Source of the DNA: Sulfurovum sp.
Lineage (GTDB): Bacteria > Campylobacterota > Campylobacteria > Campylobacterales > Sulfurovaceae
DNA: 64,000 bases
Assembly (NCBI GenBank): GCA_027019175.1
Contig: JALUXB010000002.1
Span: 1-64,000, forward strand
Reading direction: 5' to 3'
A program made the translations under genes and the position numbers. Shown here piece after piece: positions 1 to 64,000 of the stretch (position 1 is the stretch's first letter; the number at the start of each line of letters is the position of its first letter). A model generated the notes under the pieces. The model searched no databases, had not been told where the DNA came from, and worked only from the letters and a program-made list of their open reading frames with translations.

Positions 1-355
1 GGTAGATGAACTGATAGATCGTTTCATGGGAGATAGTACCCAACCCCTCATACTGCATTCTCCCTGCAATCTGTTCTGGAGACCAGTGCTCTTTGAGTTT
101 GGTACGGATATACTTTTCGACTTTATCAGTAATCACGGTATATTTGGGTTTGTTCTGATGACGCAGCTCAGTCAAACATTGTGCACTCTGATAGCGATAC
201 TCCCCAATACATTCTTCAGTATTACGTTGAATTTCTCTACTTACGGTAGAGGGATGTACTCCTATCTCTGCCGCAATATCTTTTTGCTTCCAACCTATTT
301 GCAATAAAGCCCAAATCTGGTATCTTTCTTTTGGGGTTAACTGTTTATATTTCAT
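1..355 (-). CDS. IS30-family transposase, N-terminal part (runs off window)
   Basis: Reading leftwards from the ATG at 355 gives an open frame of 118 codons to the window edge. It begins MKYKQLTPKERYQIWALLQ and continues with a helix-turn-helix (IGVHPSTVSREIQRN, about residues 31-45). A segment ending HWSPEQIAGRM...SHETIYQFIY follows (about residues 90-118). These are the hallmarks of the IS30 transposase N-terminus: a DNA-binding HTH, then the linker before the DDE catalytic core. The catalytic residues lie outside the window, so intactness cannot be judged. Confidence 0.88.
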   Translation of the reverse strand, partial: MKYKQLTPKERYQIWALLQIGWKQKDIAAEIGVHPSTVSREIQRNTEECIGEYRYQSAQCLTELRHQNKPKYTVITDKVEKYIRTKLKEHWSPEQIAGRMQYEGLGTISHETIYQFIY

Positions 356-463
356 AGTGCATTCCTTGTTTTGTGGTGAAAAAAGGATAACCTATGATCG
401 GTTAACCCTCTCTTTCACGTTACTTTCTCAGAAATTGCACTTATTGTTGGAATTGGCGACATG
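1..463 (-). mobile_element. IS30-family insertion sequence, one end (partial)
   Basis: The window opens inside an IS30-type element: the transposase start lies at 355 and the rest of the element is off the left edge. The outer end is not certain. A stretch ending near 463 (GCACTTATTGTTGGAATTGG and flanks) resembles the terminal repeats of IS30-family elements as I remember them, but the opposite terminus is not visible, so the repeat cannot be confirmed. Confidence 0.45.
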
Positions 464-737
464 AATTATTCACCTTATCCTCATTTTATCTTCATCTACG
501 CTATATACCTCCCCTGTGTCAAAATTCAATTTAGTGTCTTCACCATTAACCATACTGTCAGCCGATATACATGACTGATAAATAATATGTTTTCCTATTT
601 TGTATTATTTTTATAATAATGTAAAATTAATATAAAGTTTAATTTATTTATATTTTGTTAATTTAAGTATGAAATCAGCAATGATGTCCTAAACTACTGT
701 CTATTATGTTTTTGGACGAATTTTAGAAGGAGTAAAC
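464..737. other. AT-rich intergenic stretch before porin gene
   Basis: Between the presumed IS end and the porin start the DNA is very AT-rich, with TATAAT-like words around 600-660, and I see no open frame of coding quality. A ribosome-binding site (GAAGGAG) lies just before the ATG at 738. I could not settle on a single promoter. Confidence 0.4.
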
Positions 738-2180
738 ATGAAAAAAATGTTTGGTATGGGGTTGCTTACTGCAGCTACTTTTGCACTTGGTGCAACGACA
801 GAAGAAGAAATTGCAAAGCTGCAGAAGCAGATTGACAGACTCAAGGTAAAAGTTGGCAAGGTCAATGCACAGTCTTCAAATGACAATATTAAGTGGGGTG
901 TAGACTTTAGAACTGCGATTGACAGTATCAACTACGATATGGCTGATGGCAGCAGTGCAGGGAAGAATGACCTGATGTCCATGAGACTCTGGCTCAACAT
1001 GGCCTATGCGCCGGACAGCCACAATGTCTTCAAGGGACAGCTCTCTATGAATAAAGCATTTGGTGGGAATTTTGATAAGCGAGGTTATCTGCAGTCAATG
1101 TACACATTTGACTGGATCGGTAATGAGGCACTGGGTGACAATACTTTGAAAGTACGTCAGGCATATTGGCTCTACCTTGGAGACAGGGCATTTGGTCTTG
1201 ATATGCCGTGGACCTTCTCAATAGGTAGACGTCCTTCCACTAACGGTTTCCTTGCAAACCTGAGAGAAGATGATCCTGCACAGTCTCCGCTTGGTCATAT
1301 CATCAATGTAGAATTTGATGGTCTCAGTTCCAAACTTGACCTTTCAAATGTGACAGGTATTCCGGGTATGAGTTTCAAGATATGTATGGGACAGGGGTCT
1401 ACCAATGCAACGCCAATGTTTGCATCAAACGGTGCACCGCAATATTCTAATGATGATACAATTAATGAAGATATCCGATTGGCAGGGTTTATTTTTGAAC
1501 CCTACAATGATGGACAGATCATTTCAAAAATCACATGGTTCCGGGCATACGATCTTCCGGATTTAGACTTGACGGCAACAGGTGTCCCTACGGGTAGCTT
1601 CTCATCGGTAGGAAATATGGATGGTGCTGCACTCTCTGTATTGATTGACGGTATCACAGAAGACGGTTATTTCTCGGATGTGAAAGTATTTGGTTCGTTC
1701 GCATGGTCAAAATCCAGACCAAACGGTTCCGGAATCGATGTCGGAGGTGTGAATAACCCAGGGATGATGGGATCCACAGACAGCAAAACCGGTACATCAT
1801 ACTGGTTTGGAACACAGCTTCCTGTTACGGAAGATGGAAAGTTTGGTGTTGAATACAACCATGGTTCACAGTACTGGAGACCGTTTGACTATGCTGAAGA
1901 TACGATGATCGGTTCCAAACTTGCGGCTCGTGGCGATGCATGGGAAGTGTATTTTACCTATCAGTTGACAGATGCACTGTCTGCACAGGCACGATATACA
2001 AGAATCGACTACGACTATACAGGAAGTAACGGCTTCTTCGGTAACTCTTCCGGTAATGCTATGAAGATCGCTGATGTTAAAGCTGCTGCTGCGAATGGTA
2101 ATGCCCAGGCACAGCAATTACTGCCAACCATTGTTGAATCTGCTGACGACTTCCGTTTCTATATCCGTTACAGGTTCTAA
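738..2180 (+). CDS. Outer-membrane porin-like protein (DUF3373-type)
   Basis: A 480-residue exported protein. Residues 1-19 form a signal peptide ending in ALGA. A short coiled coil follows (EEEIAKLQKQIDRLKVKVG, about 22-40), as in epsilonproteobacterial porins where this segment may contact peptidoglycan. The rest is rich in aromatic and alternating polar/apolar residues and ends in RFYIRYRF, a C-terminal aromatic typical of outer-membrane beta-barrels. The pattern fits the DUF3373 putative porin family seen in Sulfurimonas-like bacteria. The transported substrate cannot be read from sequence. It is preceded by an AGAAGGAG ribosome-binding site and followed by a good terminator, so it is probably a single-gene unit. 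Confidence 0.75.
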   Translation: MKKMFGMGLLTAATFALGATTEEEIAKLQKQIDRLKVKVGKVNAQSSNDNIKWGVDFRTAIDSINYDMADGSSAGKNDLMSMRLWLNMAYAPDSHNVFKGQLSMNKAFGGNFDKRGYLQSMYTFDWIGNEALGDNTLKVRQAYWLYLGDRAFGLDMPWTFSIGRRPSTNGFLANLREDDPAQSPLGHIINVEFDGLSSKLDLSNVTGIPGMSFKICMGQGSTNATPMFASNGAPQYSNDDTINEDIRLAGFIFEPYNDGQIISKITWFRAYDLPDLDLTATGVPTGSFSSVGNMDGAALSVLIDGITEDGYFSDVKVFGSFAWSKSRPNGSGIDVGGVNNPGMMGSTDSKTGTSYWFGTQLPVTEDGKFGVEYNHGSQYWRPFDYAEDTMIGSKLAARGDAWEVYFTYQLTDALSAQARYTRIDYDYTGSNGFFGNSSGNAMKIADVKAAAANGNAQAQQLLPTIVESADDFRFYIRYRF

Positions 2181-2188
2181 GTAAAAGA

Positions 2189-2217
2189 CAAAAGCCTCTT
2201 TGGCAGGCTTTTGTTTC
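2189..2217 (+). terminator. Rho-independent terminator after porin
   Basis: The arms CAAAAGCC (2189-2196) and GGCTTTTG (2206-2213) are perfect complements around a 9-nt loop and are followed by a T-rich run. It lies 8 bases after the porin stop codon. Confidence 0.75.
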
Positions 2218-2278
2218 TTAACCCTTATCCACAATCTTCACAGTTTACATTAAATTACCATTTCTTTTTTCATAATAT

Positions 2279-2308
2279 TTGTATTTCTTAATTAAGTTGG
2301 GCTATAAT
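2279..2308 (+). promoter_or_regulatory. Sigma-70-type promoter for the DUF302-like gene
   Basis: TTGTAT (2279-2284), an 18-bp spacer, and a consensus TATAAT (2303-2308). The start codon of the downstream gene is at 2364, leaving a short leader with AAAGGAC before the ATG. Confidence 0.55.
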
Positions 2309-2363
2309 CTATTATTACGGCATCTGTTATGCCAAGACACTATTTGACGGATAAAGGACAAAG

Positions 2364-3296
2364 ATGAAAGTAATCAAGGGATTGATGGTCGTACTGCTGG
2401 TGATAAGCGGACTCTATGCGGCAGAGGCAAACCATGTAAGAGTATTCTCCATGGAAAATAAAGATGGAAAGGTAACTCCCAAAAGTATTCAGGAAGCATT
2501 TGAAAAGACAGGTTTTATGGTAGAAGCGAACAATGATATGCTGGTACCTTTCAAGCGGGATTTTCACAAGCTTTATCACAAAGTGTATAACCTGATGGTA
2601 CTTTGGGACAAAGCTACCTTTAGGAAATTGGCGGTCAAGTACCCCAAAATTGCACTCTTTACACCATTGAGTATGTCTATTTATACTGCGAAGGGTGATA
2701 CCACTATCAATGTCTCCTCCCTTTCCCCTGCCGGTATCGCTGCAATGACAGGTATACCGGCAAATGAACCGGTGCTTGTGGCCTTGGGACAGAAGATTGA
2801 AAAGGCACTGAAGCTGGCGATGCCCAACGGAGTATTTAAAAAGTTGCCGTATAGAATGGCAAAGCCGGAGGGGCCGCTGGTGCATGAAGTAAGCTTCAAA
2901 ATCAAAGGCAATGACTGGGAAGAGGCAAAAGATGATCTGGAGATGGCGTTTGAAGGAGAACTGGCACCAAACGGATTTGTCAGCCCGGTTTTTGTCGACC
3001 TGAATTATGACCTTGGTGAGCATGACATTGATGCATATGACTTTTTTGATGCCTACTCCATTTGTAAAATCCCGGTCATCTATACGGTTTCACAAAAGCA
3101 CCCTGAAGCCGGGGCTTTTGGCCCCTGTACGATGTACCTTTACACCAAAAAGGGAGAAAAGATAATCCATATGGCCTTTCCGACAGTCTACAAGTGGTTC
3201 AGCGCACTCAATATTCAGGATAAAGCATCAAGAGATGTACTGCTTGATGCACAGAAGAAGTTTGAAAAGATTTTAGAGAAGCTGGGGACAAAATAG
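2364..3296 (+). CDS. Secreted tandem DUF302-like protein
   Basis: A 310-residue protein with a signal peptide (MKVIKGLMVVLLVISGLYAA). Two halves look alike. Each has an alpha/beta stretch followed by a short hydrophobic strand and 'YT-KG' turn (PLSMSIYTAKGD about residue 105 and GPCTMYLYTKKGE about residue 255), then a helix in each case. This matches the DUF302 fold as I know it, here duplicated. Function of the family is not established. It stands alone behind its own promoter, and the next gene runs the opposite way. The assignment to DUF302 is by pattern only. Confidence 0.55.
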   Translation: MKVIKGLMVVLLVISGLYAAEANHVRVFSMENKDGKVTPKSIQEAFEKTGFMVEANNDMLVPFKRDFHKLYHKVYNLMVLWDKATFRKLAVKYPKIALFTPLSMSIYTAKGDTTINVSSLSPAGIAAMTGIPANEPVLVALGQKIEKALKLAMPNGVFKKLPYRMAKPEGPLVHEVSFKIKGNDWEEAKDDLEMAFEGELAPNGFVSPVFVDLNYDLGEHDIDAYDFFDAYSICKIPVIYTVSQKHPEAGAFGPCTMYLYTKKGEKIIHMAFPTVYKWFSALNIQDKASRDVLLDAQKKFEKILEKLGTK

Positions 3297-3378
3297 AAAT
3301 CGAAGCTGTTGCCTCACCCCCGTCTTTAACCTCTTGATAGATCATTTAGATGTGACGACAGAGATAGCATGCTGTATC

Positions 3379-3819
3379 TCAATCAAGCAGTAAAATAGTA
3401 TCTCCTGCTTTTACCTCTCCCTCTTTGACTACTTTCGCAAAAACACCTCTATCATCTTTTAACAGTTTTGGAATACGTTTATCGAGCTTGGAAAGGTGAT
3501 TACAGAGGGTGCAGTTTTGGGTGATTTCAAAAATTGCGTTGCCAATTTGCAGTCGGCTGCCGGCAGGAAGGTGGTAGGGGTTGTAGTCAATAAGAAGATT
3601 TTCTCCAAGGTAGCCATGGGGCATTGTAACTAAGAGCTGTTCTTCTGCCAGCGCATAGCTGTCGAGAGAAGTAATTAGTACTGTACGCTCGGCAGGAGTA
3701 GCATAGTGTTTGTCTCCGAGAATACCTTTTGGGTCTACTGTAACGGTTTTTTTATCGATAGGCTCATTGATACCTTTCTGTGTAATGAAAAGTTTATATA
3801 CCTTGCCGACAGCCTGCAT
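3379..3819 (-). CDS. MOSC domain protein
   Basis: At 146 residues this is a stand-alone MOSC (MoCo sulfurase C-terminal) domain. The glycine-rich strand pattern GILGDKHYATPAERTVLI (about 32-50) and GENLLID (about 71-77) is typical, and the conserved cysteine lies in ITQNCTLCNHL (about 98-108). MOSC proteins bind sulfur or molybdenum cofactor and are thought to act as sulfur-carrier modules. Its position near soxC, a molybdoenzyme gene, is suggestive but it is transcribed in the opposite direction and could serve any molybdoenzyme. The exact substrate is unknown. Confidence 0.8.
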   Translation of the reverse strand: MQAVGKVYKLFITQKGINEPIDKKTVTVDPKGILGDKHYATPAERTVLITSLDSYALAEEQLLVTMPHGYLGENLLIDYNPYHLPAGSRLQIGNAIFEITQNCTLCNHLSKLDKRIPKLLKDDRGVFAKVVKEGEVKAGDTILLLD

Positions 3820-3996
3820 GGCAACCCCTCCTGTTTTTTCATCATTGTAACATAAAGAGGCTAACCGATAGGGAGTGACTATGTTCTGTTTTTTTGATCA
3901 TATTCAGAAATTTTATTTATTTTGTATTGCGTTAGCTAATAATATGTATATTTTCAGTGAATATTGAAACAGTTATGGGGATATTTTGTGTTTCGC

Positions 3997-4026
3997 TTGA
4001 CATTTTAATTTAATTTCGATTACAAT
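3997..4026 (+). promoter_or_regulatory. Sigma-70-type promoter of the sox cluster
   Basis: A perfect TTGACA (3997-4002), an 18-bp AT-rich spacer and TACAAT (4021-4026) sit 65 bases before soxC, whose ATG follows an AAGGAGG ribosome-binding site. No operator palindrome was obvious, which fits constitutive or globally controlled expression. Confidence 0.7.
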
Positions 4027-4091
4027 CAAAGACAATAGTGTCTCTTCGCTCGTGAGGGTAGGAGTGCTACGTAATAAAATAAGGAGGTAAT

Positions 4092-5423
4092 ATGACTAAG
4101 ATAAGTAAAGCTTCTGAGACTGAAAGCATTCAGTCTGGCAGAAGAGACTTTTTTAGAAAGTCGGCAGCATTTTCGGTCAGCGCAATGGCAGCAGCAAGCG
4201 TAATGGCGCCGGTGAAGATTGATGCCGAAGAGCATAAAGGGCTCAAGGGCGATCCTGCGATCCTTGAAGAAAAACAGTGGGGTACATCATTCGGATATCC
4301 CGTTACATACAACCGATACGGACAGCCGTCTCCATATGAGCACAATGTAACAAGAAGAAATACCAAGCTTCTCTCCTCTGGTAACTGGTATGCATCAATT
4401 GCGATGTGTCCAATTCAGGATCTCGAGGGAATCATTACACCAAACGGACTCTTTTTCAGCCGTTGTCACGGTGGTACTGCAGAGATCGATCCTAACGAGC
4501 ACAGACTGATGATCCACGGACTGGTGGAGAAAAGCCTTGTATTGACAATGGATGAGCTGAAAAGATATCCGAAAGTAAGCCGTGTTCACTTTATTGAGTG
4601 TCCTGCAAACGGCGGACCGGAGTGGAGAGGGCCTCAGTTCCCTGCACTGCAGTTTGCCAAAGGTATGATGAGCTGTGCAGAGTGGACAGGGGTATATATC
4701 AAAGATATTCTCAAAGATCTTGGACTCAAGCCAAATGCGCGCTGGATGCTTGCTGAGGGTGTGGACAACTCTCATATGGGTAGAACCGTGCCTATCGACA
4801 AGGTACTTGATGATGCGATGATCGTATGGGCGCAGAATGGTGAAGCACTCAGACCTGAGCAGGGATATCCAATCAGACTCCTTGTCCCGGGCTGGGAAGG
4901 TAACCTTTGTGTTAAGTGGCTTGGCAGACTTGAGTTTGCATCTGAACCATTCTATGCAAAAGAAGAAACTGCAAAATATACGGCACTGAAAAAATCCGGT
5001 AAAGCGATCCAGCACTTCTATGCAAATGAAGTAAACTCTGTTATCACATCTCCATGCCCTGAAAAACCATGGACTGATTTGAAGAAGGGTGACATTGTAG
5101 AAATTGAAGGACTTGCTTGGTCGGGTATGGGTACTATCAAAGGTGTCGATATCTCGTTTGACGGTGGAAAGAACTGGGTTGAAGCAAGCCTCAAAGGACT
5201 GGTTCTGCCAAAAGCATGGACGCGATTCAGTTATATTTACAAGTATGAGGGTAAACCGCTCCTGCTTTCAAGCCGTGCAAGAGACGATGCTGGGCATATT
5301 CAGCCAACAGTCAAGCATGAAAGAGATGTCATGGGTGTAGAGTCTGTTTATCACAGAAACGGAATATTTACTTGGGAAGTAACAGCAAAAGGGGAGGTGA
5401 ACAATGTTCAAGTCTTATCGTAA
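4092..5423 (+). CDS. soxC: SoxC, molybdenum subunit of sulfane dehydrogenase SoxCD
   Basis: A 443-residue sulfite-oxidase-family molybdoprotein. A twin-arginine signal (RRDFFRK, residues 17-23) before a weakly hydrophobic stretch predicts folded export to the periplasm. The core carries HFIECPANGG, whose cysteine (about 170) is the expected molybdenum ligand. The family's C-terminal dimerisation domain follows (GMGTIKGVDISFDGGKNWVEA). With SoxD it oxidises the sulfane sulfur carried on SoxYZ, releasing electrons to cytochrome c. It overlaps soxD by 20 bp, indicating translational coupling, and needs the molybdopterin made by the moa/moe genes elsewhere in the window. Confidence 0.93.
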   Translation: MTKISKASETESIQSGRRDFFRKSAAFSVSAMAAASVMAPVKIDAEEHKGLKGDPAILEEKQWGTSFGYPVTYNRYGQPSPYEHNVTRRNTKLLSSGNWYASIAMCPIQDLEGIITPNGLFFSRCHGGTAEIDPNEHRLMIHGLVEKSLVLTMDELKRYPKVSRVHFIECPANGGPEWRGPQFPALQFAKGMMSCAEWTGVYIKDILKDLGLKPNARWMLAEGVDNSHMGRTVPIDKVLDDAMIVWAQNGEALRPEQGYPIRLLVPGWEGNLCVKWLGRLEFASEPFYAKEETAKYTALKKSGKAIQHFYANEVNSVITSPCPEKPWTDLKKGDIVEIEGLAWSGMGTIKGVDISFDGGKNWVEASLKGLVLPKAWTRFSYIYKYEGKPLLLSSRARDDAGHIQPTVKHERDVMGVESVYHRNGIFTWEVTAKGEVNNVQVLS

Positions 5424-6534
5424 TATCATGTTGTCAGCGGTCGTCGTCGCGGCAGCTTCGACAACACTGTTTGCAGGGAGTGATGCATCGCGTACCTATG
5501 CAAATGGTAAAAAAGTTATTGACGGGGGCGCTACATATCCTGTCAAACATGGCATGACATCACTTTACCACGTCAATACAAAGGCGCATAAAGCATCGTT
5601 CAAGATTGGAAGACAGGCAACCCCTGATGAGATCAAAGCGTGGAATATTGATGTGATGCCTGACGGCACAGGTCTTCCTGAAGGTCATGGAACAGTAGAA
5701 GAAGGTGACTCTCTGTATGAAGAGAAATGTGCTGCATGTCACTTTGACTTTGGTACCGGCGGTGCCGGGTATCCTGCATTGCAGAAAGGAAATGCCTATG
5801 AGGGACATAAAACGCTAACATACCAGCGTGTCAACGGTAATGATGAAGGACCGATCAGAGTATTCGGTACCTACTGGCCGCGTGCAAGTACACTCTGGTG
5901 GTATGTGAAAACAGGTATGCCCCATCCTCATCCAATGTCTCTGACAGATAATGAAGTCTATGCCCTTTGTGCATATATCATATCTATCAATGAGCTGAAG
6001 ATTGATGGGCAGGAACTTGACGATGATTATGAGCTTAACCGAGAAAAATTCCTGAAGCTTGTGATGCCAAACAAAGACGGTTTTGTACCAAAGATCGATG
6101 GCAAAAACGGTCTTGAAAATGCACGTAAGTACTTCAACAACTTCAAGAACTACGGAAATGGTACACGCTGTATGAAAAACTGCTTTAAAGGCAAGCCTGT
6201 ACTGGCACGTATCAGCGGTTCAGGAATCAGTGACTATCTGCCGCCAATTTCTGAGAAGAAAGATCTTCCAAAGAAAAAAGCGGGTGCTGGTGCGGAACAT
6301 CCAGGTAAAAAAGCTTATGAAGCTTCCTGTGCGGTATGTCACGCGACAGACGCGATGGGTGCACCGGTCGTTGGCAACAAAAAAGACTGGGCGCCAAGAA
6401 TTAAACAGGGTATGGACAAAGTCTACAATAATGCAATTCACGGTATTAACGGTATGCCTCCCAAAGGTGGTACATCCCTGCCGGATGACAAGATCAAAGA
6501 GATCGTAGACTATATGGTAGGTGCAAGCAAATAG
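5404..6534 (+). CDS. soxD: SoxD, diheme cytochrome c subunit of SoxCD
   Basis: A 376-residue exported cytochrome. A signal peptide (MFKSYRNIMLSAVVVAAAST...) precedes two heme-binding motifs, CAACH (109-113) and CAVCH (309-313). A GMPPKGG segment near the C-terminus supplies a likely methionine ligand. This two-domain arrangement is that of SoxD, which takes electrons from SoxC during sulfane oxidation. An insert between the domains contains further cysteines (TRCMKNCFKG, about 255-262), which could form a disulfide. The start is inside the soxC 3' end with a GGGGAGG ribosome-binding site. Confidence 0.92.
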   Translation: MFKSYRNIMLSAVVVAAASTTLFAGSDASRTYANGKKVIDGGATYPVKHGMTSLYHVNTKAHKASFKIGRQATPDEIKAWNIDVMPDGTGLPEGHGTVEEGDSLYEEKCAACHFDFGTGGAGYPALQKGNAYEGHKTLTYQRVNGNDEGPIRVFGTYWPRASTLWWYVKTGMPHPHPMSLTDNEVYALCAYIISINELKIDGQELDDDYELNREKFLKLVMPNKDGFVPKIDGKNGLENARKYFNNFKNYGNGTRCMKNCFKGKPVLARISGSGISDYLPPISEKKDLPKKKAGAGAEHPGKKAYEASCAVCHATDAMGAPVVGNKKDWAPRIKQGMDKVYNNAIHGINGMPPKGGTSLPDDKIKEIVDYMVGASK

Positions 6535-6627
6535 TGACTATTCACGTTTGCTTCACAATTTTTAGTGTATAATGGTGCTCAAGGTTTCATAACCTTTTGT
6601 ACCGATCAATTCAAAAAAGGAAACAGT

Positions 6628-7101
6628 ATGAACAGAAGAAATTTTATGGGTTTTGGTGTGTTGGCTATGGCGACACTGCCGGCTGTATTGAGCGCATTTG
6701 AAAGTATTGACTTCAGAAAAACGAAGCCGGATGTCTGGAAAGCAAAGACAGTTGATGATGCAATTAAAGCACTCTATGGCGATATCAAGCCGGAAGAAAA
6801 AGGTGTTAAAGTAAAAGCACCAAAAGTAGCAAGTAACGGTGGTGCGGTACCTGTAACTGTAAAGTCTGACATCCCAGCAAAAACAGTAGCATTCTTCCAG
6901 AATATGGACCCGGAAAGTGCAGTTGTAGTATGGAATATACCTGAGGATGCTGTCATTGACTACTTCATGAAGATCAAACTGAAAGCGACTGATGAGAATG
7001 GCGGTAACGGTGAGTTGACTGCTATTGTTGAAGGTAAAGACGGAAAGTTCTACATCGGTAAAACAAAACTTCAGGTTGCTAAAGGTGGTTGTGAAGGTTA
7101 A
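6628..7101 (+). CDS. soxY: SoxY, sulfur-carrier subunit
   Basis: At 157 residues, SoxY carries the sulfur substrate as a thio-adduct on a C-terminal cysteine. The ATG at 6628 is chosen because it follows AAAGGAAACAGT and begins a signal peptide (MNRRNFMGFGVLAMATLPA) with a Tat-like RR. The in-frame TTG at 6565 would add 21 residues before that signal. The carrier arm reads KGGCEG at the very end, against the usual GGCGG; the cysteine is kept but the following glycine is glutamate. It pairs with SoxZ immediately downstream. Confidence 0.92.
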   Translation: MNRRNFMGFGVLAMATLPAVLSAFESIDFRKTKPDVWKAKTVDDAIKALYGDIKPEEKGVKVKAPKVASNGGAVPVTVKSDIPAKTVAFFQNMDPESAVVVWNIPEDAVIDYFMKIKLKATDENGGNGELTAIVEGKDGKFYIGKTKLQVAKGGCEG

Positions 7102-7151
7102 TTGACCTCCACACGCTGAATTTTAAGAGAATACGAAAAAGGAATAGTACT

Positions 7152-7454
7152 ATGGGTAATATGAAAATTAAAGCAAAAGAAAAAAATGGTGTCGTCGGTG
7201 TTAAAGTACTGATCAAGCACGATATGCTGACTTATGACCAAGCAAAGAAAAAAGGTGTTGATGCAAACTTCATCACACACATTACTGCAAAAGTGGGTGA
7301 TAAAATTGTTTATGATGCATCTACAAGCCAGTTCCTCTCTAAAAACCCTATGCTTAAGTTTAAGTTCAAAGGTGCCAAGAAAGGTGATGAACTGACAATC
7401 TCATGGGTTGACCTTTCAGGAAAATCTGTAACAGAGAGCAAGAAGATCAAGTAA
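7152..7454 (+). CDS. soxZ: SoxZ, partner of the sulfur carrier SoxY
   Basis: A 100-residue immunoglobulin-like protein without a signal peptide. SoxZ is normally exported together with SoxY as a heterodimer. Recognisable features are IKAKEKNGVVGVKVLIKHDM at the N-terminus, HITAKVGDKIVYDA in the middle and a GDELTISWVDLSGKSV strand near the end. It is the last gene of the soxCDYZ cluster, 50 bp after soxY. The soxXAB genes are not in this window and must lie elsewhere, as in other Campylobacterota where the Sox genes are split in two clusters. Confidence 0.92.
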   Translation: MGNMKIKAKEKNGVVGVKVLIKHDMLTYDQAKKKGVDANFITHITAKVGDKIVYDASTSQFLSKNPMLKFKFKGAKKGDELTISWVDLSGKSVTESKKIK

Positions 7455-7473
7455 GTTCTACCTTCTGCTTTGC

Positions 7474-7487
7474 CTGCCCTCGGGCAG
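7474..7487. terminator. Small hairpin between convergent soxZ and next gene
   Basis: CTGCCC-TC-GGGCAG forms a perfect 6-bp stem between soxZ and the convergent gene. It lacks a strong T-run on either side, so it is a weak terminator candidate. Confidence 0.35.
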
Positions 7488-7516
7488 ACAGACAAGCCAA
7501 GCAATCTGAGGATAGT

Positions 7517-7984
7517 TTAGCTTATCTGCGACACTTCGAACCAATAATTTTCAAAGCGTGTCAGCGTTGCTTCTTTTCTGCGCCTAAAGTGTGCTTCCAT
7601 ATCAAAATCTTCTTTGCCATACCCTTCTTTATATTCATCGATAAATGCTGCATAGGTATCTTCTTTCATGGCTGTAATTTCATAGGTCACGTTGTGGTAT
7701 AGTTTGTCGCCGTCATTGAGCTCTTCTCTGCTTTGCTCATTAACATTGATGCTGCCATAACGTTCTTCTTTGGGAAGTGTCATATTCATCTCAAGATAGG
7801 CACGCATGGAGGCAAGCATATGTTCCAGTTGGGAGATAGGCAGTTTCTGTGGGTTCTCTTTAAAAGTTGTGGCAAGTGCTTTGCTGTAGCCCCAGCCTCC
7901 CTCAACGGGTAAATCGGTATCGAATGCTGCTTTGATCACATCTGCAATGGGCTCATCGGAAGGTATCTGTTTAAATGTTGACAT
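7517..7984 (-). CDS. Conserved hypothetical protein, soluble
   Basis: A 155-residue cytoplasmic protein with no signal peptide or membrane segment, rich in charged residues. I do not recognise the family. Visible features are a WGYSK segment near residue 31, a helical middle (LEHMLASMRAYLEMNMTLPKEERYG) and a cluster of aromatics at the end (RFENYWFEV). It is preceded by an AGAAAAAGGACAG ribosome-binding site at the ATG and stands alone between convergent soxZ and the prfA 3' end. No function is assigned. Confidence 0.6.
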   Translation of the reverse strand: MSTFKQIPSDEPIADVIKAAFDTDLPVEGGWGYSKALATTFKENPQKLPISQLEHMLASMRAYLEMNMTLPKEERYGSINVNEQSREELNDGDKLYHNVTYEITAMKEDTYAAFIDEYKEGYGKEDFDMEAHFRRRKEATLTRFENYWFEVSQIS

Positions 7985-8135
7985 CGTTTCTGTCCTTTTT
8001 CTCTTTTGGGCTGTTTTACGTGACGTATTATATCGGATTGAATATAATCAATGAAAAGAGAGGGTGTTTTTTAGACTGGTGTCAAGATCCCACATTGAAT
8101 ACGGAATGGTGGGGAGAAAAGGAAGTACAGGGGAC

Positions 8136-9203
8136 TTACAGTCCCGCTTCCTGAATGGCTTCTGCCTGTGCGTGTGCTATGAGCGGGTCGATGAGAAGCT
8201 GAAGATTGCCATTGTTCATGACATCATCAAGTGCATAGAGGGTCAGACCGATACGGTGGTCGGTGATACGGTTTTGCGGATAGTTGTAGGTTCTGATTTT
8301 CTCAGAACGGTCTCCCGAACCAACCTGGAGTTTACGCTGCCCGGCAGTCTCATCAAGCTGTTTTTGCAGTTCGGCTTCATAGACACGTGCCTTAAGAACC
8401 TTCATCGCCTTATCACGGTTTTTGTGTTGTGACTTTTCATCCTGAATGGCAACGACAATGCCGGTAGGGATATGCGTCAGACGTACGGCAGAGTCAGTTG
8501 TGTTGACAGATTGTCCTCCACAGCCGCTGGAGCGGTAGACATCCATTTTGATCTCATTTGGTTTGATATCGACTTCGACATCGTCCACTTCAGGGATAAC
8601 CGCTACAGTGATAGCGGAAGTGTGTACACGTCCCTGTGTTTCTGTGTCTGGAACACGCTGTACACGATGGGTCCCTGCTTCGTATTTGAGTTTCGAATAG
8701 ACATTTTCACCTTTGATCTGGGCAATGAGTTCTTTGTATCCGCCTGCCGTGCCGTCACTGCTGCTGACAATCTCTACTTTCCAGCCCATCTGCTCGGCAT
8801 AACGGGTGTACATTCTGAAGACATCGGCTACAAAAAGTGCACTTTCGTCTCCCCCTGCCCCTGCACGAAGTTCAAGGAATATGTTTTTGTCATCGTTCTT
8901 GTCTTTGGGGATCATCAGTACTTTGATCTCTTCTTCAAGTTTTGGCAGCAATGGCTCGAGTTCTGAAAGTTCCTCTTTTGCCAATTCCCCAAGTTCAGGA
9001 TCTCCGAGAAGTTCTTTGTTCTCCTCTATGGCATTGGCAGTTTCAATGTAGTGCTTTGCTTTTTCTACAAGTTCGTTCAGGCCTGCCTGCTCTTTGCTCA
9101 GTTCTGTCATACGGTTGATATCGCTGGCGATATCCGGAGAACTTAAGAGTTCGCTGATCTCATTGTGTCTATCGATAAAGGGTTGAAGTTTTTCTATGAA
9201 CAT
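8136..9203 (-). CDS. prfA: Peptide chain release factor 1
   Basis: A 355-residue RF1. The catalytic GGQ loop reads SGCGGQSVN (GGQ at 229-231) and the codon-recognition tripeptide position reads PDT (185-187), matching the PxT type of RF1 that recognises UAA and UAG. The usual alanine or valine at the middle position is aspartate here. It follows rpsT on the same strand, an arrangement conserved in epsilonproteobacteria, with about 67 bp between them. Length and domain order are normal. Confidence 0.95.
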
Positions 9204-9270
9204 AGGCGTTCTTTATAGTAAATTTTGAGGATGTCTGTAATTAAAGTAATTGAAAGGGGTTCGAAACTGC

Positions 9271-9540
9271 TTATGCAGCTTCGATGTTGTTGACCATTTT
9301 ATGAAGACGGCTTACTTTTCTGGAAGCTGTCTGTTTCTTGATGAAACCTTTGCTAACCAGTGCATGAATCTTCTTGTTGGCTACTTTAAACGCTTCTGCC
9401 GCAGCTGCTTTGTCGCCTGCTTCTACTGCTTCATGAACCGCTTTTACGATGTTTTTGAAACGTGTTCTGTAGTATCTGTTTCTTTCCGTTCTCTTTGCCG
9501 TTTGCAAAATACGCTTTTTTGCTGACTTATGGTGTGCCAT
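9271..9540 (-). CDS. rpsT: 30S ribosomal protein S20
   Basis: An 89-residue, lysine- and arginine-rich helical protein beginning [20 protein letters not shown], the standard S20 start. The upstream ATG in frame at 9576 is unlikely because an AAAGGAATTCT ribosome-binding site directly precedes the ATG at 9540. S20 binds 16S rRNA early in small-subunit assembly. It is divergent from glmM and upstream of prfA. Confidence 0.95.
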
Positions 9541-9722
9541 AGAATTCCTTTTGGAGTTTGTTAGTTGCCACTCCATAATGGTATAGAGTGAAAATAGTTC
9601 GCGAATAATATCTAAAATAATATTAAAGCATTATTAAATACGTACAGTTTCAGTGTTGGGACGGGAAGTTAATGATAATTCGATAAAATTGGGCAACAGT
9701 AATCGTAGGCAAGGAGAATAGT

Positions 9723-11060
9723 GTGGCACTTTTTGGAACAGACGGAGTCCGTGGAAAAGCAGGCAAGAAAGTAACGGCCATCAGTACCATGAAACTGGCA
9801 ATGGCAACAGGCATTTACTTTAAACAAAGTGCAAGAACCAAGAAAATTCTGGTGGGCAAAGATACAAGGCGCAGCGGCTACATGATTGAAAATGCGCTTG
9901 TATCGGGACTGACGGCAGTAGGGTTTGATGTGATTCAGATCGGCCCCATGCCAACACCCGCCGTAGCATTCCTGACTGAAAACATGCGCTGTGATGCAGG
10001 GATTATGATTTCGGCAAGTCATAACCCCTACTATGACAATGGTATCAAATTTTTTGATGCGGAAGGGAATAAGCTCAACCGTGATGAAGAGGAAAAAATA
10101 GAGACCATCTTTGCCGATGATGCACAGGTAGAATCAGCACAGGAGACAGGGAAGCATATCGGGAAATCGAAGCGTATCGATGATGTAATAGGCCGGTACA
10201 TTGTGCATATCAAAAATTCTTTTCCAAAGTCACTGACTCTTTCAGGTATGCGTATTGTGATTGACTGTGCCAACGGAGCGGGGTATATTGTCGGGCCGAC
10301 CATTTTGCAGGAGCTTGGGGCAGAAGTATTTGTCATTGGGGATGAGCCGAACGGTTTCAATATCAATGACGGATGCGGTGCGATGCATCCGGAAAATCTT
10401 GCAAAAGTGGTGCTGGACAAGCGTGCGGATCTTGGTATCGCCCTGGATGGGGATGCGGACAGGCTGGTGCTGGTCGATGAGAAGGGGGAAGTTATCGACG
10501 GTGACAAACTGATGGGGGTACTGGCTGTTTATATGAAAGAACAGGGTACGCTCAAAGGTGACGGGATGGTAGCAACAGTTATGAGTAATCAGGGGCTGGA
10601 GGAATATCTGTCAAGACACGGCCTTGCACTTTACCGTTCTGCGGTAGGAGACAAGAATGTTGTTGAAGTGATGCAGCAAAAAGGCATTAACTTTGGCGGA
10701 GAGCAGAGCGGGCACATTATTTTCTCGGATTATGCCAAAACCGGTGACGGGCTTTCAAGTGCGTTGCAGGCGCTTGCCTATTTGGTGACAACAGGCAAAA
10801 AAGCGAGTGAAGCTTTTAACCCTTACGACTCCTATCCTCAAATGCTGGTCAACCTGCTTGTGGATGAGAAGCGTCCGTTTGAAGAGATCGAGGGGCTTGA
10901 TGCGCTGAAGGCAGAAGTGGAAGCACAGGGGATGCGCCATCTTTTCCGGTACTCCGGAACGGAGAACAAGATCAGGCTGCTGCTTGAGGGAAAAGATGAA
11001 AAGAGACTTGAAGCGATGATGGATCGCTGTACGGCATTTTTCAAGAGTGCGCTGGTCTGA
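9723..11060 (+). CDS. glmM: Phosphoglucosamine mutase
   Basis: A 445-residue enzyme converting glucosamine-6-phosphate to glucosamine-1-phosphate on the way to UDP-GlcNAc for peptidoglycan and glycans. The phosphorylated serine lies in ISASHNP (about residue 99). The metal loop DGDADR follows (about 241-246), and a sugar-binding GEQSGH is further on (about 325). The C-terminal phosphate loop reads [10 protein letters not shown]. Translation starts at a GTG after AAGGAG. The stop overlaps the lspA start by one base, so the two are coupled. UDP-GlcNAc would also feed the glycan locus at 43-55 kb. Confidence 0.95.
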
Positions 11061-11509
11061 TGCGTATTTTTGCTGTTTTTCTGTTTGCTGCTATCGGAAC
11101 TTTTATTGTTGACCAGGGCATAAAGACACTTTTTCTGGGAGGGTACTATCGTCCCGGCAGTTGTATTGACCTCTCTTTGCATTTCAACAAAGGGGTTGCC
11201 TTTTCACTTTTTGCCTTTCTCGGGCCGTATCTGAAATGGATCCAGTTATTGCTGGTTGCGGCTATTTTGTATTTTGTATTGAGGGAGGGATACCTTAAAC
11301 GGTATGCCTTCCCCACAGGTCTGCTCATGGGCGGTGCACTGGGGAACCTTTATGACCGCTTCGTGCATGGCGGAGTGGTCGACTATGTTGCCTGGCACTG
11401 CGGGTTTGATTTTGCTGTGTTTAATTTTGCCGATGTGGCTATTGATCTTGCGGTAGTATGGATCATCGTTGTCGCATATTTCTTTCCCCAAAAGTCTTCC
11501 CGTACATGA
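11060..11509 (+). CDS. lspA: Lipoprotein signal peptidase (signal peptidase II)
   Basis: At 149 residues with four hydrophobic segments, this is the inner-membrane aspartic protease that trims prolipoproteins. The conserved pieces are HFNKGVAFSLF near residue 36, NLYDRFVHGGVVDY with the first catalytic aspartate (about 95-108), and FAVFNFADVAID with the second (about 117-128). Substrates in this window would include the lipoproteins at 19034, 20032 and 24378. It overlaps glmM upstream and the next gene by 4 bp, so the run 9723-13277 looks like one operon. Confidence 0.94.
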   Translation: MRIFAVFLFAAIGTFIVDQGIKTLFLGGYYRPGSCIDLSLHFNKGVAFSLFAFLGPYLKWIQLLLVAAILYFVLREGYLKRYAFPTGLLMGGALGNLYDRFVHGGVVDYVAWHCGFDFAVFNFADVAIDLAVVWIIVVAYFFPQKSSRT

Positions 11510-12456
11510 AAAAGTTTCTGTTTGGGTGGCTTGCTGCGACGGTACTTTTATGCGCGGGTATGACAGATGTCAATATTGTCCCCCCTTCTTTCGATCTTTC
11601 CAAAACACCCATACATTTTTTAGACCAGAAGGTACTGCATTACAGTCACATTGACGGACTGAAATTTTCGGAGATTTCAGACCTTGCCTATGATGCTTCG
11701 ACACACCGTCTCTATATGATCAGCGATGAAGGGGTGCTGTTTGTTTTCAATGCCCGTTTTGGTACAAAGATCGAGGTACTTGAACCGCTCAAAGCGGTAC
11801 CGCTTCTGAAAAAAGGCGGCAAATCGTTTAAAAAGTGGCGCAGAGACAGTGAGGGCATGACGCTTGACGGCAGGAAACGGCTTCTGATTTCGTTTGAAGG
11901 AAAGCCGAAGATCGGTTGGTTTCACAAAAATTCCAACATGATGGGGCAGCGTATCAAAAAATACACGCTTCCAAAAGTGCTGCGCAGCCCCAAGCACTAT
12001 CGCAGCAAGAACAAATCGCTTGAGGCGCTGGCGTGGCATCCACGCTACGGAGTGCTGACGGTGGCAGAGTGGCCATTGAAACGTGATGACAAAAAGCGTC
12101 AGACGGTCTATGCCCTGAGTGGAAAGCAGTGGCATTTCAAAGCCGAGCCTGAGGCGCGAAGTGCCGTGTCGGCCATTGAAGTTATGGATGACGGTAATTT
12201 GCTGGTGATCGAACGTTCTTTCACGGGATTGTTTGACCCTTTTGTGGTTACCCTCAAAAAGGTCTATCTCAAGCATTGTAAAAATGGATGGTGCCGCTCA
12301 AAAGTGCTGTTGAAAATGGACAGTCATAAAGGATGGGACGTGGACAATTTTGAGGGGTTGGCGAAAGTCGGGAAGCACCGTTATGTCATGATCAGCGATG
12401 ATAATGACAACTTCTTCCAGAAAACGCTGTTGATCTACTTTGAGGTGAAAGAGTGA
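11506..12456 (+). CDS. Secreted esterase-like (phytase-type propeller) protein
   Basis: A 316-residue exported protein. The ATG at 11506 overlaps the lspA stop (ATGA) and starts a signal peptide (MKKFLFGWLAATVLLCAG). The body shows repeated propeller-like strands such as SEISDLAYDASTHRLYMISDEGVLFVF and DNFEGLAKVGKHRYVMISDDN. This is the pattern of the 'esterase-like activity of phytase' family, beta-propellers of mostly unknown substrate. A KNGWC..KVLL strand suggests one disulfide-capable cysteine pair. Coupling to lspA and a PqiA-like gene hints at an envelope role. I would not assign an enzyme activity. Confidence 0.65.
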   Translation: MKKFLFGWLAATVLLCAGMTDVNIVPPSFDLSKTPIHFLDQKVLHYSHIDGLKFSEISDLAYDASTHRLYMISDEGVLFVFNARFGTKIEVLEPLKAVPLLKKGGKSFKKWRRDSEGMTLDGRKRLLISFEGKPKIGWFHKNSNMMGQRIKKYTLPKVLRSPKHYRSKNKSLEALAWHPRYGVLTVAEWPLKRDDKKRQTVYALSGKQWHFKAEPEARSAVSAIEVMDDGNLLVIERSFTGLFDPFVVTLKKVYLKHCKNGWCRSKVLLKMDSHKGWDVDNFEGLAKVGKHRYVMISDDNDNFFQKTLLIYFEVKE

Positions 12457-13277
12457 AGCGGATTGTTTTGTATGTCATCTTGAGTGCAGTGCTGGCCGGC
12501 ATCGGATGGTTTGGAATGAAGGCTTCGCGTGAGGCGGCAGCCTATGAACAGGTAACTGTGGCACTTGTTACACAGATGGAACCTAAAGCATTGGCAGCGT
12601 ACAAAGCCAAAGAGTGGGCAGAGAAACTCTCATTCGGACTTTATACCAATACCAAACGCAAAGCACTGTCTGCAGAACGGGAAAAGCAGAAACGGCACCA
12701 TGAAGCGGGAGTACGCTATACCTATGATGCAATGGGTCTGCTGTTGATAGTATTACTGGCATATTTTGTACTCTCTTTGCGTGAGTTTACCTTTTTTGGT
12801 GCACTTGCTGCCGGGGAGATGCTCTATTTTGGTTTGACAGCACCCATTATGATGGTGACGATCCACAAAGAGGTAGCGTACCTTGGGGACGTGGTGCTTT
12901 CATTCGAATCCAAAAGTGTGGTAGGCTCGATTGCCAAGCTTTTTGAGAACGGAGACACTGTAGTTGCATTGACAATACTGCTTTTTTCGGTGCTTATCCC
13001 TGCGGTGAAAACATTTGCTATACTCTTTGTGAGTCTCTTTATGCAGAACCGTTTTGCCCATGGTGTGGTGAAGTTTTTTAAAATGATCGGAAAGTGGTCG
13101 ATGGTCGATGTTTTTGTGGTTGCGACTTTTCTTGTTTATCTGACAGTAAATAAAGGGGATGTCAGCCGTGCAGAAGTAGAAGTGGGACTTTACTTTTTTC
13201 TTGCCTATGTCATCGTCTCGATGCTGGTGAGCTTGAGTGCCGACAAGATGCTTCATCGGCACAAAAACAGGCAGTAG
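12453..13277 (+). CDS. PqiA-like inner-membrane protein
   Basis: A 274-residue membrane protein starting at GTG in a 4-bp overlap with the previous stop. One N-terminal transmembrane helix is followed by a periplasmic stretch (about 25-90). About four more helices follow, including a GKWSMVDVFVVATFLVYLTV segment near residue 213 that is characteristic of the PqiA (paraquat-inducible protein A) domain. In other bacteria PqiA partners with MCE proteins (PqiB) in lipid traffic; no MCE gene is next to it here. Only one PqiA unit is present and the cysteine-containing motif of longer PqiA proteins is absent. Confidence 0.65.
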   Translation: MKRIVLYVILSAVLAGIGWFGMKASREAAAYEQVTVALVTQMEPKALAAYKAKEWAEKLSFGLYTNTKRKALSAEREKQKRHHEAGVRYTYDAMGLLLIVLLAYFVLSLREFTFFGALAAGEMLYFGLTAPIMMVTIHKEVAYLGDVVLSFESKSVVGSIAKLFENGDTVVALTILLFSVLIPAVKTFAILFVSLFMQNRFAHGVVKFFKMIGKWSMVDVFVVATFLVYLTVNKGDVSRAEVEVGLYFFLAYVIVSMLVSLSADKMLHRHKNRQ

Positions 13278-13280
13278 ATG

Positions 13281-13550
13281 TTAAATGACCATCTCCACAT
13301 CGTTGTGATCCTGGAAACATTTAAAAAGCCTGTCTCTCTCTTCTTCGTTTTCTACAGTACAAGAGGCATTGTAAGTGGTAAACTTGCCTGTTTTCGAAGT
13401 GTTGCCAAGTGAGCAGAGATGCTCTTTGTCTCCCATCACTTCTTTAATGCAGGCTTTGAGTTTGTCTTTGTCACGCCCGATGATCTTGTACCCCCATGTT
13501 GTGGGATATTCGATCTGTGGTTTTTCTGTAGTGTTATTATCGAGAACCAT
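13281..13550 (-). CDS. DUF493 family protein (YbeD-like)
   Basis: An 89-residue protein of the DUF493/YbeD type: a small ACT-like alpha/beta fold, with EYPTTWGYKIIGRDKDKLKACI at the start, GKFTTYNASCTVENEEERDRLF in the middle, and the closing strand DVEMVI. In E. coli the gene lies near lipoate genes and the fold resembles regulatory ACT domains, but the role is not settled. It is convergent with the PqiA-like gene, 3 bp apart. Confidence 0.75.
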   Translation of the reverse strand: MVLDNNTTEKPQIEYPTTWGYKIIGRDKDKLKACIKEVMGDKEHLCSLGNTSKTGKFTTYNASCTVENEEERDRLFKCFQDHNDVEMVI

Positions 13551-13612
13551 AAAGAACTCCTTGTGTTGTATTTAAGATATTATACAGCAAATAGCGGGAG
13601 AACGATGCAACC

Positions 13613-14092
13613 TTAGTTGCCGTCTCTTGTGAAGTCTCCTGATTTTCCGCCGCTTTTATGTTCAAGTTGCACATTTCTGATGACCATTCCTTTATCGATG
13701 GCTTTGAGCATATCGTAAATAGTCAGCAGTCCTACACTGACACCGGTGAGCGCTTCCATCTCTACGCCGGTCTTTCCGGTTAGTTTTGCGGTGACGGTCA
13801 ATTTGAAGCCCGGAAGATCAGGCAGCTCTTCAATATCGGTTTTAACCGATGTGAGCATCAGGGGATGACACATGGGAATGAGTGTGCTTGTCTGCTTGGT
13901 TCCTTGAATGGCGGCAATAACCGCAGTTTGGAGTACAGGTCCTTTTTTTGCCGTATTGGCGATGACAGCATCGAAAGCAGCCTGTCCTACTTCGATAATG
14001 CCGCTTGCTGTAGCAATGCGTGTGGTGTTCTCTTTGTCGGAGACATCGACCATTTTTGGTTTGTTCTGTTCGTCAAGATGTGTTAAGTTCAC
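13613..14092 (-). CDS. moaC: Cyclic pyranopterin monophosphate synthase
   Basis: A 159-residue MoaC, which closes the cyclic pyranopterin ring in molybdenum cofactor synthesis after MoaA. Signature segments are [14 protein letters not shown] (about 71-84) and [22 protein letters not shown] (about 111-132), carrying the conserved catalytic Asp and Lys region. It is a single gene here, with moaD, moaE and moeA 44 kb away. The product is needed by SoxC. Confidence 0.94.
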
Positions 14093-14133
14093 GGGGTATC
14101 CTCAAAAGTTTTTGTACATTTTAGCATAAAACA

Positions 14134-14224
14134 TGACGGAAATATATCCTGCATGACGTAAAAAGGCAAAATATGACGTAAAAATAAAAATATTATTGAC
14201 TTTTTACATCAAAAGGTGTACAAT
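14134..14224 (+). promoter_or_regulatory. Promoter with 20-bp-phased repeats before the recombinase-like gene
   Basis: TTGACT (14196-14201), a 17-bp spacer and TACAAT (14219-14224) form a strong sigma-70-type promoter. Upstream lie TGACGTAAAAA at 14154-14164 and again at 14174-14184, exactly 20 bp apart. A weaker copy TGACGGAAATA lies a further 20 bp upstream at 14134-14144. An inverted copy, TTTTTACATCA (14201-14211, one mismatch), lies inside the promoter spacer. The arrangement looks like an operator array on one face of the helix with one site blocking the promoter, so autorepression by the adjacent DNA-binding protein is a reasonable guess. Confidence 0.7.
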
Positions 14225-14247
14225 GACACAAATGCAAAAGGAGTACC

Positions 14248-14940
14248 ATGACATATGCATATCTTAGACAGATGTCCAACTATAACAATCTGTCCGAACA
14301 GCAGCGGATCATTCTCTCTTTTGCATTGACACAGGGATTGGAGATAGACAAAGAAGTCATCGAGTACAGTACCAAAAACCGTCCGATTGAAGAGCGTGAA
14401 GAGTTTAACGAGTTTCTGCAGTCTCTCAAGGAGAATGAAGATATAATCGTCGTTGAACATTTGGCGATTCTAAGTGACGTGGTGGAGGAAATTGTCAAGG
14501 TGATCAATTGTATGCTAAGCCGGGGTATTGTGCTTTATCGTGCCAAAACGGGCATTAAAATCACAAAAACAACCCCCTTGGTGGAGGTATTCCCCCTTCT
14601 GAATGATCTGAGGGAAGCCCAAAAAGCCAAAACCGGCCAAATCGGCCGACCCAAAGGCAGCCGCTCATCCTCAAAATTCGATGTCTATCAGGCAGAGATC
14701 ATTACCCTTCTTAAAGAAGGGAAAAGTGTCAGTGCAATAGCAAGAGAACTGAATGTCAGCAGAAGTTCGCTGAAGGACTATATTGAATCAAGAGGGATCA
14801 AGGAACTCGTTAAAGGTTCCTGGATGGAAATTGCAACACCTTCACAGGTACCGGGTATAGATAATACTGTGCTTATCTGCCCTTTTGAGCAGATGAATAA
14901 AACAGAAATAGAAAAAAAACAAACTGAAAGGATATCGTAA
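14248..14940 (+). CDS. Degenerate serine-recombinase-like DNA-binding protein, probable regulator
   Basis: A 230-residue protein with the two-part layout of resolvase/invertase: an N-terminal domain (1-110, MTYAYLRQMSN...) and, after the linker GRPKGSRSS (133-141), a helix-turn-helix (EGKSVSAIARELNVSRSSLKDYI, about 157-179). The catalytic arginines of true recombinases (DRLGRS region) are replaced by HLAILSDV (about 71-78), and the YxRVS serine motif is altered to YLRQMS. It therefore probably binds DNA but does not recombine it. Its stop abuts the ccoG start with no gap. It most likely controls ccoG and itself through the repeats upstream. The 40-residue C-terminal extension is unlike resolvases. 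Confidence 0.7.
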   Translation: MTYAYLRQMSNYNNLSEQQRIILSFALTQGLEIDKEVIEYSTKNRPIEEREEFNEFLQSLKENEDIIVVEHLAILSDVVEEIVKVINCMLSRGIVLYRAKTGIKITKTTPLVEVFPLLNDLREAQKAKTGQIGRPKGSRSSSKFDVYQAEIITLLKEGKSVSAIARELNVSRSSLKDYIESRGIKELVKGSWMEIATPSQVPGIDNTVLICPFEQMNKTEIEKKQTERIS

Positions 14941-16410
14941 ATGGAAGCAACAGCCAAAGTCGAAGAGACAAAGCCAAAGAAAAACAAAGCAAAAGAGTAT
15001 TTGAAGGGGTGGGTTCCCTACCGTATCAAGCGTTACTGGATGTATGCAGCGATAACTGTTATTGCGCTGGTATTGCCGTGGATCACAATTAACGGCAACC
15101 ATATTTTCCTGCTCAGTTTTGACCACAAAAAACTGGAATTGATGGGAGTAGCCTTTGATATGCAGGAACTCTACCTCATGCCGTTCCTGCTGATGCTCCT
15201 CTTTTTGGGAATTTTTGCCGTAACAGCAGTGGGTGGCCGAGCATGGTGCGGATGGGCATGTCCTCAAACCATTTTCCGTGTTATCTACAGAGACTTGATT
15301 GAAACAAAACTTCTGGGACTGCGCAAACGTATTAAAAACAAGCAGCAGGAACCGGATATGAGCAAGCCGGAAAACAAAGTCAAAAAAGCCATTGCTATTC
15401 TCATCTGGTCGGTATTGGCACTTATTGCTGCAGCGGATTTCATGTGGTATTTTATCCCGCCGGAAGATTTCTTCAAATACCTTCAGCATCCTGCAGATCA
15501 TATGATTATGGTCGGATTTGTTCTCGGTGTGGCACTGTTCCTGATTGCCGATGTAGTGTTTATCAAAGAGAACTTCTGTGTCTATATCTGTCCTTACAGC
15601 CGTGTGCAGTCAGTACTGTATGATGATGATACCCTCATGGCGATTTATGATCCGATCCGTGGTGGTGAAATTTATGAAGGGCATGGGAATGAGCGACATA
15701 AAGCTTTTAACAAGCAAAAGGAACTCAAATCGGTCAATCCGGAAGCAGAATGTACGACCTGTGAGAGTTGTGTGACAGTCTGTCCTACCCATATCGATAT
15801 TCGTAAAGGTTTGCAGCTTGAGTGTATCAACTGTCTGGAGTGTGTTGATGCCTGTACCCAGGTCATGGGGGCACTTGGAAAGCCAAGCCTTGTCCAGTGG
15901 TCAAGTGTGGTTGAAACAGAGAAACATGAGCGTAAAACAAAGATTTTCAGACCGAAAGTCATTGCCTACTTTACTGTATTGGCGATAGTGCTTGTATCAC
16001 TTTTTGTGATGGGAAGTGAAAAAGAGCATATGCTCTTGAATATCAACAAAACAACACGGCTTTACAAAATTCTTCCTGACGGCAATGTCGAGAACGACTA
16101 TGTGTTCCTGTTCGCCAATACTGACAGTAAGCGTCACAAGTACTATTTTGAAATTGAAGGTGACCTGAAGAACAAAATTGAGATTATTCGGCCTAAAGAG
16201 GCGTTTGGTATTGCTCCGGAGAAGAAGCATAAGAAAGTTGTTGTTCTCAGAACCAAAGACAAATTGGCAGACAACACAAGAAAAGATGTACCTATCCCTG
16301 TTACTATCAAAGCCTATGCGGTAGATGACAAAAAGAACATTGCAGTTATCCGACATACTGTCTTTGTTTATCCTCGGGCAGACCTGATAGAGAAAAAGAA
16401 GAAGCAATAG
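14941..16410 (+). CDS. ccoG: CcoG/FixG, copper-handling ferredoxin-like protein for cbb3 oxidase
   Basis: A 489-residue inner-membrane protein with about five transmembrane helices. It carries a conserved AWCGWACPQTIF motif (about 101-112), and a double 4Fe-4S ferredoxin domain with CTTCESCVTVCP and CINCLECVDAC (about 271-310). A C-terminal periplasmic Ig-like domain follows (about 370-489). CcoG is needed for copper insertion into cbb3-type cytochrome oxidase, probably reducing Cu(II). No ccoNOP genes are in the window. It is translationally coupled to the recombinase-like regulator, which makes that protein a candidate controller of oxidase assembly. Confidence 0.92.
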   Translation: MEATAKVEETKPKKNKAKEYLKGWVPYRIKRYWMYAAITVIALVLPWITINGNHIFLLSFDHKKLELMGVAFDMQELYLMPFLLMLLFLGIFAVTAVGGRAWCGWACPQTIFRVIYRDLIETKLLGLRKRIKNKQQEPDMSKPENKVKKAIAILIWSVLALIAAADFMWYFIPPEDFFKYLQHPADHMIMVGFVLGVALFLIADVVFIKENFCVYICPYSRVQSVLYDDDTLMAIYDPIRGGEIYEGHGNERHKAFNKQKELKSVNPEAECTTCESCVTVCPTHIDIRKGLQLECINCLECVDACTQVMGALGKPSLVQWSSVVETEKHERKTKIFRPKVIAYFTVLAIVLVSLFVMGSEKEHMLLNINKTTRLYKILPDGNVENDYVFLFANTDSKRHKYYFEIEGDLKNKIEIIRPKEAFGIAPEKKHKKVVVLRTKDKLADNTRKDVPIPVTIKAYAVDDKKNIAVIRHTVFVYPRADLIEKKKKQ

Positions 16411-16483
16411 TCTATTGTGCAGCAAGCCTGGCAGCCATACACGTCAGGCTGATATCAATCATCATTAACACACAGGAGTGAAG

Positions 16484-17653
16484 ATGGCAAAGGTACTTGT
16501 ACTTGGCGGAGGTTTCGCCGGAGTGGAAACGGCAATCTATCTGCGTAAGCATGATATGGATGTAACGCTGGTGAGTGACAGAGACTTTTTTTATATCTAT
16601 CCTACGTCAATCTGGATTCCGACAGGCGAAGCGACACAGGATGAGGTCAGTATACCTCTGGATCAGTTGGCTTTTGTACATGGTTTTCAACTGATTATTG
16701 ATCCGGTCACTGCCATCGATCCAGAGAATAAAAGTGCAACCCTTGCCAGTGGCAGAAAGTTGGAAGGATACGACTATCTTGTGGTTGCATTGGGACAGGA
16801 TAAGATACAGCACAAGGGAATGGAACATACGCTTTCCATATGTGGAAAACCTGAAGAGGCTACCGAACTCTTTAAGCGTCTTGATGCTTTGGTTCGCAAA
16901 GGAGAAGGGAAGCTTACCTTTGGATTTGGCGGAAATCCGAAAGATTCCTCAGCCGTGAGAGGCGGCCCGGCATTTGAAGTTCTTTTTAACGTACACAATT
17001 TTCTGAAGCGAAAAGGGCTGCGTGAGAAATTTGAGCTGACTTTTTTTGCACCGATGGAGAAGCCCGGGCAGAAGATGGGAGAGAAAGCCCTGGTGATGAT
17101 GGACAAAATGTTTGCGATGGATGACATCAAAAAGAAGATTGGTTCCAAAATTACCGAATTTGTCGAAGACGGTATTCTTTTTGAAGATGGTACGAAACTG
17201 GAGTCTGACTTGACCATGTTTATTTCGGCCGGTACCGGACACAGCATTCTGAAAGAATCAGGGCTGCCGTTGAGTGATGCAGGATTTGTCGTCACCAACG
17301 AGTACAACGAAATTGAAGGATTTGACAGTGTATATGCCGTGGGAGACTCTGCCTCGCTGATGGGACCCCAATGGCGTGCCAAGCAGGGGCATGTGGCAGA
17401 AGTAATGGCACGTAATACGGCATACAACATTTTTCAGCATGCACAGGGGATAGATTCAAAGAAGAGCTATCTTGATCATTTGAATATCCTGTGTGTCATG
17501 GATATTGGAAACGGTGCAGCCTTTGTCTACCGCGACAACAAGCGTGCAAAAATGATCCCAATGCCGGTTGTCGGCCACTGGATGAAAAAAGGCTGGGGCT
17601 GGTACTGCCGCAATTCCAAATTAGGTAAAATCCCCCGAATACCTGGGATGTGA
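16484..17653 (+). CDS. Sulfide:quinone oxidoreductase-like flavoprotein
   Basis: A 389-residue FAD protein. The ATG at 16484 is preferred over the GTG at 16478, which overlaps the AGGAG ribosome-binding site. It has a dinucleotide-binding start (VLVLGGGFAGVE, 4-15), a second strand-turn (YDYLVVALGQD), and a FAD-binding close (YAVGDSASL, 284-292). The C-terminal helix segment (WMKKGWGWYCRNSKLGKIPRI) could lie on the membrane surface. Cysteines are only at 120, 337 and 375; canonical SQRs use a redox pair near 160 and 350, so one partner appears shifted or missing. It fits the divergent SQR subfamilies common in sulfur-oxidising Campylobacterota. Another quinone reductase function cannot be excluded. 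Confidence 0.7.
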   Translation: MAKVLVLGGGFAGVETAIYLRKHDMDVTLVSDRDFFYIYPTSIWIPTGEATQDEVSIPLDQLAFVHGFQLIIDPVTAIDPENKSATLASGRKLEGYDYLVVALGQDKIQHKGMEHTLSICGKPEEATELFKRLDALVRKGEGKLTFGFGGNPKDSSAVRGGPAFEVLFNVHNFLKRKGLREKFELTFFAPMEKPGQKMGEKALVMMDKMFAMDDIKKKIGSKITEFVEDGILFEDGTKLESDLTMFISAGTGHSILKESGLPLSDAGFVVTNEYNEIEGFDSVYAVGDSASLMGPQWRAKQGHVAEVMARNTAYNIFQHAQGIDSKKSYLDHLNILCVMDIGNGAAFVYRDNKRAKMIPMPVVGHWMKKGWGWYCRNSKLGKIPRIPGM

Positions 17654-17654
17654 G

Positions 17655-17806
17655 ACGCGTTAAGAAATCGACACCTGCGTGTCGATTTTAGCGTCGAAAC
17701 CGGAGGTGATGTCTCGCAGAGACCACCGAAGGCTGGGAGCGCGTTAAGTAAACGACACCTGCGTGTCGTTTGTAGCCGCGTAGGCAGGAACGTTAAGACA
17801 CCTGCA
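17655..17806. repeat. Palindromic intergenic repeat block, two full copies and one truncated
   Basis: Two copies share GCGTTAAG followed by a hairpin whose loop is CTGC. Copy 1 has stem AAATCGACAC/GTGTCGATTT (17665-17688). Copy 2 has stem AAACGACAC/GTGTCGTTT (17750-17771). A third, cut-down copy (CGTTAAGACACCTGC, 17791-17805) lacks the right arm. Between copies 1 and 2 sits another small hairpin, GTCTC-GCA-GAGAC (17711-17723). The base change between copies keeps the stems paired. The block begins just after the SQR-like stop codon. Confidence 0.8.
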
Positions 17807-17847
17807 TCTATATAAATCAATAAAAAACAACCCAAAAAAGGAACCCC

Positions 17848-18234
17848 ATGAAACAAATTACTGTATTGGAAAAATACCCTGTATTTACACTCGAAATCCA
17901 AAAAAGTGAAACATCGTATCAAACTATTGATGCAATCTTTGCCTATCTGAAAGATCAAATAGCGGAGCATCCTGTCGCAACCTATATTGGAGAGTTTGAC
18001 CACTATGCACATACCATGTCGCTGAGTGAAGGCAAGGTGGCCGAAGGAATTCTCGCGGCAAAAAATATAATTTGCTGTTTTGGGAAAGTGTTGCCTAAAC
18101 CGGAGGTTCTTGCTGTCCGGCCGCGATCTATTGGTGTTGCAGAGTATGAAGACCGTTTTGTGATCAGTTTTATGGAAGCGCCCAACCCGGATGCGAACAA
18201 AGCAATGGAGAACTGGGTAAAAGGACTGGTTTAA
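17848..18234 (+). CDS. Conserved hypothetical protein, 128 aa
   Basis: A 128-residue soluble protein, start ATG after AAAAAAGGAACCCC. It contains EHPVATYIGEFDHYAHTMSL (about 38-57) with three histidines close together, and two adjacent cysteines (NIICCFGKVLP, about 74-84), so a metal or redox role is possible but unproven. I recall similar proteins in Sulfurimonas/Sulfurovum annotated only as a DUF, and cannot name the function. It sits between the repeat block and tpx. Confidence 0.65.
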   Translation: MKQITVLEKYPVFTLEIQKSETSYQTIDAIFAYLKDQIAEHPVATYIGEFDHYAHTMSLSEGKVAEGILAAKNIICCFGKVLPKPEVLAVRPRSIGVAEYEDRFVISFMEAPNPDANKAMENWVKGLV

Positions 18235-18419
18235 AATAATGGTGTTACGCAAGGTAGCACTATTGTCGGAAAGACCGTAATCAGCGCATGTTTTAGTGTA
18301 TGAAACGAGATCTATATTGATAAAAACGTATCAAAAATGCACGGCTTTTTTAAATTAAGAGTAATTTTATCCTAATTAAGTCATACTACGACTATCAAAA
18401 CAAAATAAAAGGATATTAA
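18235..18419. promoter_or_regulatory. Upstream region of tpx with a small palindrome
   Basis: No open frame here. TTGATA-AAAACG-TATCAA (18317-18334) is a perfect 6-bp dyad, and AATTAAG occurs twice about 19 bp apart (near 18354 and 18373). A redox-responsive regulator of tpx would be expected, but I cannot match these words to a known box with confidence. AAAAGGATATTAA precedes the tpx ATG. Confidence 0.3.
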
Positions 18420-18941
18420 ATGGCAACAGTAACATTTAAAAACGACACAGTATGTAACCTCGCAGGTAATGAAGTAAACGTTGGAGATACAGCTCCGGTA
18501 GTAACAGTAGTAAACTCCAACCCAATGCTCCAGGACGAGCAGGTAGGTGGAGAAGGTAAAGTGCAGCTGGTTATCGCTGTTCCTTCACTTGACACAGGTG
18601 TATGTGACGCTGAGACAAGAAGATTCAACCAGGAAGCGGCTGATCTTGAGGGTGTAGAAGTGATCACAGTCTCTATGGACCTTCCATTTGCAGCAGCAAG
18701 ATGGTGTGGTGCAGCAGGTATTGAAAACATCAAAGTATGTTCTGACTTCAGAAACAAAGACTTCGGTAACGCATACGGCGTACTGCTTGCTGACGGACCA
18801 CTTGCAGGTGTACTTGCACGTGTGATCTTCGTTATCGGAAAAGACGGTAAAGTAACTTACAAGCAGGTTGTTCCTGAAATTACAGAAGAGCCAAACTACG
18901 AAGAGGCAATCGAAGCTGCAAAAGCTGCTGCCAACGCGTAA
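18420..18941 (+). CDS. tpx: Thiol peroxidase
   Basis: A 173-residue atypical 2-Cys peroxiredoxin that reduces hydrogen and alkyl peroxides with electrons from thioredoxin. The peroxidatic cysteine is in PSLDTGVCDAETRRF (about residue 61) and the resolving cysteine in ARWCGAAGI (about 95), matching Tpx. Codon use is strongly biased (GGT/GTA/GCA, little variety), as in highly expressed genes. A UUCG-loop hairpin follows the stop. Confidence 0.95.
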   Translation: MATVTFKNDTVCNLAGNEVNVGDTAPVVTVVNSNPMLQDEQVGGEGKVQLVIAVPSLDTGVCDAETRRFNQEAADLEGVEVITVSMDLPFAAARWCGAAGIENIKVCSDFRNKDFGNAYGVLLADGPLAGVLARVIFVIGKDGKVTYKQVVPEITEEPNYEEAIEAAKAAANA

Positions 18942-18948
18942 CTTTCCC

Positions 18949-18966
18949 TCAGACCTTCGGGTCTGA
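18949..18966 (+). terminator. UUCG-loop hairpin after tpx
   Basis: TCAGACC-TTCG-GGTCTGA is a perfect 7-bp stem with the extra-stable UUCG loop, 7 bases after the tpx stop. The following bases are T-rich but not a clean run. Confidence 0.6.
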
Positions 18967-19033
18967 AACTTCATTCATAATTTCCTCCTTTTTTCTTACG
19001 ACTCCCTAATTGTATTTTTGTTACAATCACTTC

Positions 19034-19609
19034 ATGTATATATCACGTTATTTTATGCCTGTTATCTTGCTCGCCGTACCATTTTTTTTCAGTGCCTGTC
19101 AGCCTGACGTCAAAAACAACCAGTATACGCTTGATGAGTGTAAAAAAGAGCTGCTTGAGGCGGAAGATTTCGATGAAAGTGCCAAAATAGACCATATTGT
19201 CGTTATTAAAAAAGAGCGCAAGATGTATCTCTATCGTGACGGCAAAGTCCAGGCAGCTTTTCCTGTCTCTTTAGGGAAGAATCCGATAGGGCAGAAACAG
19301 CAGAAAGGCGACTACCGTACACCGGAAGGAACATTCTGGATTCACAGGAAGCTTTGCTCTCCAAAATACTATCGTTCCCTCTGTATCTCCTATCCTCGTC
19401 CGCAGGATATTGCATCGGCAAAACGCCGTGGTGTAGATCCGGGCGGCAGTATTACAATTCATGCCCAGCCAACATGGAATGCAGACGGTCACGGTGACAA
19501 CTATACCTTGGCGCATAATTGGACACAGGGGTGCGTGGCTGTGACGAACAGTGCCATGAAGAAGCTCTGGTATGCGGTACGTGAAGGTGTCCCTGTGACA
19601 ATAAAATAG
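19034..19609 (+). CDS. YafK-type L,D-transpeptidase-family lipoprotein 1
   Basis: A 191-residue lipoprotein: signal MYISRYFMPVILLAVPFFFSAC with lipobox FSAC. Then a YkuD-fold catalytic domain with YRTPEG (about 95), ITIHAQP and the nucleophile motif HNWTQGCVAVTN near residue 168. The WTxGC form is that of E. coli YafK/DpaA, which cuts lipoprotein from peptidoglycan. Hydrolysis, rather than cross-linking, is therefore the better guess. The ATG at 19034 has no ribosome-binding site; a TACAAT lies at 19022-19027, so a leaderless message is possible. In-frame TTG at 19010 and ATG at 19055 are alternatives. It is paralogous to the gene at 20032. Confidence 0.8.
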   Translation: MYISRYFMPVILLAVPFFFSACQPDVKNNQYTLDECKKELLEAEDFDESAKIDHIVVIKKERKMYLYRDGKVQAAFPVSLGKNPIGQKQQKGDYRTPEGTFWIHRKLCSPKYYRSLCISYPRPQDIASAKRRGVDPGGSITIHAQPTWNADGHGDNYTLAHNWTQGCVAVTNSAMKKLWYAVREGVPVTIK

Positions 19610-19623
19610 CAAAGGAGTATCGT

Positions 19624-20013
19624 ATCGGGCGTTATACACAAAAGCAGATTGAAAAGTTTAACAGACAGAAGTATATTGGGGAACTGGAGAAGATCGGAAA
19701 GAATCTTTTTCGTATGTTGCGTGACGAGAAGGTCTCTTCTCAAGATTTTACGGTAAAATTTGAACAGCTCAAGCAGAAGTTTGACGAGCGTGAGGCTGTG
19801 CAGCTTGATTCAGAGTATCATCGGCAGATGAAACAGTATATCGAGCGGCTCTATGAAGAGACCTGCAATAACCATGCCTTTGACAATGTGAGAATGGATG
19901 AAATGCGTGAAGCGGAAATGAGTAACCTTAATCGGCTTCAGAAACTTAAAAATGCAAGCAGCTACAAAAAAGAGAAGCATAAAGCCAAAGGGCAGAATGA
20001 AGATTGGGGTTAA
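19624..20013 (+). CDS. Coiled-coil protein with an apparent non-standard (AUC) start
   Basis: A charged, helical protein of about 129 residues of unknown function lying between two YafK-type genes. The frame is open from 19585 and reads well from 19624 (...RYTQKQIEKFNRQKYIG), yet the first ATG is internal at 19714 and has no ribosome-binding site. An ideal AAAGGAG lies at 19611-19617, exactly 6 bases before an ATC at 19624; no ATG, GTG or TTG is in frame there. I therefore place the start at ATC with low certainty. The ATG at 19714 would give 99 residues. The C-terminus is lysine-rich (KKEKHKAKGQNEDWG). The stop is 18 bp before the next gene. Confidence 0.5.
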   Translation: MGRYTQKQIEKFNRQKYIGELEKIGKNLFRMLRDEKVSSQDFTVKFEQLKQKFDEREAVQLDSEYHRQMKQYIERLYEETCNNHAFDNVRMDEMREAEMSNLNRLQKLKNASSYKKEKHKAKGQNEDWG

Positions 20014-20031
20014 CCCAAAAAAGGAGCAAGA

Positions 20032-20625
20032 ATGAGACTGAAAGTACTATTGGCCGTAATGGCTGCGGGAATGCTGTTTATTTTAGGAGGGTGCGGTAAG
20101 CCGACCTATACGGGAAAAGCAGACAAGACGCCGTATGAGACACGACAGTGTAACCGGGAATTGGCAAAAGGTGCCGAAATTGATCCGAGTATGATCATTG
20201 ACAGACTTGAAGCATTTAAGTCTAAACGTATGATGTATGGGTACCGCAACGGAAAGAAAGTATTTGAATCGCGCATGTCACTTGGAAAGAATGGTGACAA
20301 GGGAACAAAAATGAAAGCGGGTGACTACCGTACACCGGAAGGGCACTATACGATCGTACGAAAGAAGTGTGACCCCAGACTCTACCGTTCTTTGATGATC
20401 TCGTACCCGAACAAGGAAGATATGGCACGTTGCAAGGCCAAAGGATTTTGTCCTGGAGGTTACATTACGATTCATGGTCAGCCCAAGTGGAATGCAGACG
20501 GCAGAGGTGATGCCTATACACTTGCACATGACTGGACGGAGGGGTGTATGGCCGTGCCGAATAAGAAGATGCTGCAGCTTTGGAAAGGTGTACGAAACGG
20601 TACGCCGATTACAATACATCCATAA
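20032..20625 (+). CDS. YafK-type L,D-transpeptidase-family lipoprotein 2
   Basis: A 197-residue lipoprotein paralogous to the product at 19034. The signal MRLKVLLAVMAAGMLFILGGC has lipobox LGGC. The catalytic domain shows YRTPEGHYTI, YITIHGQPKWNADG and HDWTEGCMAVPN, the YafK-like WTxGC nucleophile motif. It differs from copy 1 by extra cysteines (CKAKGFCPGG, about 139-146). AAAAAAGGAGCAAG precedes its ATG. Together, 19034, 19624 and 20032 read as one operon of two peptidoglycan-acting lipoproteins with a small coiled-coil protein between. Confidence 0.82.
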   Translation: MRLKVLLAVMAAGMLFILGGCGKPTYTGKADKTPYETRQCNRELAKGAEIDPSMIIDRLEAFKSKRMMYGYRNGKKVFESRMSLGKNGDKGTKMKAGDYRTPEGHYTIVRKKCDPRLYRSLMISYPNKEDMARCKAKGFCPGGYITIHGQPKWNADGRGDAYTLAHDWTEGCMAVPNKKMLQLWKGVRNGTPITIHP

Positions 20626-20712
20626 TTATTATAGTTAGAGAATAAATTTAGCTATATTTGAGATAAACTATATTATGATATTGAATAATATTGGACAAAC
20701 GAGGAGAATTTT

Positions 20713-21201
20713 ATGAAAAAGAAGATGGTAAGTTTCGGTATTTTGCTGACAGCATCCCTATTGATGGCAGGGGGTAACCTGAATCCGGCAATGCCTGCGG
20801 TTGCAGACATTGGGAAGCCATGTAAAACACATACTTTTTATGTGGACCCAGATACAAAACTGATGTGGCAGGACGCCCCGTATACCGATGCTGAGGATGG
20901 TGCCTATGCCCGTGAACACTCTGTAGGAAAGGCAGGTACATGGCGTCACGCGGTTGACTACTGTCGCCGTCTTGATTATGCCGGCTATACTGACTGGAGA
21001 CTGCCGACTGTTGATGAACTCCAGGCAGTACATCATATTGAAGGGCAGGTTTTTGCAAACTTCAGAGATAAAGACTTCTGGACGTCTACCCCAACGACAG
21101 AAGGTAAATACTATGTAGTTTACCCTGCAGATGCATACAAATATAAGAGAAGCCCCCGCCAGTCAAACTATATTCGTTGTGTTCGCTGTACTGCAAAATA
21201 G
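20713..21201 (+). CDS. Secreted DUF1566 (Lcl C-terminal) protein
   Basis: A 162-residue exported protein: signal MKKKMVSFGILLTASLLMAGG, then a single DUF1566/Lcl_C domain. Its marks are KLMWQDAP (about 48-55), AVDYCRRLDYAGYTDWRLPTVDELQAVHH (about 80-108) and a closing YIRCVRC. The family has a C-type-lectin-like fold and occurs in surface proteins; the ligand is unknown. Two to four cysteines probably form disulfides. GAGGAGAATTTT precedes the ATG. It converges on murB with a 3-bp gap. Confidence 0.78.
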   Translation: MKKKMVSFGILLTASLLMAGGNLNPAMPAVADIGKPCKTHTFYVDPDTKLMWQDAPYTDAEDGAYAREHSVGKAGTWRHAVDYCRRLDYAGYTDWRLPTVDELQAVHHIEGQVFANFRDKDFWTSTPTTEGKYYVVYPADAYKYKRSPRQSNYIRCVRCTAK

Positions 21202-21204
21202 GGT

Positions 21205-21984
21205 TTAGAGGAGTTTTATCTCCTCTTTGAGCCTAATGCCGAAAGATTCTTTGACCCTCTCTTTTGCAAGGAAGAGAAGAAATCTTGCTTCATCAAATGT
21301 ACCGTTACCGAGATTAACAAGAAAATTGGCATGCATATCGCTCCAGGCCATACCCCCTTTACGATACCCTTTTAGCCCTACTGCTTCAATAAGCCGTCCC
21401 GCATAATCTCCTTCAGGATTTTTAAATGCGGATCCTGCACTGGGGTGGGGCGGCTGGTTGTTTCGCATTGCAAGCAATTCTTGATGCAATTTTGTATTGT
21501 ATGGGTTTATTATTTTAAAACGGGCTGCCGTGACGATTCCCGGAAGTTTGGCATACCGGTAACCGTACTCGATCTCCTCTTTTGGCAGCCATTTTCCGTC
21601 AATCTCGATACTGTGCAGTATCTTGAAAATTTCATAGCTTTTGACACCGGCATTCATTGCAAGCATTCCGCCAAGTGTTCCCGGCAGTTTGGCACAGAAT
21701 TCAAAACCGCCTATATTGTGTTTTTTGGCGTAGGAGACAATACGTCCTGTCGGCATCGCAGCACCGATCTCAAGAATGCCATTGTCATGCTGTTGAAGGT
21801 AGGCAAAGTCTTTTCCAAGTATCATCAGCGGTGGCGGTGTTGGAGAGACAAGCAGATTGTTTGCTGCACCGATGAGGTAACGGCCGTCAGGAATACGGTC
21901 GCCTTTTTCGATAACAAGTACCTCTTCGGGCTGTCCTACTTTGATACTGGAGAATTTGGAGAAATCGATGGTTTTAAAGAACAA
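21205..21984 (-). CDS. murB: UDP-N-acetylenolpyruvoylglucosamine reductase
   Basis: A 259-residue short-type MurB as in other epsilonproteobacteria, reducing UDP-GlcNAc-enolpyruvate to UDP-MurNAc. FAD-binding pieces KLPGTLGGMLAMNAG (about 101-115) and the catalytic region PHPSAGSAFKNPEGDYAGRLIE (about 202-223) are present. I start it at the TTG at 21984 (protein LFFKTIDFSKFSSIKVG), which has AAGGGG six bases upstream. The longer in-frame ATG at 22068 would translate a heptamer repeat. The ribosome-binding site and the start lie inside a perfect hairpin, which may control translation. Confidence 0.88.
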   Translation of the reverse strand: MFFKTIDFSKFSSIKVGQPEEVLVIEKGDRIPDGRYLIGAANNLLVSPTPPPLMILGKDFAYLQQHDNGILEIGAAMPTGRIVSYAKKHNIGGFEFCAKLPGTLGGMLAMNAGVKSYEIFKILHSIEIDGKWLPKEEIEYGYRYAKLPGIVTAARFKIINPYNTKLHQELLAMRNNQPPHPSAGSAFKNPEGDYAGRLIEAVGLKGYRKGGMAWSDMHANFLVNLGNGTFDEARFLLFLAKERVKESFGIRLKEEIKLL

Positions 21985-22003
21985 GGGGTTCCCCTTGTTC
22001 TTT
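21976..22003 (-). promoter_or_regulatory. Perfect 13-bp hairpin over murB ribosome-binding site and start
   Basis: AAAGAACAAGGGG (21976-21988) and CCCCTTGTTCTTT (21991-22003) pair perfectly around a 2-base gap. On the message the 5' arm holds the AAGGGG ribosome-binding site and the 3' arm holds the UUG start, so folding would hide both. Confidence 0.65.
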
Positions 22004-22031
22004 AATGAGGAATGAGGAATGAGGAATGAGG
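22004..22031. repeat. Heptamer tandem repeat AATGAGG x4
   Basis: Four exact head-to-tail copies of AATGAGG directly abut the murB hairpin. On the other strand they read ATTCCTC in permuted form, related to the ATTCCAA array at 22122. Confidence 0.9.
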
Positions 22032-22121
22032 AGTTGTGGTATGTGTTGCTGCACAACGCTTTTATCAAACGTGCAAAAATCTATGCTATTTAAGGTTGCC
22101 ACAAGTCTGCAAAGTGTTATC

Positions 22122-22156
22122 ATTCCAAATTCCAAATTCCAAATTCCAAATTCCTA
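22122..22156. repeat. Heptamer tandem repeat ATTCCAA x4 plus ATTCCTA
   Basis: Four exact ATTCCAA units and a fifth ATTCCTA, followed by a partial ATTC. The array is in inverted orientation relative to the one at 22004 and supplies the mqnD stop codon. Confidence 0.9.
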
Positions 22157-23020
22157 ATTCGACCGTAGGTTGCTGTACTCTCTCGGAATGAGATAATCCT
22201 CCGTTTTTATCGGGCATTCCCACATGCCGTGCTCAAAGCCTATTTCGTAGAGTTTGTCGAGCGCTTTTAGCTGCAGGGGGCTAAGTTCTACAGATTCATC
22301 CGAAGCGTACATGTCCAGATATTTTGTGAGCATGGCATCGCTGATGCGTACGAGGTTTTCATTTTCAAGTTTTGTACAGAGCTCTTCTTTGCGGTCATTG
22401 GCAACTTTCACTCCGTCTATGAGAACATTCTCTATGTCAAGGGCACGGTTCAACGGCAGGCTTCGGCGGATTGCCATACCGCCCAGAGGCAGGGGAAGCC
22501 CTTCTCCGGCCAGTTCGACCCAAATATCCCATATCTCTTTTTCCACTTCGAGGCTTTCATCAAAATCGAGAATTGATTCGTGTATCAGTACTCCTGCATC
22601 AACCGTACCGTCAATGACGGCCTGTTCGATTTCAAGAAAATCCAAATAGACGGGTCTGGCGTCGGGGTAGTAGAGACGAAAAAGCATAGCATTGGTAGTG
22701 TATTTGCCTGAAAGCGCTACTTTGAAGCGTCGCTTGAGGCGTTCACCCTTACGCTTGATCAATTTTGGTCCATATCCCTCTCCAAAACTGACCGCCGTAC
22801 GCAGCAGTGCATACTCATTACGAATAAGCGGGTACATACCGAAGCTGATAGCACTGACATCGTAGGTACCTTTAAGGGCTTCAACGTTCAGGGTTTCAAT
22901 ATCCAGTCCAATATTTTCAAACGACAATCCTTTGGTATCGACCCAGCCGAATTTAATGGCATAGTACATGAAAATATCGTCTGCATCGGGTGAGTGGGCT
23001 AACTGAATGGGGTTTGGCAT
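22154..23020 (-). CDS. mqnD: 1,4-dihydroxy-6-naphthoate synthase (futalosine pathway)
   Basis: A 288-residue periplasmic-binding-fold enzyme that forms 1,4-dihydroxy-6-naphthoate in the futalosine route to menaquinone. Recognisable are LAHSPDADDIFMYYAI (8-23), VSAISFGMYPLIRN (about 55-68), and GEGYGPKLI and GLPLPLGGMAIRR, which are typical of MqnD. The last two codons and the TAG stop fall in the heptamer array, so the natural C-terminus may have been replaced by repeat sequence. mqnA is at 57680. Confidence 0.92.
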   Translation of the reverse strand: MPNPIQLAHSPDADDIFMYYAIKFGWVDTKGLSFENIGLDIETLNVEALKGTYDVSAISFGMYPLIRNEYALLRTAVSFGEGYGPKLIKRKGERLKRRFKVALSGKYTTNAMLFRLYYPDARPVYLDFLEIEQAVIDGTVDAGVLIHESILDFDESLEVEKEIWDIWVELAGEGLPLPLGGMAIRRSLPLNRALDIENVLIDGVKVANDRKEELCTKLENENLVRISDAMLTKYLDMYASDESVELSPLQLKALDKLYEIGFEHGMWECPIKTEDYLIPREYSNLRSN

Positions 23021-23148
23021 AGAGGCTCGCTTTGTTTTGATGTAAGTATTTTAACACAGGGGGGCAAAAAAAGAAATTGCATAAAAAATATGACAATATG
23101 ACATTTTTTTTAATATAGGCAAGAAGATGCTCTATACTGCCGATATGA

Positions 23149-23178
23149 CTAAATAAATTATCTTTATTTAGATAAAAT
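23149..23178 (+). promoter_or_regulatory. Palindrome and promoter region upstream of recA
   Basis: CTAAATAAA (23149-23157) and TTTATTTAG (23163-23171) are perfect 9-bp complements around TTATC, and TAAAAT (23173-23178) right after may be the -10 element. The palindrome would lie between the -35 and -10 positions, a place for a repressor or an alternative regulator. It does not resemble an E. coli LexA box. Confidence 0.4.
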
Positions 23179-23202
23179 CTCTATAGAAAAAAGGATAAGG
23201 AT

Positions 23203-24246
23203 ATGACGATGGCAATGGATGCACAAAAACAAAAAGCTCTGGATATGGCGATCAAGCAGATTGACAAGGCGTTTGGCAAAGGGACGCTGATGCGCCTTGG
23301 TGATAAAGAGTTCGAGCCTATTGAAGCGATTTCTACAGGTTCACTGGGGCTTGATATGGCATTGGGGATTGGCGGCATTCCTCAGGGGCGTATTGTTGAG
23401 ATATACGGACCGGAGTCTTCAGGTAAGACAACGCTGGCACTACAGACGATTGCTTCGGCACAGGAGAAAGATATGGTGTGTGCTTTTATCGATGCGGAAC
23501 ACGCACTCGATGTCGTATATGCAAAGAATCTCGGTGTTGATACAGACAACCTGCTCGTTTCCCAGCCGGACTTCGGAGAGCAGGCACTTGATGTGCTTGA
23601 AACACTTGCACGTTCCGGAGCAGTCGATCTCATCGTAGTCGACTCGGTTGCTGCTCTGACGCCCAAAACGGAAATAGAGGGGGATATGGGCGATCAACAC
23701 GTGGGTTTGCAGGCACGTCTGATGTCCCAGGCATTGCGTAAGCTGACAGGACTGCTGCACAAGACCAACACAACTGTGATCTTTATTAACCAGATCCGTA
23801 TGAAGATCGGTACGATGGGGTATGGCTCACCTGAGACGACAACGGGCGGAAATGCGCTGAAGTTTTACTGCTCTGTACGTATCGATGTGCGCCGTATTGC
23901 GACACTCAAGCAGGGAGAGAGTCAGATTGGTAACCGTGTCAAAGCAAAAGTTGTTAAAAACAAGGTTGCACCGCCATTCAGACAGGCAGAATTTGACATT
24001 ATGTTCGGCGAAGGAATCAGCTTCGAGGGCGAATTGATCGATTATGGTGTAAAAATGGATATTATCGATAAGTCCGGTGCCTGGTTCAGTTACGGCTCGG
24101 AGAAACTTGGACAGGGTAAAGAGAATGCCAAGCAGACTATCAAAGAGAACCCTGAGCTCAAAGCGGAGATTGAAGCAAAGATCAAAGAAGCGCTTGGCTT
24201 TGGTGAAGGTTTGACGGTGGATGAAAAGGACATGACAGAAAGCTAA
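23203..24246 (+). CDS. recA: Recombinase A
   Basis: At 347 residues, RecA forms the ATP-dependent filament for homologous recombination. Walker A is GPESSGKTT (69-77), Walker [13 protein letters not shown] (about 143-154), and the conserved loops [15 protein letters not shown] and [10 protein letters not shown] are present. The ATG follows AAAAAGGATAAGGAT. In Helicobacter and Campylobacter recA is followed by eno; here eno is 8 kb away, after an inserted block. Confidence 0.97.
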
Positions 24247-24377
24247 AACAGTCCGTCCACTTTTTTGGGTGGCTTTGTCCGCCATATCCAAGCTTTACAT
24301 TTTGATTATGGAGCGTGCGGAAACCGTTATAGATATTTGCGTATATCTTATGGAGCAACCTGTAATTTTCAGGCTGT

Positions 24378-24626
24378 CTATTTACGGTGGAAAGAGGGGT
24401 TACATTGCTGGCGACCGTAGAACCAACCGTCATGGTAATCTGTGTTGGTTTGGAAAAGGTCACTGTTTTTTGTGTAATCTCCATTTGCTGTTTCGCATCC
24501 ATCCTGTTGCCCCTGCATAAAGCTTGGGCTTTTTGAGATCGGTGCGTGTACTGCCTCACTATTTCCACAACCTGCAACAATAAACCCTCCTGCGACAGAT
24601 ACCAGAATCAATATTGCTTTTGTCAT
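24378..24626 (-). CDS. Small lipoprotein, unknown function
   Basis: At 82 residues: signal peptide MTKAILILVSVAGGFIVAGC with lipobox VAGC, then a short mature part with two further cysteines (QDGCETANGDYTKNS and GRQQCNP) probably forming a disulfide. A GWFYGR motif precedes the end. GGAGAG lies before the ATG. I recognise the CETANGDYTK pattern as recurring in small secreted proteins of this group but know no function. It is divergent from the transpeptidase gene at 24741. Confidence 0.65.
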   Translation of the reverse strand: MTKAILILVSVAGGFIVAGCGNSEAVHAPISKSPSFMQGQQDGCETANGDYTKNSDLFQTNTDYHDGWFYGRQQCNPSFHRK

Positions 24627-24682
24627 TTTGTACTCTCCATTTTATTTTTCATGAAAAGTATAGCAAAAATTAATAGAGTTTA

Positions 24683-24712
24683 ATGACAAATTGTAGATAT
24701 ACCTTTTATAAT
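24683..24712 (+). promoter_or_regulatory. Promoter of the L,D-transpeptidase gene at 24741
   Basis: ATGACA (24683-24688), an 18-bp spacer, and a consensus TATAAT (24707-24712), 28 bases before the ATG, which has GCAGGAG upstream. Confidence 0.5.
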
Positions 24713-24740
24713 AATAAGAAATAAGTTAGCAGGAGAGATA

Positions 24741-25382
24741 ATGAGATATATAATAATGGTACTTGCGGTATTACTTGGACTAAGCTCACTTCATGCAGGT
24801 GATCCTGCAAGTAGAGTATTTCCATTGAGCAAAACAAAGTTTGCAGTGCTGGATAAAAATGGTCACGAGAAAATTGTTGACCTTTCCGGGCAGGATTTTA
24901 TTGTCGTTTCTCTGCGAGAGCGTGGTGCAGACGGTGTGGCGTATGCAATTGACAGAGATGGTGTAGTTTGGTGGGCTGCGGTTATTTCTTCGGGAGCGAA
25001 AGGGCACGAAACGCCATCGGGTATTTTTACAATCTGGAGAAAAGAACGCTTCTATATGTCCAAAGCACATCCGGAAGCCAGTGGGATAAATAATATGGAT
25101 TTTTCCCTCTGGTTCACCCAGCAGGGGCATGCGATTCATATGGGGAACAGTGAAGCAATGTCGCATGGCTGCATTCATGTAGGTGAAAAGGGTGCGGCGA
25201 CAATGTTCAAATGGGCACAGAAAGGGAAAACAAAAGTGGTTGTAACACGTGAGCACTATCTTCCGTTTGTTTACTATGATTTGAAAAAGAGCGGATACAA
25301 AGAGAATTCCCAGACTCCTGCACATATCAAAGCCTATCTGCGAACGATGAAGCCGGTGGCACCAAACAGCACACAGAACTAA
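24741..25382 (+). CDS. Secreted L,D-transpeptidase (YkuD fold)
   Basis: A 213-residue exported protein (signal MRYIIMVLAVLLGLSSLHAG) with a YkuD catalytic domain. It has GHETPSGIFTIWRK (about 94-107) and HAIHMGNSEAMSHGCIHV (about 132-149), with the catalytic His, Ser and Cys of L,D-transpeptidases. The SHGCIHV motif matches classical cross-linking enzymes better than the YafK-type WTxGC of the two genes at 19-20.6 kb. It is the third gene of this superfamily within 6 kb. Confidence 0.82.
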   Translation: MRYIIMVLAVLLGLSSLHAGDPASRVFPLSKTKFAVLDKNGHEKIVDLSGQDFIVVSLRERGADGVAYAIDRDGVVWWAAVISSGAKGHETPSGIFTIWRKERFYMSKAHPEASGINNMDFSLWFTQQGHAIHMGNSEAMSHGCIHVGEKGAATMFKWAQKGKTKVVVTREHYLPFVYYDLKKSGYKENSQTPAHIKAYLRTMKPVAPNSTQN

Positions 25383-25429
25383 AAAGTGTAAGGTGTCACT
25401 TTACACTTTAAGCTAAAGTGTTCTATACT
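25383..25429 (+). promoter_or_regulatory. MerR-type operator inside an 18-bp-spacer promoter
   Basis: TTTACA (25400-25405) and TATACT (25424-25429) are 18 bp apart. Between them lies a perfect dyad, ACACTTTA-AGC-TAAAGTGT (25403-25421), the position and form of a MerR-family operator. A third half-site, AAAGTGTAA (25383-25391), pairs with TTACACTTT (25401-25409) and could double as a terminator for the gene before. The following gene is a MerR regulator, so autoregulation with the downstream aas-like gene is expected. Confidence 0.75.
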
Positions 25430-25456
25430 GTCATCAGTTCAACCAAAGGAGAACCG

Positions 25457-26128
25457 ATGGCACTCAAAATGAAAGAGTTGATGCACCGCAGCGGTGAGAG
25501 CAAATCAACGATACTCTATTATGTTAAAGAGGGACTGCTGCCCCAACCCCAAAAACCAAAACCCAATGTACACCTTTATGATGAACAGGCTGTGGAGATC
25601 CTGCGGCTTATCAAGTATCTTCAGCATAACTTTAACTATTCCATCGCAGAAATAAAGACGATCTTCGCCCAGAACGATTTTGGAAAAGCAGAGAACTTCG
25701 AGATGATGGTTACTGCACTTCAGATGCTCTCCGGCGGCAGAGAAGAACGGCGTTACAGCAGGGAAGATTTGCTGGAGATGACGCAGGTGGAGGCGTCCAA
25801 GCTGGATAGGTTCATTGAAGCAGGGCTCCTCTTTGAACGCTCCGGCGGTTTCAGTGCCAAAGAGGTGGAGATTGTTTCCATCCTAAAGCGTGCAGAGGAG
25901 ATGGGACTGGACAGCAGTCTGCTTGACGCTTACATCGGTGCAGCCAAACAACTGGCAAAAAAGGAGTTTGAAGCAGGTGCCAAACTGATGAAATCCGATC
26001 CGGACAGGCGTACGGAACACTATGAACTCTTTTTTGACCTGATTTTGACACTCAAGCCCTATCTGTGTAACATGCATACGGTGAAAGAATACCAGCGGCA
26101 GTACCAGAATGAAAAGGAGGAGTCATGA
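25457..26128 (+). CDS. MerR-family transcriptional regulator
   Basis: A 223-residue protein. The start is the ATG at 25457, after AAAGGAGAACCG; the TTG-side extension to 25418 would run over the promoter. A winged HTH of the MerR type opens it (KMKELMHRSGESKSTILYYVKEGLLP, about 4-29, then LIKYLQHNFNYSIAEIKTIF). A second, MerR-like repeat follows (SREDLLEMTQVEASKLDRFIEAGLL, about 90-114). No heavy-metal cysteine pattern is seen, and the ligand may be a lipid-related molecule given the next gene, with which it overlaps by 4 bp. Confidence 0.85.
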   Translation: MALKMKELMHRSGESKSTILYYVKEGLLPQPQKPKPNVHLYDEQAVEILRLIKYLQHNFNYSIAEIKTIFAQNDFGKAENFEMMVTALQMLSGGREERRYSREDLLEMTQVEASKLDRFIEAGLLFERSGGFSAKEVEIVSILKRAEEMGLDSSLLDAYIGAAKQLAKKEFEAGAKLMKSDPDRRTEHYELFFDLILTLKPYLCNMHTVKEYQRQYQNEKEES

Positions 26129-29100
26129 AAGCACTTTTCTCCATTGCTGGTTTCGGCTCCTACATTCTGATCGTTTTTCTCAATGCCATGACCGACCTTG
26201 GCCACAAGATCATTTTACAAAATACGATCTTTAAAGCTTACGAGGGCTCAGAGCTTATTGTTCTTACCGCACTGGTCAATGCACTGATCCTGCTGCCTTT
26301 TATTTTTCTTTTCTCTCCTGCGGGGTTTATTTCCGACAAATACCCAAAGGTCAAAGTGGTTGAGTACGCTGCCGCTGCGGCGATTGGTATTACGACACTG
26401 ATACTCTTCTCTTATATGATGGGATGGTTCTGGGCAGCGTTCATTCTGATCTTTATTCTTGCAGCGCAAAGTGCCATTTACTCTCCGGCAAAATATGGGC
26501 TGATTAAAGAGATGACGGGCAACGACCTGCTGGCTGAAGCCAATGCGGTGGTACAGTCTGTGACGATCGTCTCTATTCTGCTTGGTGCAGTGGTCTACTC
26601 TCTCTTTTTCGAGTATCTTTTGCAAGATAGAAGTACGCATCCGTCAGAGATCCTGCAGTATATCGCGCCGGTCGGTTTTTTGCTTATTGGGGCAAGCGTT
26701 GCCGAATTTTTGCTCGCAAAGCATCTTGCCAAACGCTTCAAAAAGGTGATTGTCGATGATGAGAAGCATTTTGAGCTGGAAGAGTACCGCAATCTTGGCT
26801 ACCTTCGGAAGAATCTGGCTGTGCTTAAAAAAGAGAAAGTAGTATGGTCGAGTATTGTGGGTTTGAGTATTTTGTGGGGAATATCGCAGATACTTGTGGC
26901 GATTTTCGGAGAGTATCTCAAAGGCAAACTGGGCATTACCGATACGGTCACGGCACAGGGGCTTTTGGCACTTACCGGTGCAGGGCTTGTAACCGGTTCG
27001 TTGATTGCCGGACGGGTGAGCCGCCGTTTCATTGAAACAGGTATCATTCCTATCGGTGCATTGGGTGTAACATTTGCACTCTATATGATCCCTTCACTTG
27101 AGAGTGTCTCCTCTCTGGGGATGGCGCTCTTTACGTTCGGACTCTTCTCCGGACTTATTGTCGTACCGCTCAATGCGCTCATTCAGTTTGCAACACCGGC
27201 TCCCATTTTGGGGATGGTGCTTGCAGGCAACAATTTTGTGCAGAATGTGGTGATGTTCAGTGCATTGATTCTGACTGCACTTTTTGGCTACTTCCAGCTC
27301 TCTTCGACGGGGCTTTTCTATCTCATTTCAGCCGTTGCCCTCATGGGGACATTGGCTGCGGTGATGAAGCTTCCGCAGTCGATGATACGCTACATCATTC
27401 GTGTGATTGTCAGTGTACGCTACCGTATTCAGGTGGAGGGGCTTAACAATATTGATGCCAAAAAAGGAGTGCTGCTGCTTGGAAACCATGTCTCTTTCCT
27501 TGATTGGGCTATTTTACAGATCGCCTACCCCAAACAGATCCGTTTTGTAATGGAGCGCAGCTATTATGAAATATGGTACCTCAAACCGTTTTTTGCCTTT
27601 TTCAATGCCATTCCCATTTCAAGCAGGGGTGGTAAGCAGGCTTTGTCGCTTGTTACCGAAGCGCTAAACCGGGGAGATACGGTTGCTATTTTCCCGGAGG
27701 GGCACCTCTCGAGAAACGGCCATCTCAGCACGTTTCAAAAGGGGTTCGAACTCGCCTGCCGCGAAGCGGATGAGGAGACGGTAATTGTTCCCTTCTATTT
27801 GCGCGGACTCTGGGAGGGGGACTTCTCCCACGCTTCACAGAAACTCAAGCGGAAGCGAAGCCGTGACATCAGTGTGACATTCGGTGAAATGATGCCGGTA
27901 AAGAGTACGGCCGAGGAGGTCAAACGGGAGGTCTTCAGCCTCTCCATTCAGAGCTGGCAGGCCTATGCCGATACCCTGCCATCCCTGCAGGAGGCTTGGC
28001 TTGAGAGCGTTAAGCAGAGCGGTAACACGCTCTGTGTGGCTGATTCGACAGGAACGGAGCTTAGCAACTACCGCTTTGCCGCAGGTACTTTGCTGCTTGC
28101 AAAGTATCTCAAGCGACAGATCGGGAGACAGTCCAATGTCGGTGTCATACTGCCCACCTCTGTCGGCGGCTCTATGGGGAACATGGGGCTGCTGAGTCTT
28201 GGAAAGACAATCGTCAACCTTAACTACACGTCCGGTACGCAGAGCCTGCAACATGCGGTCAGGCTTGCAGATATTGAGACTGTTGTTACCTCCAAACAGT
28301 TTGCTGTTAGGCTGAAAGCCAAAGGATTTGATCTGTCGGAAGTTCTCGAGAGGCTGAATGTGATCTATTTGGAAGATATGAAGGAACGTATCGGTAAAGT
28401 AGAGGGACTGGGTACACTCCTTGCGCTGAAACTGTTTCCGATGTGGATGCTGAAAGTGTGCTATCTGCAACGCAAAAAGACAGATGACACCGCTGCTATT
28501 CTTTTCTCGAGCGGCAGTGAAGGGGTACCCAAAGGGGTCGAGCTGACACATAAAAACATTATGGGGAACATCAAACAGATTACGACGCTGCTCAATCCTA
28601 CAGATGAGGATGTGATGCTCGGTACCCTACCTATTTTTCACTCTTTCGGGCTTACGGTTACAACACTGCTGCCATTGATAGAGGGGATACCCGTTGCCTG
28701 TCATCCCGATCCGACAGACGGATTTGGCATCGGTAAGCTTGCTGCAAAGTATGAAGCGACCATGCTCTTTGCCACCGCGACTTTTCTGCGGCTCTATACA
28801 CGAAACCGCAAACTGCATCCGCTGATGTTCAAAGATTTGCGGATGATCGTCGCCGGTGCGGAGAAACTGCCCGAGGAGATACGCAAAGCCTTCAAGGAGA
28901 AGTTCGGACATGAAATCTATGAAGGGTATGGTGCGACAGAGACGACACCGGTGGCATCGGTGAACATTCCCGATGTACTGCTGCCCGACACCTGGAAGCC
29001 GCAAATCGGTAACAAACCAGGCACTGTGGGGCTCCCGGTGCCTGGAAGCAGCTTCAAAATTGTTGATCCGGAAAGTTTTGAAGAACTGCCTGTGGGAGAG

Positions 29101-29586
29101 GAGGGGATGATCCTCATCGGCGGTACGCAGATTATGAAAGGGTACCTCAAGGAGCCAGAGAAAACCGCTTCAGTCATTAAGGAGATCGATGGTATCCGCT
29201 GGTATGTCACCGGTGACAAAGGAAGGCTGGACAGTGACGGTTTTTTGACTATTGTTGACCGCTACAGCCGTTTTGCCAAGATCGGCGGAGAGATGGTGAG
29301 TCTGGGAATGGTCGAACAGGAGATCGGTAAGCTGCTGCAACCGGAGGAAAAAATTGCTGTTACAGCAATCCCTGATGCTAAGAAGGGGGAAGCGGTTGTG
29401 CTGCTCTTTGAGGGGGAACGTGAGATCGATGAGGTGTTGGCAGAGGTTGGCACACTTCATCTCAATCCGCTCTTTGTTCCTTCCAAAGCCTACAAGGTTG
29501 ATGTTATTCCTGTACTGGGTACGGGAAAGGCCGATTTCAAGGGTGCCAAAAAAATGGCAGAGTCGTTAAGCCGTGCAGAGATGTAA
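26125..29586 (+). CDS. aas: Fused lysophospholipid transporter, acyltransferase and acyl-ACP synthetase (LplT-Aas type)
   Basis: A 1153-residue three-domain protein. Residues 1-415 are a 12-helix MFS transporter like LplT. Residues 420-620 are a PlsC-type acyltransferase with NHVSFLD (HX4D, H455-D460) and FPEGHLSRNG (523-532). Residues 640-1150 are an AMP-forming acyl-ACP synthetase with LFSSGSEGVPKG (about 792-803) and GYGATETTP (about 934-942). In E. coli the transporter is LplT and the other two make Aas; here they are one chain. The likely role is to bring lysophospholipids inward and re-acylate them. It is coupled to a MerR regulator (ATGA overlap), an uncommon partner. Confidence 0.9.
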   Translation: MKALFSIAGFGSYILIVFLNAMTDLGHKIILQNTIFKAYEGSELIVLTALVNALILLPFIFLFSPAGFISDKYPKVKVVEYAAAAAIGITTLILFSYMMGWFWAAFILIFILAAQSAIYSPAKYGLIKEMTGNDLLAEANAVVQSVTIVSILLGAVVYSLFFEYLLQDRSTHPSEILQYIAPVGFLLIGASVAEFLLAKHLAKRFKKVIVDDEKHFELEEYRNLGYLRKNLAVLKKEKVVWSSIVGLSILWGISQILVAIFGEYLKGKLGITDTVTAQGLLALTGAGLVTGSLIAGRVSRRFIETGIIPIGALGVTFALYMIPSLESVSSLGMALFTFGLFSGLIVVPLNALIQFATPAPILGMVLAGNNFVQNVVMFSALILTALFGYFQLSSTGLFYLISAVALMGTLAAVMKLPQSMIRYIIRVIVSVRYRIQVEGLNNIDAKKGVLLLGNHVSFLDWAILQIAYPKQIRFVMERSYYEIWYLKPFFAFFNAIPISSRGGKQALSLVTEALNRGDTVAIFPEGHLSRNGHLSTFQKGFELACREADEETVIVPFYLRGLWEGDFSHASQKLKRKRSRDISVTFGEMMPVKSTAEEVKREVFSLSIQSWQAYADTLPSLQEAWLESVKQSGNTLCVADSTGTELSNYRFAAGTLLLAKYLKRQIGRQSNVGVILPTSVGGSMGNMGLLSLGKTIVNLNYTSGTQSLQHAVRLADIETVVTSKQFAVRLKAKGFDLSEVLERLNVIYLEDMKERIGKVEGLGTLLALKLFPMWMLKVCYLQRKKTDDTAAILFSSGSEGVPKGVELTHKNIMGNIKQITTLLNPTDEDVMLGTLPIFHSFGLTVTTLLPLIEGIPVACHPDPTDGFGIGKLAAKYEATMLFATATFLRLYTRNRKLHPLMFKDLRMIVAGAEKLPEEIRKAFKEKFGHEIYEGYGATETTPVASVNIPDVLLPDTWKPQIGNKPGTVGLPVPGSSFKIVDPESFEELPVGEEGMILIGGTQIMKGYLKEPEKTASVIKEIDGIRWYVTGDKGRLDSDGFLTIVDRYSRFAKIGGEMVSLGMVEQEIGKLLQPEEKIAVTAIPDAKKGEAVVLLFEGEREIDEVLAEVGTLHLNPLFVPSKAYKVDVIPVLGTGKADFKGAKKMAESLSRAEM

Positions 29587-29625
29587 CGTGGCTATTTGGC
29601 CAAACCGCGAACAAAGGAGCCACCA

Positions 29626-32196
29626 ATGAATATAGAAGCAATGATAGTGACCGTTTTACTTTTTTGGGTCTTTGCCCTGCAGCGTAGAGTCAGCCGGCTT
29701 GAAGCGCTGGTGGACAGTACTGTACGGAAAACAAAAGAGACAGTATCGCCACAAGAAGCACCGGAAGCGGAAGAACATACCACTTTGGATGAGGTGTCCG
29801 ATATGGCTCCTGCTGTATTTGCGGAGAAGATAAGCAAAAAAGATGCCGTCCCTGTTGAAACCATTGAAGAGGAGCATGAAGAACCTGCAGCCGCACCGCA
29901 TAAGAAAGAACCTTCCATTGTTATCACATGGCTTGCCAACTACTTTAGCGGCGGCAATCTTTTGGTGCGTATCGGCGGGGTGGTGCTCTTTTTCGGGCTT
30001 GCTTTTCTGGTCAAGTATGCGGCTGAACACAGTACGGTCAGCATCGGGGTACGCCTTGGTGCCGTAGCCGCAGGTGCGGTAGCCCTCATTGTGACGGGTT
30101 GGAAACTTCGTCGAAGAGAGGGTGCTTATGGGCAGGTGCTGCAGGGGCTTGGCGTGGCGATACTCTATCTTGTCATCTACGGTGCAGCGAAGTTCTACGG
30201 GCTGCTTTCGCTTGAAAGTGCTTTTGTGCTGATGCTGGCAGTGGTGGTGCTTGGTTCTGTGATGGCACTCATTGAAGATGCGCTGCCATTGGCTCTTTTT
30301 GCCAGTGCCGGCGGTTTTCTGGTGCCCATTTTGACCTCAAGCGGTAACGGGTCGCACGTGGTGCTCTTTTCCTACTATGTCGTCTTGAACCTTGGTATTT
30401 TCATCCTCGCATGGTACCGCTCGTGGCGTGTGCTGAATCTACTTGGTTTCGGCTTTACCTTTATTATTGCCACAGTGTGGGGCGTACTGCGCTACCGTTC
30501 TGAGATGTTCACAACGACGGAGCCCTTCCTGGTGCTCTTTTTTGCAATGTACCTTGCCATCTCGATTCTCTTTACGCTCAGGCACCCGTATGCTCCGAAA
30601 AATCTGGTGGATGGTACGCTGGTATTCGGACTTCCTGTGGTTGCATTTCCTCTGCAGCTTGCACTGGTAGAGCCTTTTAGGTATGGTGAAGCGTACAGTG
30701 CGACAGCGCTCGGGGTACTCTATGCAGTGCTTTATGCCGCCCTGAGAGGAAAGGCGCGTACTGTGCTTTTGGCACAGTCATTCCTGGCACTTTCAGTGGT
30801 TTTCTTTACCATCGTCATACCGTATGTTTTCGATGCGGATGTGAGTGCCGCACTCTGGTCGCTTGAAGGGGCGGCACTTATATGGATATCGATCAGGCAG
30901 CAGAAGCGTATTGCCCGATACTTTGGCGTCTTTCTGCTTCTGCTCTCTGCCCTGGTCTATCCGGAGAGTGTAGGGTTTGGCGGCATCAATGCTGCAGCGT
31001 ATCTTGGATTCCTTGTTGTTATTGCCGCACTGCTGCTTGCAGCGTGGCAGATGGACAAATACCGTAAAGCGCTGGAACCCTTTGTGCATTATTTTGTGTA
31101 CATTTTTTTGCTCTTTGCGCTGTCACTCTGGTTTAGAGCCACTCCGTCACAGCTTGACTTTTTGGGTGAGCAGACACTGCTTTTTACGCTTGTTTTGGGA
31201 ACGCTGGTCTGTATTGCTTTGGAAAAAGTGCTTCATTGGCGACTGCTTGCAGTATTGCTACAGGGTGTGCTGCCTTTTGGTATCTTTCTTTTCTATGCTA
31301 CCCTGCCGGGCTTTGGCAGGCTTGAGACACTGCATCCCTTTGCCGGGTATGGTTTTTGGGCATTCGTGTCACTGATGGGAGTGGTGTACGGCATGCTTTG
31401 GGCATACGATCGTTTGTGGCGTTACGCCCGAGTACTGCATATCGCTGCGCTCTGGTTTGGGGTGAGTGTGTTGAGTCTTGAGATACATTACCACATACAC
31501 CAGTATTTTGCCGCAAAGAGCATACCGATGGTTTCATGGGCAATCGTGCCGCTGCTTACAGCCGTGGTAACTGTACGGTTCTGGAGGTATTTTGGCAAAT
31601 ATGGTTCGCTCTATCGGAGTGTGGGTACAGCAGGGTTGATTGCCTTTTTAGCTGTGTGGGAGTTTGCCGCATTTGGTTTTTCACCCGAAGCATCCGGCTA
31701 TCTACCGCTGATAAATCCGCTCGATGCGATGCAGTTTGCCGTCCTTGGCATGATGTTTTACTGGATACATGCAGAACGGCATGGATGGACAAAGATGCTT
31801 GCCCGGCAGATGTACGGTATAGTATTGCTGCTTGGGTGGATGCTTCTGACAGTACTTTTTGCAAGGTATGTGCATCTGATGCAGGGGGTACCCTATACAT
31901 TTGATGCGCTTTGGCGAAGCGGCTACTTTCAAACGGGTATCTCCATTCTGTGGAGTATGGCAGCCATAGCGGCAATGCTGCTCTCAAAGCGTTATGTTCA
32001 GCGTACGCTTTGGCTGGCAGGATTTGGACTGCTTCTGCTTGTAGTACTCAAACTCTTCTTTGTCGAGCTGGCGCATTCAGGTACAATAGAGCGGATCGTT
32101 TCGTTCATCGTGGTTGGTGTATTGCTGTTACTGATAGGCTATTTTGTGCCGATGCCGCCAGGTAAAAATACCATCAGGGAGGTTCCGGAAGAGTGA
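29626..32196 (+). CDS. DUF2339 polytopic membrane protein
   Basis: An 856-residue membrane protein. The ATG at 29626 follows AAAGGAGCCACC; the in-frame TTG at 29596 has no such site. An N-terminal helix and acidic linker (about 1-100, EEHEEPAAAPHKKEPS) precede about 25 hydrophobic helices with a GGVVLFFGLAFLVKYAAEH segment near residue 113, the usual start of the DUF2339 domain. The family is common in Gram-negatives and unassigned. It follows the Aas-like gene by about 40 bp and may share its transcript, so a role in envelope lipids is a guess. Confidence 0.8.
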   Translation: MNIEAMIVTVLLFWVFALQRRVSRLEALVDSTVRKTKETVSPQEAPEAEEHTTLDEVSDMAPAVFAEKISKKDAVPVETIEEEHEEPAAAPHKKEPSIVITWLANYFSGGNLLVRIGGVVLFFGLAFLVKYAAEHSTVSIGVRLGAVAAGAVALIVTGWKLRRREGAYGQVLQGLGVAILYLVIYGAAKFYGLLSLESAFVLMLAVVVLGSVMALIEDALPLALFASAGGFLVPILTSSGNGSHVVLFSYYVVLNLGIFILAWYRSWRVLNLLGFGFTFIIATVWGVLRYRSEMFTTTEPFLVLFFAMYLAISILFTLRHPYAPKNLVDGTLVFGLPVVAFPLQLALVEPFRYGEAYSATALGVLYAVLYAALRGKARTVLLAQSFLALSVVFFTIVIPYVFDADVSAALWSLEGAALIWISIRQQKRIARYFGVFLLLLSALVYPESVGFGGINAAAYLGFLVVIAALLLAAWQMDKYRKALEPFVHYFVYIFLLFALSLWFRATPSQLDFLGEQTLLFTLVLGTLVCIALEKVLHWRLLAVLLQGVLPFGIFLFYATLPGFGRLETLHPFAGYGFWAFVSLMGVVYGMLWAYDRLWRYARVLHIAALWFGVSVLSLEIHYHIHQYFAAKSIPMVSWAIVPLLTAVVTVRFWRYFGKYGSLYRSVGTAGLIAFLAVWEFAAFGFSPEASGYLPLINPLDAMQFAVLGMMFYWIHAERHGWTKMLARQMYGIVLLLGWMLLTVLFARYVHLMQGVPYTFDALWRSGYFQTGISILWSMAAIAAMLLSKRYVQRTLWLAGFGLLLLVVLKLFFVELAHSGTIERIVSFIVVGVLLLLIGYFVPMPPGKNTIREVPEE

Positions 32197-32242
32197 GTTT
32201 TGCCCTCTTTTGGATTTTATCAGAAGAGTTTAGATAAAATAA

Positions 32243-33544
<1,302 letters not shown>

Positions 33545-33561
33545 ACCAAAGAAAGTGTAAT

Positions 33562-33813
33562 ATGGCCAAAAAGGATACGATCGGCGCACTGGCAGGACTT
33601 TCTGTGAAAACCCTGCTGTTGACGCTGATCGGTATTTTGCTTTTTGGTATTTATGTCGGTATACTGATATACGGAGAAAATTCGGTAACGGTGCTGCAGC
33701 ATCTCGAAGCAAAAAAAGCTGCACTCAAAAAGGAATCTGCGATTCTGAAAGCGGATAATCAAAGGCTTCAGAAAGAGTTTTTTGAATTAAAACAATTGGA
33801 ACCAAAGGAGTAG
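33562..33813 (+). CDS. FtsB/DivIC-like septum formation protein
   Basis: An 83-residue bitopic protein: a cytoplasmic N-terminus, one transmembrane helix (about 15-37, LLLTLIGILLFGIYVGILIYG), and a periplasmic coiled coil (LEAKKAALKKESAILKADNQRLQKEFFEL). This is the size and layout of FtsB/DivIC divisome proteins, and the position after eno is conserved in Helicobacter and Campylobacter. It starts 17 bp after eno and probably shares its transcript. Confidence 0.8.
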   Translation: MAKKDTIGALAGLSVKTLLLTLIGILLFGIYVGILIYGENSVTVLQHLEAKKAALKKESAILKADNQRLQKEFFELKQLEPKE

Positions 33814-33817
33814 AGGA

Positions 33818-34594
33818 ATGAAACACGTTATATGGATGGCAGCACTGGCCGTTGCAGTTGGCGCAAATGCGTCGGAAGAGAATCCTTTTGCGCTGAAGAA
33901 GAATTTTCAGCAGATTGAACAGAGTCAGAGTGCTTTGCTTGGAGAGTTGAAAGTTATTGCCGAGAAACAGGCAGCGATTGAAGAGGCCAAAGAGGATGCG
34001 GAGCTCGATGCCGATCTTGCAGAAGATGATGAAGGAGATGCAGAAGCAGGTGAAGAGGTGCCTTCTTCCAAAGCCAAAGTTGCAGAGAAGGAAGTGGTTA
34101 CCACTCCAAAGCCTGTGGACAAAGCCAGAGAGGAAGTACCGGTAGAACGTGTACCGCTTGAAAAGCTAAAAGCAGAACAGAAAAAGGTCGATACCGCGCG
34201 TCAGACGGAAGAAGCGGCAGCAGCACAAAAACGGGCGGCAGAAGAGGCTGCCCGAAAAAAGGCAGCTGACGACGCGAAAGCCAAAGCAGAAGCTGCACAA
34301 AAAGAAGCAGCGCGGAAAAAAGCGGCAGAAGAGAAAGCAAAGGCTGAAAAAGCAGCACTTGAGAAACTTAAAGCAGAGCGTGCGGCGGCAGAAAAACGCG
34401 CCAAAGAGGCAGAACTTGCCAGAGCAAAGGCAGCCAAAGCACCCAAAGCCAATGCTGTGGTCAAAAAGCCTCAATCCAAAGTATCATCAAACGGCGGCGG
34501 TGTCAATATTGATATTGCAAAAGAGAAGGCTGAGGCGGCAAAAAGAGCCGAAGAGGAACTTAAAAAAGCTATTGCAGAGGTTGATCAGGATTGA
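33818..34594 (+). CDS. Secreted Ala/Lys/Glu-rich coiled-coil protein
   Basis: A 258-residue exported protein (signal MKHVIWMAALAVAVGANA). The mature part begins ENPFALKKNFQQIEQ, followed by an acidic stretch (about 60-85) and a long Ala-Lys-Glu helix (about 110-210), then a short NGGGVNIDIAKEK near the end. In relatives this position after eno and the FtsB-like gene is held by a secreted AMIN-domain protein. I see no AMIN domain here, so this may be a rearranged or unrelated replacement. It resembles TolA-like helical spacers in composition only. It ends inside the 3' end of the convergent antiporter gene (10-bp overlap). Confidence 0.65.
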   Translation: MKHVIWMAALAVAVGANASEENPFALKKNFQQIEQSQSALLGELKVIAEKQAAIEEAKEDAELDADLAEDDEGDAEAGEEVPSSKAKVAEKEVVTTPKPVDKAREEVPVERVPLEKLKAEQKKVDTARQTEEAAAAQKRAAEEAARKKAADDAKAKAEAAQKEAARKKAAEEKAKAEKAALEKLKAERAAAEKRAKEAELARAKAAKAPKANAVVKKPQSKVSSNGGGVNIDIAKEKAEAAKRAEEELKKAIAEVDQD

Positions 34595-35763
34595 TCATCT
34601 CTCTTTACCCCTTTCTTCTGTAAAACCTTGATGGTGACCATCACCACAAGGATCTCGAAAATACTTGCAAGTATCAACTGATAATAACTTAACAAATCCA
34701 GTAATTTCGTTTCATACCCAATGGTGGCAACCGCAACCAGCAAGGTTAGCGGCATTGAAAGAGAGAGGCCGACAAGAAGCGCATTTTTGGCACCACTGAT
34801 ATGCTTCAGTGTAATGGCTGCAAGGATACGCGAAAGCACCATTAGTACGGTAATGAGCAGCGCTCCGCTAAATACACCTTCAACTGCAAGTGAACGAATA
34901 TCAAACGAGGCACCTACATGAATGAAAAAGAGAGGTACCAGAAAGCCGAATCCCAAACTTGACATTTTATGTTCAAGTGATTTTTCATGGCGGAAGAAGG
35001 CAGATATAGCCATGCCTGCAATAAATGAACCCAGTGCCAGTTCAAGGTCAAGCGCAAGCATCACACTGATCAATATGAAAAAGAGTGCCATAGCCAGACG
35101 GATATCCTGATCTGAAGTGTCAAACTTGGGTACAAGTATACGTTTGAGTTCCGGATACCACCAAAAGAGCAGATGGAGTGCTCTGTACAGCATATAAACC
35201 GCAAGAATAAATGCACTGAGGTATCCGATCTTTACAAGCAGTTGCAGGTTCATGCCGGTGGTACTGGCAGCATCGAAAATGGTCAGTACCGCAATAGAGA
35301 TAATCTCACCCAAAACACCTGCAATGAAGGCCAGCTTTATCCAGGGTTGGTCTTTTCCGTATGTCTTGGAGAGTGATGCAAGCAGACCGATAGAGATAAG
35401 CGGCATGGATATGATGATGATCGGATTCAACCCAAACAGGTATCCTGACCCGATGGAAAAAAAAGCCATAAGTCCAAGAAAAAGAATACTCCTTTGCAAT
35501 ACTTCTTTTGAGCTTCCGGTCAGCTGTTTGAGGTCTACTTCCATTCCTGCCAGAAACATGAGGTAAAGAAATCCGGTTTCAGCAATCAGTTTAAAGTAGG
35601 TGTTGTCTCCGATAAAGCCGAAGTAGGCGAACAGTGAGCCCAAAATGATTTCTGTTGCAGGAATGGGGAGGCGCAATATTTTTGAGACAAAAGGGCTCCC
35701 CCAGATAAGCAGTGAGAGTGTGAGGATAAGTGTGATGTCAGTATGTATCACAGCTTGTCGCAA
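34585..35763 (-). CDS. CPA2-family cation:proton antiporter (Kef/NapA type)
   Basis: A 392-residue inner-membrane protein with about 11-12 transmembrane helices and no TrkA-N nucleotide-binding domain at the C-terminus. Typical pieces are LRLPIPATEIILGSLFAYFG (about 31-50), LFLAGMEVDLKQL (about 69-81) and ALDLELALGSFIAGMAISAF (about 229-248). The family exchanges Na+ or K+ for protons; which ion is used here cannot be told. It overlaps bioB upstream by 26 bp, an unusual pairing that may be incidental. Confidence 0.82.
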   Translation of the reverse strand: MRQAVIHTDITLILTLSLLIWGSPFVSKILRLPIPATEIILGSLFAYFGFIGDNTYFKLIAETGFLYLMFLAGMEVDLKQLTGSSKEVLQRSILFLGLMAFFSIGSGYLFGLNPIIIISMPLISIGLLASLSKTYGKDQPWIKLAFIAGVLGEIISIAVLTIFDAASTTGMNLQLLVKIGYLSAFILAVYMLYRALHLLFWWYPELKRILVPKFDTSDQDIRLAMALFFILISVMLALDLELALGSFIAGMAISAFFRHEKSLEHKMSSLGFGFLVPLFFIHVGASFDIRSLAVEGVFSGALLITVLMVLSRILAAITLKHISGAKNALLVGLSLSMPLTLLVAVATIGYETKLLDLLSYYQLILASIFEILVVMVTIKVLQKKGVKRDDQS

Positions 35764-36586
35764 CCTCGTAACCGAGTGACTGGAGTATTGCCCGGTCTTT
35801 GTTCGGCTCCTGCCCCGGCGTGGTCAGGTAGTTTCCTATGACAATGGCATTGGCACCTGCCTGAAACATTTCTGCTTCATGTCCGCCAAAGAGCAGCTCC
35901 CTGCCTCCTGCAACCATCAGCAGCCGGTCTTCTCCCAGCAGCCTGCGCGCTTTTTTGATGATCTCTACTGCTTCGGGACGCTCGAGATTGCGCGTTTTAA
36001 TTGGTAGAGCAGGGTTGGGATGGTAAAAATTCAGCGGCGTTGATTCCGGGTTGAGAGAAGCAATGGCTTCAAGCAGGTCGTCACGATCCTGCGCCTGCTC
36101 GCCCATTCCGAAGATGCCGCCGCTGCATAGCATCAACCCGACAGACTTGACATTCTCGCAGGTTTCATATCGCTCCTGCCATCCGTGTGTCTGACAGATG
36201 TCCGGGTAGTAGCGTTCGCTTGTTTCAAGATTATGGTTGTAGCTGTCGATGCCATGGTCTTTCAGGTAGGCAAGCTGTTCTTTGGTTGCCGTACCGTTGC
36301 AGGCAATAAGATTGAGCCCTTCTACTTCGGCTTTGACCGCCTGTGCTGTACGGGCGACAAAATCGGTCTTCTTGTCATCAAGTCCCTTTCCTGCTGTGAC
36401 AAGGCAGTAGCCAAGTGCGCCATGTGCTTTGGCCTGTTTGGCTTCTTCAACAATCTGATCGACGGCTTTGTAGCTGTAGCGTTCAATGTCGGCATGGTAG
36501 CGGACACTCTGTGTGCAGAACTTGCAGTCTTCTTTACAGGTGCCGCTGAGGATGTTGTTGATAGCGCAGAGAAATATGGGCTTCAT
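35738..36586 (-). CDS. bioB: Biotin synthase
   Basis: A 282-residue radical-SAM enzyme inserting sulfur into dethiobiotin. The 4Fe-4S cluster motif is CKEDCKFC (17-24), and the second-cluster residues and SAM loop (YCLVTAGKG, GGIFGMGE, about 136-143) are present. Epsilonproteobacterial BioB is shorter than the 346-residue E. coli enzyme, as here. It directly follows topA on the minus strand with no gap, a conserved neighbour pair. Confidence 0.94.
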   Translation of the reverse strand: MKPIFLCAINNILSGTCKEDCKFCTQSVRYHADIERYSYKAVDQIVEEAKQAKAHGALGYCLVTAGKGLDDKKTDFVARTAQAVKAEVEGLNLIACNGTATKEQLAYLKDHGIDSYNHNLETSERYYPDICQTHGWQERYETCENVKSVGLMLCSGGIFGMGEQAQDRDDLLEAIASLNPESTPLNFYHPNPALPIKTRNLERPEAVEIIKKARRLLGEDRLLMVAGGRELLFGGHEAEMFQAGANAIVIGNYLTTPGQEPNKDRAILQSLGYEVATSCDTY

Positions 36587-38785
36587 CTATTTGGCTTCTT
36601 CTTTATGTTTACACTTGAAACATTCGTAGACCTCTTTGCCTCTGAGAGTCTTTTTACCCATCAGGTAGCCGCACTCAGAACACTTTTTGTCTACAGGTTC
36701 AAAATTGGCGATGAACTTGCACTTGGGGTAGTTGGTACAGCCGTAGAATTTGCCGCGTCTGCCCTCGCGTTCCTGGAGTTTTCCGCCGCATTCGGGGCAG
36801 GGAACTTCAATCTCTTTTGGCGGTGTGAGAGACTTGGCATTCTTGCACTTGGGGTAGGCTGAACAGGCAAGGAACTTGCCGCGTCTTGAGTTCTTGATGA
36901 CCATGGGTGAGCCGCACTTTTCACACTTTTCGTCTGTCTCTTCGGGCTGTTCAGGCTCGGTACCGTCTGTGTTTTTGGTGTATTTGCACTTGGGGAAATT
37001 TGAACAGGCAATGAACTCCCCGTAGCGTCCCTTTCTCAGCAGCAGTTCAGCGCCGCATTTGGGGCACATTTCACCGGTTGGTGTAGCAACTTTGAGGCTC
37101 TTGATGTTTTTTTTGCCCTCTTCGATCTTTTGCATAAAGGGTGTGTAGAACGCTTTGAGGATCTTTTGCCAGTTCTCTTCACCGTTTGCCACCTTGTCGA
37201 GGGTTTCTTCCATCTGTGCAGTAAAGTTGCTGTCAACGATTTCAGGGAAATGCTTTTCAAGCATCTCAATGACCGTAAAGGCGATCTCCGTAGGGTGGAT
37301 ACGCTTCTTTTCGATCTCAATGTACTTACGTGTCTGCAAAATGGTGATGGTCGGGGCATAGGTACTTGGACGGCCGATACCGAGACTCTCAAGCTTTTTA
37401 ATAAGGCTTGCTTCATTGTAGCGCGGCGGCGGCTCGGTGAAGTGCTGCTCTTTTTTGATCTCATCGAGGGATGCCGGTGTCCCTTCTTTGAGATCCGGCA
37501 GCAGTTTGTCTTTTTCTGTGTAGCCGGTTACACGGTAAAAACCGTCAAAGAGCAGTTTTCTGCCGCTTGCTTTGAAGGTGCACTTGTCACCTTTGAAGAG
37601 AATTGTCTGTGATTCAAACACAGCTTCTGTCATTTGGCAGGCAAGGAAGCGGTTGTAAATAAGGCGGTAGAGTTTCAGCTCGTCCACACCGAGGTACTTG
37701 GCAGCCATCTCTGCGTCGAAGTCAACACGGGTGGGACGGATCGCCTCATGCGCCTCCTGCGCCCCTTTGGATTTGGTAGCATAGTTCTTGGGCTTGGCAG
37801 GCAGATACTTGTCGCCAAACTGTGTCTTGATGTGCGTACGTGCAGCATCGACAGCTTCTTTGGCAAGGTTGAGTGAGTCGGTTCTCATATAGGTGATGAT
37901 CCCCATGACGCCGTTGTCAGTCTTTACTCCTTCATAGAGTTTCTGTGCCACCATCATGGTTTTCTTTGGAGAGAAACCAAGTTGGGTGGAAGCTGCCTGT
38001 TGGAGCGTGGAGGTCATAAAGGGCGGTGGTGTTTTGGTTTTTCGTTTGGCCTTCTCTATGGAAGCAACGGTAAATGATTCGTTTTTGGCAGCAGTAACGA
38101 TCTCTTCTGCATCGGCTTCGGTTTTAATGGTCATTTTGTCGATCTTCAAACCGTTATAGTCATAGATCGAAGCATCGATGTTTTTCTCAAACAGGGCATC
38201 GATAGTCCAGTACTCTTCCGGCTTGAACGCTTTGATCTCGCGTTCTCTGTCGACTACGAGTTTGAGTGTGGCACTCTGCACACGTCCTGCACTCAGTCCT
38301 TTTTGGATTTTACTGGCAAGCAGCGGGGAAAGTTTGTATCCCACAATACGGTCAAGCAGTCTTCGTGTCTGCTGGGCATCGACAGAGCGCATATCGACCT
38401 TGCGCGGATGCTCCAGGGCATGTTGAATGGCACTTTTGGTAATTTCATGGAAGACAATACGCGGCAGTGCTTCGGGGTCTTTGCCTATTGCTTTGGCAAT
38501 GTGATATCCAATCGCTTCACCCTCACGATCCTCATCGGTTGCGATGTAGACAGTTTCTGCTTCTTTGGAGAGTTTTTTTAACTCTTTAACTGTTGCGCTG
38601 GCATCTCTTGGAATAGAATATTTGGGAACAAGATCACCGGTTTCATCATCAACTGTGATACCGAAAGTACTTTTGGGAAGATCACGAATGTGCCCTTTGG
38701 AGGCGATGACCTTGTAGTCTTTGCCCAGGAAATTGGTGATGGTGCGTGCTTTTGCCGGTGATTCGACGATGATTAGATTTTTCAT
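36587..38785 (-). CDS. topA: DNA topoisomerase I
   Basis: A 732-residue type IA topoisomerase. The Toprim domain is at the start (IVESPAKARTITNFLG, DEDREGEAI) and the active-site tyrosine is in MGIITYMRTDSLNLA (about 300). GIGRPSTYAPTITILQTR (about 471-488) is also typical. The C-terminus carries four zinc-ribbon units (CPKCGAELL, CEKCGSPM, CPECGGKL, CSECGYLM), from about residue 572 to the end. It relaxes negative supercoils. Length is normal. Confidence 0.96.
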   Translation of the reverse strand: MKNLIIVESPAKARTITNFLGKDYKVIASKGHIRDLPKSTFGITVDDETGDLVPKYSIPRDASATVKELKKLSKEAETVYIATDEDREGEAIGYHIAKAIGKDPEALPRIVFHEITKSAIQHALEHPRKVDMRSVDAQQTRRLLDRIVGYKLSPLLASKIQKGLSAGRVQSATLKLVVDREREIKAFKPEEYWTIDALFEKNIDASIYDYNGLKIDKMTIKTEADAEEIVTAAKNESFTVASIEKAKRKTKTPPPFMTSTLQQAASTQLGFSPKKTMMVAQKLYEGVKTDNGVMGIITYMRTDSLNLAKEAVDAARTHIKTQFGDKYLPAKPKNYATKSKGAQEAHEAIRPTRVDFDAEMAAKYLGVDELKLYRLIYNRFLACQMTEAVFESQTILFKGDKCTFKASGRKLLFDGFYRVTGYTEKDKLLPDLKEGTPASLDEIKKEQHFTEPPPRYNEASLIKKLESLGIGRPSTYAPTITILQTRKYIEIEKKRIHPTEIAFTVIEMLEKHFPEIVDSNFTAQMEETLDKVANGEENWQKILKAFYTPFMQKIEEGKKNIKSLKVATPTGEMCPKCGAELLLRKGRYGEFIACSNFPKCKYTKNTDGTEPEQPEETDEKCEKCGSPMVIKNSRRGKFLACSAYPKCKNAKSLTPPKEIEVPCPECGGKLQEREGRRGKFYGCTNYPKCKFIANFEPVDKKCSECGYLMGKKTLRGKEVYECFKCKHKEEAK

Positions 38786-38869
38786 TCGTTGCTTACTTTA
38801 TATAAGAAATTTTTGGCATTGTAGCACAAAAGTGGGTAAAAGGGCATAAGTAGAAGTATGATTTTGTAT

Positions 38870-38906
38870 GTTAAAAATGGGAATATGCCCCGAAAAGAGG
38901 CATATT
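38870..38906 (-). terminator. Rho-independent terminator after dcd
   Basis: GGCATATT (38899-38906) and AATATGCC (38882-38889) pair over 8 bp with a 9-nt loop. On the minus strand the stem is followed by CCCATTTTTAA, a T-run. It lies just after the dcd stop and before topA. Confidence 0.6.
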
Positions 38907-38919
38907 TATGAGGTGAGTA

Positions 38920-39486
38920 TTAATCTTTTTTCAAAATGCGCGGCAGGGTAATGCCTGTTTGTGACTGGTACTTTCCTTTGCGGTCAGAGTAGGTCGTTTC
39001 ACACTGCTCGTCACCCTGCAAAAAGAGTACCTGGGCGATCCCCTCGTTGGCATAGATCTTTGCCGGGAGGGGTGTGGTGTTGGAGATCTCGATGGTGATG
39101 TGTCCTTCAAATCCAGGTTCGAAAGGGGTTACGTTTACAATGATGCCACAGCGGGCATAGGTGCTCTTGCCAAGGCAGATCGCCAGGGTGTCTTTGGGCA
39201 TTTTGAAGTATTCGATGGTACGTGCGAGTGCGAAGGAGTTGGGCGGTACTATGCAAATATCACCTTTGAAGTCGACCACATTGTTTTCGTTGAAATCTTT
39301 GGGGTCGACCACTTCGGCATTGATATTGGTAAAAATTTTGAATTCGTCACTGACACGGATGTCATATCCGTAAGAGCTGAGTCCGTAGCTGACAACCCCT
39401 TCGCCTACCAGTCCTTCACAAAAAGGAGTGATCATCTCCTCATTGAGTGATTTTTCGCGTATCCATTTGTCTGATTTAAGTCCCAT
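38920..39486 (-). CDS. dcd: dCTP deaminase
   Basis: A 188-residue trimeric enzyme producing dUTP from dCTP for thymidylate supply. Conserved stretches are [12 protein letters not shown] (about 38-49), [28 protein letters not shown] (about 105-132) with the catalytic arginine/glutamate region, and the closing [17 protein letters not shown]. The ATG is preceded by AAAGAGAGCATACA. Confidence 0.95.
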
Positions 39487-39507
39487 TGTATGCTCTCTTT
39501 TGTGTTG

Positions 39508-40326
39508 TTAGTTTCTAAGGTATTGAATGTTTGCTTCGGTGCGCATTTTTTTGAAGTAGTCTTTAACCGCTTTGCCCTGTTGCTGCTGTCTCCAGCGTGA
39601 AGCAACCGCCCCTTTTGCCGCTTCGAAAGGCATTTGGGTACGTCCGTTCTTGCTTTTTACTTTATATACGACCCACCGGTCACCGGCATTGATGGGTTCT
39701 GTGAAACTGCCGTTGGGAGTCTGCAGCAGAGTGCTCAGCATAGCCGGGTTCAGATTTTTGGTCTTTTTGACCAGTGACTTGCTTTTGATGCCTTTGGCAT
39801 TTTTGGTTTTGAGGAACTGTTTGATTTTTGCTTCACTTGGTGCAGAGTACTCGATAACGCTGATGGAGGATGGAATATTGAACTCTTTCTTGTGTTTGTT
39901 GTAGAAGAGCTTCAGCTCATCTTCTGTGGGGGTGGGAAGATTTTTGGAAACTGTTTGTCTGAAAAATTCACGCTGTCTGAGACCGTCTTTGATGGTTTGG
40001 CGGTATTTTGTCCAGGAAGTTCCCTGCTGCTTGAGGATTTTCTGCATTTTTGGTACGGAGATATTGTTCATTTTGGCGATACGTGCTATTTCTGCATCGA
40101 CTTCCGACTCGGGAACAACAATGTCTTTCATCGCTGCTTTCTGAAGGCGATCCTGAATCAAGAGGTTAATAGCTTTCTGTTTTGAGACGTGTGCTTTACG
40201 CTGAATCGTGCGGATCTCTGTGGTTGTAACAGGTTGACCATTGACAATAAGCGCAATGGCATCGACCATTTGTGCCTGAAGGGATGTCCATAAAAGCAAG
40301 AGCAGCAGGGGGAGAAATTTGTTCAT
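39508..40326 (-). CDS. SurA/PEB4-like periplasmic chaperone (SurA_N)
   Basis: A 272-residue exported protein (signal MNKFLPLLLLLLWTSLQAQ). The SurA N-terminal chaperone domain follows (VDAIALIVNGQPVTTTEI..., about 21-130), then a parvulin-like segment without clear prolyl isomerase motifs (about 145-235). PEB4 of Campylobacter has this layout and helps outer-membrane proteins fold. A likely client is the porin at 738. It is 21 bp upstream of dcd on the same strand and divergent from the cytochrome gene. Confidence 0.8.
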   Translation of the reverse strand: MNKFLPLLLLLLWTSLQAQMVDAIALIVNGQPVTTTEIRTIQRKAHVSKQKAINLLIQDRLQKAAMKDIVVPESEVDAEIARIAKMNNISVPKMQKILKQQGTSWTKYRQTIKDGLRQREFFRQTVSKNLPTPTEDELKLFYNKHKKEFNIPSSISVIEYSAPSEAKIKQFLKTKNAKGIKSKSLVKKTKNLNPAMLSTLLQTPNGSFTEPINAGDRWVVYKVKSKNGRTQMPFEAAKGAVASRWRQQQQGKAVKDYFKKMRTEANIQYLRN

Positions 40327-40436
40327 AAAAGCGTTCCGTTTAAGTAAATTTTGAAAAATTATAGCATAAGGATGGATAGAACAAGGTTTTGGATATAATT
40401 ATAGCTATATCGATCTATTTTCATTGAGGATAAGCC

Positions 40437-42833
40437 GTGTTTATAAAAATGTGTTTTTGGCTGGGAGTGTTACTGAGTCTGCTTGCAGCAGAGGCTGCGG
40501 CCAACAGTTGTCTGAAGTGTCACAAGGGAATCGAACCTATACGAGACCACCAATCCAAAATGATGCAAAAGATCTTCGAAGTTGCGAAAAAAGCGGGTGC
40601 TGAAGGGAATGACTGTATTGTCTGCCACGGCGGGAATCCGGAAGCGGTTACAAAGGAAGAGGCACACAAGGGGACAGTGGCTTATTTTAAATCACACAAA
40701 GGTCCCAAAGCTTTCTATCCTTATCCGGGAAGTCCGTGGATCAATCAGCATACCTGCGGCATGTGTCACGCTAAGCAGGTAGCTGCGCAGAATAACAACC
40801 TGATGGCGACCGAGCAGGGGAAGATCCACGGTGCGCTCTGGGGGTTTGGGGCAAAAGACGGATACAATCATACCTTTACCAATTTTGGCGGCAAAAGTCC
40901 GGCATTGCATGAGCGGCTGGGGACGAAAACGTACCAAAAATATATGGAAAAACTTGCCAAACTCGAACCGCAGGGGTTCCCGAAAAAAACCAAACCGCTG
41001 CCGCCGGCACCCACAGCTGAAGAGGTAGAAAAAGATCCTTCTCTCTCTGTCTACACTTACCTGCGTCAGGAGTGTCTGCGCTGCCACACAGGAGGCAAAG
41101 GGCGCTACAGACGGGGAGATTACCGCGGTATCGGCTGTGCTTCATGCCATGTTCCCTATTCCAATGAAGGTTTTTATGAGGGGAACGATACTGCTATCCC
41201 CAAAAACAAACCGGGGCATATGCTGGTACACAGCATCCAGTCTTCGAGCAAAGTACATGTCAAGGTGCATGGCGTAAGCTATAGCGGGATACCTGTGGAA
41301 ACCTGTACCACCTGCCACAACCGCGGCAAGCGTATCGGGGTGAGTTATCAGGGGCTGATGGAGACCGAATACAAGGCGACTTTCGATGACCATGGCAACC
41401 CGCAGCCCAAACTGCATACCAAACGCTATCTGCACTTGACAGAAGACATCCACTATACAAAAGGGATGCTCTGTCAGGACTGCCATACCTCCAACGATAT
41501 GCATGGTGACGGCTTTTTCCGGGGTGCCAACCTCGGTGCCGTGGAGATAGAGTGTCAGGACTGTCACGGTACGACAAAGAAGTACCCGTGGGAACTGCCG
41601 CTTGGCTACGCTGATGAGTTCAGTACAAAGCCAAAGAAAGGCAAACCCCGGGGCACAATAAAAACGCTGGCAGCGTATTTGAAGCAGGGGAGTATCCCCA
41701 AAGACAAGGGTGACGGTTTCCTGCTGAGTGCGCGCGGCAATCCTCTGACCAAAGCGGTGCGCAAAGGAAACAAAGTAGTGATGCACCTTGCTTCCGGAAA
41801 AACGATTGAACTCAAGCCGCTGAAGCTGCTCAAAGAGGAAAATAAGATCTCCAGGACAGGGATGATCGCAATGGATCAGATAAGTGCCCATACCGACAGG
41901 ATGGAGTGCTATACCTGCCATGCGACCTGGGCACCACAGTGTTACGGTTGTCATGTCAAAGTCGATTACAGCGGCGGCAAGCAGAACCCTGACTTCCTTG
42001 CCGCTTCGGCACACCATGTCAACGGCAAGACAGGTGATGTTGACAGTCTTAAAGCGTATCTGGTTGACGGTAAAGTGACAGAGACGCGAAGCTATTTGCG
42101 CTGGGAGAATCCCGCATTGAGCCAGAACGGTGAAGGACGCATTTCACCGACGATACCGGGATGCCAGGTGACACTGACAGTCATTGGGAAAGACGGGAAT
42201 GCGCTGCTGCAAAACCATATTTGGAAACTCAAGGGGGTAGAGCAGGGCAAGGGTGTCAAGACTCCCAAAGAGGGTGTCAACTCCATTGTCATGAGCCCTG
42301 TACAGCCGCACACCATCAGCAAACGTTCGCGTACCTGTGAAAGTTGCCACAATGACCCCAAAGCGATGGGATACGGCATAGGCAGCGGCAAATACTTTTC
42401 AGACCAGAGCAAGACAACCATTGTCGATCTGATGACAGCATCGAAAAAAGTGCTTCCCAAAAAGGTTGATGAGCAGATTCCTGCTATTCCCAACCTCAAA
42501 CATGACTACTCGGTCATGCTTGATGCCAACGGCACACAACTGCAGACGGTTGGTGACCATTGGAAACTCTCCCAGGCACTGCCCGATGAAGTACGCAGCA
42601 AACTCGACCGCCGCGGTACCTGCCTTGCCTGCCACAAAGAGATGCCAAACGAAGACCTTGCCGTTTCCCTGCTGGTACACACTGCCAAATATGCCGGTGT
42701 CAAAGTGGATAATACAATGCACCATAAGCTTGTCAACAAAAGCATTCTCATGACAGCGTGGATGCAAGTACTTGGAGGGGTGTTTGCCGGACTTGCCATC
42801 GCTTTTTGGTGGTTTAGAAGAAAGCGAAGATAG
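40437..42833 (+). CDS. Dodecaheme c-type cytochrome with C-terminal membrane anchor
   Basis: A 798-residue exported protein with twelve CXXCH heme motifs: 25, 60, 107, 213, 234, 290, 346, 373, 491, 502, 634 and 729 (first cysteine). The start is a GTG after GAGGA, with a signal peptide (residues 1-22). The C-terminus is a single transmembrane helix (about 773-792) ending in RRKRR, placing the heme domain in the periplasm. Heme-free spacers include a [18 protein letters not shown] linker (about 183-200). I cannot name a family: it is not a standard NrfA, TorC or OmcA-type protein. A quinone-linked electron conduit is the general expectation. Base composition is richer in G and C than the glycan genes that follow. 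Confidence 0.8.
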
Positions 42834-42858
42834 AATTGATGGGGAGCGCAAGAATGCT

Positions 42859-43995
42859 ATGAAGAGGGTACTATTGGTGTTTGGGACACGACCGGAAGCT
42901 ATCAAAATGGCACCTCTTGTCAAAGCATTTGACAAAGAGTCTGATATTGATTACAAGGTGTGTGTAACGGCACAGCATCGAGAGATGCTGGATCAGGTAC
43001 TTTCTCTTTTTGATATACAGCCTCATTATGACCTGAATATCATGAAAAAAGGGCAGGACTTGTATGATGTTACCTCAAGTGTACTTTTGGGAATGAAAGA
43101 GGTACTTGCAGAGTATAAACCTGACTTGGTGTTGGTTCATGGGGATACTACAACGACATTCGCAGCCTCTTTGGCGGCTTTTTATCAAAAAATAAAAGTC
43201 GGGCATGTGGAAGCGGGACTAAGGACACACAGCATTTACAGCCCGTGGCCGGAAGAAGCAAACAGACAGCTTGCCGGAGTGTTGGCAAACTATCACTTCG
43301 CTCCGACAGAGGGTGCGAAAGAAAACTTGCTTAAAGAGAATAAACAAAAAGATACTGTTTTGGTAACAGGAAATACTGTTATCGATGCACTTTTTATGGC
43401 ATTGGAGCTGATAGGAAATAATCAAGCACTCAGATCAAAGATAGTTGATGCTATAGAGTCTCAATATAAATTGAATGACGAAAAAACGCTGATCATAGTA
43501 ACTGGACACAGGCGTGAGAGTTTTGGCGGGGGATTTGTCCGTATCTGTACAGCGTTGAAGAAAATTGCTGAAGATAATATTGACGTCAATATCGTCTATC
43601 CTCTGCATCTCAATCCAAATGTCCAAAAACCTGTGAGAGAATTACTTTCTTCAACATCAAACATTCATTTGATAGAACCTTTGGAGTATGAAAGTTTTAT
43701 CTATTTGATGAGTAAGGCATATCTTCTTATTACTGACAGTGGTGGTATCCAGGAGGAGGCACCAAGTCTTGGCAAACCGGTTTTGCTACTACGAGATACT
43801 ACGGAGAGACCGGAAGCTGTAGAAGCTGGAACAGTCAAGCTTGTAGGAACAGATACCGAAAAAATTGTCAAGGAGGCACAAAGACTGCTTGATGATAAAA
43901 AAGAGTATGATAAGATGAGCAAAGCGCACAATCCGTATGGAGATGGGAAAGCTAGTGAAAGAATAGTGGAATATATAAAACAGGTAATGATTTGA
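42859..43995 (+). CDS. wecB: UDP-N-acetylglucosamine 2-epimerase
   Basis: A 378-residue non-hydrolysing epimerase turning UDP-GlcNAc into UDP-ManNAc. The start [21 protein letters not shown] (ATG at 42859) and [23 protein letters not shown] (about 114-136) are typical, as are [13 protein letters not shown] and [12 protein letters not shown] near the C-terminus. It opens the glycan locus, 25 bp after the cytochrome stop. No dehydrogenase (WecC) is next to it, so UDP-ManNAc may be used directly by one of the transferases. Confidence 0.92.
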
Positions 43996-45254
43996 TATTA
44001 TCAAAAATAAAATCAAAAACACTACAGGATCTGCTCAAAGTTCTTTCTGGAAATATCGTTTCCCAAGGAATAGGATTTTTAACTACTATTTTTGTTTCAA
44101 GGGACATGGGTGCTGAGCAATATGGCATCTTTTCTTTACTTATTGCAATTTTTACAATAGCTGTACAGATATCTGATTTTGGGATTTCCACATCGTATGT
44201 CAAATATGTAAGTGAAAACTTATCGAAAGTAAGAGAAATTTTTTTTACAATAGTTGTTGGCAAAATTATTTTTTCCATTATCGTTATGGTCTGTTTATAT
44301 ATCCTTTCTGGATATATATCTCAGTTCTTTTTTGAAACGATGAAATATCAGCACATTATAATGTTTATAGGGGTTGGTGTACTTTTTCACTCTATGTTGG
44401 GAGTCGTAATATCCCACTATCAGGCAATACAGCATTTTAAGCGGATGGCATATGCAAATATCGCACATAATACTTTAAGGTTTTTAGCGATTGTCGTTAT
44501 CGCTTTGTTATTTACAGAGTCAGAACATATGGAGTATTTTATATATGGATATCTCTATTCGGCTGCAGTAATACTACTGTATATTATCGTCAAAAATATA
44601 TCAACGTTGTCATTAAACTATACATTCGAATTGAAACATTTTCAAGAGATTTACAAACTGGGTTTTTGGATTTTTTTATCATCATTTGCGGTTATGATAT
44701 TTCTTCGATTGGATATAATTATGTTACAAAAGCTAAGTAGTAGTTCAGAAGTTGGATATTACAGTGCTGCGATGAATCTTGCAATGATTTTTCCTTTGAT
44801 AACATCATCATTGACAGCTACGCTTTTACCAAAAATGAATAATTTCTTGCAAACAAACAGTATTAAAAAATATATATTTTTTATTTTGAAAAAAGGAATA
44901 TACGTTTTACCGTTTTTATTGTTTGTAGAACTCATATCTTCATTGTTGATTTTGTTGCTATTTGGAAAAGCATATACTGATTCAATACATGTTTTTCAAG
45001 TTTTAATCCTTACTTATGGAATAGGAATTATTGTGAATCCGATTTCTTTGGTTTTTTATAGTATCAAAAGGGCTTACATTTTGACTATTCAAAACTGGAT
45101 GCAACTGTTTTTGAACTATTTTGGTAATATTTTATTGATACCGTTATATCAGGCTGAAGGTGCCGCTGTGAGTACTTTGATTGTGAATGTGTTTGGCGGA
45201 TTGTTTACTACCTATTATTTGTTAAATATGAAAGATGTCAAAGATATTGGATAA
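43992..45254 (+). CDS. Wzx-like polysaccharide flippase
   Basis: A 420-residue polytopic membrane protein of the MATE-like polysaccharide transporter family with about 12 helices and few charged residues. It opens [20 protein letters not shown] from a TTG that overlaps the wecB stop by 4 bp. It would flip the lipid-linked glycan to the periplasm. Campylobacter jejuni uses an ABC transporter, PglK, for that step; none is seen here. The gene is markedly AT-rich compared with the flanking housekeeping genes, as is usual in exchanged glycan loci. Confidence 0.8.
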
Positions 45255-45272
45255 CCCAAGGAGTATCTGTTT

Positions 45273-46322
45273 GTGCACATGAAAATTTTATTTATAGCAC
45301 CCAACTTTTTGCCCCATCTTGGAGGTGTTGAAAAACACATTGATAGTCTTTGCAAAGAGATGCTTAAAGATGGTCATCACATAACTGTACTTGTGCAGAA
45401 GTTTGATAATAGTTATAAAGATTATGAAAAAAAAGATAATCTGGAAATCATAAGAATCAAAAAGAAAAAAAACCGATTGGCTAGACGCTGGGGAATGTTT
45501 TGTTATATGATCGTCAATATAAGAAAGATTCTCAAATACGATATCATACATTTTCATGATTATAGTACTTTTTACTCTTTTGGTTTGGGAGTATATCCGT
45601 TTTTGAAACTGTTTCAAAAAGATATATACATCACTTTTCACGGTTGGGAGGGGGATGTCCCTCCCAGAAAGAGTGTAGTATTTAAAAGAAGGTTGACGCA
45701 GAGACTGACAACTGCAAATATCTCGATAGGTCACTTTATATCCAAATGGTATGGAACAAAAGCTGATATTGTCAGTTATGGAGGAGTAAAGAGGGTTAGA
45801 GATCTTTCTAAAAATAAAGAGGAATATGTATTATTTATTGGCAGACTTGCTGAAGATACAGGTATATTTGATTATTTGAAGGCGTGGGCAGAGATAAGTA
45901 AAAATACTTCTTTGGAATTTGTAATTTGCGGAGATGGAGTTTTAAAAGAGGGACTAAAACGATATGTAGAGCAAAACCATATCCAAAGAGTAGTGTTCAA
46001 TGGCTTTGTTTCTGATGTCGAAAAGTATATTAAAGATGCTAAAATTGTATTCACTTCTGGATATTTGGGTATATTGGAGGCTTTCAGCTATAAGAAAAAT
46101 GTTATAGCCATCTATAAAAATGAACTAAAAAAAGATTATTTGATAATGATGCCGAACTATGAAAATATGATGTGGGTAATTGATAATAAAGTTGAGAATA
46201 TTGCAAATGCTTTTAATGAAGCAATTGATGATAATATGAAAAAGGAAATAGCATATAAATATTCGCTTGAAAATAGTTGGGAAAAAGTAAAAAAGGATTA
46301 TTATCGATTATGGAAGTTATAA
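45273..46322 (+). CDS. Family-4-type glycosyltransferase
   Basis: A 349-residue GT-B transferase. The N-terminal Rossmann half starts ILFIAPNFLPHLGGVEKHIDSL. The C-terminal half has YVLFIGRLAEDTGIFDYLKAWAEI (about 189-212), VICGDGVLKEGL and GYLGILEAFSYKKNVIA. The usual E-x7-E is weak at the last site (LEAFSYKKNV). Donor and acceptor sugars are unknown. It starts at GTG after AAGGAG, with an ATG two codons on as an alternative. AT-rich. Confidence 0.82.
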   Translation: MHMKILFIAPNFLPHLGGVEKHIDSLCKEMLKDGHHITVLVQKFDNSYKDYEKKDNLEIIRIKKKKNRLARRWGMFCYMIVNIRKILKYDIIHFHDYSTFYSFGLGVYPFLKLFQKDIYITFHGWEGDVPPRKSVVFKRRLTQRLTTANISIGHFISKWYGTKADIVSYGGVKRVRDLSKNKEEYVLFIGRLAEDTGIFDYLKAWAEISKNTSLEFVICGDGVLKEGLKRYVEQNHIQRVVFNGFVSDVEKYIKDAKIVFTSGYLGILEAFSYKKNVIAIYKNELKKDYLIMMPNYENMMWVIDNKVENIANAFNEAIDDNMKKEIAYKYSLENSWEKVKKDYYRLWKL

Positions 46323-47164
46323 AAAAAGTTAGTTTGATAACTACATTATATAACGAAGCAGACAATATTTTTAATTTTTTAGAGAGTTATAAAAAACAAA
46401 CAAAATATGCAGATGAGTTCATTATTGTAGATGGTGGTTCGATTGATGGAACTATTGATATTATAGAGCAATATGCAAAGGACAATAAAGAATTAAACAT
46501 ACAACTTATAGTAGATAAAACCTGTAGTAAAAAATACACGGCAGGTCCTATAGCAAAGGGTAGAAATGTCGCTATAGAAAATGCAAAACATGATTATATA
46601 GCCGTAACGGATGCGGGTTGTATTTTGGATGAACATTGGTTTGAAGAGATAACAAAACTTTTTGAAGATGATAGTATAGATGTGGTTTCTGGTTGGTATA
46701 AGGCAAATATCGTAAATGAGTTTCAAACAGTCTATGCAGATATCTATTTGCCGACATTGAACAATTTTGATCCAAAAAGCTTTTTACCCTCATCAAGAAG
46801 TTTAGCTTTTAAAAAAAATTGCTGGGGAAAAGTGGGAGGCTATCCAACAGACAGCATGACGGCTGAAGATACGAAGTTTGATCTGGATCTGAAAAAAATG
46901 GGATGTAGTTTTGTATTTAACGAAAAGGCAATAGTGTATTGGAATTGCCCAAAATCATATCAAGAAGCTATAGACAAGGCTTATTATTATGCAGTTGGAG
47001 ATGGGCAGAAAAGATTGTACTTTAAAAAATTTTTGATGAGAACTTTTTTGATGTTGCTACCTGTCAATATTTTTCTTGATAAAAAAAGAAGAGAGAATTT
47101 CAAATTGTCATATGGTGTTATGCTTAATTATCAGTATGGATACCTCAAAGGTTTGTTGTCATGA
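46310..47164 (+). CDS. Family-2 glycosyltransferase
   Basis: A 284-residue GT-A transferase. The ATG at 46310 is preferred; it lies 13 bp inside the preceding gene after AAGGATTATTATCG. The N-terminal nucleotide-sugar fold has LITTLYNEADNIFNFLESY and IVDGGSIDGT (about 37-46). The metal-binding DxD position reads VTDAG (about 96-100), and a TAEDTKFDLDLKKMG near 184 is the typical ED acceptor site. Sugar unknown. Overlaps the next gene by 4 bp. Confidence 0.85.
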   Translation: MEVIKKVSLITTLYNEADNIFNFLESYKKQTKYADEFIIVDGGSIDGTIDIIEQYAKDNKELNIQLIVDKTCSKKYTAGPIAKGRNVAIENAKHDYIAVTDAGCILDEHWFEEITKLFEDDSIDVVSGWYKANIVNEFQTVYADIYLPTLNNFDPKSFLPSSRSLAFKKNCWGKVGGYPTDSMTAEDTKFDLDLKKMGCSFVFNEKAIVYWNCPKSYQEAIDKAYYYAVGDGQKRLYFKKFLMRTFLMLLPVNIFLDKKRRENFKLSYGVMLNYQYGYLKGLLS

Positions 47165-48219
47165 ATATCCTCTTCATTCCTCATGTCCCAAATCTCAATG
47201 TAATCAACAGGGTATATGGGTTTGCAAAAAATACAGATAGTTACTTTTTAAACTGGGAAATTGATAACGCAAGTTTGAAACACAAAGTGCTCTCTCAGTT
47301 CAAATCCCTTACCTTCAGGCAAAATGGTAAAATAATCCAAATCCCTCTACTCTTTAAGCCCGAAAAGTTAGCGATAAAGTTCAATACATTGAGTCTTAAC
47401 AGATTGATAAACAGCTTAAACATTGATGTCGTTGTCAATGCCAATGCCCTTTTGTTCGATATTGCAAAAATCAAAGTGCCGGTTATCTATGATCTGGTCG
47501 ATGACCATTTGGAGATAAACAGTGCGATAGGGCTTGATCAAAAAAGAGTAGAGAAGATAAAAGAGGATATAAAAAATGCCAAAGCGGTTGTTTGTGTTAC
47601 AGAGATATTGGAGCAAAAAGTAAAAGATCTTGGTTTGCATGATAAAATCATAACCATAGAAAACGGGGTTTACATAAAGAAGTTCCAAAATGCAAAAAGT
47701 TTAAAAAAAGAATTGGGCATAGAGGGAAAAAAGGTTTTCGGTTTTATAGGCGGGATAGAAAAATGGACCGGGATTGATAAGGCAATAGAACAGTATTTAA
47801 AGATCAAAGATGACAACAATGCTTTTTTGGTAGTGGGCGGAAACGATGGTGCCTTTTACAGAAACCTGGTAAAAAAGTATAGTGGGGACATTTTGTTTGC
47901 CGGCAGCATTCCACCGGACAGTGTGGCAGACTATTTTAAAACGATTGATGTCGGACTTATCCCCTTCGAACTTAACGATTTTACCCATAATGCTTTGCCG
48001 ATAAAGGCACTTGAGTATGCACTTGCGGGAGCCCATGTTATATCGACGCCGCTAAACGGGCTTAAAGCGAAGCATTTTCCCTTCGTCACCTTTTGTGACA
48101 TAGATACATTTGCCGTGTGTATGCAACAAGCGTACAAAGAGGTGGATTTTGACTTCAGTAAATTAAGCTGGGATGAACAGGGCAAAAAAATGCTTGCATT
48201 TGTGGAGGAAAACAAATGA
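47161..48219 (+). CDS. Glycosyltransferase (GT-B, family-4-like)
   Basis: A 352-residue transferase beginning MNILFIPHVPNLNVINRVYGFA. The nucleotide-binding half shows VFGFIGGIEKWTGIDKAIEQYL (about 190-211), FLVVGGNDGAF and GLIPFELNDFTHNALPIKALEYALAGAHVI (about 262-291), the arrangement of family-4 enzymes with a degenerate ExxxxxxxE. Overlaps its neighbours by 4 bp on both sides, so tight translational coupling is likely. Sugar unknown. Confidence 0.8.
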   Translation: MNILFIPHVPNLNVINRVYGFAKNTDSYFLNWEIDNASLKHKVLSQFKSLTFRQNGKIIQIPLLFKPEKLAIKFNTLSLNRLINSLNIDVVVNANALLFDIAKIKVPVIYDLVDDHLEINSAIGLDQKRVEKIKEDIKNAKAVVCVTEILEQKVKDLGLHDKIITIENGVYIKKFQNAKSLKKELGIEGKKVFGFIGGIEKWTGIDKAIEQYLKIKDDNNAFLVVGGNDGAFYRNLVKKYSGDILFAGSIPPDSVADYFKTIDVGLIPFELNDFTHNALPIKALEYALAGAHVISTPLNGLKAKHFPFVTFCDIDTFAVCMQQAYKEVDFDFSKLSWDEQGKKMLAFVEENK

Positions 48220-49112
48220 AAATTTTAGTGATCCACTCGTGGGGTTTAGGTGACTTGATCATGGCAACGCCTATGCTGCAAAGTTTACATGCAAGCGGGC
48301 ATACTGTTGATCTGATTCTATTCAATAGTGCCAATAAAACTGTTTTGCATGAAAATGATTTTGTGCACCGCATTTTTTGGGTATCATCAAAACTCGATTT
48401 TTTAAAATTTTTGTGGCGTTATGATGCATTGGTCTCTACTGCGGGAACAAATCCCCAAAAGGTACAGCTTTTAGCAAAACTACTCGGGATAAAAAAGGTG
48501 TTTTGCAAAGTGCAAGAAGAAGATGTGCACAGAATAGAGATGAACCTTCAAATAGTGAATGAAGTGTTGAAAAAAAAGATAACAGAACCGTATATTTTTA
48601 TCGATAGCGGCAAAACGGCTTTGATAGAGAAGTATATTGACAAAACAAAGAAAAATATTGGTATTTGCATAGGGAGCGGAAGCAAACAGAAATTTAAAAG
48701 ATGGCACGGATACAAGGCACTTTTGAAAAAATTTGAGGGGAATGTTTTGGTCTTTATCGGCCCTGATGAGATGGAGTTGGAAGAAGCATTTGCAAAGGAG
48801 AATGCCGTGATTGTGAAAGAACCGTTGGAAAATACCATCAAACTTATTTCACAGCTTGATTTGGTTGTAGGAAATGACAATGGTTTAATGCATATCGCGT
48901 ATGCTGCCAAAAGAGATACTGTAACCATTTACGGGATGACAAATGAAAAAGAAACCGGTGGGTATTACCCAAACAATGAAGCAGTGTTTTTAGAGATGGC
49001 GTGTCGTCCCTGTTTTGATCCGGCAACCGATAAAGTCGGGTGTAAAACACTTGATTGTTTAAAAAATCTGAGTGTGGAGAGCGTATGGGAAAGATGCCAA
49101 AAATTTCTATAA
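48216..49112 (+). CDS. Family-9 (heptosyltransferase-like) glycosyltransferase
   Basis: A 298-residue protein of the ADP-heptose:LPS transferase superfamily. It has an opening HSWGLGDLIMATPMLQSLH, an IGICIGSGSKQKFKRWHGYKALL core (about 149-171), and DLVVGNDNGLMHIAYAAKRDTVTIYG (about 213-238). The cysteine-containing CRPCFDPATD near the end is also typical of the family. Whether it uses heptose or another sugar cannot be told. The 3' end overlaps the next gene by 28 bp. Confidence 0.82.
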   Translation: MKILVIHSWGLGDLIMATPMLQSLHASGHTVDLILFNSANKTVLHENDFVHRIFWVSSKLDFLKFLWRYDALVSTAGTNPQKVQLLAKLLGIKKVFCKVQEEDVHRIEMNLQIVNEVLKKKITEPYIFIDSGKTALIEKYIDKTKKNIGICIGSGSKQKFKRWHGYKALLKKFEGNVLVFIGPDEMELEEAFAKENAVIVKEPLENTIKLISQLDLVVGNDNGLMHIAYAAKRDTVTIYGMTNEKETGGYYPNNEAVFLEMACRPCFDPATDKVGCKTLDCLKNLSVESVWERCQKFL

Positions 49113-50071
49113 TCATCCCCATTTTCAATGAAGAACAATATATTGCAAAATGCTTAGAGAGTATCATTGAAAGTGATTATGATAAAAATAAGATGGAAGT
49201 GTTGCTTGTCGATGGAGGCAGTACAGATAAAACGCTTGATATTATAGACGGGTATCAACAAAAGCATTCCTTATTCAAATTGTTGCGCAATCCGGACAGG
49301 ACGGTTCCTTTTGCAATGAATATGGGTATAAAAGCTGCATGTGGAGAGTTTGTCGTGCGGCTTGATGCACATGCAATGTACCCCAAAGATTATTTTTCCA
49401 AGCTTATCGATTATCATCAGAAACTGCAGGCTGACAATGTTGGCGGTGTTGTTGTTACAGCGGTAAGGCACAAAAACAATGTCTCGCATGCAATCAAAAA
49501 TGTATTAAGCGACAAGTTGGGAGTAGGGAGTGCTTTTAGAAGTGGTGTAAAAGAGATAAAAGAGGTCGATACCGTTCCGTTTGGGTGTTACAAAAAAGAA
49601 GTGTTTGACAAGGTCGGACTGTATGATGAACGGTTAACCCGAAACCAGGATATAGAGCTCAATAAACGGCTGAAAAGAGCGGGAGGGAAGATTTTTATAG
49701 TCCCTGATATCGAATCGACATATTATGCCAGAGAGAGTTTTAAGGCACTTGCGAAAAACAATTTTCAAAATGGTAGATGGAATATGCTGACAGCATACTA
49801 CACAAACAGTTTTTCTTCACTCTCCCCACGACATTATGTTCCCCTTCTGTTTGTATTGGGCATCGTGTTGCCTCTGTTTTGCTGTTATCTTTTTTCCTTG
49901 ACCGTCTTGTTGTTTTATGTAAGTGTCATCACCGCAAGATCGCTTCAGATCAAGCATAACACGACTATATACCATCAAATAGCGGCATTTGTGATTTTGC
50001 ATTTTTCTTATGGTTTTGGAGAAATTGTAGGTATAATGCAGGTAATAAAAGAAGCAATAAAAGGACGTTGA
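49085..50071 (+). CDS. Family-2 glycosyltransferase with C-terminal membrane helices
   Basis: A 328-residue transferase. The ATG at 49085 lies inside the preceding gene. The GT-A core shows SIIIPIFNEEQYIAKCLESI and LVDGGSTDKT (about 42-51), with VRLDAHAMYP for the metal site (about 94-103). Two hydrophobic helices (about 255-300) anchor it to the membrane. The fold resembles succinoglycan-type transferases (ExoA). Sugar unknown. Confidence 0.83.
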   Translation: MGKMPKISIIIPIFNEEQYIAKCLESIIESDYDKNKMEVLLVDGGSTDKTLDIIDGYQQKHSLFKLLRNPDRTVPFAMNMGIKAACGEFVVRLDAHAMYPKDYFSKLIDYHQKLQADNVGGVVVTAVRHKNNVSHAIKNVLSDKLGVGSAFRSGVKEIKEVDTVPFGCYKKEVFDKVGLYDERLTRNQDIELNKRLKRAGGKIFIVPDIESTYYARESFKALAKNNFQNGRWNMLTAYYTNSFSSLSPRHYVPLLFVLGIVLPLFCCYLFSLTVLLFYVSVITARSLQIKHNTTIYHQIAAFVILHFSYGFGEIVGIMQVIKEAIKGR

Positions 50072-52176
50072 TGAGATTAGCTTCAGACAATATGAAAAGA
50101 GTATGGCTGTATATGTTGGTTGCCTACATATTCAGTTTTGCCGTACGGCTTATATGGGTGTACCAGTTTAAGGACAATCCGGACTTTTACTGGAATGGGC
50201 AATTAATGATCAATACCAATGACGGATACTTTTTTGCATCCGGTGCACAGCATGCCCTGTTCGGATTACACAGTGAAAACCCGAGAATACCGGGTCTTTG
50301 GGAGTATGGGGTTGTTTTTTTCACAACATTGTTTGCCAAAATAACACCATTTTCTCTGGAAACCATTATGTTGTATATGCCTACGGCTATTTCCAGTCTT
50401 GTGGTGGTTCCCATCATTTTGATCGCACAGTTGTATGGCAGACCGCTGTGGGGCTTTTTTGCCGCACTGCTTGGAAGTATTGCATGGAGTTATTACAACC
50501 GTACCATGACAGGATATTACGATACCGATATGTTCTCTGCCATGGCACCGATGTTCATTCTCTTCTTCTTGATGAAAAGTACGGTTGATTTCAATTTGCG
50601 TTCGGCACTCTATGCCGCAATTGCAATCGCCGTGTATCCTTTTTTATACGATCAGGGACAAGCCATTGTCTATGCAATGGGTATTATTTATGGTATGTAC
50701 ATGGTGTGGTATCATCGGGAAGAAAAAACCACGTATGCCTCGTTGATATTGGTGTTTTTGGCATTGATGCCGCTGGGAATTCCAAAACCATGGATCTATG
50801 CAGTCCACATCCTGTTGCTTATGATTGTTTTTTACCTCTTAAAAAAAGAAAAGTTCAAAGAGAGCCATTTAATGATTGCCTCAGGGGTTTTATTTGTTTT
50901 GTTTTTGTTGCTCGGGAATGTGTTTGGGTTGATTTGGTATAAAGTTTTTAGTTATGTCACCACCGGTACTTCTGAGACAGGACTGCATTTCTATGCGGTC
51001 AATCAGACCGTCCGGGAAGCGGGAAAAATACCTTTTTCAACATTTGCCAACAGAATTTCCGGTTCCGAGATCGGTGTATTTATCGCATTGATAGGGTATA
51101 TTGCCCTGATTGTGAGACATCGAGCATTTTTATTGGCGCTACCATTGGTAGGGATTGGTATTTTTGCTTTATGGGGCGGTCTCCGTTTTACCGTCTATGC
51201 AGTACCCGTGGCGGCAATGAGTGCGGTGTATCTTTTTTGTATCATCGGTGAATATCTGCATGACAAACGTGCCAAATATGCGTTTGTCATTGCTGCAACC
51301 GCAGCAATGCTGTACCCCAATATTACACATATTATAGGATATAAGGTGCCTACGGTACTGAATAAAGCAGAAGTGGAAGACTTGGTCAAGCTCGATAAAA
51401 TTGCCAAGGGCAAAGATTATACGATCAGCTGGTGGGACTATGGTTACCCAATCTGGTACTATTCAGATACCTCCACATTGATTGATGGCGGAAAACATGA
51501 CAATGATAATTTTATTGTCTCAAAAATCATGCAGACCGACTCACCTCAACTGGCGGCAAATCTGGCAAGAGTCGCCATTGAAACTTATGTAGATTCCAAC
51601 TATTCCGTAGTAGCCAATACACTTTTCAAAAATGGACAAAAAGACCAGGCTGACCCCAATCTATTGTTAATGCAGTTGGAAGACGGAACGTATCCAATGC
51701 CTAAAAAAACAAGAGATATCTATCTATACATGCCTTACCGGATGCTCAATATCTTTCCGACGGTAACTGTTTTTGGGAACCTTGACCTGACAACAGGTAA
51801 ACCGGAACGAAAAGTACTCTTCTATCCGACACATGCTGTGAAAAATAATCATGGTATATTACAGTTTTCCAATGGTATTGTGTTTGATGTAAAAAAGGGG
51901 GCACTCTTTTTTGGGAGCCAGAAGGTTCCGGTACGTTATTTTATGCTCACTCAGCTGACAAAAGAGGGGAAAACAAAGATAGAGGCACAGCCCTATCACG
52001 CCAATGGCGGATATGTTGTAGTATATATGAAAGACTATGGACGTTTTATTATTATGGATGTAAAAACATTCAACTCGATGTATGTACAAATGTTTATTTT
52101 GGGTAAATATGACAAAAATCTGTTTGAGCTGGTGGTCTCTTCGCCATATAGCAAGATATACCGATTGAAAAAGTAG
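50071..52176 (+). CDS. pglB: PglB oligosaccharyltransferase (STT3 family)
   Basis: A 701-residue enzyme that transfers a lipid-linked glycan to asparagine in periplasmic proteins. About 11-13 transmembrane helices occupy residues 1-430. The catalytic-site motif WWDYG is at 454-458 in YTISWWDYGYPIWYYSD, and the periplasmic domain continues to the end. The N-terminal loop NTNDGYFFASGAQ (about 47-59) holds the metal-binding aspartate of STT3 enzymes. The ATG at 50071 overlaps the previous stop by one base and has AAGGA just upstream. It marks the whole locus as N-linked glycosylation rather than capsule or O-antigen synthesis. Confidence 0.92.
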   Translation: MRLASDNMKRVWLYMLVAYIFSFAVRLIWVYQFKDNPDFYWNGQLMINTNDGYFFASGAQHALFGLHSENPRIPGLWEYGVVFFTTLFAKITPFSLETIMLYMPTAISSLVVVPIILIAQLYGRPLWGFFAALLGSIAWSYYNRTMTGYYDTDMFSAMAPMFILFFLMKSTVDFNLRSALYAAIAIAVYPFLYDQGQAIVYAMGIIYGMYMVWYHREEKTTYASLILVFLALMPLGIPKPWIYAVHILLLMIVFYLLKKEKFKESHLMIASGVLFVLFLLLGNVFGLIWYKVFSYVTTGTSETGLHFYAVNQTVREAGKIPFSTFANRISGSEIGVFIALIGYIALIVRHRAFLLALPLVGIGIFALWGGLRFTVYAVPVAAMSAVYLFCIIGEYLHDKRAKYAFVIAATAAMLYPNITHIIGYKVPTVLNKAEVEDLVKLDKIAKGKDYTISWWDYGYPIWYYSDTSTLIDGGKHDNDNFIVSKIMQTDSPQLAANLARVAIETYVDSNYSVVANTLFKNGQKDQADPNLLLMQLEDGTYPMPKKTRDIYLYMPYRMLNIFPTVTVFGNLDLTTGKPERKVLFYPTHAVKNNHGILQFSNGIVFDVKKGALFFGSQKVPVRYFMLTQLTKEGKTKIEAQPYHANGGYVVVYMKDYGRFIIMDVKTFNSMYVQMFILGKYDKNLFELVVSSPYSKIYRLKK

Positions 52177-52776
52177 ATGCTGACACGCAAGGAACGTATA
52201 GAAAAACGTCTGTTTGACATAGCCTTTTCGGTTGCGGGGATTGTTGTAACCCTTCCTGTCATGGTTATGGCATGGATAGTGGCCAGTGTGGATACCCGAA
52301 GCAACGGGCTTTTTGTGCAAAAGCGTATCGGGCAGCATGGCAAACCGTTTTATGTCTGGAAGATCAAGACAATGAAACCGGTTTCCGGAGCGGACAGTAC
52401 CGTGACAACAAGTCAAGACTGCCGTATTACCAAAAGCGGTGCATTTTTCCGGAAAACAAAGATCGATGAACTGCCGCAGCTTTTTAATGTCCTGTTTGGG
52501 CAGATGAGTTTTGTCGGCCCAAGACCGGATGTACCCGGGTTTGCAGATTTACTGGAGGGAGAAGACCGGATCATACTCTCGCTTCGCCCGGGTATTACAG
52601 GACCTGCAACACTAAAATATAAACATGAGGAGATCCTCCTTTCCAAAGTCCAAGACCCTGAACGCTATAATAGGGAAGTGATCTGGCCGGACAAAGTGAA
52701 GATCAATAAGGCATATATCCGAAACTGGTCACTGTCCAAAGATGTCGGGTATTTGATAAAAACGGTTTTGGGGTAA
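52177..52776 (+). CDS. pglC: PglC-like initiating sugar-phosphate transferase
   Basis: A 199-residue monotopic phosphoglycosyltransferase that puts the first sugar phosphate, bacillosamine-type in Campylobacter, on undecaprenyl phosphate. The motifs KRLFDIAFSVAGIVVTLPVM (membrane entry, about 10-29), KTKIDELPQLFNVLFGQMSFVGPRP (about 93-117) and SLRPGITGPATL are diagnostic. It starts with no gap after the pglB stop and ends 2 bp before pglE. Confidence 0.9.
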   Translation: MLTRKERIEKRLFDIAFSVAGIVVTLPVMVMAWIVASVDTRSNGLFVQKRIGQHGKPFYVWKIKTMKPVSGADSTVTTSQDCRITKSGAFFRKTKIDELPQLFNVLFGQMSFVGPRPDVPGFADLLEGEDRIILSLRPGITGPATLKYKHEEILLSKVQDPERYNREVIWPDKVKINKAYIRNWSLSKDVGYLIKTVLG

Positions 52777-52778
52777 CA

Positions 52779-53879
52779 ATGGACAGCATTTTTCTTTCAC
52801 CTCCGCATATGAGCGGCAAGGAACAGCAGTATATCGCTGAAGTGTTTGAGAGCAACTACATCGCGCCGCTTGGAGCGTTTGTAGACCGTTTCGAACAAAT
52901 GGTATGTAACCATACCGGTGTACCGTATGCGCTTGCGACCAATACAGCAACAGCAGCACTGCATCTGGCGCTGCGTGTACTTGGTATAGGAGAGGGAGAC
53001 ACGGTGCTTGCTTCAAGCTTTACCTTCATCGGTTCTGTAAATGCAATTTTGTACCAAAAGGCGAATCCGGTTTTTATTGACAGTGACGAGAGTTGGAATG
53101 TCTCACCGGAACTGTTGAGAGAGGCAATTGCACGTTCATCCAAAAAGCCTAAAGCCTTGATCGTGACGCACCTGTATGGACAGATGGCGAAGATGGATGA
53201 GATTATAGAGATTTGCCATGAGGCAGATATTTATGTAATTGAAGATGCTGCCGAATCACTGGGAGCAACACTGTATGGAAAGCAGAGCGCTACCTTTGGT
53301 GATATGGGGGTTTTTTCATTCAACGGAAACAAGATACTCACGACATCGGGCGGGGGCATGCTGGTAAGCGGGAATGAAGAGTGGATCGAAAAAGCCAAAT
53401 TTTTGGCGACACAGGCAAAGGATGATGCTCCCTGGTATGAGCATACCACTTACGGCTACAACTACCGTATGTCAAACGTACTTGCAGCGATTGGTGTGGC
53501 GCAGATGGAGGTACTTGCAGAACGGGTTGCCAGACGCAGGACAATTTTTCAACATTATCAGAGTGCACTTGGTACTTACGGAGAGGTTGTGTTCATGCCC
53601 GAAATAGAGAACGGCAGAGGGAATCGCTGGCTGACAACATTGACACTTGCAAAAACCGATCCGATGAAAGTGATGGATGCATTGTCGGTACATAATATTG
53701 AAAGCCGTCCGCTATGGAAGCCGATGCATCTTCAGCCGCTTTTTGCCGATGCTGATGCTGTTGTTGACGGCACCTCTCAGAGGCTGTTTGAAACAGGGCT
53801 CTGCCTGCCAAGCGGTTCGAATATGTCTGATGAGGATGTTGACAGGGTGGTTGATATTGTCAAAAAGGTATTGGGATGA
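52779..53879 (+). CDS. pglE: PglE-like sugar aminotransferase
   Basis: A 366-residue PLP enzyme of the DegT/DnrJ/EryC1 family. It adds an amino group to the 4-keto sugar made by PglF. The segment FSFNGNKILTTSGGGMLV (about 179-196) contains the PLP lysine, VIEDAAESLGA precedes it (about 151-161), and YNYRMSNVLAAIG is the typical substrate-site helix. In C. jejuni the acetyltransferase PglD follows; no such gene is present here, so acetylation would need a gene elsewhere. Confidence 0.9.
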   Translation: MDSIFLSPPHMSGKEQQYIAEVFESNYIAPLGAFVDRFEQMVCNHTGVPYALATNTATAALHLALRVLGIGEGDTVLASSFTFIGSVNAILYQKANPVFIDSDESWNVSPELLREAIARSSKKPKALIVTHLYGQMAKMDEIIEICHEADIYVIEDAAESLGATLYGKQSATFGDMGVFSFNGNKILTTSGGGMLVSGNEEWIEKAKFLATQAKDDAPWYEHTTYGYNYRMSNVLAAIGVAQMEVLAERVARRRTIFQHYQSALGTYGEVVFMPEIENGRGNRWLTTLTLAKTDPMKVMDALSVHNIESRPLWKPMHLQPLFADADAVVDGTSQRLFETGLCLPSGSNMSDEDVDRVVDIVKKVLG

Positions 53880-55648
53880 TGAGGCTGTTTCGCCCTACTG
53901 CGTTCAAAAGGATACTCTTTTTTGTGACGATGGATCTGCTGTTGTCGCTTTTCTCCTTTTACAGTGCCTATCTGCTTCGCTTCAATTTTCACATCGAACA
54001 GAAATTTCTGGCACATTTTTGGCTTGCGTACGGCATCCTTGTGCTGTTTAAAATTGCGGCGATGTTTGCGTTTAAAAGCTATTTTATTATCTGGCGTTTT
54101 TTCAGTTTTGGGGATGCTGCCAATATTGTCAAGGCACATATCGTTGCCTATGCTGCTTTCATTCTGGTCTATATGGCATTTTCTACCTACTTTCAGCCGT
54201 TTCCCCGGTCGGTGATCGTGATTGATTTTTTTCTTTCTCTCATACTGATAGGAAGTATCCGTGTCAGCAAGCGGTTTTGGAACGAGAATTTTCAGCCCCA
54301 CGCACTCAAACCGACACTGCTGCTTGGGGCAAACAGCAAGACCGCAACAGTAATCCAGAGTGCGCTGAAGCATGAAATAGATTATTACCCCGTTGCGATC
54401 ATGGCATTGGAGGAGGACTACAATACCAAAGATGCCTATATCAACAATGTCAAAGTGTATGATCCTGAGATGCTTGAAGAGGTTGTGCGGCGCAAGCAGA
54501 TCGTTTCGGCGATTCTTGCAAAACAGCTGCCCCAAAAAGCACTTCGCAGACTGGTTGAACGTCTCAATGAAGCAGGTGTCCGGGAGATCAAACAGGTTAA
54601 ACTGCTTGGTGGAGAACACGAAAAACTTGAAGATCTTTCCATTGAAGATCTGCTTGCCAGACACCCCCAGGATCTTGACAGTGCACTCATTGCATCATCT
54701 ATCAAAGGCCGTTCTGTATTGATTACGGGTGCAGGAGGGAGTATTGGTTCGGAGATCGCACGCCAGTGCTATCGGTTTGGAGCATCAAGACTGGTACTGG
54801 TCGATCACAGCGAGTATCATCTCTACCGCATTGGAGAGGAGATTCCGGATGCAGACTTGCGACTGCTGGATGTGTCAGATCGTCCTGCCGTCAGGAAACT
54901 TTTTGCAGAAATCAAACCACAGATTGTGATTCATGCAGCAGCATACAAACATGTCCCGCTGTGTGAGCATAACCCCAATGCTGCTGTTCACAATAATGTA
55001 GCCGGAACGATGCATGTCATAGACAGTGCTATCGAAGTAGAGAGTGAAAAGCTTGTTATTATATCGACAGACAAGGCGGTTCGTCCTACCAACATCATGG
55101 GAGCCACAAAGCGGGTGACTGAACTCTATGCCCAGAACGTACCCAGCCGAAAGACGGAAATTGTTGCCGTGCGTTTTGGCAATGTCCTTGGCTCCAGCGG
55201 CTCTGTTATCCCAAAATTCAAACATCAGATAGAACACGGCGGTCCGGTTACGGTGACCCATCCGGAGATTACACGTTATTTTATGCTTATTCCGGAGGCT
55301 TGTCAGCTCGTACTTCAGGCAGCGGCTATCGCCAAAGGTGGGGAGTTGTTCATCCTGGATATGGGAGAGCCCGTCAATATCACCGAATTGGCAAAGCAAA
55401 TGATCCGGCTGTATGGAAAAGAAGGGGAGGTGGAGATTGTCTATACGGGGCTTCGTCCGGGAGAGAAGCTCTACGAAGAACTGTTGATCGATGAAAGTGA
55501 ACAGAAGACACAGTATCGGTCGATTATGATTGCAAGACCGACACAATACAATATCGAAACACTCCGTAAAGATATTGAAGTGTTATTCAACACAGATGAT
55601 ATATATGCGGCATTGCAAAAAATTGTACCGGAATTTTCATATAGCTAA
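53876..55648 (+). CDS. pglF: PglF-like UDP-GlcNAc 4,6-dehydratase
   Basis: A 590-residue membrane-bound dehydratase starting the bacillosamine branch from UDP-GlcNAc. The N-terminus has about four transmembrane helices (to about residue 125), then a CoA-binding-like domain and the SDR domain with TGAGGSIGSE (about 283-292). The catalytic ISTDKAVRPTNIMGATKRVTE (about 394-414) has Met in place of the usual Tyr in the SDR YxxxK, as in PglF. It overlaps pglE by 4 bp and is the last gene of the locus. Confidence 0.91.
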   Translation: MMRLFRPTAFKRILFFVTMDLLLSLFSFYSAYLLRFNFHIEQKFLAHFWLAYGILVLFKIAAMFAFKSYFIIWRFFSFGDAANIVKAHIVAYAAFILVYMAFSTYFQPFPRSVIVIDFFLSLILIGSIRVSKRFWNENFQPHALKPTLLLGANSKTATVIQSALKHEIDYYPVAIMALEEDYNTKDAYINNVKVYDPEMLEEVVRRKQIVSAILAKQLPQKALRRLVERLNEAGVREIKQVKLLGGEHEKLEDLSIEDLLARHPQDLDSALIASSIKGRSVLITGAGGSIGSEIARQCYRFGASRLVLVDHSEYHLYRIGEEIPDADLRLLDVSDRPAVRKLFAEIKPQIVIHAAAYKHVPLCEHNPNAAVHNNVAGTMHVIDSAIEVESEKLVIISTDKAVRPTNIMGATKRVTELYAQNVPSRKTEIVAVRFGNVLGSSGSVIPKFKHQIEHGGPVTVTHPEITRYFMLIPEACQLVLQAAAIAKGGELFILDMGEPVNITELAKQMIRLYGKEGEVEIVYTGLRPGEKLYEELLIDESEQKTQYRSIMIARPTQYNIETLRKDIEVLFNTDDIYAALQKIVPEFSYS

Positions 55649-55717
55649 AATTTACAGATATTTGTGTTGTATTCTTCCGATATAATGTAAAGTATATATT
55701 ATTATAAGGAGAAAAAG

Positions 55718-56200
55718 ATGTTCAAAACAGTGGTATTGGCAATGGTATTTATGGCAAGTGCGGCGTTTGGTATGAGTTTGAGCAAACTCAACACGGCGAG
55801 CAAAGATGAGTTGATGCAGATTAAGGGTATTGGCGCGAAGAAAGCGGATGCTATTATTAAAGAGCGCCGTAAAGGTAAGTTCAAATCCTATGATGATCTT
55901 CAGCGTGTAACCGGGATCGGTGAGCAGATCGCTTCCAATGTCAAAAATGATGTAAAGGCCGGTGAAACACCGAAAAAAGTGAAAAAAACTGCTTCCAAAA
56001 AGGGTCACAAGAAGTCCACCACAAAAAAAAGTGTGAAAGAGAAAGAATCTGCGAGCAAGAAGAAAGCGGAGAAGAAAAGCAAAAAGGTAAACGATAAAAA
56101 AGAGAAAGCAAAAAAAGCGGAAAAAGAGCTAAAGAAAAAGAAGGCAAAAAAGAAAAAAACAAAATCCAAAAAGTCTAAAAAGAACAAAAAAGCGGCATAA
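55718..56200 (+). CDS. ComEA-like helix-hairpin-helix protein with lysine-rich tail
   Basis: A 160-residue exported protein (signal MFKTVVLAMVFMASAAFG). A ComEA-type double helix-hairpin-helix follows (LNTASKDELMQIKGIGAKKADAIIK and YDDLQRVTGIGEQIASNV, about 22-78), which binds DNA without sequence preference. Residues 85-160 are almost wholly Lys/Ser/Glu, a basic tail that could hold DNA or peptidoglycan. ComEA receives incoming DNA during transformation; the long tail is not typical. ATAAGGAGAAAAAG precedes the ATG. Confidence 0.8.
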   Translation: MFKTVVLAMVFMASAAFGMSLSKLNTASKDELMQIKGIGAKKADAIIKERRKGKFKSYDDLQRVTGIGEQIASNVKNDVKAGETPKKVKKTASKKGHKKSTTKKSVKEKESASKKKAEKKSKKVNDKKEKAKKAEKELKKKKAKKKKTKSKKSKKNKKAA

Positions 56201-56209
56201 CTCTGCCGC
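56192..56209 (+). terminator. Hairpin at the end of the ComEA-like gene
   Basis: GCGGCA-TAACTC-TGCCGC is a perfect 6-bp stem spanning the stop codon. The following bases are C- and T-rich rather than a clean T-run, so termination is possible but not strong. Confidence 0.4.
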
Positions 56210-56278
56210 ATCTCTCCTCTCCTCCAAGTTTTCTATTTCCCTATTTAGGTATAATTTTGCAAAAAATAAGGTTTAGCA

Positions 56279-57670
56279 ATGTCGACAGTAACACGTTTTG
56301 CACCCTCACCGACAGGGTACCTGCATATTGGCGGGCTGAGAACCGCACTTTTTTCATGGCTTTGGGCCAGACATAACGACGGGAAATTTCTGCTGCGTAT
56401 CGAAGATACTGACCGTGCGCGAAATTCCGAAGAGGCACTCGAAGCGATCATCAAGGCATTTGACTGGGTAGGCATGAACTATGATGGTGATGTGGTTTAC
56501 CAGTCTAAGCGTTTTGACCTTTATAAGCAGTACATTGACCAACTGCTTGAAGAAGGAAAGGCTTATAAATGCTATATGAGCAAAGAAGAGCTTGATGCAC
56601 TTCGTGAAGCACAAATGGCAAGAGGTGAACGCCCCCGCTATGACGGACGTTACCGTGATTTTGACGGAACCCCTCCTGAAGGTATCGATCCGGTCATTCG
56701 CATCAAAGCACCCAAAGAGGGGATGATCACGTTTGTTGACGGTGTCAAGGGAGAGATCAACATCGCGGCCGATGAGGTAGATGATTTTATCATTGCCAGA
56801 AGTGACGGCACGCCTACCTACAACTTTGTTGTAGCTATCGATGATGCACTGATGGGGCTGACCGATGTTATTCGGGGCGATGATCACCTTTACAATACCC
56901 CAAAACAGATCGTAGTTTATAATGCACTTGGATTTAAGTTGCCAAAATTTTATCATGTTGCCATGATCAACAATGAACAGGGAAAGAAGCTCAGTAAGCG
57001 TGATGGTGCAACAGACGTCATGGAATACAAAGCGATGGGATACCTTCCTGAAGCACTGCTCAATTTTCTTGTGCGTCTGGGGTGGAGTCACGGGGATCAG
57101 GAAATTTTTTCTCTTGAGGAGATGATTGCGTTGTTTGATCCCAAAGATATCAACAAATCCGCTTCAAGCTACAGCCCCGACAAGCTGCTCTGGCTCAATG
57201 CCCACTACATCAAAAATACACCCAATGCAAAACTGGCTGAAATGCTCAAAGAGTTTGGTGTGGATATTGCAGAGCATGACCGTCTCGAGATGCTTCTCGA
57301 TGCGACCAAAGAGCGTGGTAAAACACTGGTAGAGCTTGCCCAGCAGATCAACCTTATCTTGAATGCTCCGAGCGAGTATGATGCCAAGGCAGTCAAAAAA
57401 GCTTTCAAGGGAGATGCGAAAGAGATCCTTGTGGATTTTATCGCGATGCTGCAAACATGGGAAAAACCGCTGCATCTTCCAAGTGACTACCATGCCGTAC
57501 TTGAAGCGCTTGTAGCAGAGAAAGAGATAGGCTTCGGAAAAATAGGTATGCCGCTGCGTGTGGCACTTGTCGGGGCACTGACGGGTCCGGGAGTCGATGA
57601 GATGATGGCGATCATCGGTGTCGATGAGACGATAGAACGGATCGAAAAAGCAGTTGCCTCAATCGCGTAG
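56279..57670 (+). CDS. gltX: Glutamyl-tRNA synthetase
   Basis: A 463-residue class I synthetase. HIGH motif is HIGG (16-19) in SPTGYLHIGGLRTALFSW, and KLSKR is at 237-241. Epsilonproteobacteria carry two GltX enzymes, one of which can charge tRNA-Gln for later amidation; sequence alone does not tell me which this is. The last codon and stop are inside a REP element shared with convergent mqnA. Confidence 0.94.
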   Translation: MSTVTRFAPSPTGYLHIGGLRTALFSWLWARHNDGKFLLRIEDTDRARNSEEALEAIIKAFDWVGMNYDGDVVYQSKRFDLYKQYIDQLLEEGKAYKCYMSKEELDALREAQMARGERPRYDGRYRDFDGTPPEGIDPVIRIKAPKEGMITFVDGVKGEINIAADEVDDFIIARSDGTPTYNFVVAIDDALMGLTDVIRGDDHLYNTPKQIVVYNALGFKLPKFYHVAMINNEQGKKLSKRDGATDVMEYKAMGYLPEALLNFLVRLGWSHGDQEIFSLEEMIALFDPKDINKSASSYSPDKLLWLNAHYIKNTPNAKLAEMLKEFGVDIAEHDRLEMLLDATKERGKTLVELAQQINLILNAPSEYDAKAVKKAFKGDAKEILVDFIAMLQTWEKPLHLPSDYHAVLEALVAEKEIGFGKIGMPLRVALVGALTGPGVDEMMAIIGVDETIERIEKAVASIA

Positions 57671-57690
57671 GGTGCGTAATCACGCACCTT
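57667..57690. repeat. REP-like palindrome at convergent gltX/mqnA ends
   Basis: GTAGGGTGCGTAATCACGCACC with a perfect stem GGTGCGT/ACGCACC around AATC. It is one of five related copies in the last 7 kb. It contains the gltX stop (57668-57670) and the mqnA stop (57680-57682), and could serve as a two-way terminator. Confidence 0.85.
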
Positions 57691-58330
57691 CCATTTTCAA
57701 AAATTTCTTCAACCCTCTCTTCGCTTTCCAATCCATTTCATAATGTATATGTTCCAGGTACCAGCTAAGCTGTTTTGGTGTGATACCTCTCTTTTGACTC
57801 TCTTTTTTCAACATATATTGCGGAATCCGGGTACGGGTGTGTGCAAACTGTTTTGCCATCTTTTTAATGGTTGTACCGTGCTGATTGTAGCACAGACGGG
57901 CGAAGACAAAAGGCAGACCGGTACGCTTATACCAGGCCTCGGCCATGTCAATACCCGGATTGCCTTCAAGATAGTACTGCAATGCGGCATCTCCGATGAG
58001 TACCTTCCCGCGTAAACCCAAAACGTTTGCCAATTGGTTGGAAGTAGCCGATGCCGGGTCGTTTTGGGTCTGACCCGGAATGAGCAGGACACTGTAAACG
58101 TTTCGTTTTGCAATGATCCCAAGGTCGGTACAGTGTGTTTTGCGTGATGCAACCGAAGAAATAAATGCTGCATGTACCGTTCTATGTTTGAGGGCTTTGT
58201 TAATTTGGGAGGGTACTGCACGTTTGTACCTGAAGCCCATTTTTGCAGAAGAACTCCGTAAATGCTTTTTGAGGTAAACCTGAAAGGGCAGCAGGTTGAG
58301 ATAGGAGATCGATCCGAACAGTACACCCAT
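57680..58330 (-). CDS. mqnA: Chorismate dehydratase (futalosine pathway)
   Basis: A 216-residue MqnA that makes 3-enolpyruvoylbenzoate from chorismate for menaquinone. The start MGVLFGSISYLNLLPFQVY (ATG at 58330) follows GAGGAGGTCAATC; the in-frame start at 58360 has no such site. The periplasmic-binding-like fold shows AAFISSVASRK and GLRGKVLIGDAALQYY (about 125-140). MqnA is normally somewhat longer; the protein ends EGA, encoded by the REP element. Confidence 0.88.
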   Translation of the reverse strand: MGVLFGSISYLNLLPFQVYLKKHLRSSSAKMGFRYKRAVPSQINKALKHRTVHAAFISSVASRKTHCTDLGIIAKRNVYSVLLIPGQTQNDPASATSNQLANVLGLRGKVLIGDAALQYYLEGNPGIDMAEAWYKRTGLPFVFARLCYNQHGTTIKKMAKQFAHTRTRIPQYMLKKESQKRGITPKQLSWYLEHIHYEMDWKAKRGLKKFLKMEGA

Positions 58331-58433
58331 GATTGACCTCCTCAACTGATTTAAGCGCAATTATACCAAACAAGAATTATAATCAGCGCAATTTAGCGTG
58401 CAGGTTTGTATCTGTGGCAGAAGGATGACAAGT

Positions 58434-58655
58434 ATGGTAAAAGTAGAATTTTTGGGTCCCATTGGGAAAGCACCTGTAGAGATGGAAGCAGCGACACTTG
58501 CGGATGTTGCAGAAAAGCTCCAAGAGGACAGTACGGTGAAAGAGTGGCTTCCCAAATGTGCAGTGGCACTGAATGATACGATGGTAAGTGACCTGAACAC
58601 GCCATTGAAAGATGGGGATAAAATATCAATACTTCCGCCTGTGTGTGGAGGATAA
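58434..58655 (+). CDS. moaD: MoaD, small subunit of molybdopterin synthase
   Basis: At 73 residues, MoaD is a ubiquitin-like sulfur carrier ending in the required Gly-Gly (PPVCGG). The ATG at 58434 follows AGAAGGATGACAAGT; other in-frame starts at 58398 and 58425 are less well placed. NTPLKDGDKISILPPVCGG at the end is typical. It works with MoaE, about 80 bp downstream. Confidence 0.9.
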   Translation: MVKVEFLGPIGKAPVEMEAATLADVAEKLQEDSTVKEWLPKCAVALNDTMVSDLNTPLKDGDKISILPPVCGG

Positions 58656-58669
58656 TGCTTCACTTGAAG

Positions 58670-58690
58670 TAGGAATTAGAAATTAGGAAT
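58670..58690. repeat. Heptamer repeat TAGGAAT-type, three units
   Basis: TAGGAAT, TAGAAAT and TAGGAAT lie head to tail between moaD and moaE. On the other strand they read ATTCCTA, matching the last unit of the array at 22122. Confidence 0.75.
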
Positions 58691-58738
58691 TGCGCTATGC
58701 TTTTCCTTGAAAAGCTTTTTTAAGACGAGGTGAATATT

Positions 58739-59173
58739 TTGGAACTTTATGATGGTCCATTGGATGTCAAGGAGATCTTTGGCAGATGGTTGGATGAAGA
58801 AGCAGCGTCCAACTACGGGGCGTACATTCCGTTCGTAGGTACGATTCGTGCTGAGGATGGCATAGAGGCTTTGAGCTTTGATATTTACGAACCGGTGTTG
58901 AGAGTCTGGTTTGATGTATGGCAGGAGAAGGCAAAAGCACGCGGAGCAGTCGTGAAAATGGCGCACTCCATTGGAGATGTGCCCGTACACACTTCGTCAT
59001 ACGTCTCTGCGGTATTTTCTCCAAAGCGGCGCGTGGCGCTTGAACTGATCGAGGAGTTTGTCGAGGACTTCAAGGCAAATGCACCCATTTGGAAGTATGA
59101 TGTGAAAAACGGTGAACGCATCTATGCCGAAGACCGAAGTACCCCGATGGACGGCAGCGGGCTGCTTGCATAG
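58739..59173 (+). CDS. moaE: MoaE, large subunit of molybdopterin synthase
   Basis: A 144-residue MoaE, adding two sulfurs from MoaD to cyclic pyranopterin. Typical are YDGPLDVKEIFGRW, GAYIPFVGTIRAEDG (about 28-42), a histidine-rich AHSIGDVPVHTSSYVSAVFSPKR and the lysine of PIWKYDVKNGERIY. I take the TTG at 58739, which has GAGG nine bases upstream; the GTG at 58730 would add three residues but has no good site. A REP doublet follows the stop. Confidence 0.88.
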   Translation: MELYDGPLDVKEIFGRWLDEEAASNYGAYIPFVGTIRAEDGIEALSFDIYEPVLRVWFDVWQEKAKARGAVVKMAHSIGDVPVHTSSYVSAVFSPKRRVALELIEEFVEDFKANAPIWKYDVKNGERIYAEDRSTPMDGSGLLA

Positions 59174-59176
59174 GCC

Positions 59177-59275
59177 TGTAGGGTGCGTAGCCACGCACCT
59201 TTGATTAGGTATGCCTTTGGGCAAGATTTTTTTATTCAAATGTTTAATTTACGGTGCGTGACTGCGCACCCTACA
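59177..59275. repeat. Inverted REP doublet 1 (REPIN-like, 99 bp)
   Basis: It starts TGTAGGGTGCGTAGCCACGC and ends GCGCACCCTACA, so its two ends are inverted copies of the same 12-base word, each with its own small stem. The interior (59205-59250) is AT-rich and non-coding. It fills the gap between moaE and moeA and ends just before the moeA ribosome-binding site. Confidence 0.85.
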
Positions 59276-59286
59276 AAGGAATTGGT

Positions 59287-60486
59287 ATGATGCATTTTGA
59301 TGAATCGATGGCGCTTATCGATGCGCTGGAGATCGGTTATTATAAAACAAAAAGACTCTATATTATGGATGCGGTAGGCTATGTGCTTGCCGAAGATATT
59401 GTGGCAGACCACAATTCGCCGGAGTTCCCGACCTCTGCGATGGACGGGTATGCGATTATTCATGAAGATCAGGCGATGGGGCGGCTCAAGATTGCCAGTA
59501 TCAACCCGGCAGGCTCGGCTCTGCGTGACAAAGTGATCGGCGGTACCTGCATCAAAACCTTTACCGGATCATTGATGCCGGAGGGTGCCGATACGCTTAT
59601 TCCCATTGAAAATGTAGAGGTCGATGGCGAAGAGATTGTTATTAAAGAAGAGGTGCCGCAGGGGTTTTCCGTACGCGAGGTAGGGGAAAACTACGCCAAA
59701 GGGCAGACGCTGATCACAGCAGGTACAAAGATCGACTTTTCACATATCGGTGTGTTGGCAAGTCTGAATATCGTCCATGTAACCGTGTATGAAAAACCGA
59801 CTGTTGCTGTGCTCTCTACCGGTTCGGAACTGCTCGATCTTGGAGAAGTGCAGACCAATGATGCACAGATCCGCTCCTCGAACAACTATGTGGTCGAAGC
59901 GATTGCCAAAAAGTATGGCGGTCTGCCGATGCAGCTTGGGTGTATTAAAGATGACAAAGAGAGCATTACAAATGCTATATCCGATGCGTTGCAAAAGAGT
60001 GATATTGTGGTCACAACCGGCGGCGTGAGTGTGGGAGATTTCGACTTTGTCAAAGATGTCATCCGTGAGCTTGGATGTGACGTGGTTTTTAAGGGGGTAC
60101 GAGTCAAGCCGGGGCAGCACATTATGGTTGCGCGCAAAGGTGACAAGTTTATTGTTGGACTTCCCGGGTTTGCCTACTCCGCAACGGTGATGGCACTGGT
60201 CTATGTGGTTCCGCTGATTGCCAAACTGCAGCGTGGTACGAATCCGTTAAAAATGGTCAAAGCCACACTTAAAGAGCCGTTTAACAAACGTGCCAAAAAA
60301 GCAGAGTTTACCGCATGTAACGTCTCGCTTGTGCACGGTGAGTACTATGTTGACTTTAAAGGCAAAAAGATCGGCACTTCAGCCATTTTGACCAACATGC
60401 TGGGTGACATCGGCCTGCTTTTTACCTCCGAAGAGGATAGCTCCAAACAGGTAGGTGATGAAGTAATGGTGATGCTTTTGGACTAA
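59287..60486 (+). CDS. moeA: Molybdopterin molybdenumtransferase
   Basis: A 399-residue MoeA, inserting molybdate into adenylated molybdopterin. The pattern FPTSAMDGYAI (about 47-57) and FTGSLMPEGADTLIPIENV are typical. TGSELLDLGEVQTNDAQIRSSN and TTGGVSVGDFDFVKD (about 244-258) form the catalytic MoCF domain. Start ATG at 59287 after CAAAGGAATTGGT. With moaD and moaE it makes up the final steps of cofactor supply for SoxC. Confidence 0.93.
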   Translation: MMHFDESMALIDALEIGYYKTKRLYIMDAVGYVLAEDIVADHNSPEFPTSAMDGYAIIHEDQAMGRLKIASINPAGSALRDKVIGGTCIKTFTGSLMPEGADTLIPIENVEVDGEEIVIKEEVPQGFSVREVGENYAKGQTLITAGTKIDFSHIGVLASLNIVHVTVYEKPTVAVLSTGSELLDLGEVQTNDAQIRSSNNYVVEAIAKKYGGLPMQLGCIKDDKESITNAISDALQKSDIVVTTGGVSVGDFDFVKDVIRELGCDVVFKGVRVKPGQHIMVARKGDKFIVGLPGFAYSATVMALVYVVPLIAKLQRGTNPLKMVKATLKEPFNKRAKKAEFTACNVSLVHGEYYVDFKGKKIGTSAILTNMLGDIGLLFTSEEDSSKQVGDEVMVMLLD

Positions 60487-60493
60487 AGGTGTC

Positions 60494-60607
60494 CTAAAGT
60501 GCCAAAATCGATTCTCGTGCTTTGAGAAACAGCGCAAAATCCGAAGCGGTTTTGCACCCCATTTTGACTGCATAGCTGAGAAGTTCTTTATTCAATTTGT
60601 AATCCAT
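60494..60607 (-). CDS. Small divergent ORF, 37 aa
   Basis: A 37-codon frame beginning MDYKLNKELLSYAVKMGCKT and ending SILAL, with AAAAGGA seven bases before its ATG. It is divergent from the S24/CI-like repressor across a 157-bp gap holding repeated operator-like words. Its helical, slightly basic look would suit a small DNA-binding or regulatory protein, but no family is recognised. Confidence 0.5.
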   Translation of the reverse strand: MDYKLNKELLSYAVKMGCKTASDFALFLKARESILAL

Positions 60608-60652
60608 GTTAAATCCTTTTCTCTTTGAAAATTCAGTTCATAACGCTTTCGA

Positions 60653-60747
60653 TGTCAAATTGTATGTTAATAATTCGTCAAATGTAAAAAATATTTCAAA
60701 TTGTCATACTTTTAAGAAAACAATGCTATAATTTGACATACACAATT
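60653..60747. promoter_or_regulatory. Operator-like words and promoter between repressor and small ORF
   Basis: TCAAATTGT occurs at 60655-60663 and 60696-60704. TGTCAAAT (60653-60660) is repeated in inverted form as ATTTGACA (60731-60738). CGTCAAATG (60676-60684) is a further partial copy. The rightward promoter has an extended -10, TGCTATAAT (60724-60732), with ATTTGACA directly across its downstream edge, the place for autorepression. Confidence 0.6.
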
Positions 60748-60764
60748 AAGAAAAGGAGTTCAAA

Positions 60765-61418
60765 ATGCTCAATATGACAGAGATTATTGAAAAGCTCAAA
60801 GATATTATTTCTGAGACAAAGATCGGCGGCAAGGTGTTTGACAAAGATGTTGCCAATGCATTGGGGATTCCGCAGGCAACTTTTGCAACCATGAAGAAAC
60901 GAAACTCTATTCCCTATGAAGAGATACTGGAGTTTTGTGCACTCAAAAAGATCTCTGCAAACTGGCTCTTTTTTGATCAGGCGGTCGATATGCTCAAAGA
61001 GCAGACGGAGAAGTTCTTTCAGGTACGCTACTTCGCCGATATCCGTGCAAGTGCGGGTGGCGGTGCAGAAGTATTTGATGAGAATTATGAAACAATCAAG
61101 GTCGATGAGAAGATCATGCACAATATGGTAGGGCTTGGCAATACCCAGCTTGAAGCGATTCACGTTGACGGAGAGTCCATGGAGCCGACACTGCAGGATG
61201 GCAGTATTGTTTTTGTAGACCGGACGCAGACAAACATTAACAAAGACGGTATTTTTATCGCTGCTACTACGGCCGGACTTTTTATCAAGCGTATCCGCCA
61301 GCGTGCAGACGGGATGGTAGAGCTGATCTCGGATAACAAAGCGTATTCCCCGGAAGTACTCTCTCCTGAAGAGGTGACCATTGTTGGTAAAGTTGTGGGA
61401 AATATTGAAAGTTTATAA
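60765..61418 (+). CDS. CI/LexA-like repressor with S24 peptidase domain
   Basis: A 217-residue regulator with an N-terminal helix-turn-helix of the phage CI type (FDKDVANALGIPQATFATMKKR, about 25-46) and a C-terminal S24 domain. The cleavage Ala-Gly lies in RASAGGG (about 97-98), the serine in HVDGESMEPTL (S138) and the lysine in LFIKRI (K175), so self-cleavage is plausible. Epsilonproteobacteria have no LexA; proteins of this build may link DNA damage or stress to gene control. The ATG follows AAAAGGAGTT. No other phage genes are nearby. Confidence 0.82.
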   Translation: MLNMTEIIEKLKDIISETKIGGKVFDKDVANALGIPQATFATMKKRNSIPYEEILEFCALKKISANWLFFDQAVDMLKEQTEKFFQVRYFADIRASAGGGAEVFDENYETIKVDEKIMHNMVGLGNTQLEAIHVDGESMEPTLQDGSIVFVDRTQTNINKDGIFIAATTAGLFIKRIRQRADGMVELISDNKAYSPEVLSPEEVTIVGKVVGNIESL

Positions 61419-61436
61419 CACAGAAAGGTAATGAGC

Positions 61437-61664
61437 ATGGAGATGCCGACACGCGACATGATGATATGCCATTGTCACAACAAGACATTGGGAGAGATAG
61501 CTGACTATATCAAACGGCACAAGATCGACAAATGGGAAGAGATTGTTGAAGATCTGGAGTTTGAGTGCGGGGATACCTGTGAGAACTGCCACACGGAGGG
61601 GTACAACAATGACGGCATGTCACTGGCGATGGCTGTGGGGATGGTGAAGCGCGGATACTTGTAA
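61437..61664 (+). CDS. BFD-like [2Fe-2S] protein
   Basis: A 75-residue protein with a bacterioferritin-associated-ferredoxin-like cysteine pattern: CHCHNKT near the start and CGDTCENCH later. It can hold one iron-sulfur cluster. ATG at 61437 is preferred as it leaves eight bases after AAAGG; ATG at 61431 is too close. It starts 18 bases after the repressor stop and may be co-transcribed, an unusual pairing that could make the cluster protein part of the response. The spacing is not that of classical BFD. Confidence 0.65.
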   Translation: MEMPTRDMMICHCHNKTLGEIADYIKRHKIDKWEEIVEDLEFECGDTCENCHTEGYNNDGMSLAMAVGMVKRGYL

Positions 61665-61674
61665 ATGATGGCGT

Positions 61675-61866
61675 AGGTGATAGGGAATAGGGAGCAAGAA
61701 CTAAAGGTTACGATAGTGTAAATCTTTGCACAGAAATCCGTATTGTAGGGTGCGAAATCTCGCACCTTTGACACGCATGGTGAATAGGCAACGGTTATTT
61801 TAGATGAACGGTCTAAAGGTGCGTGTCTACGCACCCTACATTAGGCAAATTGGAAATTAGGGTGGG
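61675..61866. repeat. Repeat-filled gap: heptamers and inverted REP doublet 2
   Basis: The gap between the BFD-like gene and the DksA-like gene has no coding frame. It holds two GGGAATA-type heptamers (about 61680-61693), then a 97-bp inverted REP doublet (61744-61840) starting TGTAGGGTGCGAAATCTCGC and ending ACGCACCCTACA, then a GGAAATTAGGG heptamer trace near 61855. Confidence 0.8.
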
Positions 61867-61905
61867 TTTTTAAGAATTGCTTTAGCAAAAGTATGCAAAA
61901 TTCAC

Positions 61906-62247
61906 TCAGCGCTGTTCTGCTGCGCACGCCACACACCGCACACTTTCGGGTCTGATCTCCATACGTGCGATGCCTATAGGCTCCTCACACTCAATACAGA
62001 TGCCGAACATTGGATGATCAATGCGCTGCAATGCATTTTGCAGTCTTGTCAGGCGTAGTTTTGCCTCATCAAGTACCTTGCTGTTGACATGCTGTTCACC
62101 CATCGCTTCCAAGCGTGTGAGCCTTCCCAGTCCACAGTCCGGCGCAATAGGTTTTGTTTTTGCCTCAAGTGCGGCAATCTGTTTTTTCAGGTGGGCAATT
62201 TCATCTTCAATTTTGGATTTAAGGTTTTTTTTCTCTTCGTTTGTCAT
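61906..62247 (-). CDS. DksA/TraR-family zinc-finger protein
   Basis: A 113-residue protein: an N-terminal coiled coil (about 1-35), and a C-terminal four-cysteine zinc finger CIECEEPI...CVACA (about 84-110), as in DksA-type RNA polymerase regulators. The coiled coil is shorter than in E. coli DksA and the tip acidic pair is not obvious, so it may not act like DksA itself. It is divergent from the gene at 62277, with 29 bp between the two start codons. Confidence 0.8.
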
Positions 62248-62276
62248 GGCAAATACTTTATGCTATAGTGATAGGG

Positions 62277-64000
62277 ATGATTATACACAAATACGTAAAA
62301 ATAGCAAAGCTGGCATCACTTTTCCTGATAAGCCTGTGGCTGCAGGCAGCAGTGCATACCAATGCACTGATCCATGAACCATCACCCTACTTACAGCAGC
62401 ATGCACACAACCCTGTCAACTGGTATCCGTGGGGGAAAAAGGCTTTGGAAAAAGCGAAAAAAGAGCATAAGCTGATCTTTCTTTCTATTGGCTACAGCAC
62501 CTGTCACTGGTGTCACGTTATGGAGGAGGAGAGTTTTAGCGATAAGCGCGTAGCGGCGCTGCTGAACCGAGATTATGTTTCTATCAAAGTCGATCGTGAG
62601 CAGTATCCTCAGGTTGACAAAAAGTATCAACGCATCTATCAGGCAGTACACGGAAAGCGCGGAGGCTGGCCGCTTTCGGTCTTTTTGACACCGAAGATGG
62701 AGGTACTTGACATCCGTACCTATGTCCCCAAAGAGGAGGGTTACGGTTCAGAAGGGCTACTGAAACTGCTGCCGAAACTGGCTGTATTGCGCAGTGACCC
62801 ACAAGCATTGCAGGCACAGCTTGCGCAAGTGCAGCAGAGGATGAAACAGCATAGTGATATGAAGCATGTACAGCATAAAGAAGGGATAGAAAAGGCATTT
62901 CTTTCTTCTGTCACATCATCGTTCGATGCCCAGAACGGCGGTTTTGGAACGCACCCGAAATTCCCCGAAGCATCCAAACTTGAAACACTGATGACCCTCT
63001 ATCGGCTTGATCACAATGCGACAGCATGGAAGATGACAGAAAAGACGCTCGATGCGATGGCTAAGGGTGGTGTATACGATCAGATTGGCGGCGGGTTTTT
63101 CCGTTATACGCTCGATGCGGCATGGCAGACTCCCCACTTTGAGAAGATGCTCTATACCAATGCCGAAATGATCCGTGTTTATACCAAAGCCTATCTGCTA
63201 AGCGGAAAGGCAGACTACCGCCGTATTGTAAATGAGAGTATTGCCGCGATGCAGAGACACTTTGGGTATAAGGGGCTCTTTTTCAGTGCTGCTGATGCAG
63301 ACAGCAATGGGGAGGAGGGTGGCTACTACCTTGAAAATTACGGAGAGATTCGGGCAGCTCTGCTTGGGAAAGGATGGCAGCCGGAGAGTATCGATGACAA
63401 TCTTGCCTACTATGGCATAGAGGAGGATGGCAATATTGACGGAGAGCTTTCGCTGCCGCATATCACATCGGCAGCCAAACCGCCGCGTGCTAAAGCATTC
63501 AAAGTCTACATAGCATCACTTCGAAAAAGACGCACATTTCCATTTGTTGACAGAAAGATCAATACGGCATGGAATGCAATGATGATCGACGCGCTGTTTG
63601 TCGCTTCTCGTATGGATCGTCGTTATCTGGCAGAGGCAGAAATATCGCTGGATGCCTTATGGAGACGTATGTACAGGAAAGGTGTGCTCTATCATCAGGT
63701 ATTACCCGATGGCATACCAAAGCAGAAGGGGCTTTTGGAAGATTATGCCTTTTTGACGAAGGCGTATGTCGGGGCATATGAGCGTACTTACAAAAAGATC
63801 TATCTCGATCGGGCGGTCAGGTTGGCATCTGAAGCGTTGAAGCGTTTTTATCAAAGAGGGGTATGGTACCTTGACAGTGAGGGGATTGCCCGAGCCGATT
63901 TTGACGACCGTTACTATACCTCGGCACTTAGCGTGATGCTCCACAGCCTGTTGACGCTCTCCGAGGTTGGCGGTAAAGCGCAGTGGAATGATCTTGTACA
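62277..64000 (+). CDS. Thioredoxin-domain (DUF255/YyaL-type) protein, 3' end cut off
   Basis: 574 codons are visible before the window ends. A signal-like stretch ([16 protein letters not shown], about 11-26) is followed by the family's hallmark [22 protein letters not shown] (about 31-52). A thioredoxin-like [14 protein letters not shown] (about 74-87) comes next, then the alpha-toroid half begins ([15 protein letters not shown]). The family (spermatogenesis-associated protein 20-like) is of uncertain activity. Export of a form with a CxxC would suit periplasmic redox work, though the signal is not certain. The ATG at 62277 has only a weak GGG upstream. Confidence 0.8.

Follow-up and report, generated by a model that had tools for sequence, protein, structure and literature searches.

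Why should a gene of the serine recombinase type stand directly in front of ccoG, the gene for a cupric reductase used in cbb3 oxidase assembly? The question arises in the window, by which we mean the whole 64,000-nucleotide stretch of Sulfurovum sp. DNA that was analysed. An earlier note on this DNA suggested that the recombinase, here termed reg, is dead, that it abuts ccoG without a gap and that it serves as a regulator. Several points bear on that suggestion. Is the protein still an enzyme? Do the repeats upstream belong to it? Does it repress or activate, and in response to what? The answer that we favour, with a probability of about 0.72, is that reg is an exapted, catalytically dead serine recombinase which regulates its own reg-ccoG operon, probably by repression and with a thiol-based redox or metal switch.

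The reg-ccoG locus

The genes concerned are as follows.

13613-14092, - strand: moaC, divergent neighbour with which reg has the intergenic region in common (Pfam MoaC, 1.2e-51); synteny in the window's family and in a neighbouring family, f4
14248-14940, + strand: reg, 230 aa, a small serine recombinase assigned as catalytically dead on Pfam matches, fold match and residue counts over 128 orthologues; resolvase domain 3-127 with the invariant C88, GRPKGS arm 133-138, HTH 145-181, C-terminal tail with the invariant C211
14941-16410, + strand: ccoG, cupric reductase for cbb3 oxidase assembly (TIGR02745, 3.5e-149)

The two genes do abut, the TAA of reg ending at 14940 and the ATG of ccoG starting at 14941, a gap of 0. 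This arrangement is widespread, with reg directly 5' of ccoG in 128 of the 129 distinct loci read, from at least eight families of the order. The exception, L063, has no ccoG in the stretch fetched and a search across its genome (G133) found no ccoG match; at L155 the homologue downstream of reg is only 36% identical. The contig of L063 (G133:C19) also carries a second reg-like copy, at G133:C19:8268-8762, 55% identical over 166 residues.

Of 175 genomes of the window's family 107 gave a match to reg, as a rule with one orthologue per genome, and matches extend to many other families of the order. By bit score they separate into distinct groups, one near 300, one near 165-200 and one far below. 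A sample taken across the phylum, though mostly from this same order, gave no match beyond the order. In the gene tree reg groups by host family, apart from the active recombinases, a pattern that speaks for a single origin followed by vertical descent.

Some neighbouring genes may be recorded here. Two genes 3' of ccoG, at 17848-18234, lies a gene for a small conserved protein of unknown function (DUF6858, Pfam, E 2.2e-59), preceded by one for an FAD/NAD oxidoreductase resembling sulfide:quinone reductases. The neighbouring ORFs 19010-19609 and 20032-20625 look like diverged L,D-transpeptidase-type copies and have the motif HxQPxWNADGxGDxYTLAHxWTxGCxAV in common.

Fold and active site of the reg protein

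The protein matches Pfam Resolvase (9.7e-10) and HTH_7 (6.9e-8) above the curated cut-offs. Its nearest PDB relatives by sequence profile are the Sin, gamma-delta and Tn3 resolvases, and the AlphaFold model, with pLDDT of about 90 across most of the resolvase domain, resembles the structures of the same three proteins (Foldseek probability 1.00). One weak CARF match reported by PADLOC (E 2.6e-4) was judged to be chance.

Residues were counted in a profile-based alignment of 128 distinct orthologues with gamma-delta resolvase as the reference. The column of the nucleophile, S10, never holds serine (0/128) and that of R68 never holds arginine (0/128), whilst R71 and K54 are each retained in a single orthologue (1/128). 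The resolvase-like layout, the altered serine motif and the missing catalytic arginine pair described in the earlier note thus extend well beyond the window. Since S10, R68, R71 and K54 are lost across the orthologues, the last two each being kept once, reg is almost certainly dead as an enzyme. Elsewhere it is under strong selection: Q19 and R45 are invariant, R8 is retained in 120 sequences, and there is little or no variation in the GRPKG arm, in the S.SK.D segment or in the recognition helix RSSLKDYIESR. The active-site motifs YxRVST and SRLxRS are kept in the two active chromosomal recombinases compared directly (L279 and L280), ordinary enzymes from two genomes of the window's family.

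The predicted operator and promoter

The signals between moaC and reg, as assigned from the alignments of promoters, are listed from the moaC side.

14134-14144, + strand: extra direct half-site 1, TGACGGAAATA; the outermost slot, adjoining the putative moaC -10
14154-14164, + strand: extra direct half-site 2, TGACGTAAAAA, perfect; one 20 bp step on
14174-14184, + strand: third copy of the 20-bp array and left arm of the core operator, TGACGTAAAAA, perfect
14174-14211, both strands: predicted core operator, inverted half-sites TGACGTAAAAA ... TTTTTACATCA, 38 bp between outer edges
14201-14211, - strand: right arm of the core operator, TGATGTAAAAA, within the promoter spacer
14196-14224, + strand: reg-ccoG promoter, -35 TTGACT at 14196-14201, 17 bp spacer, -10 TACAAT at 14219-14224

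Three TGACG words exactly 20 bp apart, with an inverted copy in the promoter spacer, had been noted previously. Both observations are accurate: the words start at 14134, 14154 and 14174, and between the -35 (14196) and -10 (14219) boxes the - strand carries the inverted copy at 14201-14211. The idea that such arrays should recur upstream of ccoG in related genomes holds in part. An operator is conserved, but its core is an inverted pair and not the 20-bp direct array. The pair, TGRCG-N28/29-CRYCA, is found in 115 of 128 promoters of loci with reg, always 38 or 39 bp from outer edge to outer edge, and in only 3 of 2,560 dinucleotide-shuffled controls. Its general form is the palindrome TGACGaaaa...ttttCRTCA, with TGACG or TGATG followed by an A-rich tract as the consensus for both arms. 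Thirteen of the 128 promoters miss the strict pattern, and those inspected by eye retain degenerate arms.

The relationship of this site to the promoter is close. The right arm falls between the -35 and -10 boxes in promoters of loci with reg, the -35 box stands at a constant offset (-16) from that arm in 91 of the 115 sites, and the two boxes are near-consensus and 17-18 bp apart in most genomes. A conserved TTGAC adjoins the right arm only; we therefore assign it to the promoter, as its -35 box, and not to the operator. In family f16 (L131-L134, L136 and L151-L153) several promoters have an extra half-site, TGACGatgaaa or TGACGttgaaa, just 3' of the -10 box.

In resolvase-DNA structures the HTH reads an outer word in the major groove and the GRPKG-type arm lies in the inner minor groove. 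The layout of the reg half-site, an outer word and an inner A-rich tract, is what would be expected for such a pairing. At 38-39 bp the inverted site exceeds the known sites of resolvase dimers, which in gamma-delta measure 28, 34 and 25 bp, a point that tells against our reading. A suggestive covariation links protein and site. In L139, L149 and L160 both arms carry TGGCG (TGGCG...CGCCA) and the recognition helix of this branch reads LRDY or IRDY, as opposed to LKDY elsewhere; L150 departs from the pattern, and because the branch is a single lineage the cases are not phylogenetically independent.

The direct array has a narrower distribution. It nevertheless exceeds what chance would give: of the four places in the 2.2 Mb genome with TGACG-N15-TGACG two are here, and among TGACG pairs across 89 promoters of the family 67 are spaced by exactly 20 bp, the next most frequent spacings being 40 bp, with 20 pairs, and 21 bp, with 10. 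The extra direct half-sites are found mainly in the window's family and in f4, where moaC is divergent, and are missing from most other families. The essential operator is, on these comparisons, the long palindrome around the -35 box, and the 20-bp-phased direct copies would be a lineage-specific extension. Cooperative binding on one face of the helix, two turns per step, is plausible.

The array may also reach the moaC promoter, and reg may touch moaC, because in 12 of 16 three-copy arrays with a locatable motif the outermost copy is 13 bp from TTAGCATAA or variants, the complement of a putative extended -10, TATGCTAAAAT, for moaC. In the window this putative element (the complement of ATTTTAGCATA) falls in 14115-14144, and its fixed distance of 13 bp from the outermost TGACG slot recurs in many Sulfurovum-type genomes.

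Pattern searches with TGACG-N15-TGACG and TTGACWTWNNNCRTCA met few other places in the window's own genome and gave no convincing second operator there. Two of the other TTGACWTWNNNCRTCA places recur as similar sequences in other genomes. No invertible segment was found.

Ownership of the operator and mode of action

Do these sites belong to reg, and what would binding do? Loci without reg are informative. There are 37, of which 36 have ccoG and one (L274) a weak homologue only, and neither the palindrome nor the 20-bp pair was found upstream of ccoG in any of them (0/37). Nineteen come from the window's own family and in seven of these moaC is still divergent from ccoG. That the operator is missing even where the moaC-ccoG neighbourhood is the same argues that it belongs to reg and not to another regulator of ccoG, and at the seven loci reg and operator were lost together from one place. 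The gene and its predicted operator are gained or lost together.

This pattern is the main obstacle to the view that the repeats are owned by another ccoG regulator, for example an oxygen regulator of the CRP/FNR type, with reg merely lying downstream. FNR-type proteins do control ccoG/fixG elsewhere in bacteria, and TTGAC....ATCA resembles a stretched FNR box, a relaxed form of which is met in 36 of the 128 promoters. The relaxed matches arise mainly from the TTATCATCA form of the right arm, however, and the strict box TTGAT-N4-ATCAA is absent from all 128 promoters with reg and all 37 without, so control through an FNR box was discarded. The half-site, moreover, has the anatomy of a resolvase site, with an outer G/C word and an inner A-tract. 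We consider a foreign owner of the repeats very improbable and reject it on the 0/37 count. Still harder to credit is a reg that remains an active recombinase, inverting or resolving DNA at the operator sites with a displaced nucleophile. The window protein does have a serine one residue after the S10 column, and equivalents of R8 and R45 are retained, but among the orthologues that neighbouring residue is proline in 54 of 128 and serine in only 28, on which count the shifted serine was rejected. R68 is lost in all, R71 and K54 each in all but one; the core site lacks the 26-28 bp crossover spacing and the pattern searches of the genome met no convincing second copy to act as a recombination partner.

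The sign of regulation is a finer matter. An activator could bind the upstream half-sites and recruit polymerase, or twist the -35/-10 spacer in the manner of MerR, and the left arm together with the extra 20-bp copies does lie upstream of the -35 box, in the region used by activators. Those extra copies are missing from most other families, however, whereas the conserved right arm lies within the spacer, and in most genomes a promoter with such sound -35 and -10 boxes, 17-18 bp apart, would need no untwisting. Activation is in our judgement unlikely, if clearly less so than the two preceding alternatives. The spacer between the -35 and -10 boxes is a classical repressor position. Given a near-consensus promoter whose 17-18 bp spacer holds the right arm, the simplest model is an autorepressor that keeps polymerase off. 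The regulatory reading itself, proposed in the earlier note, came through all the computational tests and is strongly supported by the lost residues, the conserved operator and the conserved reg-ccoG order; repression rather than activation we infer from the position of the arms.

A sequence of events consistent with these observations can be proposed. A serine recombinase would have been exapted as a transcription regulator before the carriers in the order diverged, losing DNA cutting whilst retaining the resolvase dimer fold, the GRPKGS minor-groove arm and the resolvase HTH. One dimer, or two, would bind at the protein's own promoter, where half-sites of resolvase type, TGACGAAAA(T/A)A, lie inverted to one another over a span of 38-39 bp. 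RNA polymerase would then be blocked, and reg and the co-transcribed ccoG repressed. Binding would probably alter with the redox or metal state of a pair of cysteines, C88 and C211, such that CcoG is made when the cbb3 oxidase needs assembly. In Sulfurovum-type genomes the further half-sites at 20-bp steps could extend the complex towards the divergent moaC promoter.

Invariant cysteines and a possible signal

The best clue to what reg senses, overlooked in the earlier note, appears to be this pair of cysteines. C88, in the helix before RGI, and C211, in a tail that AlphaFold predicts at low confidence, are present in all 128 orthologues and in 83 of the proteins they are the sole cysteines. 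A thiol-based redox or metal switch is probable, judged from conservation. In Campylobacter jejuni oxidase activity falls to about half when CcoG, the cupric reductase of cbb3 oxidase biogenesis, is lost (PMC8267372). For such a target a switch at C88 and C211 that works through thiols or copper(I) would make sense.

Instead of forming a disulfide or binding copper(I), the pair might take up heme, through the Cys-Pro motif of the tail, or an Fe-S cluster held jointly by the two subunits of a dimer. The tail cysteine is followed by proline in 100 of the 128 proteins, and the ccoG product serves a heme-copper oxidase and is itself an Fe-S protein. Against this, the proline seems dispensable, the other 28 having threonine, lysine, serine or another residue, and among the 128 orthologues there is no obvious further invariant metal ligand outside the DNA-binding part. 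We regard heme or Fe-S binding as doubtful, though it deserves more weight than activation does, and retain the thiol or copper(I) switch as the working model.

A bolder formulation, to which we would give slightly less than even odds, is that reg represents a novel class of regulator: a dead serine recombinase fixed, before the families diverged, as a thiol- or copper-sensing repressor of a cupric reductase gene, with a synaptic or extended-dimer architecture of the recombination type on the 38-39 bp operator as the switch.

Comparison with known systems

The closest annotated families are Mpi-type DNA invertases (NCBIfam NF009949, the best NCBIfam model, and PHROG 125). The match to NF009949 scores 58 bits against a cut-off of 272 bits and, unlike those enzymes, reg has no catalytic residues and no invertible segment was found in our search. 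In proteobacteria FNR, FixK and ANR control ccoGHIS (fixGHIS) in response to oxygen; the target gene is similar but the protein family is unrelated, and the strict FNR box is absent at reg promoters. Among solved structures the best sequence match is Sin on its regulatory site II (PDB 2r0q). There its half-sites are direct repeats, to which it binds in a form inactive for catalysis (PMC2428073), but Sin keeps its catalytic residues, works in plasmid resolution and has no cellular target operon, in all of which reg differs.

Our searches of the literature for regulators derived from dead resolvases, and for work that links ccoG with resolvases, found nothing relevant, and the parts consulted of a 2022 review of such exaptations discuss recruited HTH transcription factors and list no serine recombinase (PMC8987985). 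Resolvases that repress their own promoters are already known; of a dead-recombinase regulator of ccoG such as reg we found no description in the literature searched. The loss of the active site with full retention of the DNA-binding parts over an order would make this a clean case of a mobile-DNA enzyme turned cellular regulator. Automatic annotation would call the protein a recombinase, and a likely regulator of copper handling for a high-affinity oxidase is hidden by that name.

A functional precedent is TnpR of Tn3, named for repression: acting from its recombination sites, it represses both its own promoter and that of the transposase (PMC7157771). The Tn3 and gamma-delta TnpR proteins and reg are alike in fold, in the HTH and in inverted half-sites that overlap their own promoter, binding by reg being predicted. 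TnpR-type autorepressors are found on a transposon or plasmid with a transposase, whereas reg is chromosomal and usually single copy. TnpR is the active recombinase of a transposon; reg has a dead active site, a place in a vertically inherited respiratory operon, a cysteine-bearing C-terminal tail and a core site of 38-39 bp.
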